Source of the DNA: Edaphochlamys debaryana
Taxonomy: Eukaryota; Chlorophyta; Chlorophyceae; Chlamydomonadales
DNA: 64,000 nucleotides
Assembly: GCA_016858145.1 (NCBI GenBank)
Contig: JAEHOE010000028.1
Coordinates: 310,001-374,000, forward strand
Direction of reading: 5' to 3'
Shown: positions 1 to 64,000 of the stretch, in pieces
Layout of the letters: each line of letters starts with the position of its first letter
Numbering within the stretch: position 1 is the stretch's first letter
The notes under the pieces: model-generated
What the model was told of the DNA's origin: nothing
Databases searched by the model: none
Seen by the model: the letters and a program-made list of their open reading frames with translations, nothing else
Made by a program: the position numbers and the translations under genes

Positions 1-3000
1 GGGTGGCCCCCGCGCCTGCGCTGCCTGCCCCAAAGCCGATGCTTAGCCGCCCCACACCCAGCAACCGGCTCTGGCGCCGACGCTCTGAGGCATTGGAACC
101 GAAGGTACCGGACGCTGTGTCGTTCGGAGTGCGTGTGGTGTAGGCCTCTGGGGAGTGCAGCGTCACGGGCGGTCCAGGGGAGCCGGTTGAACCCAGCCCC
201 AGCCAGTTGGTGAGGACTTGGGAGGCCCGCCGCAGCCGTCCCGGATTGGAGTTAGGTGATGAGGCCCCCGGCGCTAGGACCGTTCCGGATGTGCAGGCCG
301 CCGCTCCCGTTGCTGCTGCGACGGAGGTGACGGCGACGGTTGTGAGGGTGGCGGCGCTCCCTCGAGCATGGCGGCGGGAGGAGACGGCGTTTTGGTCCGA
401 GTGGGGCCCTTCGGGTGAGGCCAGGCCTTGACTATACGAGTCCTGGCGATAGATCTGGGCTGGAGAGGCGCCGAGGGGGAGCGGTGGCGCGCCCGGGTGG
501 GCTGCGTCCCACACCTGGTCCCCTGGCGCAGCGTCGACGGTGGCCAAGTGCCGAGACAAGCCGCCCCGCTGCACCCAACCCGTCGTCGCCACGGCGGCGG
601 CGGCTGCCGCCGCCACCCCGTCCAGCAGCGACGCCCGCCGGCCCATGCGGCGGGCCGGCGGCGCGTTGCCCGCGCCCCTGGCGGAGGCTGCTGCCCCCGC
701 CGGGCCGCCGCCGTCGCTGCTGCGGCCCTGGCAGCGGCGCTCGACGGGTTCGCGCGCCTGGTATGACGGGCTTGGCCGTGTAAAGAGCGATGCCGCGCCC
801 AGTAGAGCCGTCTCGCTGCGGCGGCGGATGCTCGAAGGCGACATGGCGGCGGCCGCGAGGCCACGCCCAGAGTCCGGCCCCAGGCCAGCCCCAGGCCCAG
901 GCCCAGGCCCCATCGAGCCCAGAAAGCCCCTCGGCAGCCAACGCCGCTTGCTCGGGGTGGTAACCTGGTCGCCTGAGACTGGAGCCGGCATTTCAGACAG
1001 CTCGCACCGAATCTCCGGCCGCACGGGGAGGGCCATTGCGTCGGGGCCTGCCGCCACGTCAGCATCGAGCTCGGCGTCCGCCTCCGCATCCGCTGCTGCC
1101 TCCGCCGCCGCTGCCGCCACCGCAGCTGCCGCCTCCATGAGAGCTGCCACGGCCTCGTCCCGGCGCCCAGCCGCCTTGGCCCCCGGAATCAGGGACCCCA
1201 GCACCGCCCCCTGCCGGCCATGCAGGCGGTGGCGCGCCGCCGCCGAAGCCGCCGACGCAGCGCCGTTGCCGCGGTGTATCCGAGGCGCGCGCGTCAGCGC
1301 GGCCGCCGCACGCGGCACTGCGCCCAAGAGGCGCGGCGCGGGCGGCACGGCCAGGGACACGCCGGCGGCCCGGGCCACGGCCTCCTGGCGCCGGATGTAG
1401 ACGGGCGCGCAGGCCGGCACGGCGAGCAGCTCGTGGGGCCAGGACGCGGCCAGCAGCGCGCGTTGGAGCCCCAGCGCGAACTGAGCTGCGGCGGGGGCCG
1501 AGCTAAAGGCAAGCACGAAGCTGTCGCCCTCGGTCGCTGACTCGTAGGCACTGCGTGGGAGCACGTTGGGGCAGACATAGGGAACGTCGGCAAGGTTCAG
1601 GGTAAAGCTATGGCATTTGGCTGTTGTGGCCAGACCAATGCAAGCGGGCGTCTCGTGGGGCGAAGAGTAAGCGCACTCACCCCCACAGCACGCCCACGGT
1701 GCGGACGGTGGCGTGGTGTGTCCGCAGAGCGGCGTCCTGCCCAAGCACGGGAAGGAGGGAAGCCTGGGTCAGCACAGTGAACTCGGGCCACACCAAGTGG
1801 CAAGGCACCCAGACCACGCAACCCTGCACCCCGCATTTCGCGCCCCCGGCGGCCTCCACCCACCATGGCAGCCTCCGGCAGGGACTCCCACAGCGTCGTG
1901 CTGCCCTCAATGTCCGTGACCTGCGTCCGGCGGGCACGGAAGGCTTTAATGAAAGCATCCGATAGACTGCTCACGCACCGGTGCCTACGCGCCGCTGCTC
2001 CGTCCCGCTCCAGACATGGCCCTGCTGCGTTATGCCCGCGTGACGGCGGCCACAGCAAGCCGCCCAGGTCACCCAGGTCGGCCCTCCACCCGCCGTGCCG
2101 TGTATCCCCCTCGCACCAGCAGGACCGTGTCGGGCGAGGCGCCCGGGGGCGCCACAACGCGCCAGCGCTGGCTGCTGCGCAGGGAGCGCTGGCCGCCGCG
2201 GCGCAGCGTGCGGTGGGCCAGCAGGGCGGCCAGGAGCAGCACCACGGTCCCGCCCACGACCGAGCCCACAATGACGCCCACGGGGGGGCCCTCGGACGAC
2301 TGGGGCGCCGGGGCGGGCGCCTGCGGGTTCCGAACATGCAAGATTCGGTGCCGGGCCGGTGCTGAGACAATGGGGAGCGAAGCCTGCTTTCATGCAATCC
2401 CGATGCAAGCTCGTCGTAGAAGCGGGGCTATAAAGAAGAACAGGGGCACGGTGGCAGTGCAGCAAGGGCCTGTCCCGCAACATCACAGGACTTGACCGGG
2501 TCCAACTGAACGCACCGGCTCAACCACCGCGACCTTGTAGCCAAAGCTGCGGCGGTAGTCCACATACAGATTTGACTGCGCGCCGTCAAAGCTGGCTGCC
2601 GCACTGCCTCCATCGATCGTGCTGCCGTACCGTCCGCCGCCATACAGCGCTAGGACGGCGGCGGTCAGCTTTGTAGCTATGCTGGCCTGTGCCGCGTCAA
2701 GTGCGGCTGCGTCCTGTTGCTGCCCGGCTGCGGTGGCGTTCAGTAGCGACCAGGCGGCGGAGCGGACCGCGCGGCTGTGGTAGCGAGGCAAAGGCACAGT
2801 GTAGGTCTCAGAACAACGTGGAACCTATTGACAAATGCTGGAGCCCCAGCCCGTGCCTCACTTGTGCGCAACCGCCCCGCGGATCCGCAGCGGCCAGACC
2901 ACGTTGGGGTGGTCCAGGCTGGCCCGGGCCGCCGTAAGGAACGACGCAGCGTCAGCTCCGTCGTAGCCCGCAGCCGCCCAGCGCCCGGGCCCGGCGGCGA

Positions 3001-5925
3001 AGTGGTCAATGCGCCAGGGTCCCACCTCGGAGCTGGGTTGCAGCAAGAGCTGGGGAGGGCATGGCAGGAGGATATAGCTGTAAGAGTTACAGGAAACCGG
3101 CCAAAGTAACGGGTGGCGTATTCCAGGCGTGACAGGTCCCACCCAGTTTCTGGCTGACTCACCCCCCAGCTGTTGGTGGGGCCGCCGATGGAGGACAGCA
3201 GGAGCCATGAGTAGAGCTGTGCCATGACTTCAGCGGAAGGCGCGATGCCGCCCACAAGGCCGCTCGGCGACAGCAGAGGCGCCCGATTGGCAAGCACTGG
3301 ACCAGCCACCGCCTGCTGTGCTTGCGGTTGCGGCTGGGCCCCCTGCTGCAACCGCCGTAGCTGTGAGGCCGCCGGGGGTGCGGCCCCAGTCGTGCCCGGC
3401 AGGGGGGACACGAGCGCCGCGTAGGGGCAGAGCTCCGGGGTGCAGCGCACGAGGCCCTCGCCTGCCGGCCCCGAGCCCAGCACCAGCTCGCTGCCCGGCA
3501 GCAGTGACGCCGCCACGCGCCCTCGGACCGCGGAGGGCCCCGCGGGGTGCGCTGCGTGGCTGTTGCGCCTGAACTGCGCCGCCGAGCCCAGGGCCATGGC
3601 GCAGCGGCCCAGGGCGAAGTCGTCGCTGAAGGGCGGAGCGGTGGCGGAAAAGCTAACGGGCGCCGCAAAGGCCGCCAGGCGGCGAATGTACGACAGCACG
3701 TACGACATGGCGGTCGTGGCGGCGGCGGGCCGCAGCGTGTCGATGTCCAGGTACATGCCCTGAGCACGCAGATGCGGGAAGGGTGAAGGTCACAGCGAGC
3801 CAGATACCGGCTTCCCTGGACTAAGTCTGACCTTTAAAGGCACCCCCTCCTTTCCAACGTACCGATCGGCTGCCTTGCGTCTGCACCACGGGTGCCAGCA
3901 CGGCCAGCGCCAGCTCCTCCAGCGAGTGCGACGACTGCTGCATGCAGAACCCGTACAACGGGCCTGTCGTACGGTTGTATGAAACGCCGCCGCTGGCGTT
4001 GACTGAGCGGACGAGCATCGACGTCTCCGTGCCGTTGGCACGCGCAGCGACCTGCAAGTTCAAGCAAAAGAACTCACCCCGCTCAGCCCCAGAGCCCGCG
4101 ACCCACATTGCCACCTCTCCCCACAACCTCACGTCCCACAGCCCTTTGCAGACGGTCTGGACACGACACGGCCGACCCCGGGCAGCAGCCCGCCGGGCCC
4201 ACCTCCAGCAGCTGCTCCCAAGACTCTGGCGGTCGGCCCCCGAGCCCCAGCGCCGCCAGCACGTCCGTCCGAGCGAAGAGCACCAGCTGGGAGCCGTCCA
4301 GGGGCACCGCCACCATGTCGTCTGCGGTGGTGACCAGGTCCAGGATGGCCGGGTGCACGTCCCGCCGCAGGAAGTGCGTGTCCAGCGAGGACAGCCCGGC
4401 CAGGCCCGCCAGAGCGCCCGCGGAGCGGAGGTCCTGTGCGGGCGGGGGTGTGGGCACAAGAGGACACAAGGTGAGGCCGAGGATGGGGTGGCATGCCGTG
4501 CAGGGCGGGCACCGCACGGGGACACGGGCCTGATGGCCGAGACATGGGGACCGTGCTCGGGGCGACGTTGCACCGTTCCGGCAGCCCGGTTGGCCGCACG
4601 CGCACCTGGACTGCCGAGTAAGGCATCTGATACACGTCGTACATCACACCACCGCCCGCCGCCCCGGCCCGCCACCGCCCCGCGAACGCGAGCAGCTCAT
4701 CCTCCAGAGCGTCCAGGCTGACCGGCCGGGTGAAGTTGTTGCTGATGCGCTGCGGGAAGCCCGCAAAGGCAACGTCCAAGACTCCGGCCCCGTTGACAAT
4801 GACCGAGCCCACCGTGGTGGGTGGCAGGAGGAACTGGTTTGGCTGTAGGGAGGGAAGCGAGGAGGGAGGGGCCGGTAACGGGCTCTACTCGTGTATCAGC
4901 AGACGCAGACAGCACGATTGACTCGTTCGGTCGCTCAGTTCTGCGCAGTCTGAGCGCGGGGTTGTGAGAGCTGTCCCTTTCCCTTCGTCTACGTGGAGCC
5001 CATTTGGGTCGCATGTCTTGCGTGGGACCCCCATGCGCAGCAAGGGCAGGAGCTGTATCGGGCTAGGGCGCCACTCCCTTCAGCCAAGCTGCCCCGAAGC
5101 CTCCGTACTCTCCCGCAGGCAGGCTGACCCTAAGCCCCGCAGCTCGGCCTAATCGCAGTATGTGGCTCTGCCGGCCGCGCGTGCGGCACACACCGCACAG
5201 CCGCCCAGGCGGCCGATGTAGCCGATGCGTTGCGCCAGCTACCGGTACGCCTACGCCTAGGCACTGCTAGTCCTGCAGGCTCCAAGCATGAGCGTGGCCC
5301 GGCCCCACCCGTGTGAGCGCGAAAGGGCTGCAGAACTGGAAGAGGGCTCCCAGTAGCGTCCGGGTTGGCAGGGAGTACAGGGCGCCGCTCAGGGCACTGC
5401 CGTTGGGCGGGGGCCCGCGGGTGGCTGGGTCCAGACATCTGTGGGACAGCATAAGGACAGGAGGGCCTGCGTGTTACGAGCCGCTGGGCCAGGGGGTTGC
5501 CGCTTTGCATAGGCCGCGTGCAGCTGCATGCTGTGGAGGGCGGTCCGGGGCCAGGTTCGGCACGGGGGGAGTGACCGGGGGTTGGGCAACACCCCGACAT
5601 GAAGCCGCCGTCTGGACACGCCTGAGGGCAACCAACCTCGGCCACCTGGCTCCTTGTCGATTGCAACTCTGTAATGCCTAAGGCACAGGGCGACGCCGGC
5701 ACGGCCCTCGCCCTCCCGCTAGGCGCGCCAGGTGCATGCCCGCGAGGTGCAGGACACCCCTTGCAGCTGAACTCACGAGTAGTGAATGGGCGATAGAAAC
5801 ACGCTTTTGCAGGTCTCCTCAAACGCGATGTCACTACTGTGGTCGGCGTAAACTGTTGCCGCCAGCGCAAGCAGCAGCAGCGCCACTGCAAGCGCGCCGC
5901 AGGGCCCTCGCTCCTCCCACGCCAT
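1..5925 (-). CDS. Receptor-type class III nucleotide cyclase with solute-binding-like ectodomain (3' end outside window)
   Basis: Predicted membrane adenylate or guanylate cyclase. The start at 5925 gives a clear signal peptide (MAWEERGPCGALAVALLLLA, cleaved near VYA) and the first exon ends at a GTGAGT donor (5776). Exons near 4845-4610, 4437-4200, 4053-3862, 3762-3170, 3056-2870 and 2797-2515 encode a domain resembling bacterial family 1 extracellular solute-binding proteins. A transmembrane helix (GVIVGSVVGGTVVLLLAALL) lies near 2300-2220. The cytoplasmic cyclase domain starts with VTDIEGSTTLWE (about 1930-1880), which holds the first metal-binding Asp, and continues with LRTHHATVR and SATEGDSFVLAF (second Asp) near 1545-1500. 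The frame then stays open to position 1 as a long Ala/Gly/Pro-rich insertion, so the rest of the cyclase domain lies to the left. Nucleotide specificity (ATP or GTP) cannot be decided here. Domain assignments are firm; some exon edges are approximate. Confidence 0.85.
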
Positions 5926-6475
5926 GTTGACCAATCATGGCCGGCAACACAGGTCGTGGGCACGCTGGAAGGGCTGCAAGAGTGAGGCAGCGTCGCAGCG
6001 TCCTCCGCCGCTGCTGCTTTGCACAATAACCCACATAGCTAGTTTGGTACAATACGTGCGTTGGCGTATCGCGTCAGGGCAACGGTGTAACGCGCAAAAA
6101 GCAGTAAAACACCTAAGTCGCCGTCGCTGGTGTCTGGAGGCAGCCGCGTACTGCTTCTACACTATGTACACACGCTGATAACTAGCCAGCCTTACCTCTG
6201 CAAGTTGCCTGGGCATCGGGGCGCGCGATCCAGACAATGCGGCAGCACCTCACGCCCCTGCGCCAGCGGGGCTTGATACCCAGAAAAAGCAAACATACAC
6301 ACACGAGATTGAGCTCAACAAGCTGCGGCAGCAATCCGCTTTACTGTCGCTGAACTTGGGTCCAGCTGTCAGCACGAAGAAACCACGCCTAACCTCCGCT
6401 GGGCGCACAGCCCGTGTGTGCGGGAGCTTCGCTGAGCATAACCAAAGTTGTAGCTAGAAAGTTGTGACCAGGACG
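5926..6475. other. Divergent intergenic region (shared promoter region)
   Basis: A 550-bp gap between the starts of the minus-strand cyclase and the plus-strand SKA2-like gene. It must hold both 5' UTRs and promoters. I see no convincing TATA box and no coding exon. Confidence 0.5.
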
Positions 6476-7873
6476 ATGGCCCTGCGGTCCGGAGCCGAAG
6501 ACCTCATTTCGGCACTACTCAAAGCAGAGGCGAGGCGAGGGACGACGCCGTGCTGGCCTTAGCGTAACAGGAGCTTAAGGAAGAGCACGATATGGGCAGC
6601 CGGAGCAGAAATGGAGAACTGCCTCTCCCGCCCAGCAAGGTGCACTCTTTGCACGCAGGCGAGCCTCGAGCAGATTGCGCACAAGCTTGAGGAGGAGGCT
6701 GAGCAGCGCTGCAAAGCGGGAGAGGTGAGGGCGGGAGCAACAGTTCCCGCGGCAAGCAAGCAGAGGGAAGGGGCCCGTGTCTACGTGCTCGGTATGGGCT
6801 GAGGCGCCAGAGGCACCCAGCCAACCCGGATGCCCACCCCACGCCGGATGCCTTGACTGCAGGTCAACCCCTTCCTACTGGTGAAGCGTGTTCGCAGGCT
6901 TGCCAGGTAACTCCTCAATGATAGGGCGCATCCGTGCGCAAAGCAGGCCTGGGACGAGCCCAGTGCATCTCAGCGGCAGCCAGCGCCGAGCGCATCCTCG
7001 CCCACTGATTGGAGCTTTGCTTGCTTGCTTGCTTGGGTCTCATGCTTGCCCTGCCCCTCCCGACCGCCAATAGTGAGATGCCCGAGCTGCAAGCCAAGTG
7101 TCGTGACCTGCTGAGCAGCAAGCAGGTGCGCCCAGATGGTGGCAAAATGCAGTAGCCCCTCGACTGGCCCCGGTTGGACGGCTCGGGCCCTGGACCGTAG
7201 GGGTGGCGACCAGGCTAACCCTGAGGCAAACCCCGGCGGGCTTTGGTGTCATTTCCTCTCCTTTTGCAGGGCCTGATCGACGCCGCGCAGCGCCAACTGG
7301 CGGCAAACCACACGCGCCTGCGGCAGCTGTGCGACGTCGCGGGTGAGGAGGGCTCCGCTGGCATGGGTGGCACACATATATTGGGCTCGGGGTCCCTCAG
7401 TTGAAAGCACGAGGTCCCAGTTACCACTGTGAGCACCTGACTTGACAACGGTGTTGCGCCGCCCTTGTTCTCTTCCTGGCGTCAGGCGCGCCCCCTGCGG
7501 ACGAGGAGGCGTTCAGGTCCTTCCAGGAGACGGTGGGGGAGTGGAACCAGCGCCTCCAGCGGCACGCGCTCGCAGCCGGTGAGGGGCCTGCCCTGGGAGG
7601 GGTACAGGGGCCGGGTGACTGTCTGGCAGCCTTGGGTGAGGGGCATGGGTGGGTGGCCTCGGTCGCCTAGCTTGAATGGACGCTGGCTGGTCTGGCGCTC
7701 GCGGCCGAGGGATTTAGTATGCTTGAGGTTGCTCGCTTTCATGGCTGCCATCATGCCGAGTCCCTGTTGGCACCGTGTGGCGCTGACCTACACCTCCTGG
7801 GTCTGCAGGCGCGGGACACCAGCTCTCGCGGCAGGACCTGAACGCCGCGCTGGCGAGGACGGCCCTCGCATAG
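6476..7873 (+). CDS. SKA2: SKA2/FAM33A-like kinetochore protein
   Basis: SKA2 is a subunit of the spindle- and kinetochore-associated complex that holds kinetochores on microtubules. Seven exons join in frame: 6476-6529, 6659-6724, 6863-6906, 7074-7125, 7270-7342, 7486-7578 and 7809-7873, giving 148 residues; human SKA2 is about 120. The product is helical with a coiled-coil start (SLEQIAHKLEEEAEQRC), then NPFLLVKRVRRLASEMPEL, KCRDLLSSKQGLIDAAQRQL and AFRSFQETVGEWNQRL. This order (NP..L..R, then LL..KQ.LID.A, then F..F...V.EW) matches plant SKA2/FAM33A proteins as I know them. Intron 1 appears to use a GC donor (GAG|GCGAGG), which should be checked with cDNA. All other introns are GT-AG. The identification is by pattern memory, not alignment. 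Confidence 0.75.
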
Positions 7874-9303
7874 CAGCAGCGTGGTGAGGCGAGGGCCAGG
7901 GCGGGCGGCCAGCTGCTGTGGTGGCTTTAGCTGTGCCCCAGAACGAGTAAGGCGCAGCCCTCTGCTGCCCGTGGTGGAGGAGTGCTGTTGGCCGAACAGT
8001 ACCAGTGGCAACGCGGACGGAGGCGGGGCTTCCGCCTTTGAGCACCTTGCAGTATTCACATGACTGGTCGTGGGCTGAAATGTAGTGGGTACCCATGGCT
8101 TGATGAGCGGAGAGCTGGTGCCATGGCTTCTAGCGGCGCTCGGCCGCCTGACGAGGGACAATAGAGCTATGACTAAACTGCTGACGGACAGAACGCACTA
8201 GGAATAGGCTTGCTGCGCTGGTGCAATGTGTACTGGAAGGCTTGCGCAGCGCACATGCGGTGGCAAGGGCGCTGCATAGGAGTATCGCCCCAGCCCTAGC
8301 GGCGGGCGATAGACTGGGTAGGGCTGGGGGCATGCCGGGTCGGCAATGGCCAATGGGGCGTGGGGCTTACGGCCAGTGGGCTAGCGAACCATGAACGCGT
8401 TACATGGGGAATGGCGCCAAGCATGGCGCAAGCTTTGCAGCTCCCCACTACGATGTTGACATGAGCCAAGGCCAGCATATTCCCGCCTGGCAGAGGTCAT
8501 GCGGGTCCTGCCCCCATGCGGGTCATTACTGGGTCCTGGCCCCATGTGCCCGCGCTATGGGTGGGCCAATCAGCTCACACCACACTCCTGCAGAATCAGA
8601 GGCGTCAGTTCTACAAGCGGGTCACATGGGCACTAGATGGCCCGGCGGGTGATGGGGTCCGAAGAGGACCACGGCACCCACGGCCGCCACGCATGCAAGG
8701 ACTAAGTTTGCACCACCCTGCATACAAAGGCTAAGGCCTAGCAATGGAATCAATCACGATAACAGTCTTGCCGACAAGGGCGCTTGGCATGAGTAAAGAC
8801 GTTCCGCTGTAGGAGTCTCAAGCCAGAGGCAGACCTGCAAAGACCCGCCCACCCCAGCCAGATCAGGTCGGCGCTCGGTTGGGGCTAACCACATCCTCGC
8901 CCAATGGCCAGAGGCTCACCTACTGTAATCTTGCCCTACTTCACACATACTTGCAATTTTGAAAGGCCACTTTGCAGTGGCTTGCACACGTTCCTTGGCC
9001 GAAACAAGTACGGCGAACTATGTATGAATCTTGAGTGGTGTCATGCCACATCGATCTGGATGGCCAGCGGCCAAAGCTCCGGCACGTTGTCAGCACCACC
9101 ATTGAGGACCCTCCACTCCTTACTATCCTGAGTGACATCTATCATCGGTTGCCCTCCTACGGGCTTTCCTGCTGTGCGGTCTGTCCGGGATACAGGCCCG
9201 CGGCTGTGATTCGTACGATCGTCTTGGTTGGGTGCATCCAGCCATGGGACCGTGTGTAGATGCGGCGGCTCCAAGTTGCTTTCTGGCACGGTTCGTTCCG
9301 TGC
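7874..9303. other. Convergent intergenic region and 3' UTRs
   Basis: Lies between the stop of the SKA2-like gene and the stop of the minus-strand metalloprotease, so it should hold two 3' UTRs. The base composition is less GC-rich than the genes. No exon with good codon bias or splice sites was found. Confidence 0.5.
8924..8928 (+). terminator. Candidate TGTAA polyadenylation signal
   Basis: TGTAA is the usual poly(A) signal in Chlamydomonas-type algae. This plus-strand copy would serve the SKA2-like gene, but it lies about 1,050 bp after the stop, which is long, so the assignment is weak. Confidence 0.3.
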
Positions 9304-12300
9304 CTAGATGCGACGGATCCAGGCTGGAGGGGGGGACTTCTTGGCCTTCCGCAGCGGCTTGGGCGAGGGAGGCGCCGGGGACTCGGGAGCAGGGGTAGGG
9401 GGCGGGGACTTTTTGGGGCGCTTGGGGGCGCGGGGCGGCGGAGGCGAGGGCCGCACAGGGGGCGGAGAGGCCTTGCGGTTCTTCTTTGGAGGCTTGGGGA
9501 GAGAGGGCAAAGACGGCAGGGGGGGAGGCGGGGATGACGCCTTCTTCTTGGGCGGCTTGGGACTAGGAGGCCTGGGGCTGGGGGGCCTTGGGCTGGGTGG
9601 CTTGGGGCTGGACGGTTTGGGGCTGGGTGGCTTGGGGCTTGATGGCTTGGGGCTGGGCGGTTTGGGGCTGGGTGGCTTGGGGCTTGATGGCTTGGGGCTG
9701 GGCGGCTTCGGGCTGGGCGGCTTGGGGCTGGGCGGCTTGGGGCTGGGCGGTTTAGGGCTGGGCGGCTTGCGGCTGGGCGGAGGAGGCGAAGGGGAGGTGC
9801 TGGCCACCTTGTCTTGGCAGTCGGGGTCGTCATCGTCCTGCGGGGGCACCACCAAAGGACGGGGTTGGTCCCTGTTGATCTTTGTCGGCTCGCCGCATCC
9901 ACCCTACCCCCTCCGCAACCCTTGTCTTGTGACGGTTCCCTGCATCAGATCCCCACCCACCCGCCTGCTCCGCTTCACCTCCAAGCCCCCCGCCCATCCA
10001 CCCCGCTGCTGCGCTTCACCTCCTCCCCCCCCAGCACACTTACCGCGAGTCCATCGCAATCGTTGTCCAGTCCGTCCGAGCAGCTGTCGTCAGACAGGCT
10101 CTCCGAGGGGCGGTTGGCGCGGCAGATGCTGACGGCGGCGCCCGTGGCGTTAGTAATGGTGCTGACGCGGACGCTCAGTCCTACGGGCAGCGGCGCGTCG
10201 AACTGGCCGCCGGGGGCGACCAGGGCTTGGAGGGTGGACTTCTGGAAGGACAGGGACGACTGCGAGGGGGAACAGGCGGGGCAAGAACGGCGGTCAGTCT
10301 GTGGCCTCGTGCCCTGGTGAAGGGACAGGCACCTCCTGCCAGAGGCCACCCCCGCCTGGTTACCACACCGCGTGGGCATACGCACATCCGCGGCCCCTAA
10401 CACGCACCACCCCCGCCCCCGCCCTTGTCATGCGCGCCCTGTGTGCTGTGTCCCAGTCTGCTGACAGAGCTGCTAACTTCACGCCACTACGCCCAGCACG
10501 CCTACCACAATGCCCTGCGCGGCTGCAGCCCCACGCCCCCGGAGCTAGCCTCTCTCACCTGGGTGACGGAGGAGGTGTGGACCAGCACGCGGCCGGGGTT
10601 GACCACGTCGCGCGTCCAGCGCTCAAAGGGCGGCTCGGTGGTGCGGAGGGAGATGTAGTAGGCGGGCACAGGCGTGAGCTGCTCGGTGTTGGGCGAGGCG
10701 GCGGTGCGCGCCCAGTCGGGCAGGATGCGGATGTGGGAGTTGCGCTGACGGACCTGGGGGCAGGGCGGGCGAGGGGCGGTGTGCGTGCGTGGTGGGAGCA
10801 GGAGTGGGGTTTTAAGGGCGGGGAAGCCGAAGTTGCTGACAAGGAGCTGCTTGCTCGGCCCTTTGCGGGTAGATCCTATTGTACGGGCGCACCTGGAACG
10901 GCAGGGTGTAGCTGCGCCAGCGGCCGGGGAGCAGAGAGGTGGAGTTTAGGTCTCCGCCCTCAACGGGGGACGACCAGCCCAGCTTCCAGTTGTTGGGTGC
11001 GTTGTAGCAAGCGTTGGCGCTGAGGCAGGGCAGCGGGAAGCGGCAGGCAGGGTAAGGGCAGTGAGAAATGCTGCCCCAGAGGCCATGATACGACAACCTT
11101 CCAAGTGCCCGTCATGACCGGTATGCCTGCCCCTCTATCTGCTACATGCGTTTTGACCCTTCTAGGGCTAATCGTGCACACCCCCTCGAACCCTCCAACC
11201 CTGCACCCCCATAGCCCTCCTCTCTCCTCTCACCTGCCCATCACCTGCCACCCGCCCCCCCACCCCCCACCCCTGCACCCCCCACCTGCCACCGTCAGAA
11301 CACCACCCGCTACCCCCCAACCCTGCACCCCCCACCCCCCGCCACCCGCCCACCTGCCCATCGCACAAGTGATATCGCCGTAGTCGCTGGTGGAGCCCGC
11401 ACGGAGCGAGTGCATGAGTCCCAGGTTGTGGCTGCGGAAGGGAGAAACGGGAGAAGAAGCGCGCGTGGGTGGGTGGGTGGGGTGGGTCCAGGCTAGCTCG
11501 GAAGGCAAGCCTCCTCCAGGCCCGTCCCTGAAACCGCACGCGTTCAAGGGCTGCCGCATGCAGCACTACAGCAGGTGGAGGCAGGGGCCCGGCCGCTCAC
11601 CCGACTTCGTGGAAGAAGATGCGCAGGTTTGAGGCCATGTCGCCCGCAATCCACACGAAGCAGCGGGTGCCGGCGCAGCCGACGGAGGCGAGCCCTGGGG
11701 CGGGAGGAGCGGGTGCGGGTGTGCGTGGGGCAGGGGCAGGGGACTCAGGGCGCGCTGCTACACGTGGAGCTCAGCAGCCCATGCGGGTCTTGCAGGGACG
11801 GCTTGTGGCGGTAAGGCAAAGGCCAGAGCGGGCGGGGGCACGGTGCATGATTCGCTCACCTGCCCAGGGACAGCGAGGAATCATCTGTACGGGCAGTACG
11901 GCGATCTGCTGCTTGATGGACGAGATATTGAGCTTGAGCGTCTCGACCGCGTAGCGCTGAGGGTAGGAGGTCACATAGGTGTTAGGGGTCAGGGCCGATA
12001 GCACCTACCCCTTGAGGGCGAGGAGCAAGTGAGCAATGCAGTGCAAGATCCAGGATCCCCCTGCCTCACCTCTGCCATGCCCATCCAGCCGTACAGCTCC
12101 TGTACGGCATGAAGACACGGTAGGGACAGCAACACGGCTGATCACGCAAGGCATATCCAGCAGTGGCAGTCAGCGACGCCATGCGACATGCACCGGCCGC
12201 CCCTCCCCTGGAGCCAGACCCGGGCTCCGTCCCACGCCAACAGAGTCTGGGGCCTTGGGCCTTCGGCCCAGCCAAGGAAGCCATATATAGCTGTCAGGTG

Positions 12301-13710
12301 TATGCACGTATGGCGGGCCCATGCATAGCATATGGAGTGCCTTGACCCCGTGGACTCACCGGCGTGTTGCAGCTGGCGGCAGAGTTGTAGTTGCCAAAGG
12401 AGGTTGAGCCCGCACAGGGGACCTGGGGGTAGAGGCCGGTAGGGAAGGTTAATGCTCAGGATGCTCACGGCCCCGCACCTGCCCCACACCGCTTGGGACC
12501 TTGCTTGCAGTGCTCCACTCCCGTCAAGGCGTCAATGCCCTACCCGTTGCTTGCCTGGCCTCCCCGGACCCCAGTAGTCCTGTGAACGAATTGACCCCGC
12601 CCTGCTCCGCCAGTCCCGCTGCCATGCCCTCTGCCCTCAACCCGCATCCCCTCCCAATTAAACCTGTCCCGAGGCTCACCTCAACCTCGATGATGACCTG
12701 GTCCTTGAGCTTCGCCTGGCCTAGGGAGCACGTGCCCCACATGTTCTCCCTAAGGTGGGTGACAGAGGTTGGAGAGGGCATGTCAGGGGCATGCCAGGGG
12801 CCAGGCCAGGGCTAGGCGGGGCACACCCAGAGGGAGGCGTCGGGGCTGCCTCATGACTCACATTGTGTTCATGTTGCCTTGGGACTCAGCGTTGAACCAC
12901 TGCGCAGGTAAGAGAGGGGTTCAAACAGGGGAGCGAGGTGTAGCACGGGTGATAGAGGGGGGGGATGACGGCGGCCCCTGAGCAGAGAGCATGAGAGTTC
13001 CACGAAAAGCGGTGGGTGCCATGCGGCCACCCACTGACCTGCGCTCGGAAAGAAGGGGCGTCGATGGGCCGGTTGTAGCTGCAGCTTCCGGTGAACTTCA
13101 TGAGAAAGATCACGGACGTGATGTTGACCGGGCCCACGTTCTGCTCCTTGACCCCGCCGGGGGGAGCCACGATCTCGAAAGTGTCCAAGGGGAAGCCGTC
13201 CCCAAAGATTGAGGAAGAGTTGGCGGTGTCGGTGGTTGCCCTAAGGTGGCGACGGGAGGAGGTGTTTGGTGCGGAGGGGGCACGGCTGCGCCGGACCCGC
13301 AGCGTGTAGCCGGCATACGGCACAAGAGCATCGGGAGTGGCGACCGCGAGGGGCACGGCGGGGCCCTCCTTGGAGCGGATGACGAACAGAGGATCGGGTT
13401 GGTCTTCTACGATGAGCACGTCGAGCTCGCCTGCGGGATCGGGGCGCGGGGCGCCGGGTCAGTGCTGCAGACGGACGGAAGCTCGAGCGTCGCCGACTCG
13501 CAGGATGTCCCCGCTGCGCAGGAGGACGGCGACGACGCCGGCGCTAGGTCTTATAGCCCCGAGATTTCTAACAGCTCAACGTGGAATCTCCGGCTTACCC
13601 TCGACGACATCCGTGGTCGTCTGCTGGGCGAGCGTCGCGGATACCATCACCAGGTAGAGCAAGCAGGCCACGCAGGGGCCTGCTGCCCCTGTCTGCAGCC
13701 TCGGAGCCAT
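9304..13710 (-). CDS. Gametolysin-like M11 matrix metalloprotease with SPKPP-rich tail
   Basis: Secreted zinc endopeptidase of family M11, whose members degrade or remodel the hydroxyproline-rich cell wall or matrix. The start at 13710 gives a signal peptide ([20 protein letters not shown]...). A propeptide-like part follows (exons near 13420-12990). The catalytic domain carries HEVGHNLGLMH, a full HExxHxxGxxH zinc site, with an intron falling after HEVG (codons near 11605 and 11430). [10 protein letters not shown] downstream is the likely Met-turn, and [12 protein letters not shown] follows near 11010. The C-terminal part has a cysteine/aspartate motif ([13 protein letters not shown], about 10090-10050) and a tail of tandem SPKPP units ending in Lys/Pro-rich sequence at the stop at 9304. 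About 12 exons; the boundary after exon 1 (13710-13599) was not settled. Volvox VMP proteins have a similar protease-plus-proline-rich layout. Confidence 0.88.
9541..9785 (-). repeat. 15-bp minisatellite encoding [10 protein letters not shown] repeats
   Basis: Tandem near-identical 15-bp units (plus-strand form GGCTTGGGGCTGGGC) run through this stretch. On the minus strand each encodes one Pro-Ser-Pro-Lys-Pro unit of the metalloprotease tail, with occasional Pro-to-Ser changes. Such motifs in algal wall proteins are substrates for proline hydroxylation and glycosylation. The unit keeps length changes in frame. Confidence 0.9.
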
Positions 13711-14945
13711 AGCTTGTACTCTTGAGCCTCGGAGTCGCGGTTTCTTGACCGCGCTGCTAGCGGTGAACGTTTTGCAAGCGAGATGTCGGGTTGGCGGGAG
13801 ACGCGCTTCGGTCGCTGTGTCGCTGCTGTGTTCAATATTCTTATGATTGGGTCTGGAAGGTAGAGCGGCACCTTATGTACTCACACTGCTAGCGCTACGA
13901 TCGCGGGTACGCCGACTGCGTCCGACTCCTGAGTAACGCCGGCGCCTCAACTTCGCACGTTCCCACTCCGCGCCCGCTGACCGCTACTGGCATCCTAGAC
14001 GGCCTGCGCCGATGAGTGCATGACTAGCTCCTGTATCACAGGGGGAGCTTCCGGGAGGTCGTCTCGCTAGAAGTGGGGACCCGCGCTTTACCGACATGTG
14101 CCCGCCGTTGCAAACCTCTCTTCACTGGCGACAGCCTTAGCGCCCTGGAGGTAACTTGCTGAGGTATACCTACACCGCAATGGCTGACATGGAGCGTTCA
14201 TCCACGAACTGGTGCCCGTCCATGGATTGCGCCATGTCGTCCATTCAGAGCGGCATGCTCCGCGACGATGACACTCCTGAGTCCTGACTCACGACCCCTC
14301 CAGCCTGCCCTGCAATGTCGAGTGCTTGCCACCAGGCCTGCTACGCTATACAATGTGCGCCTGCCATCTATCTGCTCACGCCAAGTCTTCCAGCTGCCCG
14401 CGCCTGTCCGCCTCCCCTACGGACACACAGGGATGCGTGCGTCCCTCCGACTACCCAGCCTATCTGTAATTGCCCCCAACGCCCTGCTCCCCTTGACCCG
14501 CCTGCATCTCGCTGCGCCGCCGCAAGACGCCACACTGCCATCCGGCGGGGCTTCGCGGACCCATTCAATCCCTCCCCACGCCCCGCTGCTGGCGGCAAGG
14601 ACCCCACCACCGCACCACCCCTGCTCGCCGCCTTATTCCTCCATGCCGCCACCCGCCACAATAGTAATCACCCCACCGGTGCCTCCAGCTCCACCAAGCC
14701 AGGGACTGGCTAGTTCCTCCGGCTTCGATTGGACAAATGGAGCTCACGGCAAGGGCCAGAGCCACTAAACTAGTATGGCCTGAGTCCGCCCGCAAGAGAA
14801 TGCTTGCTGCCACGTCTGTACGGTCCAACCTGTCCAATCTATCGACTGCGGGCCGCACGCACCCTTGGGGCTACAAATTCACCATATCCCGACCCCTGCC
14901 AAAGCGCGCCGCCCCCACCTCCGCGCTCGCTTAGGTGGCTTAGCG
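13711..14945. other. Intergenic region between two minus-strand genes
   Basis: Holds the 3' UTR of the kinesin gene and the promoter of the metalloprotease. The local composition drops in GC relative to the flanking exons. A CCAAT motif occurs on the minus strand near 13850. I see no coding exon and no clear TGTAA on the minus strand. Confidence 0.45.
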
Positions 14946-17900
14946 TCACCGCCAAATGGCCTTCTTGTGGGCAGCCGCCACCGCGGCCGCAGCGGCCGCA
15001 GCAGCAGAGCCGCTGCTGTCCCGCACGCCCGCCTTGCTCCCTGCGAGTAAGACACGACAAGCCACACAGGGCAAACCTTTTCAGCGGGTGTCTGGGGCCG
15101 GCAAGACAACCACACGAGAGCGCACTGGCCCCCGGCCCCATAGGAGCTCCGACCCGCTCCGCAATGCTTCACTACACGCCCTGACGTGACCACCCAGCAC
15201 CGTGAACCCTGGCCACCCACCGTCCATGCTGGTGCTGACCGCCGCGCCGAACGCCGGCACCGCGGCCATGCCGGACCCCGTGCGCTGCGCGTGGTTGGCG
15301 TCGATGTGCTCCCAGTTGCGCTGCATGGACTGGCGCAGTGCCGCGGTGCGCTCCCTCGCCGCCGCCGCCTTCTCCTTGAACATTGCCGTGAGTGGGGCTG
15401 GGGATGGGGGACGGGGGATGGGGAATGAACGACTCAGCAGCGTCCAGCGGTCGTACGGTCGCATCGTCGTACAGCCAGGGGCCGTCGTACAGCCAGGGTT
15501 CCGTACACCGCCGTGTTCAAGCCTACCGTGGGCACGGCCCTCGACGACCGCCCCGTCAACATCGGCACCCCGCTCTACATCAGCAGGACTTACTGTTGGG
15601 CTTGCTGGCGCTGATGGACATGGGGGAGTCAACCACGCCGGGCGTTCCGGCGGCGCGGGTGGGTGTGATCATCATGTAGGAGGAGGGCTGCTGGTTCTCG
15701 CCGCCCAGGCCGAGGCCGGAGAGGCGGTCACGTGCCGAGGGAGAGGAGGACCAGGCGCCGCCCAGGCCGGAGCTCTTGAGGCCGCTGCCGAGGCGCGGGA
15801 TGAGCGAGCCGCCGTGCGGCGGCGTGCCCAGGGAGTTCCGCGGGCTGGTGGCCGCGCCCGTTGCCATGTGGAGCGGCGGCCGGGCGATGCGGGGGCTGGA
15901 GCTAGCCACGGGCGGGGCGAGGGTCGGGCGGAAGTCCGCGGAGTCCCGAAGCGACCCCACACCGCTTGCCTCGGCCGCCGCTGCTGCGGCGGCGCTCGTG
16001 AGCGAGCCCGAGCCGCCCGAGCCCCACAGCGCGGGGCGCCGCGCCGACTGGCTCCCGCCCACGCCGGGCGGCGCCGCGACTGGCGAGGCGGAGGCGCGCC
16101 CGGAGCCGGAGCCCTGGCGCGTCAGCACGGGGCCCTCGCCGCTGGCCCCGAGCGCATCGGGGCCGGGCGGCGCCAGGGTCTGGGAGGAGCGGAGTGAGGA
16201 AGCCCAGGTGGTGGGCTGGCGGGCCGAGTGGGTCTGCGCGATCAGGGACGCGCGCGCCCATGGCCCCATGGCGTTGAGCGACCCGCCCCCGGCGCCCGTG
16301 CGGCGAGCGGACGGCGTGCCGCCGGCGGTGGACGCGGCGGCAGCGCCCGGGTTGGATGGGCTGGGGCCCGTGTGCGGTGAGAAGGTGAAGGCCTGGGGCG
16401 GGGAAGGCGTGAATGGGTGAAGGGAAGTGCGGGATTGGAGTGAGCGCGATGAGTGCTCCCAGGGCTAGTATCTGGGAAGGCAGCACTCATGTAGCAGGAC
16501 TCGAATACTCTGCCCCACAACCCTCTTGAGCTTGGAGCCCGACCCACCTCGCTGTCCTCGGTGGCAGGGGACGCGGGCGACACGCGCAGCGCGAACGGCC
16601 CCGCCCCGCCGAGCGACACCTCCATGCCGCTGCCCCCGGCGCTGCCGCCCGCGCCTCCCCCCACGCCCCCGCCGCTGCCCGTGCCGCTGCGCCGCAGCTG
16701 CTGCACGCGCCGGGAGGCGCCGCCCGCGCTCTCCCGCTGCGAGCCCCCCCGGCCCAGCACGTGCCCAGACCCGGCCGAGGCCAGGTCCTCGTCGCCCTCC
16801 GGCACGGACGGTGGGTACGGCGGGAGGCCCATGAGGCGGCGGTAGTCGGCGATGAGGGCGGCGCGGTTCTTGGAGCCGGCGTACCAGACCTGGCCCTCGA
16901 TCACCTGGCCCTTGAGCGCCTCCTGTGGGGGTGGGGTTGGAGAGGAGACGGGTCAGAGAGCTGGGGTCAGAGCTTGAGCTGCCGGAAACATGGGCGCGAA
17001 GGGGCGCTGGTTGGCCAACGCCTCAGGCTGCGGTTGCGCCTTACGTCCACGCGCAAGGCAAAGGGCAGACAAGGGAAGGCGGGGCGACGCCGGGGCCTAC
17101 ACGGACCTTGAGCGCCGCGACCGTGAGCTTAGGCAGCCGCGTCTCGTGGCCGGACATGTAGCGCTTGAGGTTGATGTCGTCCAGCACGGGGCCCTCGTAC
17201 GCGGCTACGCTGGCGGTGCGGTCTCCGCCGGTCGACGGCGGCGTGTTGGCGGCGCTGGCGCTGCGGCGGAGGGACCTCCGGCGCGTGCCCTGGTTGGAGA
17301 AGCCGTCGCCCGACGCATCGGAGCCATTGCCGTAACCGCTGCCGTTGAGGTTTCCGGTGTTACCGTTGGCCGCCGCCGCGGCGGCGCTGTTGCGGCGCGA
17401 GCCGGAGTTGGCCGGCATGGTGGAGCGACGGCGCAGGAAGCGGGAGCTGGCGTTACGGCCGCCACGGATCGCCGGCGTGGCGTGGTCCGGGTCCCAGTCG
17501 TCGTCGTTGTCGTCGTCGTCCGACTCCTCGTCTTCCTCCTCCTCCTCTTCTGACCCGTCGTCTTCCTCGACCTCGCTGTCGTCGTGGTGGGCGCCCTGCG
17601 CGTCGTAAGCAACGGCACCAGTCAGGGCACGTCAGAGCAAGTCAGGGACTAGGAGGAAAAGGAGGAGCGGAGCGGGGGAGGAGGCGAAGTTTGCAACCAT
17701 GCAAAGGCGCGCGGCCCAGCATTGTGCTGCCGCTAGGTAAGCGTGTCACCGGTCACCACCCTCCTGCCCTCCTTCTCACCCCCTCCTCCTCGTCGGATTC
17801 GTCGCCCTCCGTCGGGGAGTAGCGCTGCGAGGTGCCGACGCTGTCCGTTACCCGCGGCCGCACCCCCGAGGGAATGGGCGACAGGAACTCCAGCGCCTGC

Positions 17901-20900
17901 ACGTGGGGGAGGATTGCGGGCCGTCAAGACCTTCTGATGCCCCTCCACACAACAGCACATAAGCGCCAACTGCAACACAACAAGGCCCGATCTTCCTCCC
18001 ATACCCACGTGCACACCCGCTTGTACCCCACACAAGATCAGCATACGGCGAGCAGCACCTAGAAACCGCTACCCCCGTACCGTACCTTGGGCCGCATGCC
18101 CGGCTCCCCCTCCGCATCCGCTGCGCTCGGCGTGCCCGGTCCGCTGGCGTCATCCATCTCAACGTCACCGTCCACGTCCATGGCATCCCCATCCGCTTCC
18201 CCGTCACCACCGCCGACCTCGCCACCCGCCAAGGCCGCCTGGTTGGCGGCGGCCTCGGCTGCCGCCAGCGCGCGGGCCGCTGCCGCCGCCTGCTCGGGCC
18301 CGAAGCCGCCTGCCAGCGCCTTGCCGCTGCCGCCCCGCAGCGCCTGGCTGGAGGGCGCGGGCGTGTTGTTGCGGGTGACCACGTGGAGCTCCTCGAGCAC
18401 GGCGTCCACCTGGGGCGGAGGCAGGGGCATGGAGGCGGCAGGGGTGAAAGGGGTTGGCACACCGGGTGAATTGGGGGTGTGGGGTGGTGGGGCTGGGGTT
18501 GCGTGCGGGGGTTGCGTGTGGGACTCGGGCCTCAGCAGGCGGCAGGGTGGGGAGCACGTGGGTGGGTGGGGTAGGGTTTAGGACATGGGAGGACGAGCAA
18601 ACCCATGGCTTGTCCGCGGAAAGCACGACTCAGCTCAGGCCCGAGCAGGGACGGCTGCGTGCGGGCACCCTCAGCAGCACGCACCTGCTTGTCCGTCTCG
18701 TCCTGCGCAGACAGGCTGGTGTGGTGGTGCGGCGCGGAGACCACGTGCGCGGCGGCCGCCTGCAGCGCCGCCGCCAGCTTGCGGTACTGCGAGCACTTCT
18801 TCTGCGCGCCCTCCAGCTGCGGAGCACAGGAAGCCCCCAAAGGCAACGGGTGAAGGCAAGGAGACAGACACAAAGCCACAAACCTTGAGGCGGGCCATGC
18901 AGCCCGCACGTGGGCAAGCTGGGCTGGAAAGCAGTGTAAGACAGGCAAAGGGGCTGCGCGACGTACCTGCACCCGCAGCACCTCCACCTCCTCGCTGTAC
19001 CGCACCATGTCCACCGTCAGGTCGTTGCAGAGGCACCTGCGGGCAACACGAGCAGGCGAGAGGGGGGCTGAGCCAAGCCGGGCCAAGCGCAGTGCGGGCA
19101 AGACTGGCTGTTGTGGGAGTCTCCGGTACGCATGACGACGCTGCTCCACATCGCACATCCTGCCTCGCCGCTCCCCAGACCCGCGGGCCACCCACTTGGA
19201 CTCCACGGCGATGCGGAAGAGCGTGCGAAGCAGCTCCCGGCACTCTACCACGCTCTTGAGCCCCGTCCAGCGCCGCACGTCCATGGCGCCCTGCCCGCGG
19301 CTCTCCTCCTCGGCCTTCTGCCGCTCCCAGCCCGCCTGCAGCTCCGTGATCTGGTTGTTGTGGTACGACACCTGGGGACAGGGGCGGGCGGGAGACGGGT
19401 GCGAGAGGAAAGAAAGTATGCGTGCTGAGTGCTGGAGGCGCTGTGGGCGGGTGCATCAACTAGGCAGGAGAGGCCAGGAGGGATGATGACCAGGCAGAGA
19501 ATTGGCGGCAGTAGGCTTGACAATCCCCACACACCTTGTCCTCCAGCTCCTGCTTTCGCGCGAGCAGTTTCTCGCGGGCCTCGGGCCCAACTGGGATGCC
19601 GGCCGCGCCCGCAGCAGCGGCCGCAGCCGCCGCGTCGGGGCTGACCGGCACCCCGGCCGCCAGCAGAAGCGGCGAGTTGGGCGCCAGCTGGTCCAGAATG
19701 GTAAGCCGCTTCTCCAGCTCCTGCCAACGGAAGGGCGCGCGAGAGGGTCGGAGGGGGTGAGGGAGGACTCGAGCATGCGCTAGCCGCCGGCTGCTCCATT
19801 GCACCCCCCGGTCCCTGCCCCTTCCTGTTGGTATGGTTGAGGACACCCTTCGCCAGCATGTGCCCAGAGCAAACGCCACAGGGCGCCAGGACCACCGCAC
19901 CTTGAGCTTGCGCGAGGCCTCCGCCCGCTGCGCCAGCTCGCCGTCAATGACCTTGCGGAACTCGCAGCTCATGTTGCACAGCTCCAGCTCGCGAGACAGC
20001 CACTCGCGCCGGTCCTTGTCGGTGCGGAGCGGCGGGGCCTGTGAGAGGGAGGGCATGGATTGCTAGCGCTCAGAGAGTGTGCAAGACTGGCACCCCCCGG
20101 CTCACGCCAGAGCCGCCCGTCCGGGACACTTGGGCAGCACGTCCTGTCCCGCGCACGACACTTGGGAAGCAAGAAACCCCCACAGGTATGCGGCATGTCC
20201 CGCAGGAGCAGCGTGTGTAGGCCGTTCTTCCCAACCCACCTGGCCGTTGGGCTGGCTCTCGACCACCCCCGCGGGCTGCTGGGCGGCCGCCGCCGCGGCA
20301 GCCTGGTGCGCGGCGGTGGAGTGGGCAGCGCGGCGGCTCTTGGCCTCCTCCAGCTCCTGGGGGCCGAGGAGGGCGGGAGCAGTTAGGAAGTGCGGCGGCC
20401 CTCATAGCGGTGGATACTCAGCGGTGTCGGCTGCCAGGCGGACTAGCTTGTCACATAGGCGGCAATAGCCCCGAAATCTCAACAGCCCCCACCTTAATGC
20501 GCTTGCGTGCTGCGTTGGCGTCGGAGATCTTGCGCTGCAGCACCGCATTCTGCTTAGCCTGAGGCGGGAAGGAGGGGAGCAGGAGGGATGAAGGGGTTGA
20601 AAGCCAGACATGCTCTGTGCCCACCCCTGCTGGACCTGTACCCAATATTCCGGCCCCCGTCGCCTGCCCTGCTCCACACCTGCATCGCCTCCAGGTGCTG
20701 TATCGTGGCCCGGTCCTTGCGGCTCTGCTTGCGCAGCTGCGACAGCTCCTTCTCCCGCTCCTGCCGCCACGTCGCGAACTGCTTGGCGTTGGCCTCGAGC
20801 TGCTTCTGGACGGCGACCTGGCAAGACACAAGAAACCAGGGCAGGGAGGTAACAGGCGCATGAGAGCTGCGATGAGATGCAGGATGCGAGGTCGGGGCAT

Positions 20901-23900
20901 GTGCACAGTCAAGGAGGAGGAGGGGCTACCTCGGCCCCAAGCCCGACCACGCCCCGGCGGAGGCCGGCTAGAGTCCGGGCCGTACCTTTTGCTGCTTGAT
21001 GCGCGTAATGTCGGCCGCCAGGCGGCGGTGCGCCTCCTCGGTCCGCTGCTTGAGCTTCTCCATGTGGGTCATCTCCCGCTCCTTGTGGCGCAGCTGCGGG
21101 GCGAGCGGAGCGGGGGCACAGGCGGCAGGGGTGGGGAGCGTCGCACGGCATTACCGGAACAAGCAGCAACGGATGCAGCAATGTTTGCCGGGCTCGAATG
21201 CTTGAGGTCTGGACTAGCTTGCCGCTCGATGCAGCGGCAGAAGGCAACAATTAGCCTGGTGCTCTCCATACAAGGCTGCAGCCCCTCTGCCCTCGCTCTC
21301 ACGTCCTTGAGCTTCTCGTCGTACTGCTTCAGCCGCTCCTTGTAGCCCGCCTCAAGGCGCTTGCGCTCCTCCTCGTTCGCCACCGTCAGCGCGTTGAGCT
21401 TCTGCGTTGCGGAAGCACGAGGGGACGAGGAGATGGAGCAGGCGGACTAGACTTGATGCTCCGCTGACCGCCTGCCGCCCGCCTGAGCTGCACCCTCCCT
21501 CTGCCTCCGCCAGGCCCGGCACCCGCCCCACGGCTTTTGGCAAGTGGCACCTCGTGCAACTTCTACACAAGGGGTGGGGCCCAGCGCGCTCGCACTCACG
21601 TCCAGCAGCGCCTTTCGCTCCGCCACCAGCTTGTCGCGTTGCGTCTCTAGCTCGACAAGCACCCTGCAATAACAGGCGTCGAACGTCACAAGACTAAAGC
21701 AACGAGAGCAAGCCCTGGGTCAGCGAGTCAGCTTAACCGCCTTGCTGTCGCACGTGCTCCCCATGCTGTGCACCTCGTCCTGCCGTACCTGTCGTACTGC
21801 TGCTTGAGCGCGGGCGCGTTGCCAGTGTCCGTCATGAGCTGCACCATCTTGCGCTCCTTGGCCTCGAGCTGCTTCTGCAGCAGGGCCACCTCCTTCTTCA
21901 TCTTCTCCTGGTTCAGCCTGCGGGGGCGAGCAGGTGCCGGAACGAAGCTCGCTCACCCACCGTGCATTCATCCGCCCGCATGTCCAGTGCGCCAGCCTAC
22001 ACAAAACACCGCAAGCACGCACGATGCGGCCTGCAAACCCCCGTCCATCCTACGTACGTAGCCCCAGATCGACCACACGTCACGTGCAACCCCTCCTTGT
22101 TTGTGCTCACGTGTGCGCCGCCAGCTGAGCCATGAAGTACTCCTCCTCCACCACCAGCTCCAGGTGCTGGTCGCCCCCTTCGTCGTCGCCGTGCGCGTCG
22201 TCGCCCTGCCCGGGCGAGGCTCCCAGGCCGCCTGGAGCGGGGCAGAGGAGCGGGGCGCCTGAGCTAAGCGGTACAGCGGCGTGTCATGTCAGCAACAAAG
22301 ACGCGTGCCAGTGCGGCAGTAAGTGCGGTAGCATAGAGTGGGGCTGTGCCGACATGCAGCCGTGGTGTGGTGCCGGGATCGGAGCCAACAGCCAAGGCGC
22401 CCGGCCCGACCCAGTCCCGCATGTCGCTCACCCGGCGAGCCGTGGTCGAGGTCGCCAGGGGTGGAGGGAGCGCCCGGCGTGCGAGGAACGCCGCCGTGAC
22501 CGCGATGCCGCCTGCGAGGGAACACAAGATGCGGGAGCTGAACGCTGGGCCATAGGATAGACGGTGACAAGGCAAGCCCTGTCTGGCCGCCCATGCCATG
22601 AGCACACACGCAAAGGTTCAGGCTCATGCCCGGAGGATTTATCAGAGCACGCCCGCCCTAGCGACAAGTCCCCCGGCACGCACGCGAAGGAGAGGTGCGC
22701 CAGGGACTTCATGCTCTTGAGCTCCTCCTCCAGCTCCGCGATGCGAGACACGTAGCCCTTGACGATGTCGAGCCCGGGCAGCGGCAGCGGCCCCAGCGAG
22801 CCCGCCCCGCCCTCGGCCGCCTGCTGCTCGCCGCTGCTGTGGTGCATGGGGCGAGGGCAGGGGGAGGGTAGAGCCATACAGCTTAGAGAACAACGGGTAG
22901 GGAGTCAAGGTGCGTCCTAGCTGGAGAGACGGAGCTACCGTAAAAGGCCCGTGCGCCGCGCTCACCTGTGCAACGCTAGCCCTGAAGCGGCGGCGGCCTG
23001 GCCCATGCGCAGCAAGTCGCACTGCGCCTGCGCCGTGTGCCACTTGTCCGTCACCGCTGCGATGGATTGCCGAAGCTCGTCCTGCAGGGGCCAAGGCCAC
23101 AAGAGCTTAACCATCACACGCCCCGTCCTCCGCCCTCAACCTCAGTCGCCCTCAACCTCCTTAAACCGCCCCTCGAGCCCCTTTGTAGCCCTTTCTGTGG
23201 CCCCGACCCACCATGTCCATCTTTAGCCGCAGGTTCTCCGACTCGAGCGTGCTGTTCTCCTGCGTGAGCCGCTCCACCACCGCCTCCAGCGCGCTGCTGC
23301 CCAGACCCCGTCCGCCTCCGCCCAGCGCCTCCGCCAGCGCCCCGTCGTTGCCCGTTGCCGCCAGCGCGCGCTGCAGGACGGGCACAGAAAGAGTGGGGCA
23401 TGAATGGCGGTTGGGGGCTGAGCAAGCAGATCAGCTGTCGTACGCTCCCAACGCCATCTGGCGTCACGCCTCACCGCAGCCCCGGGGGGCCAGCGACGCC
23501 AGCCAGCCTCGGGGGGCCAGCCAGCCAGCCTCAGCGCAGCCCCGGGGGTCTGAGCGCAAGCCTCAGGGCCGCTAGCCCCAGGCACCGGGACCGCCCCGGT
23601 GGCGCCACCCGCCACCGGCCTACCCCTGGCCCCACCTTGAGCGATAGGTTCTCCGAGCGCAGCTGCGCCACGGTGTTCCTCAGCACCGCCAGCTGCGCCG
23701 CCACGGGGTCGCGGTTCACCACGGGCTTGTTGCGGATGTGCCTCGCGCGGTCGGCATACCTGCAATATGAGAGGAAGACAAGAGAGTTTGAGAGGCTGGG
23801 GTTGGGCTAATAACGGGGTGCGGTCAGAGGAGGGTCTCCGAAAGTGGGCGCTGCGAGGCGTGGAGGTAAGTTGCGGACGCCAGTTGGCAAAGCGGGGCCC

Positions 23901-25783
23901 ACCGTAGCGTGTTGAGGCTCTCCTCGAAGTTGGAGTCCGCGGGGGAGACGCAGGCAATCATCACGGTGCGGCTGTTGCCGCCCAGCGAGTCCTGTGGACA
24001 TGAGAGCCACCCGCGTGAGGACAGGGTATATAAGACCTGGCCACTCGCAGGCATGCGGTACGGATGGGTGCATACGACCTTGACACTCGCAGGCATACGG
24101 TACGGCATACGGATGGGTGCTCGCAGGCACCCGGCCTGGTCAGGGCCCACCTGCAGAAGGCGCGTGAGCTTTGAGTCGCGGTAGGGGATATGTTTGTGGT
24201 TGTCCACGATGGCGTTGATGACGTTGCCCAGCGCCAGCAGGCCCCGGTTGATGTGGATGCCCTCCTTGAGCCGTGCGCCTGCGGTGCACGGAACACAGCA
24301 ATCTGTCAGAGACGCCAGCCCTCAGGTACGTTGGCAGGACCACGGCCCTCGGCGAGAGCCCGCCTTTTCCTGCACTTGCATGTAACCCATGCGTGACCCC
24401 CCGCAGCCCCATGCTCACCCTCGGCCTTGGTCCGCTTGGCGCGCTCGCTCCCCGCCAGGTCCACCAGGTGCATCTTGGCACACAGGTAGTCCTCCACGCC
24501 CTCCGCCTCCTCCGCCCCCGCCTCCTCGTCATCATCGTCGCCGTCATCGCCGCCTGAGGCGAAATTCCCAGTCGCAGCAGCCACACATGTAAAGTTAGGC
24601 GCATGTTTGCACGTACGAGACCGGGACCTTCAGGCCGCGCTATGCGGCAGTCAGCTCGTCGTCAAGGGCCGGGATGGAAGCATCTTAGCCTGAGCCCGGC
24701 ACAGCCCACAGAGCCTCCCCGCAGAGCCCCTTGTGCCGCTCACCCTGCGTGCTGGCGCCGTCCCCCGTGGTGGCCGTCATGGGCGTGGACACCTGCGCAG
24801 ACTCCTGCCGCCGCTGCTCCAGCGTGATGCTGAAGATGGCGTGGGAGCGGCTGCTGCGCTGGTTCATGTTGGTGGATGCCGTCGAGCGGTTGAGGGTGCC
24901 GTCCTGGAGCACGGCGGCCATCTCCTCCCGCGAGCGCACCTCCCGCTCCACGGCCCCGTACAGCGCCACGCCGCCGCTCTGCGTCTCCCGGATTGTAATG
25001 GCCGGGCGGGACGCGTTGTTGTGGGGCAGCAGCAGGTCCTTGACCTCCTCCTGTGGGTGGGAGGAATTGAGTTGTGGTGTTCGAGAAGATGGAGCAAAGA
25101 CCTTGGCATTGGGGAGCCCTGGACCAGCTCACGCGTGATTCGCTCCCACCCCCACGGACTGCAGGCCCCGTGACTGTGCATCCCACGGCGCCCTCTTGCA
25201 AGCGCCTGTTTGGACTCGTGAGACCGTACCCATGCAGCCCCATCCACCTTATGGATCTCCACGAAGCTGACACGGACTGTAATGGCGCAGTCCTTGGTGG
25301 TCTCTATCCGGGAGAAAATGTGGTTGATGGCGTCGGGGATGACTCCCCGGCACTTGCCCCCCGGTTTGTACTCGCTCCCCATAGTGAACGTCTTGCCCGA
25401 GCCAGTCTGGCCATAGGCGAACACGGTGGCGTTGTAGCCCTTGAAGAGGCCATCCACGAGGGGCGCCACGCAACGGGAGTAGAGGAGGTCGGGGTTCGTG
25501 CCGCCCTCCCCATAGACATGGTCGTAGGTGAACGTGTGCTGCCCGGTCGTTACCTGCGTTGCGCAAGAGTATCCTCATGATGCTCTCTACCAGGAGCACT
25601 AGGCAGGGAGTGCTGCAGGCTGGGGCGCTTGCGCAAACATGCCTGGGGTAGCCCGGGTGTCACGAAGACGCTTTCGCGGCAGCCGTCTTCCTGCTCAGAC
25701 GCCACCAGCGGCCGCAGCTTCACGGCAACGCAAACGTTTTGCGCCCCGGCGTCCTCTCCATTTTGGGGCTTCGGCTCATCCAT
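14946..25783 (-). CDS. Kinesin-4 family motor protein
   Basis: Microtubule plus-end motor of the kinesin-4 group (KIF4/FRA1-like). The start at 25783 opens [20 protein letters not shown]. Motor exons run from there to about 23640 and carry the P-loop [15 protein letters not shown], switch I NQRSSRSH, switch [14 protein letters not shown], then [19 protein letters not shown] and NKPVVNRDP at the neck, all intact. The group assignment rests on [19 protein letters not shown] and on the stalk motif [20 protein letters not shown] (near 21800), which kinesin-4 proteins share. A long coiled-coil stalk of many short exons follows (about 23300-18700). The tail is acidic (Asp/Glu runs near 17600-17500) and then Ser/Gly/Ala-rich with a KLTVAALK segment. 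The last exons were placed at 15390-15200 and just upstream of the TGA at 14946, joined by frame. Likely roles are spindle midzone, wall-related transport or cilia; the sequence does not decide. Confidence 0.9.
24028..24131. repeat. Short tandem repeat in a kinesin intron
   Basis: Two to three imperfect copies of a unit of about 40 bp built on CTCGCAGGCAT.CGGTACGGAT lie in the intron between two motor exons. This is a simple local duplication with no coding role. Confidence 0.7.
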
Positions 25784-26718
25784 GTTTCAGAGCTCCTGCC
25801 CAGGGCCGCAGGAGGCTGAGCTACATATCAAGCCGCATAGCTCCCGCTCAAGCAGTGTCAGAAAGGGGAAGAGCGGTAGCGCGAGTTCGAGCGAACAGCG
25901 TTCAAATGGACCGTGTCTTGTGCAGCTGCGGCTGCTTCTGTTCACGCTAGGAGTAACTTGTAAGTAAGCAGCGTCCGGGAGCGGACATACGCTGGGGCGA
26001 GGGGTCCTGTGGGGAGCGGGGGCGGGACTGTACTATGCAGCTGGCGCGATTTTGACCTTCTGTCGCGGGGTCGGCTTTCCTTCCCGCACTGGGAACAGCC
26101 CCGGCCCAGTCGCCAAACGTACTTGGTGGCACGCCTTCAGCAGCAGCAGCATGGGATAGGTACTGCGTTCGCATCCTGGCGCAACAGGTCCCGCCGTCGC
26201 AGTCGGTGAACAGGCGCGACGACGACACCTCCGCCCCGCCCGCCTGCGTCCGGCATATCCAGTAGCTTGTATGGCACCATTGGCACGCCCATCGTGGATG
26301 CAAAGACAGTTTGCAGTTGGGGCCCCAAGTGCGCCCACGGCCAAGACCCTTCACCTCCGACCCTGCTCCTCCCCTCTCCTCCCTGCCCCGGTGCTGCAAA
26401 GCGATGCCCTCTCACCCGCCCCGGCCCCCCCTCCTGGAAGGCTTCGGACGGCTTCGGGCGGTTTTGGAAGGCTTCGACTTGCCGCCTGGTAAGGTGACGC
26501 CCCTCTCGGCTCGCAAGAGAAGGGTTGCGGATAGTTGCCGACCGGTGCACTTGTTGCATTTGCTGGCCTTGCCGGCCCCTCCTCCCGGGAAGCCGGGATA
26601 GGCTTTTGAACAGATGAGCTGAGCGAGGCATATTCATGCTACAACAGCTGCGCGATAACGGTCGGCAGGGGCGGATCGTAGGCTGAGCCATGTGCACATC
26701 CGTCTGGATGTGCCGGCC
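25784..26718. other. Intergenic region upstream of the kinesin gene
   Basis: Should contain the kinesin promoter and 5' UTR, next to the left edge of the MYND pseudogene. Both strands have open stretches (for example minus 26697-26137), but codon bias is poor and no domain is recognisable. A short direct repeat of GGCTTCGGACGG/GGCTTCGGGCGG lies near 26440. Confidence 0.4.
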
Positions 26719-27050
26719 GACGGAGGGTCAGCACAGGGTCGGTGCCGCTCAGGGCACGGCTTACGCCTGGGTCCATAGCGGCAAGCAGGGCCCACAAGCC
26801 GCCGCTGACCCCGTGGCCTCGGCCACCACCGCCTCCGCGGCCGTGGTCCCCCCGCGGGCCGCGGCCGGCCCGTGGCGGAGGCACGGCCGCCGCCGCCAGC
26901 GCCGCCGGCATAATGGGACCAGGCGTCGGCGGCACAGCGGAGCAGAGCCTTGTGCAGACGGGACAGCGCCGCCAGGGCCCGCTGGGGCGCCGCTGCCAGC
27001 AGCGCCGCCGCGGGCAGGTGTGCCGCCGCCGCCGAGACTGCGCCTGCGGC
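26719..27050 (-). pseudogene. Inverted partial copy of the adjacent MYND gene, left piece
   Basis: On the minus strand this matches the plus-strand MYND gene around 38487-38795 (shared peptide MDPGVSRALSGT). It then jumps to sequence matching about 39003-39020 (PVLTLR), so some 200 bp of the parent are missing. Many substitutions and small gaps break the frame. The copy is cut at 27050 by the retrotransposon and resumes at 35012. It arose by inverted duplication before the insertion. Confidence 0.85.
27046..27050. repeat. Target site duplication, left copy (GCGGC)
   Basis: GCGGC directly precedes the 5' LTR and recurs directly after the 3' LTR at 35012-35016. The unoccupied parent gene has a single copy (as GCCGC, 38483-38487), which proves this is the target duplication. 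Confidence 0.93.
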
Positions 27051-27449
27051 TGTTGTGCGCCGACCGTAGAAACGGACGTATTCTGCGAACGTCTACGGTC
27101 ATGCGGCCAAGTGCGGCCGAACTCTGGTCTGACCGTTTCTGCGACACCTGTGCGGGGGTCCGCAACCCCTCCGTCGCTCTGCACTGCTTGGGACCTGCCC
27201 CGCGGTTAAGCACCTTGCTGTATTGTGCTTACATCACAGCTCTGGCGCTGTGGTGCTGTCTCACCAATTGGTGTCGGAGTCTGATGGCCGTTACCGGCGG
27301 CGCCCATGCGGCCGCTGCGCACTACTTAACACCGGCCTCCGCGCCCAATTGGTATTCATGAATACCGCGCTCATACTTGGACGCGTCTCTCGACTCTCAC
27401 TTAGCTCTGCCTATCGTTCTAACAGCTCAAGCACTAGGCTGGTACAACA
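27051..27449 (+). repeat. 5' LTR (399 bp)
   Basis: Begins TGTTGT and ends ACAACA, a perfect 6-bp terminal inverted pair with the canonical TG...CA. It matches 34586-35011 apart from about five substitutions and the 27-bp indel. It holds an inverted repeat with 9-bp arms, GACCGTAGA (27062-27070) and TCTACGGTC (27092-27100). Confidence 0.96.
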
Positions 27450-27451
27450 AG

Positions 27452-27468
27452 TGGTAGCGGGACCTGCC
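27452..27468 (+). other. Primer-binding site
   Basis: TGGTAGCGGGACCTGCC starts two bases after the 5' LTR. The leading TGG pairs with a tRNA 3' CCA, and TGGTAGC resembles sites for initiator tRNA-Met. The exact tRNA was not identified. Confidence 0.7.
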
Positions 27469-27491
27469 CTCACGTTCGCCGCCACCGTAAC

Positions 27492-29675
27492 ATGGCCGCT
27501 AACAACGAGAAGACCAACTCGATGGAGGGTAGTCAGCAGGGCGACCACGACTACAGTCTTCTGTCCGGCTCCGTCGACATGGACAGCAAGGGTACTCACT
27601 GAGCTCGCTCCTGCCTGTGCCGCTTAGCTGCTTAGCTGTTTGGCGTCAGACGCTGCACGTTGCTTGCTCGCTCTCTGCTGCGTTGCTTGCTGTCGCTGCG
27701 TCTCGACTTTAGTCGTTCTGCGTTTGGCCAGTTCCGGCGTCTTCGGTTTCGGTCTGACCGGTTTCGCCGTTACTGCCCTTCCTGTAGAGAACCGCGACCC
27801 CAAGGGCAAGGCCCCGGACGTCGTCGGTAACAACATTGCTGAGACCACTGCCTGGCTCAAGAAGACGGCCGAGGACGCGGCTCGCCTGCGCGACCCCGCC
27901 GTCATTCGGGCTACCCTGGATACCATTCAGTCCGTGCGTCGCCAGTACGGTGACGGCAACGCGACCATTACGGAGTGCTGCAGTGCGGTAGAGTCTGTGC
28001 TGACGGGCATCCTGTTCCAGCTCAACCGTGAGTCGCGATGGACGTCTGGGCTGAATGGCCGGGTTGGCAACCGCCTGGGGTCGCCGCGCCTGTGCCCAAC
28101 GGGCAGGGTCCTGCTGTAGATAACGGGCTGCCAGCTGGACAGGCCGGACTTGCTGCTGGCGCGGGGGATGTAGCGGGCAACGTCGCGATAGGCAATGGCG
28201 GTAACCAGCCGCGTGCGCCTGCTCTGCCTGCTCAGCAGCCCGCACTGCTACCTCAAAATGCGCTTCCGCACCCTGCTGCGCCTCCTGCTATGCCCGGCGC
28301 TCTGGTCGCGCCTGGGCCCTGGGCCGGTTTCATGCCGCACATGCCCGCTGGGGCTATGGCGCCCGGTTACATGCCTGTGCCGTGGCCCTGGGGCCCTCCG
28401 TTCGGCATGCCGTATGGCCAGCCCGCTCCTGTTGCGGTGCCTGCGCCTGCCCAGGCCCCTGTCGCGCCTGCTGCGCCTGCGGCTCCTGCTGCCGCTGCTG
28501 TTTCTGCTAATGCTGCCTTCCGTGGCCCAATCCCTGAACGCGCCCCAGAGAACCAGCACGACCCCGAGGGTGGCGCTGCCTCTGGTGCGGCCTGCAAGGT
28601 CTCCACGCCGGTGGGTCGGGTCATTCGGGCTTCGCTGCCAGCGCCTGAGCTGGACCTGCACGGCCTGAAGGGGCCCCGCGTCCCCGCCCGCGTGCGTGCC
28701 TTTATTAGGGACGTAACTGAGTATTTCAGCTGCGTAACCGTGGGCGAAACGGACCCTGGGCGGCGCCTGTTCCTGTCCTCTGCACTTAAGGGGATCGCCA
28801 AGACCTGGCTTGACGATTGGACCGCAGCCCGTGGCAACGAGTCATATACCTCTGATGATATGCTCGATGCCGTTCGTGCGCGGTTTGCCCCCCAACTGAT
28901 GACGCGGCAAGAAGAGGCCCGCACTGAGCTGGCACGGCAGTCCTATGCCTGGATTGCTAACCGTGACACTGTAGCCGCTTACCAATCCCGGTTTAACGCC
29001 CTGTGCACTGCCATTCCCAACATGACCGATGAGGAGAAGTGCTTCTGGTTCAAAGCCGGCCTCTCTGCTGAAACTGAGCTTGCCGCTTCCTGCGCCTCCT
29101 CCCGGGAGGGCAACCCGTTCACGTCATATGCCGAGCTCTGCTCTCACGCCCTCTCTGAAGAGCGCAAAATGAAAGCTCGAGCTGACGCAATCCGTGACTC
29201 CCGTGCCCGTCTTGCTTCCGTTCGTGCCTGCCGCCCCTCCCGTCCGCAGCTGCCCAAGAAGCCCGACTCCGACGACGGCGACGGCGACACCCCCTCCAAG
29301 AAGGCCCGGGGTGCCGACGGCTCCGCCATCAAGGCCGCTGCGGCGTTCAAGGGCAAGGGCTCGCCGGGCAACAAGGGCAACAAGCACAAGAGCCCCGGCG
29401 GCCACAAGTCCCACGGCAACGGCAAGAACGGCAACGGCAAGCCCCAGTCCGGTGGTTACGAGGGCGCTGGCCCCTCGCACCCCCCGGTGGGGCCCCAGCG
29501 CGTGGCCTTCCTGATCCGGAACGCCCGCGCCCGGGGCGAGGACATGGCCGAGCAGATGCGCGCGTTCAACTGCAACCGCCGCACCTACTACGAGCGCAAG
29601 GGCTCGGGCCAGTGCCTCAACTGCAGTGCCTCCGACCACCGGGTCGCTGAGTGCCCCAGCAAGCCCGACAACTGA
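27492..29675 (+). CDS. gag: Retrotransposon Gag, three exons, ending in TGA
   Basis: Structural polyprotein that forms the particle and binds the RNA. Exons 27492-27591, 27788-28027 and 28120-29675 join to 632 codons including the stop. The start is the first ATG after the primer-binding site. The second exon is reached by AAG G|AG AAC and the third by AAC C|AT AAC, both in frame. A Pro/Ala-rich stretch (about 28130-28560) precedes a capsid region with WLDDW and FWFKAGLS, typical of retrotransposon gag. The end has a basic Lys/Gly/Asn segment and a CCHC zinc knuckle (CLNCSASDHRVAEC). The TGA at 29673-29675 is in the same frame as pol. An alternative start at 28038 in the same frame would avoid the introns but lose the N-terminus. 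Confidence 0.85.
27592..27787 (+). other. Gag intron 1 (196 bp)
   Basis: Donor GTACTC, acceptor CTTCCTGTAG. Read through, the frame stops a few codons later (TGA near 27599); removed, it continues in frame into the long second exon. Confidence 0.75.
28028..28119 (+). other. Gag intron 2 (92 bp)
   Basis: Donor GTGAGT, acceptor CTGCTGTAG. Removal joins the upstream frame to the long downstream gag frame through a CAT codon. Unspliced, the upstream frame ends at the TAG at the acceptor. Confidence 0.75.
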
Positions 29676-32600
29676 GGGCCTGCCCAGGCGTGTGCTGTAG
29701 GGGTTAGCCCACCTGGGTGCAAGGATAGGCCGCCTGTGGCCAAATGCGGTGCCGTTCACCTAGCGCATTCCGCACTGACTTCTGACAATCATGACGCTTC
29801 TGACACTAAAGCATCTGGCATGGTGTGGCGTGCGTGTCGTGCGGTGACTGGTTCTGTGCTGAAGGAAGTGGAGCGCAAAAATAAGCGCAAGTTTTCGTAT
29901 GACTTGTCTGCTATGCGTGCTGGCTTCTCTGCTACGTGTAACGTAGAGTGGCCTCGTTCTGCTTCTTTGGCCTCTGCGCGTCTTGGTGGTCACACCGTCT
30001 GGTTTACCCCTATCTCACTTGGTCAGCTGAAGGAGGGTCTTCGTGTCTTCAACTCGTGGCGTGCTGCTCGTCCTTTGACTTGCCTCGCCGTCCTGGTGCC
30101 CTCCTACATCGCCGCTCAAGCCAAGTCCGCTTCACTCTTCAACGGTATGGAGCGGGTTATGCGCTTTAAGGCGGGGTCTCAGCTGTTCAATGGGATTACC
30201 CTAGAGGGTCGTGTTGCGCGCCTGCCTGCCATCACGTCCTCTGCTGAGGTCTGGTACGCAGCCCCTGCTGATGGTGTTGCTGCGCCCTGTACTGCTAAGC
30301 CCCATGTGTCCTGTTTGCGAGCCAATGCCGCTTCCACAGACTCTGGGCTTCCTGTCATCGAGGTCCGTGCTGGCCGTGTGCTGACCACCGCTTTGGTCGA
30401 CACTGGCGCTAGCCATGACTTCATTTCTTACGCTTTGGCGAAGCGTCTGGGCCTGCACATCGATCCTTCGTACCAGCAAAAGGTTACGTTGGCTGATGGT
30501 GGCACTCAAGCCATCATGGGCCGTGTATCGCTGCGCCTGGCCCTTGGGTCCCTGCACCTAACCGTTCGCCCCTTCGTGCTCTCAGGACTGCTGGACCCTG
30601 TCTCCTACGTCCTGGGTGCATCGACCATGCGTTCTCTCTTCGCTGAGGTATGCATGGGGGACGGCTGCTTGCGCCTGCGCAAGGGCACTGCTTGGTGCCG
30701 CGTCCCCTTCCTGCCTGACCTCTCTGCCGGGGGGGAGGAAGCCGATGCATCTGAGCCTGCTGCTGATGCACCTAGTCTGAACCTAGCCCTGGCTGCTATG
30801 CGTGCTGGTGCCGAGCCGCGACGCATAGGCAGAAAGGAGGCTACTAGGGCCATCCGCAAGGGTGCGCATGGCATTCTGTTATGCCCTCGTGTCCCTGTTA
30901 ACGCTGGTGCCTCTGTTGCCACCTCCCCAGAGCCTGCCGTTCAGGCTGTGCTTGATGAATACCAAGAGGTGTTTGCTGAGATTATTGACACCCCTCCCTG
31001 GCGCCCTGTGTCGCATACAATTGAGCTGGAACCTGGTACTCGACCAATTGCCCGCCGTCAATACCGGCTCAGTCCTCTGGAGCAAGAAGAAGTCAAGCGT
31101 CAAGTCACCGACCTTCTGGCTAAGGGCATGATTCGTCCGTCGACGTCACCCTGGAGCGCCCCCATCCTCTTTGTTGGCAAGAAGGACGGTGCTCTCAGGT
31201 GTGAATGATCCTTTAGCGGTGCAGCTTGCTACGTGTTGCCCCTGCTAACGGCCTCACGTGCTTCTCTCTTATCCAGAATGTGTATTGACTATCGAGGTGT
31301 GCGGTGGGGTTATCTGTTGCCTGCCCGCCTCCTCGTTTTGCCCTCTTTTAGTTTACCTCTGTCAGTCAGCGCCCCTCTAGCTCGGCCCGCGTTTAGGTTT
31401 AGATAGGTTTAGGTCAAACACATGCGTACTAGCTTAGAGCGCTGACCCCCTTCCCGGTTTCCTCTGACGTGTGTAGGCCTCAACGCCAAAACCGTCAAGA
31501 ACCGGTACCCACTGCCGCGCGTCGATGATCTGCTCGACAAGCTGCGTGGCGCTAAATACTTTAGCTCTCTGGACCTCCAGCAGGTGGGAGTTGGGCTGGT
31601 TTGCAGCTGTGCACGGCTGGTGCCTGCAACCGGTTCCTTTCCCCCCTGCAGGGGTATAACCAGATCCGGATCCACGAATCCGATATCCCTAAAACAGCTT
31701 TCAGCACTCCGTTTGGGCATTTCGAGTACACCGTGCTACCCTTTGGGCTAGTCAACGCCCCTAGCACGTTCCAGTCAGCGCTCGGAGAGATATTTTCTCC
31801 CTGCATTTCTGCGGGCTTTATGACCCTCTACCTGGAGTGAGTGCGTGTGTGCTGTAGAACGCAAGCCGGCTTGATCCCCGTCCCTTGCTGCGCCTGATCA
31901 GCGCCTCACACACAACGCCCTCCCCTCTTTTAATTTCCCTTCGGCCTCCTGCCCTCAGTGACGGTCTGGTCTACAGCAAGACGCTTGAAGAACACCTGGT
32001 TCATTTACGTCAAGTGCTGCAGATCATGCGTGACCAAAAGCTTTACGCGAAAGCGTCAAAGTGTCATTGGGCCGAGCCGCAAGTGGAGTATCTGGGCCAC
32101 ATCGTCTCTGCGGATGGTGTACGTATGGACCCCAAGAAGGTTTCTGCCGTACGTGACTGGCCCACGCCAACCAACCTGCAAGAGCTGCGTTCATTTTTGG
32201 GCCTGACCAATTATTTTCGCAAATTTGTAGAGCGCTACAGCAACCTGGCTGCACCGCTAACCAACCTCACGCGTGCAGGCGCTTTCACCTCTCCGGCTTC
32301 CTGGACCCCTGAGTGTCAAGCCGCCTTTGAGGCTATCAAGCGCGCCATTGCAGAGGATGTGGTGTTGGCGTTTCCAGACCCACAGCTGCCCTACCGCATC
32401 GAAATTGTGACGGACGCGTCCAATCACGGTATGGGTGCTGTGATATTACAAGGTGGGCGTCCGATTGCCTTCACCAGCAAAAAGTTCAGCCCCGCCGAAC
32501 GCAACTACACAACCGGTGAACAGGAGCTCTTAGCCGTGTTGATTGCGCTTCGCGAGTGGCGCTGCTATGTGGAAGGAGCTGAATTTGTTGTGAAAACTGA

Positions 32601-34539
32601 TCATGCTCCCAACACCTATCTGCAGGGTGTGCCGACCCTCAACCGCCGCCAAGCCCGCTGGATGGAATATTTGGCACGGTTTAACTTCCATTGGGAGTAC
32701 CTGAAAGGGTCACTCAACGTGGCTGATGCGCTGAGTCGGCACCCGTTGCTCAAGGTAGCCCGGCTGGCTTGCATCACGCTGATGGGTGTGGCCTTTGCTC
32801 AGGTGCTTACTCGACGGCAGGCAGCGCGCCGCCCTGGTGGCGTGTCACCACAGCAGGTGGGTTCTGCGCCTGCGGGGAGTGCCTCTCCCTCAGCGCAGGA
32901 CGCTGCTATGCTGCCTGACCCTGCGTCCCCTGTCCCTGACGTTGGCCTGAGTTTGAACCCACGGGCTCCTGGCGACAGCCCTGATGCTGCTACGCCTATG
33001 GACCTGGACGGTCTGCCTGAAGCAACACCGGGCATGCCGCCTGAGGCCTCTGCTCCGAGTGATCTGGTTGCTCGCATACGCGAAACCTATGCTTTGGACC
33101 CCTGGTTCAAAATCTCTGCCAACACCAGTAAGCTCCAGTCTGCAAACGGCTTATGGTTCACTGCTGACGAACCTGGGCAACGACCCCTGATTGTCGTGCC
33201 TGCTTATGCTGAATTACGCCGGCAGATTATCTCTCGTTACCATGCTGGGCCCGTGGGTGGTCACCCTGGTGGCAAACGCACCCTGGCTCTGGTCCGCTCA
33301 CATTTCTGGTGGAGCTCCATGGCGAGTGATGTTGAGAGCTACGTCGCTTCCTGCGACTCCTGTCAATTCAACAAGTCCCTGTCTGGTAAGGGCCACGGGC
33401 TGCTGCAACCCTTGCCCATACCTAGCATGCCTTGGGAGTCCGTTTCCATGGACTTCGTGTGCGCACTGCCCAAGACTGAAAGGGGGTGGGACACGGTACT
33501 TGTCTTCGTTGACAGGCTGACTAAAATGGTGCATCTGGCCCCAACCACGTCTAAATGTACAGCACCTGAAGCTGCGCAGTTATTCTGGGACAACGTCGTA
33601 CGCCTGCACGGTATGCCCGCTAACGTAGTTGGTGACCGTGACTCACTGTGGCGTAGCCATTTCTGGCGAGAGCTCTGTCGCTTGAGTGATCTGCGGGTTC
33701 AGCTGTCGACCTCTTATCATCCCCAGTCGGATGGGCAGACTGAGCGCGTAAATCGTGTTCTTGGAGAAACCCTAAGAAACTTCGCCTCCCGTGCGCAGAC
33801 CTCTTGGGATTCTTTCCTCACCGCTGCAGAGTTCGCCATCAACAACGCTGTTAACCGTTCTACTGGTCGTTCTCCGTTCTACCTCAATTATGGCTTTAAT
33901 CCTGCGCTACCTGTGTGGCGCGAGATCGAGTCTGTCGTCCCGGCATCTAAACAGTTCATCGCCGACTTTGCTACACGCATTAAGGACGCCAGGACTTGCA
34001 TCGAGGCTGCTCAACAACGTGCCGCCGCCTACTACAACAAGTCTAAGAGGCCTGTGACCTTTGCGCCTGGGCAAATGGTTTTGCTGAGCACGACTAACCT
34101 CCATTCTTTGGCCACAGGACCGCGCAAACTGTTGCCGCGCTTCATTGGTCCTTTCCGTGTTAAAGAGATGGTGGGTGAAGCTGCTGTGCGGTTGGAGCTG
34201 CCTTCCCACATGCGCATTCATCCCACGTTTCACGTCTCCCTGGTTAAGCCCTACTGTGCTGCCCCTGACGGCACTGCTACCGAGCCTGGCCCCATCGCAT
34301 GGCTTGAAGATGGAGAGCCTATGTTCACTGTGGAACGTGTCCTGGACTACCGTGAACGGCTGGTGCATGGTAAAAGTAAACGCAAGCGTACCGTACGTGA
34401 GTACCTTGTGCAGTGGGCTGGTTACTCCTCTGAGAACAACACCTGGGAGCCTGCCTCTAACTTTACCCCTGACCTCAAGCCTGCGCTTGATGAGGCTAGG
34501 GCCCGCTGGAAAGCCCGACAGGTTTCCCGTGCTGGTTAA
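29676..34539 (+). CDS. pol: Retrotransposon Pol (PR-RT-RNase H-IN-chromodomain), five exons, in frame with Gag across one TGA
   Basis: Exons 29676-31198, 31277-31296, 31477-31583, 31652-31836 and 31959-34539 sum to 4,416 nt, exactly 1,472 codons with the stop. Domains in order: an unrecognised N-terminal region (to about 30370); aspartic protease [14 protein letters not shown] with [29 protein letters not shown] and the YLDD box, whose first Asp codon is split by intron 4; RNase H with [28 protein letters not shown] and NVADALSRH; integrase HHCC zinc finger (HAGPVGGH to CDSC) and the DDE residues in SMDFV, VVGDRDS and QTERVNR; C-terminal chromodomain [10 protein letters not shown]...[17 protein letters not shown]. 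Without readthrough, the first in-frame ATG is 29820. Catalytic residues appear intact. Confidence 0.93.
31199..31276 (+). other. RT intron 1 (78 bp)
   Basis: Donor GTGTGA, acceptor TTATCCAG, with a branch-like CTAAC about 30 bp before the acceptor. Splicing makes an AGA codon joining GAL to MCIDYR. Unspliced reading stops at the TGA at 31206-31208. Confidence 0.85.
31297..31476 (+). other. RT intron 2 (180 bp)
   Basis: Donor GTGTGC, acceptor GTGTGTAG. Joins CGA G to GC CTC, giving the conserved [13 protein letters not shown]. Three telomere-like TTTAGG units lie inside (31392-31413). Confidence 0.87.
31584..31651 (+). other. RT intron 3 (68 bp)
   Basis: Donor GTGGGA, acceptor CCCCCTGCAG after a pyrimidine tract. 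Joins LDLQQ to GYNQIRI in phase 0, restoring the RT block around the first catalytic Asp. Confidence 0.87.
31837..31958 (+). other. RT intron 4 (122 bp), splits the YLDD codon
   Basis: Donor GTGAGT, acceptor CTGCCCTCAG. Joins TAC CTG GA to T GAC, rebuilding Tyr-Leu-Asp-Asp. Unspliced, the exon reads Glu then TGA, so no active RT can be made without splicing. Confidence 0.9.
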
Positions 34540-34571
34540 CTGCCAGTGAGGCTACGAGGACGCAGCCTCCT

Positions 34572-34581
34572 AGAGGGGGAA
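34572..34581 (+). other. Polypurine tract
   Basis: AGAGGGGGAA lies four bases before the 3' LTR, the expected place for the plus-strand primer. Confidence 0.8.
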
Positions 34582-34585
34582 CACT

Positions 34586-35011
34586 TGTTGTGCGCCGACC
34601 GTAGAAACGGACGTATTCTGCAAACGTCTACGGTCGTGCGGCCAAGTGCGGCCGAACTCTGGTCTGACCGTTTCTGCGACACCTGTGCGGGGGTCCGCAA
34701 CCCCTCCGTCGCTCTGCACTGCTTGGGACCTGCCCCGCGGTTAAGCACCTTGCTGTATTGTGCTTACATCACAGCTCTGGCGCTGTGGTGCTGTCTCACC
34801 AATTGGTGTCGGAGTCTGACGGCCGTTACCAGCGGCGCTACAGCTGGCACGCGCCAGCTGCGCGCCCATGCGGCCGCTGCGCACTACTTAACACCGGCCT
34901 CCGCACCCAATTGGTATTCATGAATACCGCGCTCATACTTGGACGCGTCTCTCGACTCTCACTTAGCTCTGCCTATCGTTCTAACAGCTCAAGCACTAGG
35001 CTGGTACAACA
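34586..35011 (+). repeat. 3' LTR (426 bp)
   Basis: Same TGTTGT...ACAACA ends as the 5' LTR. It is longer by 27 bp because of a segment around 34839-34865 that contains an 8-bp-arm hairpin (CAGCTGGC/GCCAGCTG, 34841-34860). Confidence 0.96.
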
Positions 35012-35016
35012 GCGGC
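35012..35016. repeat. Target site duplication, right copy (GCGGC)
   Basis: Right-hand copy of the 5-bp target duplication of the retrotransposon. Confidence 0.93.
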
Positions 35017-35283
35017 TAACTTGGCTCGCTTAGCCACACACTCCGCTTCCGTGCGATCCCACGCCGTTTGGCCGCGACCCCCACGCCGGCTGCCGCCTCA
35101 GCACCTCCGCTGCTCCATTCAACAGCTGTGCCAGCAGCTGAACCGCGGGGACGCAGCACAGGGAGAGAGCCTCCGCCAGCGTCCGCCGCGCTGCCGCCAG
35201 GACCGGCTCTGCCTCGCGCAGACGCCTTCACCAGCGTCCACCGCAGCGGCGGTGGGTAAGGAGCTTGGCACAGTCCTGGACGC
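35012..35283 (-). pseudogene. Inverted partial copy of the adjacent MYND gene, right piece
   Basis: Continues the broken copy after the insertion. It is the reverse complement of about 38240-38487 of the intact gene, with substitutions and small indels, and includes the sequence for the LAKRAKLA and FGWSS-like parental segments in diverged form. With the left piece it covers roughly 550 bp of the parent's second exon. Not functional. Confidence 0.85.
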
Positions 35284-35389
35284 ATGACCTGCTCGCTGTA
35301 CACTGCCCCGGAACCTCCAAGCATGGGAAGGGGTCAAGCGGGGTTGCAGGAGGGTGGCCGATACAATATAGTGGGCCGTGCCGACATAG

Positions 35390-35395
35390 TATAAG
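35390..35395 (+). promoter_or_regulatory. TATA-like element of the MYND gene
   Basis: TATAAG lies 89 bp before the ATG at 35479. Position and strand fit, but it is the only support. Confidence 0.4.
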
Positions 35396-35478
35396 GGAAT
35401 GGGGTCCACCCTGAATCCCACCCGTACCTCGCCGGCCCTGAGTTAGTTTCCCTTCGATGAGGGCCGAGGGGCCGCGAG

Positions 35479-38400
35479 ATGGCACGGCGTCCGGCGGACA
35501 TTGGACGTGACGCCGCGTCCTTCGTGTATAGCTGCCGCTGGGTCTATTGCATACATACATCCGCATCAATCAGTGCCAGCAAGCGGATGGCGGAATTTAA
35601 ACGAAAGAAGCTCCTCGCGACTGACCCTCTTGACAAGCCTCCCGAACAGCTTGAGGCCGCGCTGCAGAATTTCAGCGATGTACTTGCCTCAGCGTTGTCG
35701 CAGCTGGATGTGGCTTGCGGCCCCACAGCTCGGCGCGCATGCCCCGTCGATCTCGCGGCCAAAATCAGTGCCGAAGTGGACGACGTAGCACCGGGCATGC
35801 GAGAGATGAAGGGACACTGGTCGGCCTGCGGGCCGCTGCTCATGCAGCGCCTGGTGCTGCGGGCGGCGGAGTTTGGGGAGCGATGGCTGGCCTGCACACG
35901 GGAGCTCGCGGGCATGGACTTTGCGCACGTCAGCCGCTGCTTCAGCGGCCTGTTCACGTTCCTGCGTGAGACGTTCATGGTCATGCGCAACACATACGAC
36001 GCGAGCGACACCCGCAGCGCCTCGCTGCTGAACACGCAGTTGGTGTCGGAATGCACGCTGGGCTTCATCGCAGACGCGCTTCGGGCCATCACCAGCCGGG
36101 GCTGGCTCGCGGCAGGCACGTCGCTGCCCGATGACATTGGCAGCGCGAAGCGTCAGGCGAGCGCGGAGGGCGGGGACATCCTGGCGAGCATGGTCCACTC
36201 GATGGTCTTCTCGGTCAACTCCGCCTCCCAAATGCTCTTCCTCGTTATCGAGTACACCCCCGACGACGCTCTTCCGGTGGCGGTGTCGCGGTTGCAGCGC
36301 AGTGGCGCCATGGACGCGCTGTGCGCTGCGCTGCTGTCCGCCCCGGTCCTGCCTCCGCCACCTCCAGGCGGGGCCGAGTATGGCGTGTATGTGTATCGCA
36401 TCGCGCTCACGATGGCAATCGTGGGCTGCTTCGACACGCTCAGTAACCTGGCTCAGGTGGCGAGCTTCCAGCTTGCTGCGGGCCTCAAGGCGGTCACGGC
36501 GCCGTCAGCCGTGGCGATGCGGCGAGCGGGGCTGCTCCAGATCGCGGCCTCTGTCGCGGATGACGCCGACAGCGACGGCGGGCAGAACAGCGCCCACGTC
36601 GGCAGCAGTGCTGGCGGCGGCGGCGGCGGTGATGACGGCACCAGCGGAGGCTTGACCGACGGCGCGGACGGCGCCGCTGGCGGCGGCAGCGACTCTGGCG
36701 GCGCTGGTGGCGGCAGCGGAGGCAGCAACGCTGGCCGTGGTGAGGGCAGCAGGAGCGGCAGCAGTAGCAGCTGCGGTGGCGGAGGCAGCGCAGCGGGTTT
36801 GCAGCTTCCGCCTCCGGAAGCGCAGTGGCTGCTGCTCTCGGCGCATCACCTGCGAGTCACGTTCGGGCCCAAGGTGCAGCTGACGGAGGTACTCGACCGC
36901 TTCATCCGCTCCGCCACGACCCCCGTCCAGGCAGCACAAGACGAGCACGGCCTGAGCCGCGCCGTCGCTGCCGCCAAGGAGCTCCTGCCGGGCCCTGTTG
37001 CCGCCGCCGCCGCCGTTGTGGCCCGCGTGTGCGAGGCCGTGTGCGCTCGCCTGGACTTCCTCGGAGGCCGGGCCGCGGCCCCGCGCAACCACACCTTCCA
37101 GCCGCCCATGGTGGTCGAGTCCCTCATGCACGTCACGCAACTCCTCAACGCCCGCATGCGCGGCGCTGACGAGGACGAGGTGACGTCAGCGCTGCCGTAC
37201 GTCCTGGAGGCGCACGGCTGGGAGCTGCGCGGCCTCTCTTCGCCGGCGGGGCCCGTGCTGCTGAGCTTTGAAGAGAAGCCCGGGCTGCGGTGGCTCGCGA
37301 AGGCGCGCGTTCAGCTGCTGGCTGCAGAGCTCATGGGCCTTCACTCGCCCAGAAGCTACCGAGGTGCGGTTTTCGGGCAGGGCATGTGAGGGTGCAGCAT
37401 TTCCGGGGTGCTCTTTTCACTTGCATGATCTGTGCCCCTGCACTCCCTCCGTCCTTGAGCGCAGACCGGTTCTGATTCCCTGGATGCTCCCGGGTAGCCG
37501 AGGGTAGCCGTGCATGTCACACTTTGTCGCTTGCTCTTGCGCTCTCCTGCCCCCAGAGTCGCCGAGCTGCATCTCTGACCAGGAGGGCGTCATGTGGCAG
37601 CGCCTGCCTCCCTCGGCTCGGCAGGCCTGCGTCGCTCGGCTGCTGCGCACCGGCCTCCCCTCCTCCCTGGACCGACTGCTGAGGTGGGCAGCCGCCAACA
37701 ACGGACCGGGCAACGCGATGGCCCTACCCCAACTCGCCCTGGCCGGGCCTCTGACGGAGCTGGTGGGGGCCGGGCTAGCGCGCTGGCGGGAGCGAGTGCT
37801 AACACATGCCCTGGCTAAGGCTGGCGGCGGAATAGTTGGCGGCAGCAGCGCTGGCGGCAGCGGCGAGCAGGAGGGCCCGGCCGCGGAGCCGGCAGGGCCG
37901 GCGGCCAGCGGCAGTGGGGGTGGCTCGGCTGAGAGTGCCAGCTTGGAGGGCGAGGGCAACGGTGAGGGCGACGGCGAGGGTGAGGGCGGCGGCGGCAGCG
38001 CTGCAGCCTCCAGGGCCACCGCCGAGGAGCCGCCGCCTCCGGTGCAGTCGGAGCTGGGTTTCCTGGTGACGGCTGCCAAGCTGCTGGGGAGGGAGGTGGC
38101 GAGGCTTAAAGAGCCGGGGCCGGGGGCCGGCGGCAGTCGCTGCCCGCCCCCGGCTGAGCTCATGAGCCCGGAGCCGCATGCCTTTGCCCTCGCCCTCCTG
38201 ACGGTGGACGTAGCCTGCAACGCCCTCCCGCAAGCGACACTGGCGATGACCGTGCCAACTTCCTTCCCCGCCGCCGCTGCAGCGGAGGCAGAGCCGGTCC
38301 TGACGGCGGCGCGGCGGACGCTCGCGGAGTCTCTCTCGCTCTGCTGCGTCCCGGCGGTTCAGCTACTGGCACAGCTTTCGGATGGAGCAGCGGAGGTGCT

Positions 38401-39403
38401 GAGGCGGCAGCCGGCGTGGGGTCGCGGCCAAACGGCGTGGGATCGCACGGAAGCGGAGTGTGTGGCTAAGCGAGCCAAGTTAGCCGCAGGCGCAGTCTCG
38501 GCGGCGGCGGCACACCTGCCCGCGGCGGCGCTGCTGGCGGCGGCGCCCCAGCGGGCCCTGGCGGCGCTGTCCCGTCTGCACCAGGCTCTGCTACGCTGTG
38601 CCGCCGACGCCTGGGTGCGCTCCGGCTCTGGCGCTGGCGGCGGCGGCGCCTCCGCCAGGGGCCGGGCGCGAGGGGCACGCGGCCGCGGAGGCGGTGGCGG
38701 AGGCGGTAGCGGCCGAGGCCGCGGGGTCAGCGGCGGCTCGGGGGCCCCGCTTGATACCATGGACCCAGGCGTAAGCCGTGCCCTGAGCGGGACCGTTGAC
38801 CGCATGGGGGCTGCGATTATGCTCCTCAGCCTAGAGGGAACCGTGCGGGACGGCTGCGTGCCGGGCTGGCTGTGGGCTGAGGAGGCCAGCGAGGGCGGGG
38901 GTGAGGGCGGGGGTGAATGCGCCGCCATGACGCTCAACACCGAGGCCCTGGGGGCGCTGTGGGGAACATCAGAGGCGGGCGAGGAGGCGGCACTGACAGG
39001 TCCCGTGCTGACCCTCCGCCTTGACGACGCCGGCGGCGCCTTCCGGGGGCTGCGGTGGGCGGACCACGCTCAGCACGGGGCGCAGGTGGCGGCGGCGGCA
39101 CGGCAGAGGCTGCAGGCCGCGGGGCTCCTGGCGGGGGCAGAGCGGCCGGGGGCGGAGCTGTCGGCGGCGGCGGCTGGCGGGGATGAGTCGGGGCCTTCGG
39201 GCGTGTGGGTGACGGGCGAAGTGCGAATGTGCGGCAACCCGGCGTGCGGCTCGTACGGCACCGCTTCGGAGGCCGAGCTGTCGCTGCGTCAGTGCGGCGG
39301 CTGCCGTACGGTGCGGTACTGCGGGAGCGAGTGCCAGAAGGCGCACTGGCGGGGTGGCCACAAGGAGGAGTGTGCGGCCGTGGCGGCGGCAAGGCGGTCA
39401 TGA
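35479..39403 (+). CDS. Large protein with C-terminal MYND zinc finger
   Basis: Two exons, 35479-37363 and 37557-39403, join as CGA G|AG TCG, giving about 1,243 residues. A second ATG at 35587 (MAEFKRKK) would give 1,207. Most of the protein has no domain I recognise: helical segments alternate with Gly/Ser/Ala/Glu-rich low-complexity runs (for example 36600-36800 and 37830-38020). The last 50 residues form a MYND finger, CGNPACGS...QCGGCRTVRYCGSECQKAHW...HKEEC, with all zinc ligands present. MYND fingers bind proline-rich partners, and this class is expanded in volvocalean algae as I recall. Segment 38240-38795 was copied in inverse orientation to the left of the gene, where the copy has decayed. 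Confidence 0.85.
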
Positions 39404-40502
39404 GAGGGAGGAGCAGGCGGGCGCCTCCAGGGCCTGGGGGCGCTGGGGGCGATGCGAGTCAGTGAAAGGGCACGGCCTGACAGGCGAGGAGCTTGGTCGC
39501 GTGGCACCACGGAAGCGGCTCTGCGAAGGGCGGAGGCCGGCTGGGGCCAGGGGCGGCATTGAATTTGCAGCATGTCTGCCTGAAGAGGGATGAGGGACGG
39601 GGCCTGAGCAGTGCTCGACCATGCGTGCCTTCTGTATCGCGCTTGGCCTCTTCGGGCCGCGTCTGCCGTGATGTATGGAGGAGCGCATGCAGAGTAGTGA
39701 AGGACAGTGATTTGGCCTTGTTGCCTAGTTGATCTGGAGGCTCACGCGGAGAAGGCACGTTGGTCATCAGGACCCCTTTGGGAACCGTTGCATGGGCTGG
39801 GTTGCGGCGGCTCATAGCTGGTGTCTGTCAAGATGAGCGCTGCGTGGCGACGCGTGGCGGCGACCTGCATATTGGGGCTTGGGGCGGTTCGGCTGTGTCG
39901 GGCATTGCTAATACAGTGAAGCTCATTGAGGGGTTTGGGAGCTGAACCTGGGGCGAGGTTGCATTGGCCGATTTGCGGCACTTGCCGCCGGTAGACGGTA
40001 ACTGAAAGCCTGCAAAGCCTGAGGAGCCCGTGTATCATACCTATGTTCAGCCTAAGGTCAGCCGCCAAAGCCTAGCCACGGGCCGCTTCAGGTGTGCCCG
40101 AGTTCGGAGGGTGCAGCACTGGGTGCTGGTATGGGGGCAGAGCCACAGGTGCAGATTCCCGCAGATTACAGGAGCAACAAGGCAACCTCTGTACCAAGAG
40201 CCAGCCTTGCTGCTCAACACGGACCAAGCGATATGCTCCGTCACAGCACGTCCACATTATGTGCACAAATGAGCCGTTGCCAAGTACCCTTGTCCAGCTC
40301 ACCACGTCATGTCACCGTCAGTGTGCGCACCCATCTCTACCTACCCCCTCCGGTTGTCCGTCAGCCCAGTCATCATCCCTCGTCACCCAGTCACCCTGAC
40401 CCCAGCGTCACCACCTCACCGTCTCAGTTCGTCACCCACACCCGGCCCCTATACCCCGTCCCTCCCTTGCCTCCACGGCCCCTGCCCTCCCCCGCTATGC
40501 CC
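39404..40502. other. Convergent 3' region
   Basis: Lies between the stops of the MYND gene (plus) and the TerD/MORN gene (minus). It should hold both 3' UTRs. No exon was found, and no plus-strand TGTAA was seen for the MYND gene. Confidence 0.5.
40166..40170 (-). terminator. TGTAA polyadenylation signal of the TerD/MORN gene
   Basis: TTACA on the plus strand reads TGTAA on the minus strand, 333 bp after the stop at 40503. Confidence 0.6.
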
Positions 40503-43500
40503 TCACGCCACCAGCCCCGTCGACACGCTGAAGGCGGGCACGTTCTGGATGGGCGGCTGCTCGGGCGGGAACACGGTGTCGTCCACCTGTCGGATACGAC
40601 AAGGCAGGGGGCATTACGTAAGGTGGGAGTCGAAGGGTTACGCGCAAGGGCCGTAGAGCATTGCTGCCCACAAGAGCGGCCGTGACTCCACGGTCCAAGA
40701 GGCGTGCCATGACTGAGTATTGCCGACACAAGCCACCTGAAGCCTAATGCAACGCCCATCTGAGGCCCCACCCCGTGGCCCCACCCTCCCCACCCACCTG
40801 GTCTGGGAGCGCCTCTGCGGTGTAGCTGAGGCCCTCGTACTTGGGGTGGGCGGGCAGCGGGGGCTTGTCGGGGTCCTGGGGGGACGGGGACAAGGCGGGG
40901 CGGGGGCGCGGAATGGGGGCCGAGGAGGGTTAGCCGGACCGGCGCGTGCACCAGCAGAGCCTGCAGTAGAGGTCGTCCCCCAGCGCTGCGGCCCCGTCAA
41001 TACCAACCCTTTCTCTTCCTCCCCCTTCGACCGGAGCCTCGCGGCCTACAGTAGGCCCCCATGCCGTTGTAGCCCTCCTCTCTCCACTTGCGCCCTCCCT
41101 GCCCCTTTGCCCGGACGATGCCGCAAGCGAACCCTCCTTGCCACAGCCCCTCCCAAACACACCTCGATCGGCTGCCCGTCCTCGTCCAGCTGTGGCTCGT
41201 CCCCAGATCCGGGCGGGATGCCGTACGAGCACGGCAGCGCCAGCGTGGGGCCCGTGGGGGCCTGGATGTGGCCCGCCGCGAAGCACGGCATGTCCAGCGT
41301 GCGGTGCGCGGTGAGCGTGTACGTGGCTTTCCCCGCTGGCATGCCGCGAACAAACTCCGCCTCCAGACGCACGGCGGGCTGCAGAACGAAGGGGTGGGAG
41401 GCAGGATGGCAAGGGGTCAGCGCAGGCGCAACGAGGTTGTAGGCCCCCCCGCATGCCTTTAACCAGTACCGGTACCCGTACAGCCCTTGAGAATTAAGCC
41501 TAGGCTCTCCGCGCTGCAGCGGTGCCAAAACCTTGAGAGCCCAAACTCCCCAAGCGCTTCCCCCGCCCCCTTTCCCGCTCCGCGACCCAGCCCTGTTCAC
41601 CTCCACCACCTTCCCTCTCCTTTCCCCTACCTTCCCCTCCCCACCCGCCCCCCCACCCCCCCACCCCCACACGCACCTGGTCGTACGTGCCCGTCCCCAC
41701 CAGCAGCCCCTTCTGCCACTCCCCGCGCAGGCAGCCCTTGGCCGTGTCCCAGTACACGCCCGGGCCGTGCTTCTGGCCCGCGCCCCACGACCCCGTGTAC
41801 ACGGAGCCGTCCGGGTAGCGGTACTGGCCCTGGCCCTCGAACTTGTCGGCCGCGAAGTCGCCCACGTACGTGCCGCCGTCGGGGAACACCTGGGTGAGGG
41901 AGAGGGGGTGAGGGAGGGGTGCGGGTGGGGAGGGGGTAAGGGGAGGGCATGAGGGAGAGAAGGTAGGGCCAGGGACGGGCTGGGGCGGTGTGAAAGGCCG
42001 GGGCAAGAGGGGGGGGGTCCAGAGCTGCGCTCGCGAACCCAGATGGACAGGCGCGGGATCTGGGGAGGGCGCGGGGGCGCGGGCTAGGAGCACTCACCAT
42101 GACGCCCTTGCCGTGCCGCTTGCCCGCCGCGTACTCCCCCGCGTAGGCCGCTCCCGTTGCGAAGGCGTACACGCCCGGGCCGTGCTTCAGGTCGTCCGCG
42201 TACGACCCGAAGTACGTGTCACCGTTGCCGTACGTCGTACGGCACGTGTCGCACGACCGCTTGGCGCCGGGGGCCAGCTCACCTGCGGATGTGGGGTGCG
42301 GGTGCGCGAGGGCAATGGGGTTATTGATAGTGTCCAGCCCCGTCTGCACCCTCCTGCTTACCCTGGTCGTGCTGCCGTCCGCCCCCGCCACCTCCGACTC
42401 TCCACACCTGCCAACCTCCACACCCGCCACCTCCGGCCCCGCCCCCTCCGCCCCCGCGACCCACCATCGAACGCCACCAGGTTCTTGATGTCGTGCTCCA
42501 CCGCCTCCAGGCTCTCGCCGCCGAAGCACAGCCCCAGCATGCGGAAGCGCCACACGTGCGGCCGCAGGTCGGTGGTGATCTCCTCGCCCGCCTCCTCGGC
42601 GGCGGCCTGCTTGGCGGCCAGCGCGGCCTTGGCCTGGAATTGGAGGGGTGGTATGAGAGGGGAAGGAGGGGCAGGGACGTGTCGGAACGGAATGCGGTGA
42701 GCATGTGGATGCGGCAGGGGTAGCGCACGGGCGGGGCGCATATAGATGGGGTTATACAGGGAGCATGCAAGCTTTGACTTGAGGGCTTGGCTCAAGGAGG
42801 TGCGACGGGCGGCTGGGCGTGGGAGCGGTGCTTGAAGTGCCAGTCGCGACGGCCCGTCCCACCTGCTTGTTGGCCTCCCCGTACTCCTTGAGCAGCTTGA
42901 TGAGCGCCTCGGGGTCCTGCGCGATGAAGGCGCCCGCGTCGTCCACCCCCGCGCCGCGGAAGACGTTGAAGGCGCTGTCCGTGTACTCCTTGTACATCTT
43001 GAGCAGGGCAACCTGGGGGCGGGGGCGGATGGGTTGGGAGGGGGCGAGTGGGGAAGACATGGGGCGAGTGGGGCGTGCGTACAGGAACGGAGGCAGGCGT
43101 GTACGGAGGTGGGAGGTTGGAGGCCGAGGTGGGGGGACGGGCGGGCAGCGTTTCCTTCCTGTGCGAAGCACTGCAGCTGTCCGTGGCCCTTCCACTCCAG
43201 CAGGGTGCATGCTGTCCGACTCCCTCCCTGCCCGGTACCACAAGGACTCTGCGTGACTCTGCGTGGCGTTCTTGTCTGACTTGCACGCAGCACACAAGCC
43301 CCCTCGACCCCTGCCCCAGGCTGCATTTCAGATCCAAGCTCGTACGGCACCCCACCCCACCTGCGTGACGTTCTTGTCCGACTCGTACTTGGACAGAACC
43401 GAGAAGTCGGCCAGGATGCGCTCGGGGTTGGGCATGGGTGCGCCGGTCTCGGCGGCCGCCGCGGCGGCCAGCTTGTATGCCTTGGTGCCCGGCTGGGGCG

Positions 43501-46198
43501 CCTCGCCCGCCGACACGTCCACCACGCGCACGCGCACGGAGCGCACGCGGCTGAAGCCCTGCTCCTCGTCGTAGTTGGTCACCAGCAGGACCATGGAGCG
43601 GACCTGGGGAGGGAGAGGTGAGATGAGGAGGGGGCATGGGGGGGAGGAGGGCGTGTCACCAGCAGCAAAGGACCCTGGAGCGGAGCTGGGTTGGTGGGGG
43701 AAGGTTGGAGCAGAGGGGAGGGCAGTTGGCAGTAAGAGGCGCTGACGGGGTGAGTGAGGAAGCGGGCCGCGGCCGAGGCCGTCCCCCACACGCTCGCTCC
43801 TTCCCTGCCCCCTTGCCCTGATCGCGAGCAGCTCACGTCCGGGGGCAGCTCGGCGAATGTGAGGTAGATGACGTCACGCTCCTTGAACTCGTAGGGGTCC
43901 ACCTTGGGCGCCGGCGGGGGCGGCGGGGGCTCCTTGGGCTCAGCGCCCTCCTCGCCCTCCTCCCCCTCCTCGCCCTCGCCCTCCTCCTCCTTCTCCTCCT
44001 CCTTGGCCTCCTCGTCCTCCTCGTCCTCCTCCTCCGGCTCCGGCCGCCCCGCCCGCACGCCCGTGCCCTCCCGGTTGCCCGTGGTGCAGCTCTGAACCTC
44101 GCCCTCCTCCAGCTGGGCGGGGGGAACGGGGGCACAAAAAAGAGAAGACGGTTGGGCGACAGTCCAATACATGATCCAAACATGAGGAACAAAGGCACGA
44201 AAAGTATGCGGAGGTTACTAGAAGAGCTGACACGCACGATCTCAAACATGAGATGAGTATCCAGAGTTGAACGGGGCCAGAGTTGTGCTGGGGGTTGAAA
44301 GGCGGCTGACAAGCCGCACCGTACGGCATGCGTCACACGGTATGACGAATGACTCACGTCCTTCTGGTACATGATGAGGTTGAACTCGAGCGCGGGCTCC
44401 TCGGGCGGCTCCTCGCCCTCCTCGGTGGGGGGCGGCGGGGGCCAGAAGGTCCAGGACAGGTCCAGCCGCACGCGCGTGACGGGCTTGAGCCCCTCGCCCG
44501 GGTCCTGCCGCGCAGTGGCGGCGTCCTCCAGCGCCTGGTCCTGCCACTGCCGCGTCAGCGGGACCTGCCCAGGGGCGGAGGCGGGGGCGGGGGCAGATGA
44601 GTAGGGGGGGAAGGGGAGCGGAGGTTTGACCCCGCGGACCCTAATGGCCTGCCCCTTTCTTCCCTCCCGCCTGCTCCCTTGCCCCCCGCTGAGCAGCGCT
44701 GACCCGTCTACAACCCCATCCGCTTGCTGCACTGTCACCCCATTCCACCCCCCCTGAGCGCTGATCCCGCCTGCAGCCCTCGTCTGCAGCCCGACTCGCT
44801 TGCTGGACTCAATGGCCCCCTCCCTCCCCACCCCTCCCCTCCCGCTCGCTGGGGGCAATGAGCTCCTTCCTCTTCCCCTCCCCACCCCTCCCCCCTCCAA
44901 GGCCCACCCGCTCGCTGGGGTCGATGACCAGGTTGTCGGCTGCGTCCAGCGCCACCCCGAACTTGTCGCGCAGGTCCCGGATGGCCTGCTTCATCTCCGG
45001 GATGATGAGCCCGGGCGAGTCGTAGGGGTGGCAGCTGCCCACGTCGCGGAGCGTCCAGCCGCCCTCGGCCTGGGCGGGGAGGGGAAGGGGAGGTGAGGGA
45101 GGGGAGGGAGGGGCGGGGTGGGGTGTTGAGGGGTGTTGAGGGGTGTGGCGGTCGGGCGGCGGAGGGGTGGTGAGGTGTGGAAACGGGGGCTCGGCTGCCA
45201 CCTGCCTGCAGCCACCTGCTGCCCATTACACCCGTCAGCCTCCCACCTCTTGCCCCCCTGCAATGCTCCCTTTACTTCCCCCCTGCCCCCCCCCCAAGCC
45301 TCCCATTCGCCCCCACCTGCAGGTACATGGCCGCCACTATGATGGACGACACAGGCGACTCCATGACCCCGGGGATGGGCGCCGTGAGCGCCTTGAGGTC
45401 AAACGACTGGTCAAACGACTGGCCCGTCTCGTCTGCGGGGTCCAGGGTCGAAAGACATGTGAGGCAGGAGACAGTCAAGCCCCCTCTGCCTTCTCCGGGG
45501 GCCTAGCCTGCGTGCCGCTTCAAGCCTCGTGACAGACCGCTCCGAGAGCGTGAGGGTAGGGGCCCAATCACCGGTGGCCAACGCAGCCCATCTCCCGCCA
45601 ACCCTGGGCTCAGTTGCGGAGTTGACCACACCCGCGTCCCCTTGCGCCCCGTCGCACCGCGGTAGGACACGGCAAACTCCAGCTTCTCGCTGCTGCTGAG
45701 GTCGTGCTTCTTGCCCGGGATGGATGGGCAGCTGGCCACGAACAAGAGCACCTCAACTTGGCGCTCAAACTTTTTGGGGAACATGTAGATGACGTCATCC
45801 CCCTCCACCGGCACCGTCTCCTCGGGCAGCGCCTGCTTCTCAAAGCCCTTCACCAGGGCGCCATCCAGGGCCGTGGGTTTGCGGACATGGAGCGTGTCGT
45901 GAAGCTGTCCCTTGACGTCTGCATCCATGGGCACCCACTGTAAGCAAACCCGCTCGACCCCGAGGAACAAGGCAGCTCAGCACGCTGCCGCGGCCAGCGT
46001 CGGCACGCGGGCATGCCGAAGCCGAAGCCGCTGCTCACCGAAAGCTACGCACGCCAGGTCAAAGTCTATTGCCTCCTCGGGGTTTGTCTTGCAATTGATA
46101 GCGAAACTGCGCGACAGGGTGCAGCAAGCTCCGCGTGAGCACTGCGCTCTCGCCGGTGCAAGCCCCGAAGCCATAATGCTCGATTCAGCCATAAGCAT
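40503..46198 (-). CDS. Protein with two TerD-like domains and MORN repeats
   Basis: The start at 46198 reads MLMAESSIMASG; ATG 46192 is an alternative. The first TerD-like domain runs over several exons (about 46130-45030): AIDFDLACVAFG, GDDVIYMFPKKFERQVEVLL, SFDLKAL and MYLQ/AEGGWTLRDVG, matching the TerD order of DLD strand, middle strands and final W strand. A second starts near 44480 (RVRLDLSWTFW, ALEFNLIMYQK), is interrupted by a Glu-rich insert (about 44100-43930), and continues with ERDVIYLTFAELP, MVLLVTNYDEEQGFSRVRS and ADFSVLSKYESDKN. The C-terminal half has a CDTC pair and MORN units (YGNGDTYFGSYADDLKHGPG, GEYAAGKRHGKG, FPDGGTYVGDF, YPDGSVYTGSWGAGQKHGPG) at 42260-41690. Last exon ends VSTGLVA at 40503. 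TerD domains bind calcium in bacteria and MORN repeats often bind membranes; the function here is unknown. Confidence 0.8.
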
Positions 46199-46801
46199 AG
46201 CCACCTGTATTGATCACCCCTAAAGGGCAAGACGAAAGGGCCCAGCGACATTGTGCTAGTCGTTTCTTCAAGCGCTGTTGTCTATATCATGGGCAGTCGT
46301 GTCTAAGGTGTACGTTTATGCGTGTAGAATGCGGCCCTGGTTGTTATGCGGGCGCGCTGCCCCTCCGTTTTGCTTCGAAGGCCATCGGGGGTCGCACCCA
46401 AATCGCTCGTCTAGCACCGTGTCCATTGAGAAGCATGCTTTTCATGTTGAGGGCTTTCACTTACAACAGGTAACAGCGACAGCGTCGGAACGACCGACGC
46501 GTCCATGTTGCCCCTCGCGCCATCCTCCTCGGAACCGTCCCACCTTGGCCAGTGGTTGACCTGAACCGGAAGCCACAAAGTTGCGACCTCCGCAAGGCCT
46601 ACCACGGAGAGTCGACTACGCCGCACTCTCGGGCCTCTGACCATCGGGCATCTTCACCTTCACCTCCAGCCTCTGTCCTCACGAATACCATGGTATTATC
46701 CATCGCCACACGGTCCTCACCGCTGACCCTTTGCACCATCCCGCGAACATCTCTCCCCAGCAGGCCCTTCACGCGCCTCTCCTTTCCCTGCCCTCGCCTC
46801 C
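46199..46801. other. Intergenic region between RAD54-like and TerD/MORN genes
   Basis: Contains the 3' UTR of the RAD54-like gene and the promoter of the TerD/MORN gene, both on the minus strand. Less GC-rich than the exons. No gene was seen. Confidence 0.5.
46461..46465 (-). terminator. TGTAA polyadenylation signal of the RAD54-like gene
   Basis: Minus-strand TGTAA 337 bp after the stop at 46802, nearly the same spacing as for the next gene. Confidence 0.6.
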
Positions 46802-49800
46802 TCAGCAGTCCGCATCCTCCATTTCCTTTCGCAGCTTCTCCGCCCGCTCCTTGTCCTCCTCCTCCTCGACCTCCTCCTCCTCCTCCTCCCCGGGCGGCAC
46901 GTCCTTGGGGATGTCGTTGACAATGTGGTCACTAGAAAGGGTGAAGAGGCAGCAGGAGTAAAGGATCAATCAAGGGGCGGCGGGGGGTCAACATGGCAAG
47001 GGTTGCTGTGCGTGGCTGCTGGCACCCCTCAGCCCCTCAGGGTCCGTGTCCCTACGACCCTCCTGTGGCATCAGCCGCGCCGCCGCTTCCTCCAACAGCC
47101 AGGTCAGTAAGACCCCAATCACAAAAATAGGCGCCCCACCATACCTGAACAGGTACGTGATGTACCGGTCGCGCATCCAGGGGTTGATGGTCTTCCAGAT
47201 GGGGTCGGGCGAGTGCCCCACGTCCTCCAGGTGGGCCCACCGAATGAGGCTGTCGTCTACCGGAGGCGGCCCGTGCTCCTCCCCCGCCCCCGCCCCCTCC
47301 TTTTTGACCTCCGCCGCTTTCTGGTCCTTGTCCTTGTCCTTGTCCTCCCCGCCGCCGTCCTCCTCCATCGCATCCGCCGCCGCTGCAGCCGCCGCCGCGG
47401 CCTCGGCCGCTTCCTTGGCGGCGGCCGCCTCCGCCGCGGCCTTGGCGGCTGCTGCTGCTGCGGCGGCGGCGGCCTCCTGCGCCAGCTTGTTGTCGGCCAT
47501 CTTGGCGACGGCGGTCGCGGGCTTTCCGTCGCAGCTGCACTTGATGCAGTTGTGGGTGTCGCATTTGGCCTGCCGGTTGATCTGGGCGCAGGGCATGCAT
47601 GAGAGGGCGGGGGTTGGACAGGGTAGGTTCCAGACATATGTTACGGGCGTTGACCCGACCCGCACGCTCAATCAGTGGGCATGGCGTGCGTGCCGGCCTT
47701 CACGGGTGCAGGCGTGTGCTTGCAGGGCGTGAAGGACGGCTCGCAGCCAAGCAGACGTCACCCCCAGACTTCTCCTCCGCGTGCCCCAGCCCACGGACCG
47801 CCCCACCCCACCTCGAATAGCGCCTTCATCTCAGCCCCGCTCATGCGGTTCTGCGCGGAATGGAGGAAGGGGCGACGGGAGGCGGGAATCATCAAGCCAG
47901 GTGAGAGCCACACACAGTACAGTAGCTGTCATTTGCCTTATGACCGCCCGGATGCATCTCGAGGCTGGGGCGGGGAGCCTTATGAGTGCTTCTGTCGAGG
48001 TCGTTCCCTGGGCCATCCCACGACCGTACTCGTGCGTGCGGCGCGTACGACGCGTACGGCACGTACCGCGACGGCGCTCTCGTCCACGATGGCGTTCGAG
48101 AGCCCCATCTTGGCGATCTGGCGCTGGAAGATCTGGGACGAGCGGCAAAAGAGTGGGGGCAGCAGGGTCAGCAGCCTTGGCATGTGTCTGTGCGCGGGGA
48201 GGGAGCGCGCCCCAGCCTCGCGGCCCCAGCCTCTTACCTGAGCCCGCCCCGCGGCACGCCCGTCACCCGCCCCTCCAGCCTCCTTCCCTTCCCATTTCCC
48301 TTCCCGCCAGCCCTGCCTCTGCCCCTTCCTTCCCCTGGTTTGTGAAGCCTGGTGGCGAGGCCGCATAAGCCCCCTCTCCCCAGCCTCTGTCCTTCCTCCT
48401 CCCCTGAACCCGTGCCCCGCCGCCGGGCCCGACCTTCTCCTTGATGGAGCGGGGGGGGGGGGGTAAAAACATTAGTTCCATACACCACCCCACAAAAGTT
48501 CGGACCCCCCCGACCCCCCCACCCCCCCCCTTGCCGTACACTGCACACACTGCCGTACATGGCCATAATGTAACCCGTTTCTCTCGACTTTTGTGCCAAT
48601 CGTGTGCGCTTCGTGTGCGCTACTGCCTTGCGCGTGAACCGGAAGCGTCGATGAGGCTTGGGTCCTGTCCATTGACCATCCCCGCGTCCATGGACCACTC
48701 TCCGGTACCTTGCATCCGCGCTATTCATGCCCTATGCCTCCTATATGATTAGCTACGGCCATAATAGTACATCCGGACGTCTAGCAGCGGTGGCAGTGCC
48801 GGTCGTGACGTGTCCCACGCGCGGACATGCCGACATGTGGCACCCGCAGCCACCCTTCGACCACCATCCCTATGGTCTGTGGTGCTCAGGCACACCCACG
48901 GTTCAGCCTCTCCTTGATACCACGCGTTTACGCAAGGAAAGGGCCCTTGGGCTGCGTCAGACCGCTGTGACAAAAGTTCGGACGGGAGCTGTACAAAAGT
49001 TCGGGACCCCCCTCCCCCCCCCCTCCCCCCCCCCACTTTGAGGGCTCATAACTTTTTTCCTAGAACCTCGATTTTCATTCTGAAAGCGGATTTGGGCTCC
49101 TCTTGTCGAGCTCTCCAAAGTTAAAGCGTGGTGTAGTTTTTTACACTTCCTGCCCCCCCCCTGGATGGAGACCGTGATGAGCACCCCTCCTCCCCCTCGC
49201 TCGTTAACGCCAGGTGGTGAGGCCACATAATCCCCCTCTATCTCCCTAGCGTCTGCCCCGTCCCAACCCCCGCCGCTGGGCCCCACCTTCTCCTCGATGG
49301 ACCCGGTTGTGAGCAGGCGGTAGATCCACACCTTCTTGGTCTGCCCCTGCCGCCACACGCGGGCCATAGCCTGCAGGTCGTTGGCGGGGTTCCAGTCTGC
49401 GGGGCGAGCAGGGGAGGGAAGGGGGGGGGGCAGGGCAGTGGCAGGCCTTGGCTTGTGAGTTGGGTTCGAGGGGGAAAAGCGCTGCCGGCCTCCACAATAG
49501 CTGGCCGGAGCGCACCCCTCGGAGCGCCCCCCGCGGGTCATCGCAATGGCAAGGTTGTGGAGCCCCTTGCATTGATGCTTGCGAACCCAGATACCCGTTC
49601 CCAAATCGGTTGCCAACCGCCGACCGCCAACCGCCAAGCCGCACCCACCCGGGTCGAACAGCACCAGGCGGTTTGCCCCGATGATGTTGAGCCCCACCCC
49701 CCCCGCCTTGGAGGAGAGCAGCAGCACGAAGGAGGGGTGGGAGGGGTCGTTGAACGTGTCCACCTGGGGGATGGGCGGGAGGGGGGTGGGAGGGGGGAGG

Positions 49801-50965
49801 AGCTGCGGACGAGGAGGTGCGTACTGTCCAAAAGACTCGCACCCGCAGTCTTAGCTCTCGGCCTTAAAGCCCACCCCGCCGCCGGCCCAGTCCAGGCAGC
49901 CCACCGCACCCCCTCCCTCGTGTGCCTCCTCTGCCCTTCCAACCCTCTGACCCTCCCGATCCTGCCCCCCGCCCGCCGGCTCACCACCGGCTGTCGCTTG
50001 AGGTTGTTGACGTCGCCGTCCAGGCGCATCCAGCTCCAGCTGTGCGCGTTGCACATCTGGCGAGGGATGTGTGGAGGACAGCACGACCAAGGGTCAGGAC
50101 TCGGTCAAGAGCTTTCCTTATCAAACAAGAGGGTTGGTTGTGTGCCCTGCCCCTCTCCTTCCCCTGTGAGAACCACCGTTGGGGCGCCCAAAACAGCTGC
50201 GACAGAGCCATGCAACCCTGTCCCCCCCTTTTCCCCCCCTCAAAAAACACCAGACCCCCCCGCCAGCCACCAGGTGTGGAGCCCCTCCTCACGCAGACGC
50301 CACCACGCTACGTTGATGCTCCTGTCACTCTCCCTCCCCCTTCCCCTGCATCTTCCCGGTGCCCCCCATCCCACCCCCCACCCCCCACATCCCACCCACC
50401 ACGGCCAGCATGTCCAGGGCCTCCGTGTAGTTGGACACGATGACCACCTTGTCGCCGCTGCGGCTGTCGCGCACCGCCTTGAGGATCATCTCCAGTACGG
50501 CGATCTGCCGTACGGTTGTACGGAGAAGGTGAGGAGGGGGGCGATTTGGGGGGGCCATGAGGAAGAGTAAGGGGCAATAGCTGCCTACCCGTTGAGTAGG
50601 GAGCACGTGGGCGGGGCGCGTTGGCCCCATCGCGCGCTAAGGACCCATGCCAGCGCTGCTACGGCCCGCTATAAACGGGATGGGGCAGGCAGTGGTTCCG
50701 CGGATCCCCCCCCCCCCTTGGCCACACGCGCACGCACCTTGCCCCCATGTAGCGACTGGCAGGCCCGTGGCTTGTAGGCGGGGCAGTTGGTGGGGTCGTT
50801 GAAGAGGGGCAGGCAGCCCTCGAAGCCCGTCACCACCTCCCTCGGCACTTTGTCCTTGCCCTCCCCCTCCCCACCGCCGCCCTCCCCTCCCCCTCCTGCC
50901 CCGCCTCCGCCGGCTTTGCCGCCCTTGCCCTTTCCGGTACCGCCGCCGCCGCCGCCCTTCTTCTT

Positions 50966-50996
<31 letters not shown>

Positions 50997-53900
50997 CCCT
51001 CGAAATCGGAGTCGTCGCCGTCGCTGTCGGCGGCGCCAAAGGCGGCGGCGGCGGCGTTGGCAGCGGCGCGCTTGGGAGCCTCCCGGGCCACGGGCGGCGG
51101 CGCCGCCACGCGGGCCTTGGCGGGCTTGGGCGCCACCATGTCGTACACCTGGCGGCGAGGTACGGAAGGGTACGGCGTCAATGGCGCTGTGGCGTTTCTG
51201 TGTCCCTTTCACTCCGCCTCTGGTTTGAGACATCCCGCCCAAGCGCCAGGCACGACGGCGTGGGCCCCAGCGCACGCACACGGGTCACAGGTCTGTGTCC
51301 CTCTTCCTCGGCCCCTGCCCCCCCCCCCCCCACACACACACACACGCGCTGTGTCGTGTCTGTGTCCCTCTTCCTCGGCCCCTGCGTGAGAACCCCTGAG
51401 AACCCCTGCTTGAGGACCTCGCCAGTGTTGTTAGGCTGGGGTTGCACTTTGCTGGCCTTGCTTTTCGCGTAACCTCGTCCCCGCTTCTCCTTCCCCCTGC
51501 GTGAGAACCCTGGCCGATTGCCTGGTGCTGTCGGGTGAGAGCGCCACCACGCCCGGGTCACATGCGGCACGGCTCACCAGGTCGGGGTGACAGCACATCT
51601 TCTTGACTGCGGGGAGGGGCAGCGCCGGCAGTTGTTAAAAAATATGGACCTCCGGTCTGATGTCATACGTCGGTAGGCGAGGTAAACTCATGAACGCACC
51701 TGCTGTGATTGCCGCCAGCACCGTCAGACGAGGGGGCGGCTGCCCACCCGCGCCCCCCGCGGCCGCATCGCCCCCTCCACCCGCCACCGGAGGGTCTGCT
51801 GCCGCCGCCGCCACCGTCGCCGCCAGTGCTCCAGCCCCCGCCGTGGCTCCCCCGCCGCCGCCCTCGCCCTCGTCCCCAGACGCATCGCTGTCGGCGCCCC
51901 CGCCGCCGCCCCGGCCGGCCTTGCCGCGGCCCGCCTTGCCGCCGCCCCGGCCCCCCGCCTTGCCGCCGCCCCGCCCGCCGGCGCCTGCCTCCTTGGCTGC
52001 TTCCTTGGCGGCCTTGCGGGCGGCGATGGCGGTGGCTTTCTCGCGCTTCTCCTGTCGGCCCTGGGGTTGAAGAAAGCACGGAGCAACGACAATAAAGAAC
52101 AGGGCCGGGACCCCACACAATCCCGTCTACGTCGAAGCACTTGCGCCCCGGACTTGAGCGGACGTCCCCCATCCCAAAGGAAAGGAAGCAGGGACGCTCC
52201 TCAGCCACAGCATCACCCAACCTAGGTAGAGCGTCCCGGGCGGCCACGTCCCAAGCCCCCTGCGCCCACCTCGATCGCGGCCTGTACGGCAGGTGACTTG
52301 AGGAAGAAGTCGTACAGTCGGGCCTGCAGCGGGGCCATGCGGCAGAAGACCACCTGGGGGGTAATGGGGGGGGGGGGAAAGTGGGGCACGTCAGAGTGGG
52401 GTGTAGTCGGATGAGGTCCAAACTCCGTCGTAAGTTTCCCTGGAACCCTGTCGTGCGTCCTGCAACCACCCGAACCCACCTCATTGCCCCGCCCCGCCCC
52501 CCACCCCACTGCACCGCACTTCACCGCCCCCCACTCCACCGCACCTGTGCCACCTTGGGCGGCATTTGCCCTGTACTTGCATGTACCGCCCCTTCCTTCT
52601 TAGGATCCCGACAAACCGCACCTCACCACCACCCATCCCCACTCCACCGCACCTGCTCCACCTTGGGCGGCAGCTGTCCTGTTGGTGCGTGTAACCCCCT
52701 CCAGGACCTCCCCCCTTGATACCGGTACCCACCGCACCTGCTCCACCTTGGGCGGCAGGTACTTCTTCATGAGCGCGCACGTGCGCCGCAGCAGGAAGCG
52801 CCCGCACAGGTCCGTCAGCTGCGCCTGGCGCTCGGAGCCCAGGCGGGCCTCGGCGTCGGAGGCCTCAGCGTCCTGCGGGACAGGGGGCAGGGGTCAGGGG
52901 TCAGGGGGCAGGTGGAGGAAAGGGGGTTGTTAGGGGGGTATCAGGGCTCACATCGCCCCTTCCCCGGCCCCCCGTCACCCCTCCCCCTCACGTTGCTCCT
53001 TCCCCGGCCCCAAGTCAGCCCCCCCTCACGCACGTTGCCCCTCAGGATGGGGTTCTCGTAGAAGCGCCGGAAGTGCGCCGGCTCGCCCAGCAGCCCCGGG
53101 ACCGCCACGTTGAACAGCGAGAAGAACTCCGTCTGGCGGTTGGAAGTTGGTAGTTGGGAGTTGGAAGTCGGCGGTCAGAGGTTGATCCTGGGGTGCTCAT
53201 CATGCGGCCCGCCCCCAACAAGTTAAAATTGACGAGCCTTGTGGAAGCCCATACCCTCCTCTCCTAATCTCAACTGTCACCCCGGGCCCTATCTCCCCCT
53301 GCCTACCAGGTCGGTCCCGCTAGCATAGCCGTGCTCAGGAACAGCAGCAGAAGCGCTAGACAGCCTCGTAGCTTGTGCACTACGCGGGGCCTATGCCCTT
53401 CCCTGCCCCTGCCCCCCCACCAGGTCGTTCTGGATGGGCGTTCCCGACAGCAGGATGCGCATCTTGGCGGGAAGGGAGGCCACTGCCTGAGGTAGGGTAG
53501 GGAAGGGGGTTGGGGTAAGGGGCATGGGTATGTCTGTGAAGGGACCACTTGCAATCCTGTGGCTGGGCGGGGCTCTTTCTGTGTGACTTGGGGGCTCCTG
53601 GGGGCTGCCCCCGGGGGCTGAACGCTAAAGTGGGAAGCAAGCTTCCCACCACGCCAGATCCGACCTTTGTCAGTACTGCCTCGCCGTTCTTGAGGAAGTG
53701 CGCCTGGGCAGGGCAGGAAAGTGCGGTGAAAGAAGACGTAGGAAGACATTCAGCTCGCACTTGGCTTAGCCGCGGCGGCCCCCCAAGAGCAGGCCTGCAC
53801 CAGGCCCAGAGCAGGCCCGCACCAGGCCCACGCCAGGCCCCACCTCGTCGCAGATGACGATGTCGATGCCCTTCTTAGTCACTGCGTCCCGGTGGTCACG

Positions 53901-56341
53901 GAACGTCTGGTACCCCATGACCAGCACCTGACAGGGGGAGAGGGGCAGGGGGGGTAGGGAAAGGAGGCGCCAAGGGGAGGTAGGGAGGAGGAAACAGAAA
54001 GTGGGTGGGCGACTGTAGGCGGTGGTGGTCCCCGCAAGCAGTTCTTAGGCCGTCCTCCCCGCCTACCTGCGGCTTGCCGCACCGCTGCGCGTGGAATCCA
54101 CCAAACGTTGACAGCGTGTTCTTGACCTGGAGTCAGGGGCACAGTAGGGGCGGGCAGGAGTGGGAGGGGGCGGGAGCCCAGGGCCACGCAACGGCCCCCG
54201 CCCGGTTGCCCGCTTGACATCCTCCCCCACACACCCCCACCCACACACCCCCACCCACACACCCCCACACCTGCTGCCCCTTCGTGTCGACCACCGCAAT
54301 GGGAGCCACACGGCCCTGCAGGCAGTTGCAGGCGGTCGCAGGCGGCCGGGGAAGTGAGGTGTGTAGCTTTGGGCGACAAGTAGAGCTCCGTCAGAGTACA
54401 AGCTGCCAGGCTCTCTCCCATCCCTTCCTCCAGCCTCTGGATCAGCTCCTGAAAAAGGCCATACCATACAGCGACGTACGGCCGGCAACAGCACTCAGAC
54501 CGGCACCCTGTCAGCCCCTCATCTCCCTCCACCCCCTCCGCCACCTGCAGCCACTTTTCCAGCTCCTTGCCCCAGTTGGCCACCAGCGAGGGGGGGCACA
54601 GCACGAGCGGCTTGGAGGCCGCGGGCTTGCCGTGGGGCCCCGTGGTGAGCAGCACCCACAGTGTGGCGATGGCCTGGGGCGGCGGGCGGCGGGTGGCGGC
54701 GGGTGGCGGATGGGGAGCTCGAGAGATGCGGCCAAGGCGTGGCCGGTGGTGGGGCATTGAGTCTGCCCTGCGCCCTTGCGCTCCGCTTTTATCGGCAGGG
54801 GAAGGCGGGGAGAGCCGAGAAGGGGGTTGCACGGCCGCCCCCTACGATTCAACCCCTACCTGCCGGTACCCCTCGCGGTACCCCTGACCCCCCACCTGGA
54901 AGGTCTTGCCCAGGCCCATGCCGTCCCCCAGGACGCAGCCGGCCATGCCCTCCTGCCGCAGCCCCGCGCAGCACGCCACCGCAAAGGCCACCTGGGCGGG
55001 GGCAGGGAGGATGGGTGTTTTACTGAAGGGCACAACTAAGAGCACCGGTGTGCCCCTCATCCGTTGTACCTGTGAGAGCCCAGGCTGCGTGGATGGCTAA
55101 CGGTCACACGCGCGCACATGAGCCCCCGCAGAACTCCACGCAAGCACCCCCCCTCCCAAAGCAAACCCCTCATCCCCCCGCCCGCACCCCCTCCCGCTGA
55201 TGGCTGCGCAGCTGCGCCGCCAGCCAGGCCTCGACCCAGATGGCGCTGAGGGCGCGCTTGGGCGAGCCCTCGGGCTCCTTGGCGGGGTCGAAGATGCACA
55301 GCGGCTCCGTGTGCACGCTGCCATCGCCCTGCGTGGCCGTGACCGGAGGACAGGACCCGGGGACCCCCGGGAGCGGGGATTTAGGGCACATCCCATGGGC
55401 TAACCCAGGTGACGGTGCCGGTGCGGGTGCAGGTGCCCCCCAGGCTGATGCAACGGCCCAAGCTGCCTCCGATGCCACCCTTTCAGTACCCCAAATCACC
55501 CCGACCCACCTCCTTGCTGAGCACCATCGTCCGCAGCGCCCTGGACAGCTGCACCATGGCCCCGCCCAGGCCCCGGCGCGCGGGCCCCAGCGTCCCCCGC
55601 ACGCCCAGCTGCCCCGTGTAGTTCAGGACGGGGCACTGCAGAGGGGGGGGGGGAGGTGAGAACGAGGGCGGGTTGGGAGTTGGGGATGGGCAGGTGGGCC
55701 ACAATGGCGGCGCCTAATGAGAGGAGACGAGAGGTGGGCGGACGTATGGCCGACCCACATCGTCAACAAGCCCAGCCGAGTCCGTAATGCTCTCATCGAG
55801 GGGCCCCAGTCACGGCCCAGGCCCCACGCACCTTGTAGGGCTGAGCCTTGGGGGGCGCGGCCGGCGCCCCCGCCGCCCCGCCCCCACCCCCGGGCGTAGA
55901 GCCCCAGGGCGGGAGCTTGCGCGGCCCCAGCGTGCCCGTGCTCGGCCGCCGGACGCCGTTCACGAAGCGGCCGCGCGAGGCCGCGCGCGCCGCGCGAGAC
56001 GCATGTTGCTGCGCCGCGCTGAGCGCGACCTTGCGAGGCGGCTCGTTCTCCTCTCCTCCTGAGCCGTTGCAAGCTTTCTCGTCTTCATCTTCACCGTCAG
56101 GCTCGGGGTCGGAGGCTTGCGAGGGCTCCGCGTCCTCCTCCTCCTCGTCGTCGTCGTCCGAGCAGGGCTTGCCTTTGCGGCCCTTGACTGCGCCGCTTTT
56201 GCCAGCAGCGGCAGCACCAGAAGCCCTGCTGGCAGCAGCAGATGCGGCCGGCCTGTTGCCCGCAGCGAGCGCGCGCAGAGGCGCGCCCGCGGCTCCAGCG
56301 CCCGGGCGCGGCAGACCGCTGGGCGGCAAAGCCCGCTTCAT
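46802..56341 (-). CDS. RAD54: RAD54-type SNF2 DNA translocase
   Basis: Nuclear ATPase that works with RAD51 in homologous recombination. The start at 56341 ([11 protein letters not shown]) leads into a long Ala/Asp/Glu-rich N-terminus. Helicase motifs in order: [14 protein letters not shown] (about 54950), Ia [20 protein letters not shown] (54590), II CDE|AHFLKNG across an intron (53850/53700), [15 protein letters not shown] (53440), then LLRRT and [10 protein letters not shown] (52750), [17 protein letters not shown] (50430), [21 protein letters not shown] (49700), [13 protein letters not shown] and [20 protein letters not shown] (49350/48130). [27 protein letters not shown] and CDTHNCIKC are RAD54 marks rather than generic SNF2. 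Odd points: Gly for Glu in motif I, Gly/Lys- and Ala-rich inserts (50830-51130, 51700-52050), and duplicated exon ends inside two introns. About 20 exons; the tail is Glu-rich and ends at 46802. Confidence 0.9.
48348..48452 (-). repeat. Decayed copy of a RAD54 exon end and donor inside the intron
   Basis: This stretch aligns over about 105 bp with 49208-49311, which holds the exon end GSIEEK and the start of the intron. The copy reads SIKEK followed by GTCGGG. It lacks a plausible acceptor upstream, so it is probably not used. Confidence 0.75.
48492..49007. repeat. Intronic segment bounded by CAAAAGTTCGGAC repeats
   Basis: CAAAAGTTCGGAC occurs near 48493 and 48970, and a close variant (ACAAAAGTTCGGGAC) near 48992, each beside poly-C runs. 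The spacing suggests a short non-autonomous element or local duplication inside the RAD54 intron. Confidence 0.5.
52531..52758 (-). repeat. Three copies of a RAD54 exon end and donor
   Basis: The exon end reading YLPPKVEQ followed by GTGCGG (52731-52758) is repeated at 52641-52675 and 52531-52565 in the downstream intron. The copies keep CCGCCCAAGGTGG and CAG|GTGCGGTGG but lose upstream exon sequence. Confidence 0.8.
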
Positions 56342-57205
56342 GCCTGGAGCGCGGTTGCTGCTGCGAGCGCCCGGAGAAGCGCTGGTGCGTGGGTCAGCTC
56401 ACAGCTGCTGGCTCCAGGACATGAGAGGAGCGCGGAGCACCGGAGCTGTAGCACGTCGAGCTCAGCTGGAGTGGAGGCAATAAAGAAGCCAACGATGTGA
56501 TCACGAGCGGCGCCTATGTGCCGACATCCGAGCGTGAGGACAACGCGTGGCAAGAGGCCGGACTTCGGCACGCGGCTGGTTCCGGTGCATGCGGGCGTCC
56601 AGATCCCGCGCTCCCCTGTGCGTGCCGACCCCTCCCACCCCTCCCCCAACTTAACGCCCTCACCTCGCCAACCCAGCTGGCCCGGCATGCGTACAAGCGG
56701 GGGTTCAGCCCCCGACACTAACGAGGCATCGGAGAGAGACGGAATGGGAACAGGAAAGGCTTTGCAGGTGCCGGTTTCCAAGAATCTCGACCAGGGTTGC
56801 CAGACGCCGCTAACGGAGGTCTCCGACCCAGATCAGAATGCTTTGCACCCCGCCCGCTATCAAGGTCCTCCACTATTGTGCCTTGCTTGTGCTAGCCTAC
56901 CGCACGTCCCCGCCGCGCACCGCATGCTGCACGCCCCGTTCCCGACCCACATCCTGCCTAAGCCGCGCGCCCCCATACGTCCACCCTAATGCCACGCCTG
57001 CGCAAGCCCCGTCCCACCTCTGCACGCAGTCGGGAGCTCCGGCCACCGCTTGCCGAGCTCCTCTGCTCCGACCTCTTCCCTGGCGGGCCCTCTGCATCTG
57101 CTTGCTGACCGACTGACTGAAACCAGCCGCACGCAGCACGCAGCTCCGTCTTCACAGCACGCACCTCATTTATGCACGCCAGCGCTCGCCCCCGGCCGAC
57201 CCACA
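56342..57205. other. Intergenic region upstream of the RAD54-like gene
   Basis: Should hold the RAD54-like promoter and the 3' UTR of the next minus-strand gene. No exon and no clear poly(A) signal seen. Confidence 0.45.
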
Positions 57206-60200
57206 TCACTCTGCTGCCTCCGGCCGTGCGGCTGCTGCCTCCGCCGCCTCGCTCTCCGCCGGGGTCGCACCAACCACTGGCTCATCCGCCGGCGTCGCCT
57301 TCACGACCGTTTCCTCCACCGCCGGCGCCGGAACTGCCGCCGGCTCCTCCACTGCCAGTGCCGCGGCTGCGGCCGACGCCGTGGCTGCCTCGGCAGCCGT
57401 GCTGCCCTCCGCCGGCGTTGCCGCCACGAGGCCCTCCTCCGCCGGGGTTGCCAGCACGACCGGCTCCTCCACAGCCTGCGCTGCCGCCGCCGCCGGCTCC
57501 TCCGCCGTCGGCACCGCTACTGGCGGTGGCGGTGGCGGCAGTGCATCCGCTGCCTCGGCAGCCGTGCTGCCCTCCGCCGGCGTCGCCGCCAAGATCACCT
57601 CCTCCGCCGGAGTTGCCAGCACGACGGGCTCCTCCTCCCCCTTGGGCGCTACCTTGCTCTCGCCCGGTCCGTCCATGACCACAACCGCCTCCTCATTGGG
57701 GCTCGCCCGCACGAGTGAAGCTTCTGCCGCCGTCGGCGCTGCATCGCCCTCCGCCGGAGGTTCAGCCCCGGCGGCCTCCCGCACCGTCGCCTCAGCCGCT
57801 GCAGGCTCCACCGCCGCCATCCCGCCAGCTCCCTCCAGGGGCGTCGCCTGCGCCACCGGCGCGTCAGCCGCCTCGGGGGCCTCCCGCGGCGGCGCCCCCG
57901 CCTCCGCCGGCGGCGCCTCAGCCTCTCCCGGAGCCTCCATCGCCGCCAGCGGCGCCTCCGCCGCTGCCTCTGCCGCTGCCTCCGCCGCTGCCTCTGCCGC
58001 TGCCTCCGTCGCTTCCTCCGTCGCTGCCTCCGTCGCCTCGGCACCTGCGGGCGTCGCTGGCGCGGCTGCCGCCTCCGCCGGCGCTCCGGGCCCAGCCAGC
58101 GACGGGGCCTCCGCCAGCACCCCTCCGCCCACCTCCGCCGCTGGCACCTGGATGCCCGGGGTGGCCTCAGCCGCACCCTCGGCCGCCGTCTGCTCGACAG
58201 CCGCCTCCGCTGGGGCCTCGGCCTCCGCAGCGGCAGCTGCAAGCACTGATGGCGCCATCGTTGGCACCACAGCGGCAGCTGCTGACGCCAGGCCTGCCGC
58301 GGCCTCCGCCGCCACCGCCTCCGCCGCCACCGCCTCCGCCGCCGCCGCCGTGGGAGCGTCCTCGTCGGCGGAGCCGACGGCCATGGCAGCCGATGCACCA
58401 GCCTCCGCCGCCACGGCCTCTGTGCCGTCAGCAGAGGCCGCCGGCGTCGACTCTGCCGCGACCGCCTCCGGCACCACCCTCCCGGCCTCCGCCTCCTCAT
58501 CCGCCAGCGTCAGCACAGGTTCCTCCGACTCCGCCAGACCCGCTGCCGGCCTGGTCTCTGCGTCGGGCACCGTCTCTCCCGACCGCTGCGGCGGCAGGAT
58601 CACTGGCGGCGGCGACGGCGGCAGGGGCGCCAGCGGCGGAGGGTCCAGAGAACCCATGGCCGCCGCCACCTCGTCCCACACGCTTGCCGCCGGCACTGCA
58701 ACAAGGTTGACGTCAGGAGCGGATGCCGGCGTCACTGCCAAGTCGGCGGCGGCGGCCGTGCTGGCGTCAGCCTCCGACGGGGCCGGCAGCTCGGCTGCGG
58801 CCGCCGCCGGCTTGGCTCCACCGCTGGCGGCGGTAGGTGCGGCGGCGGCAGCAGCCTCCGTTGACGGCTCCGGAGACTCCGCCGCCAGCCGCTCCTCGAG
58901 GGTCGGTAGCTCCACAAGGATCACGCCTGGCTCCGAAACCACCCTCACCCCCGCGACGGGCCCGTCGGGGGTCGCCATGGCCTGAGCCCTTCCCACCTCT
59001 GCCTCCTCCTCGTCCTCCGCGGCCGCCGCCGCCACCACCCCGGCCTCCGCTGCCTTTTGTGGCGATGCCGCCGCCTCCGGCGCTGGCTTCGGTGAGTCGG
59101 GCGGTGTAGGTGCCCCTGCGGCCCGCTCCGACACCACCCCTCCCAGCGGCGGTGAGCCTCGCGCCGCGGCCAGCTCCGCCGCCACCACTGCTGCCGCCGC
59201 CGCCACGTCAGCCGGCGTTGCTTCGGGAGCCGGCGGCGAAGCCCCAGCCACTAGCGTCGGCATCGGCTCCGCCGCCAGCTCATCGCCCACTGGGAGCGCC
59301 ATCACCGGCAGCCCGATGCCAGGCTGGGCAGCGGGCAGCTCTGCCGCCGCCGCCGCCGCTGCCGCCTCAGTGCTCACACCGGGATCAGCCGCCGCCGCCT
59401 CTGTGGCGACCGTCTCATCCGCCTCCTCATCTTCCTCCAGATCAGCAATTGGCGGCGGTGGGTCGATCCTGGTTGACTCGACCTCGGGCTCCTCCTCCGC
59501 GTCCGCAGGGGCCACCGCCTCCGCCGCCGCCGTCGCCGTCAGCGCGCCCAGCATCGCCAGGATCTCGTCGTCCGTACGGATCCCGATCGTGGCGGAGATC
59601 TCCGGAACGTACCGCTGGACAGGTGGCGGCGGCGGTAGCGCTGACGGCGGCGGCAGAGCTGGCGGGGGCAGCGGCGTGAGCGACGGCAGCGGCAGGTCCA
59701 GCGCCGGGTCCGACGGCGGCAGAGCCGCCACCGTGCCGCCAGCAGAGGCCTGGCTGCCCTCTTGGGTCGAGGCACCGGCGGCGGCGTGATGGCCGCGGCC
59801 ATCAGGGGACGCTTCGCCACCGTCCTGAAGTGCCTGTGCGTGGACGTTCTGGGCGTCGACTGCGGCGGCGTCGGTGCTCGCAGGCTGTGGTGCCGCCGCC
59901 TGAGACGCATGCGGCTGAGATGCGGCGCCGGGCGAGGCTAGGGTCAGCTCGAAGGGCAGCGGCAGCGGAGCCAGCGGCGGCGGCGGCGGGGGCGAGGTGT
60001 CGGCGGCGGCGGCGGAAGCAACCGCGGAGGGCGGCGGCAGCGGCGTGACGTCGGGGCCCAGCGTCTCTGCGGTGACCGCCATCGGCGTGACGGCGGCGGC
60101 AGCAGAGGCGGCGGCGGCGGTGGCTCCGACGCCGCCAGCGTCGTCCCGAAGGCGGACCGGAGTCACTCCCTCCGCCAGGTAGCGCGCCAGCTTCACGGAC

Positions 60201-61741
60201 TTCAGCGGCGACGGCAGCCGCGGCCGGACCGCCGGCTTTGCCAGGGCTGGCGGCGCCGCCGCCGACGGCACGGCCGCCGCCCTCGCCGCCGCCGCCGCCG
60301 TCTCGGCGAGCGCCTCGGCGCCACCATCTGCAGCCGCTGCCTCTTCTTCCGGGGCAGGCGGCAGCGCGTCCAGGCCGGGTCGGGGTCCCCGGCTGGTCTT
60401 GCGCAGTTTGGGCACGGGCCGGTCGCGTGGCGGGGGCGCAGGCGTGGGCGCGGACGGCGGGGGCACGGGGCGGCGGGCAGACGTGACGGCGCCGCCGTAG
60501 GGGCTGGGCGCAGCGCCTGCGGGGTAGACCAGCAGAGCAGCGGTCAGGGTGCAGAAGGTGAACAAGATTGTGCTTGCGCCGATACAACTGCAACGCTAAC
60601 CACCACAAGTCCAATGTACGTAGCCAAACAGGAAGCAACACCATGAGCGCTCCTCACCGTCCACGCCGCTGTCGTCCGGCTCCATGCGAAAAGCCGAGGC
60701 GCCGGCGGCGCCGCCACCCCGGCCGCCGCCCGCCGCCAGCGACGTAGCCTCCTCACTGTACTCTGGCCGCTGACGGTCCCGGTCCCGGGCGTGGGCCTGG
60801 GCCTGGGCCTGGGCCTGGGCCCGGGGCTGGGGCCCGGGCTGGGCCTGCTCCTCATAGTTGTACTCGTCCCACCCGGCCGCCTCCCGCCGCTGCTGCAGCT
60901 CCAGCTGCCGCCGCTCCTCCGCCTGCTCCGCCCGGCTCCTGCCCCAGCCGTTTTGACCCGGCGGCGCCTGAAGCTGCTGCTGCTGCCGCTGCTGCGGCTG
61001 CATGGGGCCGTCGTTCCAGCCCCAGCCGCCGCCGCCACCACTCCTGCCGCCGCCGCCGCCGCTCCTGCCGCTGCCGCCAGCGGCCCCTACTGCCGCATTG
61101 TCTACGTCTTCGGTGGCATGTGGGTCGACTCCGAAGTCGGCGGGCGTCAGCAGGGGCAGGAGGACCTGGTCCTTGCGGAGGGGCTTGGGGCCGAGGGACT
61201 TGCCGCGCGGCGCCGGGCCTCCGGCGTAATTGCGCAGGGGACACTGAGGGGAGGTTGGAAGAGAGGGAGAGGGGAGGGGGGGAAGGTGAGGGCAGGCAGG
61301 CCATGTGGGTCGGGCGGTGTGAGCAAGTGCCAAAGTCTGAGCAGGTACTCCCGTTAGCCCCGACACCCCAGGAACCCAGCTTCGCTCTTCCCCGACCCCC
61401 TGGTCCCCACAGCCCCTCCCTCCCCTCCCCCTCCCCTCCCCCTTCACGCTTGCCTTGTACTGCATGCGCCTCGCCAGCCTGCTGCAGACCGCCTCCTCGA
61501 CCTCCACCCCGGCCTCTGCCTCCACCTCCGCCTCGGGAGCCGCCGCAGGTGCAGGCCCGGGTGCCCGGCCGCCCGCGCCGGCCGCTGCGCCGCGCGGGCG
61601 CTTGAGCAGCTGCTGATGCTCGGCATCCGCGTCAGCACCCGCAGCCGCGAGGGCCGCGCGCTGCTCCTCGCCTTCGGCCGCGCCTTCGTCGCGGCGCCTG
61701 CGGCCGAGCACGGCGCTGCCGCCTGCGCCCGGGTCCTCCAT
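57206..61741 (-). CDS. Long Ala/Pro/Glu/Val-rich protein, function unknown
   Basis: Three exons, 61741-61454, 61243-60658 and 60516-57206, join in frame to 1,394 residues. Intron 1 uses a GC donor (AAG|GCAAGC), intron 2 a GTGAGG donor. The N-terminal 290 residues contain NYAGGPAPRGKSLGPKPLRK and LLTPADFGVDP, the most conserved-looking parts, then Gln/Gly-rich sequence. Exon 3 starts with a Pro/Arg-rich stretch, LKSVKLARYLAEGVTP and RYVPEISATIGIRTDDEIL, and is then over 1,000 residues of Ala-rich low complexity, ending in imperfect repeats built on VEEPVVLATPAEE and ATPAEGSTAAEA. No known domain, signal peptide or membrane helix is evident. The coherent open frame over 3.3 kb and clean splicing argue for a real gene. 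High-GC sequence can give long spurious frames, so expression data matter. Confidence 0.65.
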
Positions 61742-61900
61742 GCCGCCTCGGGAGCTAGCAGGGCAGCGAGGAGTGGTCCAGCGGCTTGGGGAAGAGGTGG
61801 AGAAGGCTCAGCGCGCGGAGGCGCCAAAGCGCGGGAAAGCGCTGCTACGTTTAAGCAGCCCTTGCGGCGCCCGTCAAGCGGTCCCTTAAGGATGTGTTCG

Positions 61901-61918
61901 TTATACTGAGCCAATTGG
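61901..61918 (-). promoter_or_regulatory. CCAAT plus TATAA promoter elements
   Basis: On the minus strand CCAAT (61918-61914) is followed by TATAA (61905-61901), about 160 bp before the ATG at 61741. Order and spacing fit a core promoter for the Ala-rich gene. Confidence 0.5.
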
Positions 61919-62064
61919 CGGGTGTGGCGGTGTGCCTTTGTGGGCGCTCTGCGAGGGCGCCGCTGTCGGCACCCGAAGGGGGACCGGCCGCGCGTTTGGC
62001 TTTGGTTGCTGCCAGTAAAGCGAGCTCTCGGTGGTGGTGTCAGCACAGGCACTGTCTAGCGGCC

Positions 62065-62069
62065 TTACA
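62065..62069 (-). terminator. Candidate TGTAA polyadenylation signal
   Basis: Minus-strand TGTAA about 940 bp after the stop of the rightmost gene. The distance is long, so this is tentative. Confidence 0.3.
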
Positions 62070-63008
62070 CCTGGCGCCTTTGCGGCCAGCGCGCATTAAA
62101 GGCGCGTGGCCAAACCCATCCCCTCCTTTCATCGCCTGCGCGTTCCACCACCCCCGGCCACCCCGCGCGCAGCCCCCGCAAGACACGGCGCCCACTGCCG
62201 CCGTGAAATCCGAATTACCACTGCCTCGGCCTTCACCCATGATCACGCCCTGGAAAGCGTGTTACTAGGGCGCTATCCCCGAGGCCCCTCCCTCAGCGAG
62301 ACCCCCCGCTGCCTGCCTAAGGCTCTGGGCCTGGCCGACCCACATCACACCTCAACGCTATGGAGCCGCCACCACTTGCCATCCACGCGCCGAAGCCCAC
62401 TCGAGGACCAGCTCCGGGCAAGGTCTGGCGCCTCCATGGATGGACCGCCTGGCTCCTCCTTGTCGCCCCGTAAGCCACAACTCCGCAATGCTACCCTTGC
62501 TCCCAAAGGTTGCCTCCTCGAGAGCCCGTCCAGAGCTGGTCCAGCCCTGCTACGCCACAACGCCAGCAACTCCCAGGCTCCTTGTCTCCACGGCAGGCTC
62601 CGGCTCCCCATGCGGAAGGGCGGACGCTTCCGCCCGCCGCCCGGTGGCTCTTGCTGCCGGCTGGGGCCAGCCCGGCGCTCGCCCTCTTCCAGCGGCCGCT
62701 GCCACCGCCCGACCGCCCCTCGTAAGGCAACGGTCCTCCTCGTCCGTCGGCTGCGGACCACCGCCCAAGGTAAAGAGCGCCGCCGACCCGCGTGGCCGGC
62801 GGCCCTGTACCGTGCCCGGTCGCGCTGCCCAGCGCCCCTGCTGCCCTCCTGCTGCTCCCCATGGGACCCAGCTCAAGGCTGCGCCTCCTCCAGCGGCCCG
62901 TGGCCCCGCTGGCCCCCCGCTGGCTCCAGGCTCGGCTCAGGGCTGCGCCTGCAGCCGCTTCCCCGAGGCCTCCACGGCTGCTTCCACCCCCCTAGGGCTC
63001 CAGCCCCT

Positions 63009-63956
63009 CTAGGGCTCCTCCAGCTCCGGCTCCTCCGCGCCCTCCACCAGGGACACCACCTCCCGGAACTCGCGCTCGCTCAGGCGCAGCGGCTGCACCT
63101 CGCCAGACTCGGCGCGCACGCTCATGGGGATCATCACGTCCTGGGGGGGGGGGGGGCGTGGCCTCAGTGCTTGGCGTGCTGGTATGGGCCTCGTGCGCAC
63201 TCGAGCTGCAGCCAGTGGCCGATGCGCTGACCCGAGTAGAGCACAGAGGACCTGACCTCGGCCTACTACGGCACCCTCGCAGCGGCATACCGTATGTGTG
63301 CCACCTTCCCCCCCCCCCCGCTATTACCGCAACCCTCAAGTCCCATCTGCCACTTCCTCAAACCCGGCGGTTTTGTAACAAGAGCTGTCGACCGCCACCC
63401 TTAACCGCCGAGGTGCCCCAGACCTGCCATCCTCACATCCCCACCCTCCCTCCACCCTCCCTCCAACATTCCCCAAGTACTTGTTCCCACCTGCCAGGCG
63501 GTGTTGTAGAAGAGCTCCGCCACCACCGCGTCGTCCGACAGGTCCAGCTGCGCCAGGCCGTCGCCCTCCGCGTCGGGCGGCAGGAAGAACACGGCGCCCG
63601 ACTGGTCGCGGAGGAGCAGGAAGCCGGGGACCTGGGGCGGGGTGGGGCGGGGAGGGAGGGCAGGAAGTTGGGGAGTCAGGGAGGGGAGGGAAGGGTCACA
63701 TCCCTGTAATCCCAGCGCACCCGTCACCCGACCCCGTGCTCCACCCCGGCTCAATCACGCCCACGCCCACGCCCCCCCGCTCAACCCCCGCCGCCTTCCT
63801 GTGTCCCCCCTGCCCTCCTCCCGGGCTCAGCCACGCCCCTGCCCCCTGCATCCCCACCTGCAGGTCTGGCCGCACGCTGTACCACTGCCCCTGGCGGTTG
63901 CGCAGCGTCACGCGGCCGTCCAGCTCCCGCCGGAAGTTCATCTTGAGCCGCTCGCT
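63009..63956 (-). CDS. 3' end of an unrecognised protein gene (5' part outside window)
   Basis: The last three exons are visible: 63956-63858, 63631-63491 and 63140-63009, all phase 0 with GT-AG introns. They encode 33, 47 and 43 residues: SERLKMNFRRELDGRVTLRN and QWYSVRPDLQ; VPGFLLLRDQSGAVFFLP then LDLSDDAVVAELFYNTAWQ; DVMIPMSVRAESGEVQPLRL then an acidic end EEPELEEP. The sequence looks like a compact beta-rich fold, but I do not recognise the family. The upstream exon lies beyond the right edge. Confidence 0.75.
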
Positions 63957-64000
63957 CTGGGGGCAGGCGGGGAAGGGGCGGGGAGGGGAGGGGAGGGCAG

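What the first reader, a model, noticed from the sequence alone, without database searches (positions are those of the whole stretch)
27051..35011. LTR retrotransposon carrying six spliceosomal-type introns that restore one gag-pol frame
Seen: six gaps (27592-27787, 28028-28119, 31199-31276, 31297-31476, 31584-31651, 31837-31958) have GT...AG ends. Their removal rebuilds conserved Gag and RT blocks and gives exon sums divisible by three in both gag (1,896 nt) and pol (4,416 nt). Known: copying through spliced RNA should erase introns, so LTR elements usually lack them. The near-identical LTRs and clean target duplication show that this copy moved recently with its introns. Inference: the packaged genome is unspliced RNA and the proteins come from spliced RNA, a retrovirus-like division of labour. 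I am not aware of a description of this in green algae, but could not search.
Basis: partly seen in the sequence, partly recalled or inferred. Interest (0 to 1): 0.88.

Follow-up and report, generated by a model that had tools for sequence, protein, structure and literature searches.

The report
Retrotransposon with introns in its polymerase
A green-alga jumping element that copies itself through RNA keeps introns inside its copying-enzyme gene, which suggests that spliced RNA makes the enzyme while unspliced RNA is the copy that moves.

Summary
Window 27051-35011 is a full-length Ty3/gypsy chromodomain element with a 5-bp TSD. Pol introns i3-i6 are exact: in 15 of 15 homologues with all exon pieces, exons meet with exactly the predicted number of residues. 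They are present wherever covered in 16 other loci; seven distinct insertions among these have TSDs. Sister families B and C (dS above 1) share some introns and precisely lack others. Of 66 tabulated reverse-transcriptase loci, 27 (families A-C) have introns, 39 none. Carriers form one clade (100/98) among relatives without introns, so introns were probably gained and then kept through many retrotransposition rounds.

Corrections: gag intron 1 is supported; "intron 2" is doubtful and may be an ORF overlap. An in-frame stop (TGA in A, TAG in B and C) separates gag from pol.

Best model: unspliced RNA is the genome and makes Gag; spliced RNA, read through the stop, makes RT, RNase H and integrase. 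No RNA data were available, so splicing, readthrough and packaging are inferred. Ogre, Cer1 and BARE are precedents: a new variant, not a new kind.

The parts
27046..27050 (.). 5' target site duplication GCGGC
   Evidence: matches 35012-35016
27051..27449 (+). 5' LTR (TG...CA)
27452..27464 (+). putative primer binding site TGGTAGCGGGACC
   Evidence: read by eye; tRNA not identified
27492..27591 (+). exon 1 (start ATG, 33 codons + 1 nt)
   Evidence: B has a corresponding short exon
27592..27787 (+). intron 1, 196 nt, phase 1
27788..28027 (+). exon 2, fast-evolving or replaced between subgroups
28028..28119 (+). doubtful intron 2, 92 nt; alternatively overlap of an upstream ORF with gag (ATG 28038)
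28120..29672 (+). gag exon 3 with Retrotrans_gag match (28773-29066, E 5e-5, 23.8 bits against a cut-off of 24.1) and a zinc-knuckle-like CX2CX4HX4C stretch (motif name recalled)
29673..29675 (+). in-frame gag stop TGA, kept in 14 of 14 covered other A loci; TAG in three B loci and one C locus read
29681..29719 (+). stem TGCCCAGG/CCTGGGTG 5 nt after the stop, counterpart stems in B and C
29676..31198 (+). pol exon 4 with aspartic protease (30381-30632) and start of RT
   Evidence: for the protease; RT start from homologue alignment
31199..31276 (+). intron 3, 78 nt, phase 2; absent precisely in family C
31277..31296 (+). 20-nt micro-exon, part of RMCIDYRG
31297..31476 (+). intron 4, 180 nt, phase 1; present in A, B, C
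31477..31583 (+). exon 6, RT
31584..31651 (+). intron 5, 68 nt, phase 0; absent precisely in family B
31652..31836 (+). exon 7, RT (RVT_1)
31837..31958 (+). intron 6, 122 nt, phase 2; splits the YLDD catalytic motif (name recalled); in A, B, C
31959..34539 (+). exon 8: RT end (RVT_1, under cut-off on its own), RNase H, integrase (H2C2 33211-33378, rve 33427-33723 under cut-off), SH3_Tf2-1, chromodomain (34324-34464)
34572..34581 (+). putative polypurine tract AGAGGGGGAA
   Evidence: read by eye
34586..35011 (+). 3' LTR
35012..35016 (.). 3' target site duplication GCGGC

Best explanation
A chromodomain Ty3/gypsy element of a green alga whose reverse transcriptase is made only from spliced RNA. 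Shown from DNA: four introns interrupt the RT core at exact places, five intron sites in all among families A-C fall within about 312 nt of pol coding sequence, and intron-bearing copies have inserted recently and repeatedly. Inferred: full-length unspliced RNA is exported and packaged as the genome. Translated, it yields Gag up to the in-frame stop and, on occasional readthrough, Gag-protease that ends at the stop inside intron 3. Spliced RNA, also read through the stop, yields Gag-Pol with RT, RNase H and integrase, supplied in trans. The introns thus act as a gate that keeps RT off the genomic RNA, and survive because the genome is the unspliced form. Rare copying of partly spliced RNA explains the precise absence of intron 5 in family B.
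For: Exact junctions in 15 of 15 homologues with all pieces. Intron ends intact for i3 in 15 of 15, i4 16 of 16, i5 15 of 16 and i6 16 of 16 covered other A loci. Eight distinct TSD-flanked insertions including the window, seven with 0 or 1 LTR mismatches and the window 5 of 399. dN/dS 0.12-0.28 on exons 4, 6, 7, 8 at dS 1.1-1.8. Intron lengths in A/B/C keep no common frame (i3 78/83; i4 180/136/146; i5 68/76; i6 122/97/98). i4 is alignable above 30 shuffles for A-B and A-C. i6 of A, B and C share the 12-mer GCCTGATCAGCG, while the longest string shared by 1000 shuffled triples was 8. Precise presence/absence differences at splice junctions. One clade of carriers, 100/98, among relatives without introns; 27 carriers and 39 non-carriers among 66 tabulated loci. 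Five sites within 312 of 4,413 nt: about 1e-4 under uniform placement. In-frame stop kept as a stop though it changes TGA/TAG between families.
Against: No transcript of any kind was seen: splicing, export, packaging and readthrough are not shown. The gate role is inferred from position; the clustering estimate treats intron gain as uniform and was computed after seeing the clustering. Folding energy after the stop is not below shuffles in A (z 0.7 for 45 nt, 1.5 for 75 nt) and only weakly so in B (-1.6, -1.7) and C (-0.7, -0.3). Global alignments of i3 (A-B), i4 (B-C), i5 (A-C) and i6 (A-C, B-C) are not above shuffled maxima, so for i3 and i5 homology rests on position alone. Some A loci have a damaged intron end (L050 i5 CAT; L041 i2 TTG) and frame-breaking indels. 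Only three families, all from one genome, were compared at the DNA level. Family C gag 5' ends could not be read (two copies apparently 5'-truncated or rearranged, judged by eye).
Confidence: 0.72

Rival explanations
1. The introns are real and spliced in some RNA, but they have no regulatory role: host splicing of element RNA is merely incomplete, enough unspliced RNA is left to be packaged, and introns drift in and out.
For: Intron content differs among families A, B and C; i3 and i5 sequences are not conserved between families beyond shuffles.
Against: All five pol intron sites of A-C lie in the RT core. Two of them (i4, i6) are kept in all three families at dS above 1. No precise loss in any covered family-A locus.
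Confidence: 0.2
2. A defective family with non-functional insertions, moved in trans by intact intron-free elements.
For: Intron-free relatives exist in the same genome; several family-A loci carry indels or deletions.
Against: Insertions fall exactly between homologous residues with GT-AG ends; purifying selection on the four tested pol exons; shared stop and intron sites over three diverged families.
Confidence: 0.03
3. The copies spread as DNA (segmental duplication), so the introns were never exposed to an RNA stage.
For: One locus pair shares the same flanks and TSD (L046 and L051), and the 3' flank of L041 looks like internal element sequence, as in a tandem arrangement.
Against: Eight distinct insertions each have their own 5-bp TSD.
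Confidence: 0.02
4. For gag only: intron 2 is not an intron. Splicing of intron 1 makes a short upstream ORF that overlaps gag, and gag starts at ATG 28038 by termination-reinitiation.
For: TGATG overlap in family B; in-frame 6-nt indels and protein-like change between the window and L047 across 28038-28119.
Against: GTGAGT is kept in A1, A2 and B, and an acceptor TAG is present in 7 of 8 fully covered other A loci; exon sums fit splicing.
Confidence: 0.55

Closest known systems
Ogre (Ty3/gypsy, OTA/Tat lineage, pea and Medicago)
   Different: One intron in a region between two ORFs; here four introns lie inside the RT domain, in a chromodomain element, with an in-frame gag stop and a further 5' intron.
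Cer1 (C. elegans, Ty3/gypsy)
   Same: Element with functional splice sites whose unspliced RNA is exported and packaged (abstract and passages of PMC10309623).
   Different: Splicing there makes CERV, a nuclear protein needed for export, from a five-exon mRNA; Cer1 has no stop between gag and pol. No CERV-like protein was identified here (only Pfam was tried on the upstream ORF).
BARE1 and EVADE (Ty1/copia)
   Same: Separate RNA pools, one spliced, for translation and replication (BARE, abstract); alternative splicing in EVADE (passages of a review, PMC12786077).
   Different: Splicing there favours Gag; here it would enable RT.
Chlamyvir clade of chromoviruses
   Same: Chromodomain Ty3/gypsy elements of green algae (passages of PMC3350952 and PMC6317226).
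   Different: The word intron does not occur in the main text of PMC3350952; its two occurrences in PMC6317226 concern Ogre. No Chlamyvir reference was in my tree.
Tca2 (Candida albicans retrotransposon)
   Same: gag and pol separated by one UGA stop with a potential RNA pseudoknot after it (start of abstract in a search listing, PMC2194720).
   Different: Structure here is a simple stem with one compensatory change; readthrough untested. Introns are not mentioned in the part seen.

Membership tests
Ty3/gypsy LTR retrotransposon | LTRs, TSD, domain order PR-RT-RH-INT | tested here: met
Chromovirus | chromodomain at the integrase C-terminus | tested here: met
   PF00385, E 5e-10, end of exon 8
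Chlamyvir clade | position in the RT tree with Chlamyvir references | not tested
   no reference element of the clade was at hand; named green-algal relatives only
Ogre-type (OTA/Tat) | no chromodomain; extra RNase H (aRH) | tested here: not met
   chromodomain present; in the Pfam scan the two RNase H models match one overlapping stretch and no second RNase H was listed
Splicing-regulated LTR element (works like Ogre) | spliced and unspliced RNAs both exist and have different coding capacity | not testable with these tools
   coding capacity differs by stops on intron retention; RNAs not seen
Stop-codon-readthrough gag-pol | conserved in-frame stop between gag and pol with a 3' stimulatory structure | tested here: inconclusive
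   stop kept in A, B, C; stem in all three but folding z not significant
Spliceosomal introns (host type) | GT-AG ends, exact removal restores the homologous protein, precise presence/absence among relatives | tested here: met
   i3 and i5 meet all three; i4 and i6 are present in A, B and C and absent from relatives without introns; i1 not tested against homologues; i2 inconclusive

The most novel reading that the evidence does not exclude
A splicing-gated retrotransposon. Introns were gained, not merely tolerated, inside the RT catalytic core so that genomic RNA cannot make RT. The 5' intron, 90% identical between the window and L047 whose flanking exons are 73% and about 50% identical, carries a packaging or export signal that marks unspliced RNA, in the manner of a retroviral packaging signal placed downstream of the splice donor (comparison recalled). 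The fast-evolving upstream ORF may be a regulator.
Probability: 0.3. Interest if true: 0.86.

Novelty: new variant of a known kind. Interest (0 to 1): 0.7.

Why it matters
Retrotransposons are expected to lose introns when spliced RNA is copied, and intron loss is used as a laboratory reporter of retrotransposition (review passages). Here a clade appears to have gained several introns in its own enzyme gene and kept them over a divergence with dS above 1, with precise absences that suggest occasional use of spliced RNA as template. It gives a natural test of how a retroelement separates genome from messenger RNA, and of intron gain in an element that passes through RNA. Annotation that asks for one long pol ORF could call such elements degenerate and miss them (inference).

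Tried and rejected
Degenerate copy with insertions: rejected. DNA-level duplication: rejected for eight TSD-flanked insertions. Introns as copies of a genomic intron repeat: in the DNA search with 30900-32400, matches reaching into i3-i4 came only from families A, B and C, B and C matching just the last 38-46 nt of i4, so no support; that search is not sensitive to short diverged repeats. Gag homologues outside the genome: none at E 0.001, with candidates limited to those sharing most words. Upstream ORF in Pfam: no match for the 33-aa and 109-aa pieces. Rfam on 26900-35100: no match. Bacterial-type promoter scan of 27000-27500: none, and not meaningful in an alga. tRNA scan of the window: none. 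Structure of intron 1: z -2.2 in the window but -0.5 in L047 and 0.9 in family B, so not supported. Literature for introns in green-algal LTR elements: (open-licence PMC full text only; I saw titles, counts and abstract starts of the best-ranked papers); no such report was apparent there. Most subscription papers are not held, and the curated repeat library in the supplement of PMC8226300 was not readable. The primary Ogre, EVADE and recoding papers were not held.
Full report
Where it is. The window lies in G000:C28:310001-374000 of a 141.9-Mb, 502-contig genome. Size and contig number resemble the Edaphochlamys debaryana assembly (142.14 Mb, 527 contigs in a table passage of PMC8226300); the identification is inference only.

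The element. 27051-35011 has two LTRs (399 and 426 nt; 5 mismatches and one indel), a 5-bp TSD GCGGC, and a putative PBS and polypurine tract (read by eye). Pfam on five exon pieces gives Retrotrans_gag (weak, just under the cut-off), aspartic protease, RVT_1 in two exons (one over and one under the cut-off), RNase H, integrase zinc domain, rve (under the cut-off), SH3_Tf2-1 and a chromodomain; the 35-aa exon 6 piece matched nothing on its own. It is a Ty3/gypsy chromovirus.

Pol introns are real features. Introns 3-6 (31199-31276, 31297-31476, 31584-31651, 31837-31958) have GT-AG ends. Of 120 homologous proteins listed I tried 18; in the 15 that hold all exon pieces, exons 4 and 6 are separated by exactly eight residues (RMCIDYRG in nine, close variants in six), exons 6 and 7 by none, and exons 7 and 8 by a single D, as the splice model predicts. 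Intron 6 splits the catalytic YLDD. Each of the six gaps, if retained and read in the upstream frame, brings a premature stop.

Copies. A DNA search found 16 other loci of this family (A) beside the window. Introns were covered and had intact ends as follows: i1 11 of 11 (5 loci not covered); i2 fully covered in 8, acceptor TAG in 7 and TTG in one; i3 15 of 15 (one more partly covered); i4 16 of 16; i5 16 covered, acceptor CAG in 15 and CAT in one; i6 16 of 16. No precise loss was seen. Of 13 loci (window included) with two LTR matches, nine have an exact 5-bp TSD, one of them (L047) read by eye after a one-base offset. Two of the nine (L046, L051) share flanks and look like one insertion, so eight distinct insertions remain. 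Seven of these have 0 or 1 LTR mismatches and the window has 5 of 399; L051 itself shows 15 of 423. L040, L041, L049 and L053 showed no exact TSD; L042, L045, L052 and L054 had only one LTR match. Intron-bearing RNA, or cDNA of it, has therefore been inserted many times and recently.

Sister families. Family B (five loci; junctions printed for four) has i3, i4 and i6 but precisely lacks i5; family C (six loci, two read in sequence, the others consistent by coordinates) has i4, i5 and i6, precisely lacks i3, and has an extra 71-nt intron in exon 7. Divergence from A is large (dS 1.1-1.8) with dN/dS 0.12-0.28 in exons 4, 6, 7 and 8; the micro-exon and gag were not tested. i4 is alignable above 30 shuffles for A-B and A-C but not B-C; i6 is barely above for A-B and not for the other pairs; i3 and i5 are not above. 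However, i6 of A, B and C share the 12-mer GCCTGATCAGCG, while in 1000 shuffled triples the longest shared string was 8, so i6 is very likely one inherited intron. B (one locus read) has an intron at the i1 place, same phase, 140 nt; first exons are 100 nt in A and 58 nt in B before the donor. A-B alignment of i1 gives 75 matches against a shuffled maximum of 70.

Gain, not relic. From the coordinates of three exon searches (capped lists) I tabulated by hand 66 reverse-transcriptase loci that matched all three pieces (56, ten more). 27, all of families A, B and C, show intron-sized excess; 39 show none beyond 27 nt. The tree uses the first 270 residues of exon 8 from 26 own-genome loci (window included; L004, L005 and L007 left out) and 41 of 45 database proteins tried. 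Intron carriers form one group (100/98), with A and B together (95/89) and C outside. Their sister group is ten database proteins, and all other rows lie outside. Where those ten hold the RT (nine of ten) their frame runs through it. How they were predicted is not stated, and P0001 (Astrephomene) comes from an annotated eukaryotic genome, so some could be spliced models. Taken at face value, at least i4 and i6 were gained on the stem of A-C, and i5 was gained there and lost in B, or gained twice.

Gag end. Gag and pol are in the same frame. The stop is kept in 14 of 14 covered other A loci (two not covered) and is TAG in three B loci and the one C locus read, each followed by GGG. A stem starts 5-6 nt after the stop in all three families, with one C-G to T-A compensatory pair, but free energies are not significantly below shuffles. 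The stem arms also code for protein. Readthrough is therefore likely but not shown.

Gag start. Intron 2 is the weak one. The stretch is open in the gag frame from ATG 28038. L047 (subgroup A2) differs from the window by in-frame 6-nt indels and by changes that keep the protein recognisable, and B has a TGATG stop/start overlap at the same GTGAGT. Either splicing fuses the upstream ORF to gag, or gag is started separately. Intron 1 is 90% identical between the window and L047 while exon 1 is 73% and exon 2 about 50%; recombination or a cis signal in the intron could explain that. Its folding energy is low in the window (z -2.2) but not in L047 (-0.5) or B (0.9), so structure is not supported.

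Mechanism. The simplest account is that unspliced RNA is the genome and Gag messenger, with readthrough giving protease but ending at the stop inside i3 (31206), while spliced RNA gives the complete Gag-Pol. All five pol intron sites of A-C fall within 312 nt of 4,413 nt (about 1e-4 if placed at random; chosen after seeing it), which fits selection for gating RT but could also reflect biased gain. No RNA evidence was available.

Known relatives in function. Ogre has an intron between GAG-PROT and RT spliced from a subset of transcripts (passage). Cer1 needs a protein from a spliced mRNA to export unspliced RNA (abstract and passages). BARE uses separate RNA pools (abstract). A 2025 review names Ogre and EVADE as notable plant exceptions to intron-free LTR elements (passage). 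In the open-licence library I saw no description of several introns in the RT of an LTR element of green algae (searches; listings, plus passages of PMC8226300). Verdict: a real feature of a recently active family, a new variant of a known kind.

Noticed in passing
window 27051-27449 against LTRs of other loci: Most full-length LTR matches are only 77-83% identical to the window's 5' LTR (92-93% at C20 and C210 and in the window's own 3' LTR) while the 30900-32400 stretch is 96-99% identical: the window copy looks like a mosaic of two subfamilies.
   Followed up: partly
window 27788-28027 against L047 about 1000-1245: Exon 2 differs almost completely between the window and L047 although the flanking intron sequences stay 83-90% identical; exon replacement or very fast change.
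   Followed up: partly
window 29673-29719: In-frame gag stop that changes TGA/TAG between families but stays a stop, with a stem after it in all three.
   Followed up: yes
L053 about 4825-5323: A stretch of about 158 bp (intron 5 to exon 7) is present three times in tandem in one copy.
   Followed up: no
L046 and L051: Same TSD and flanks on C138 and the small contig C404: probably one insertion assembled twice, the second with many small differences.
   Followed up: partly
intron 6: window 31837-31958; L030; L034: GCCTGATCAGCG is shared by intron 6 of three families whose introns otherwise align poorly; 0 of 1000 shuffled triples share more than 8 nt. Common descent or a kept signal.
   Followed up: partly
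L068: Upstream of the C149 copy of family C I saw no gag-like sequence by eye, so that copy seems cut at its 5' end.
   Followed up: no
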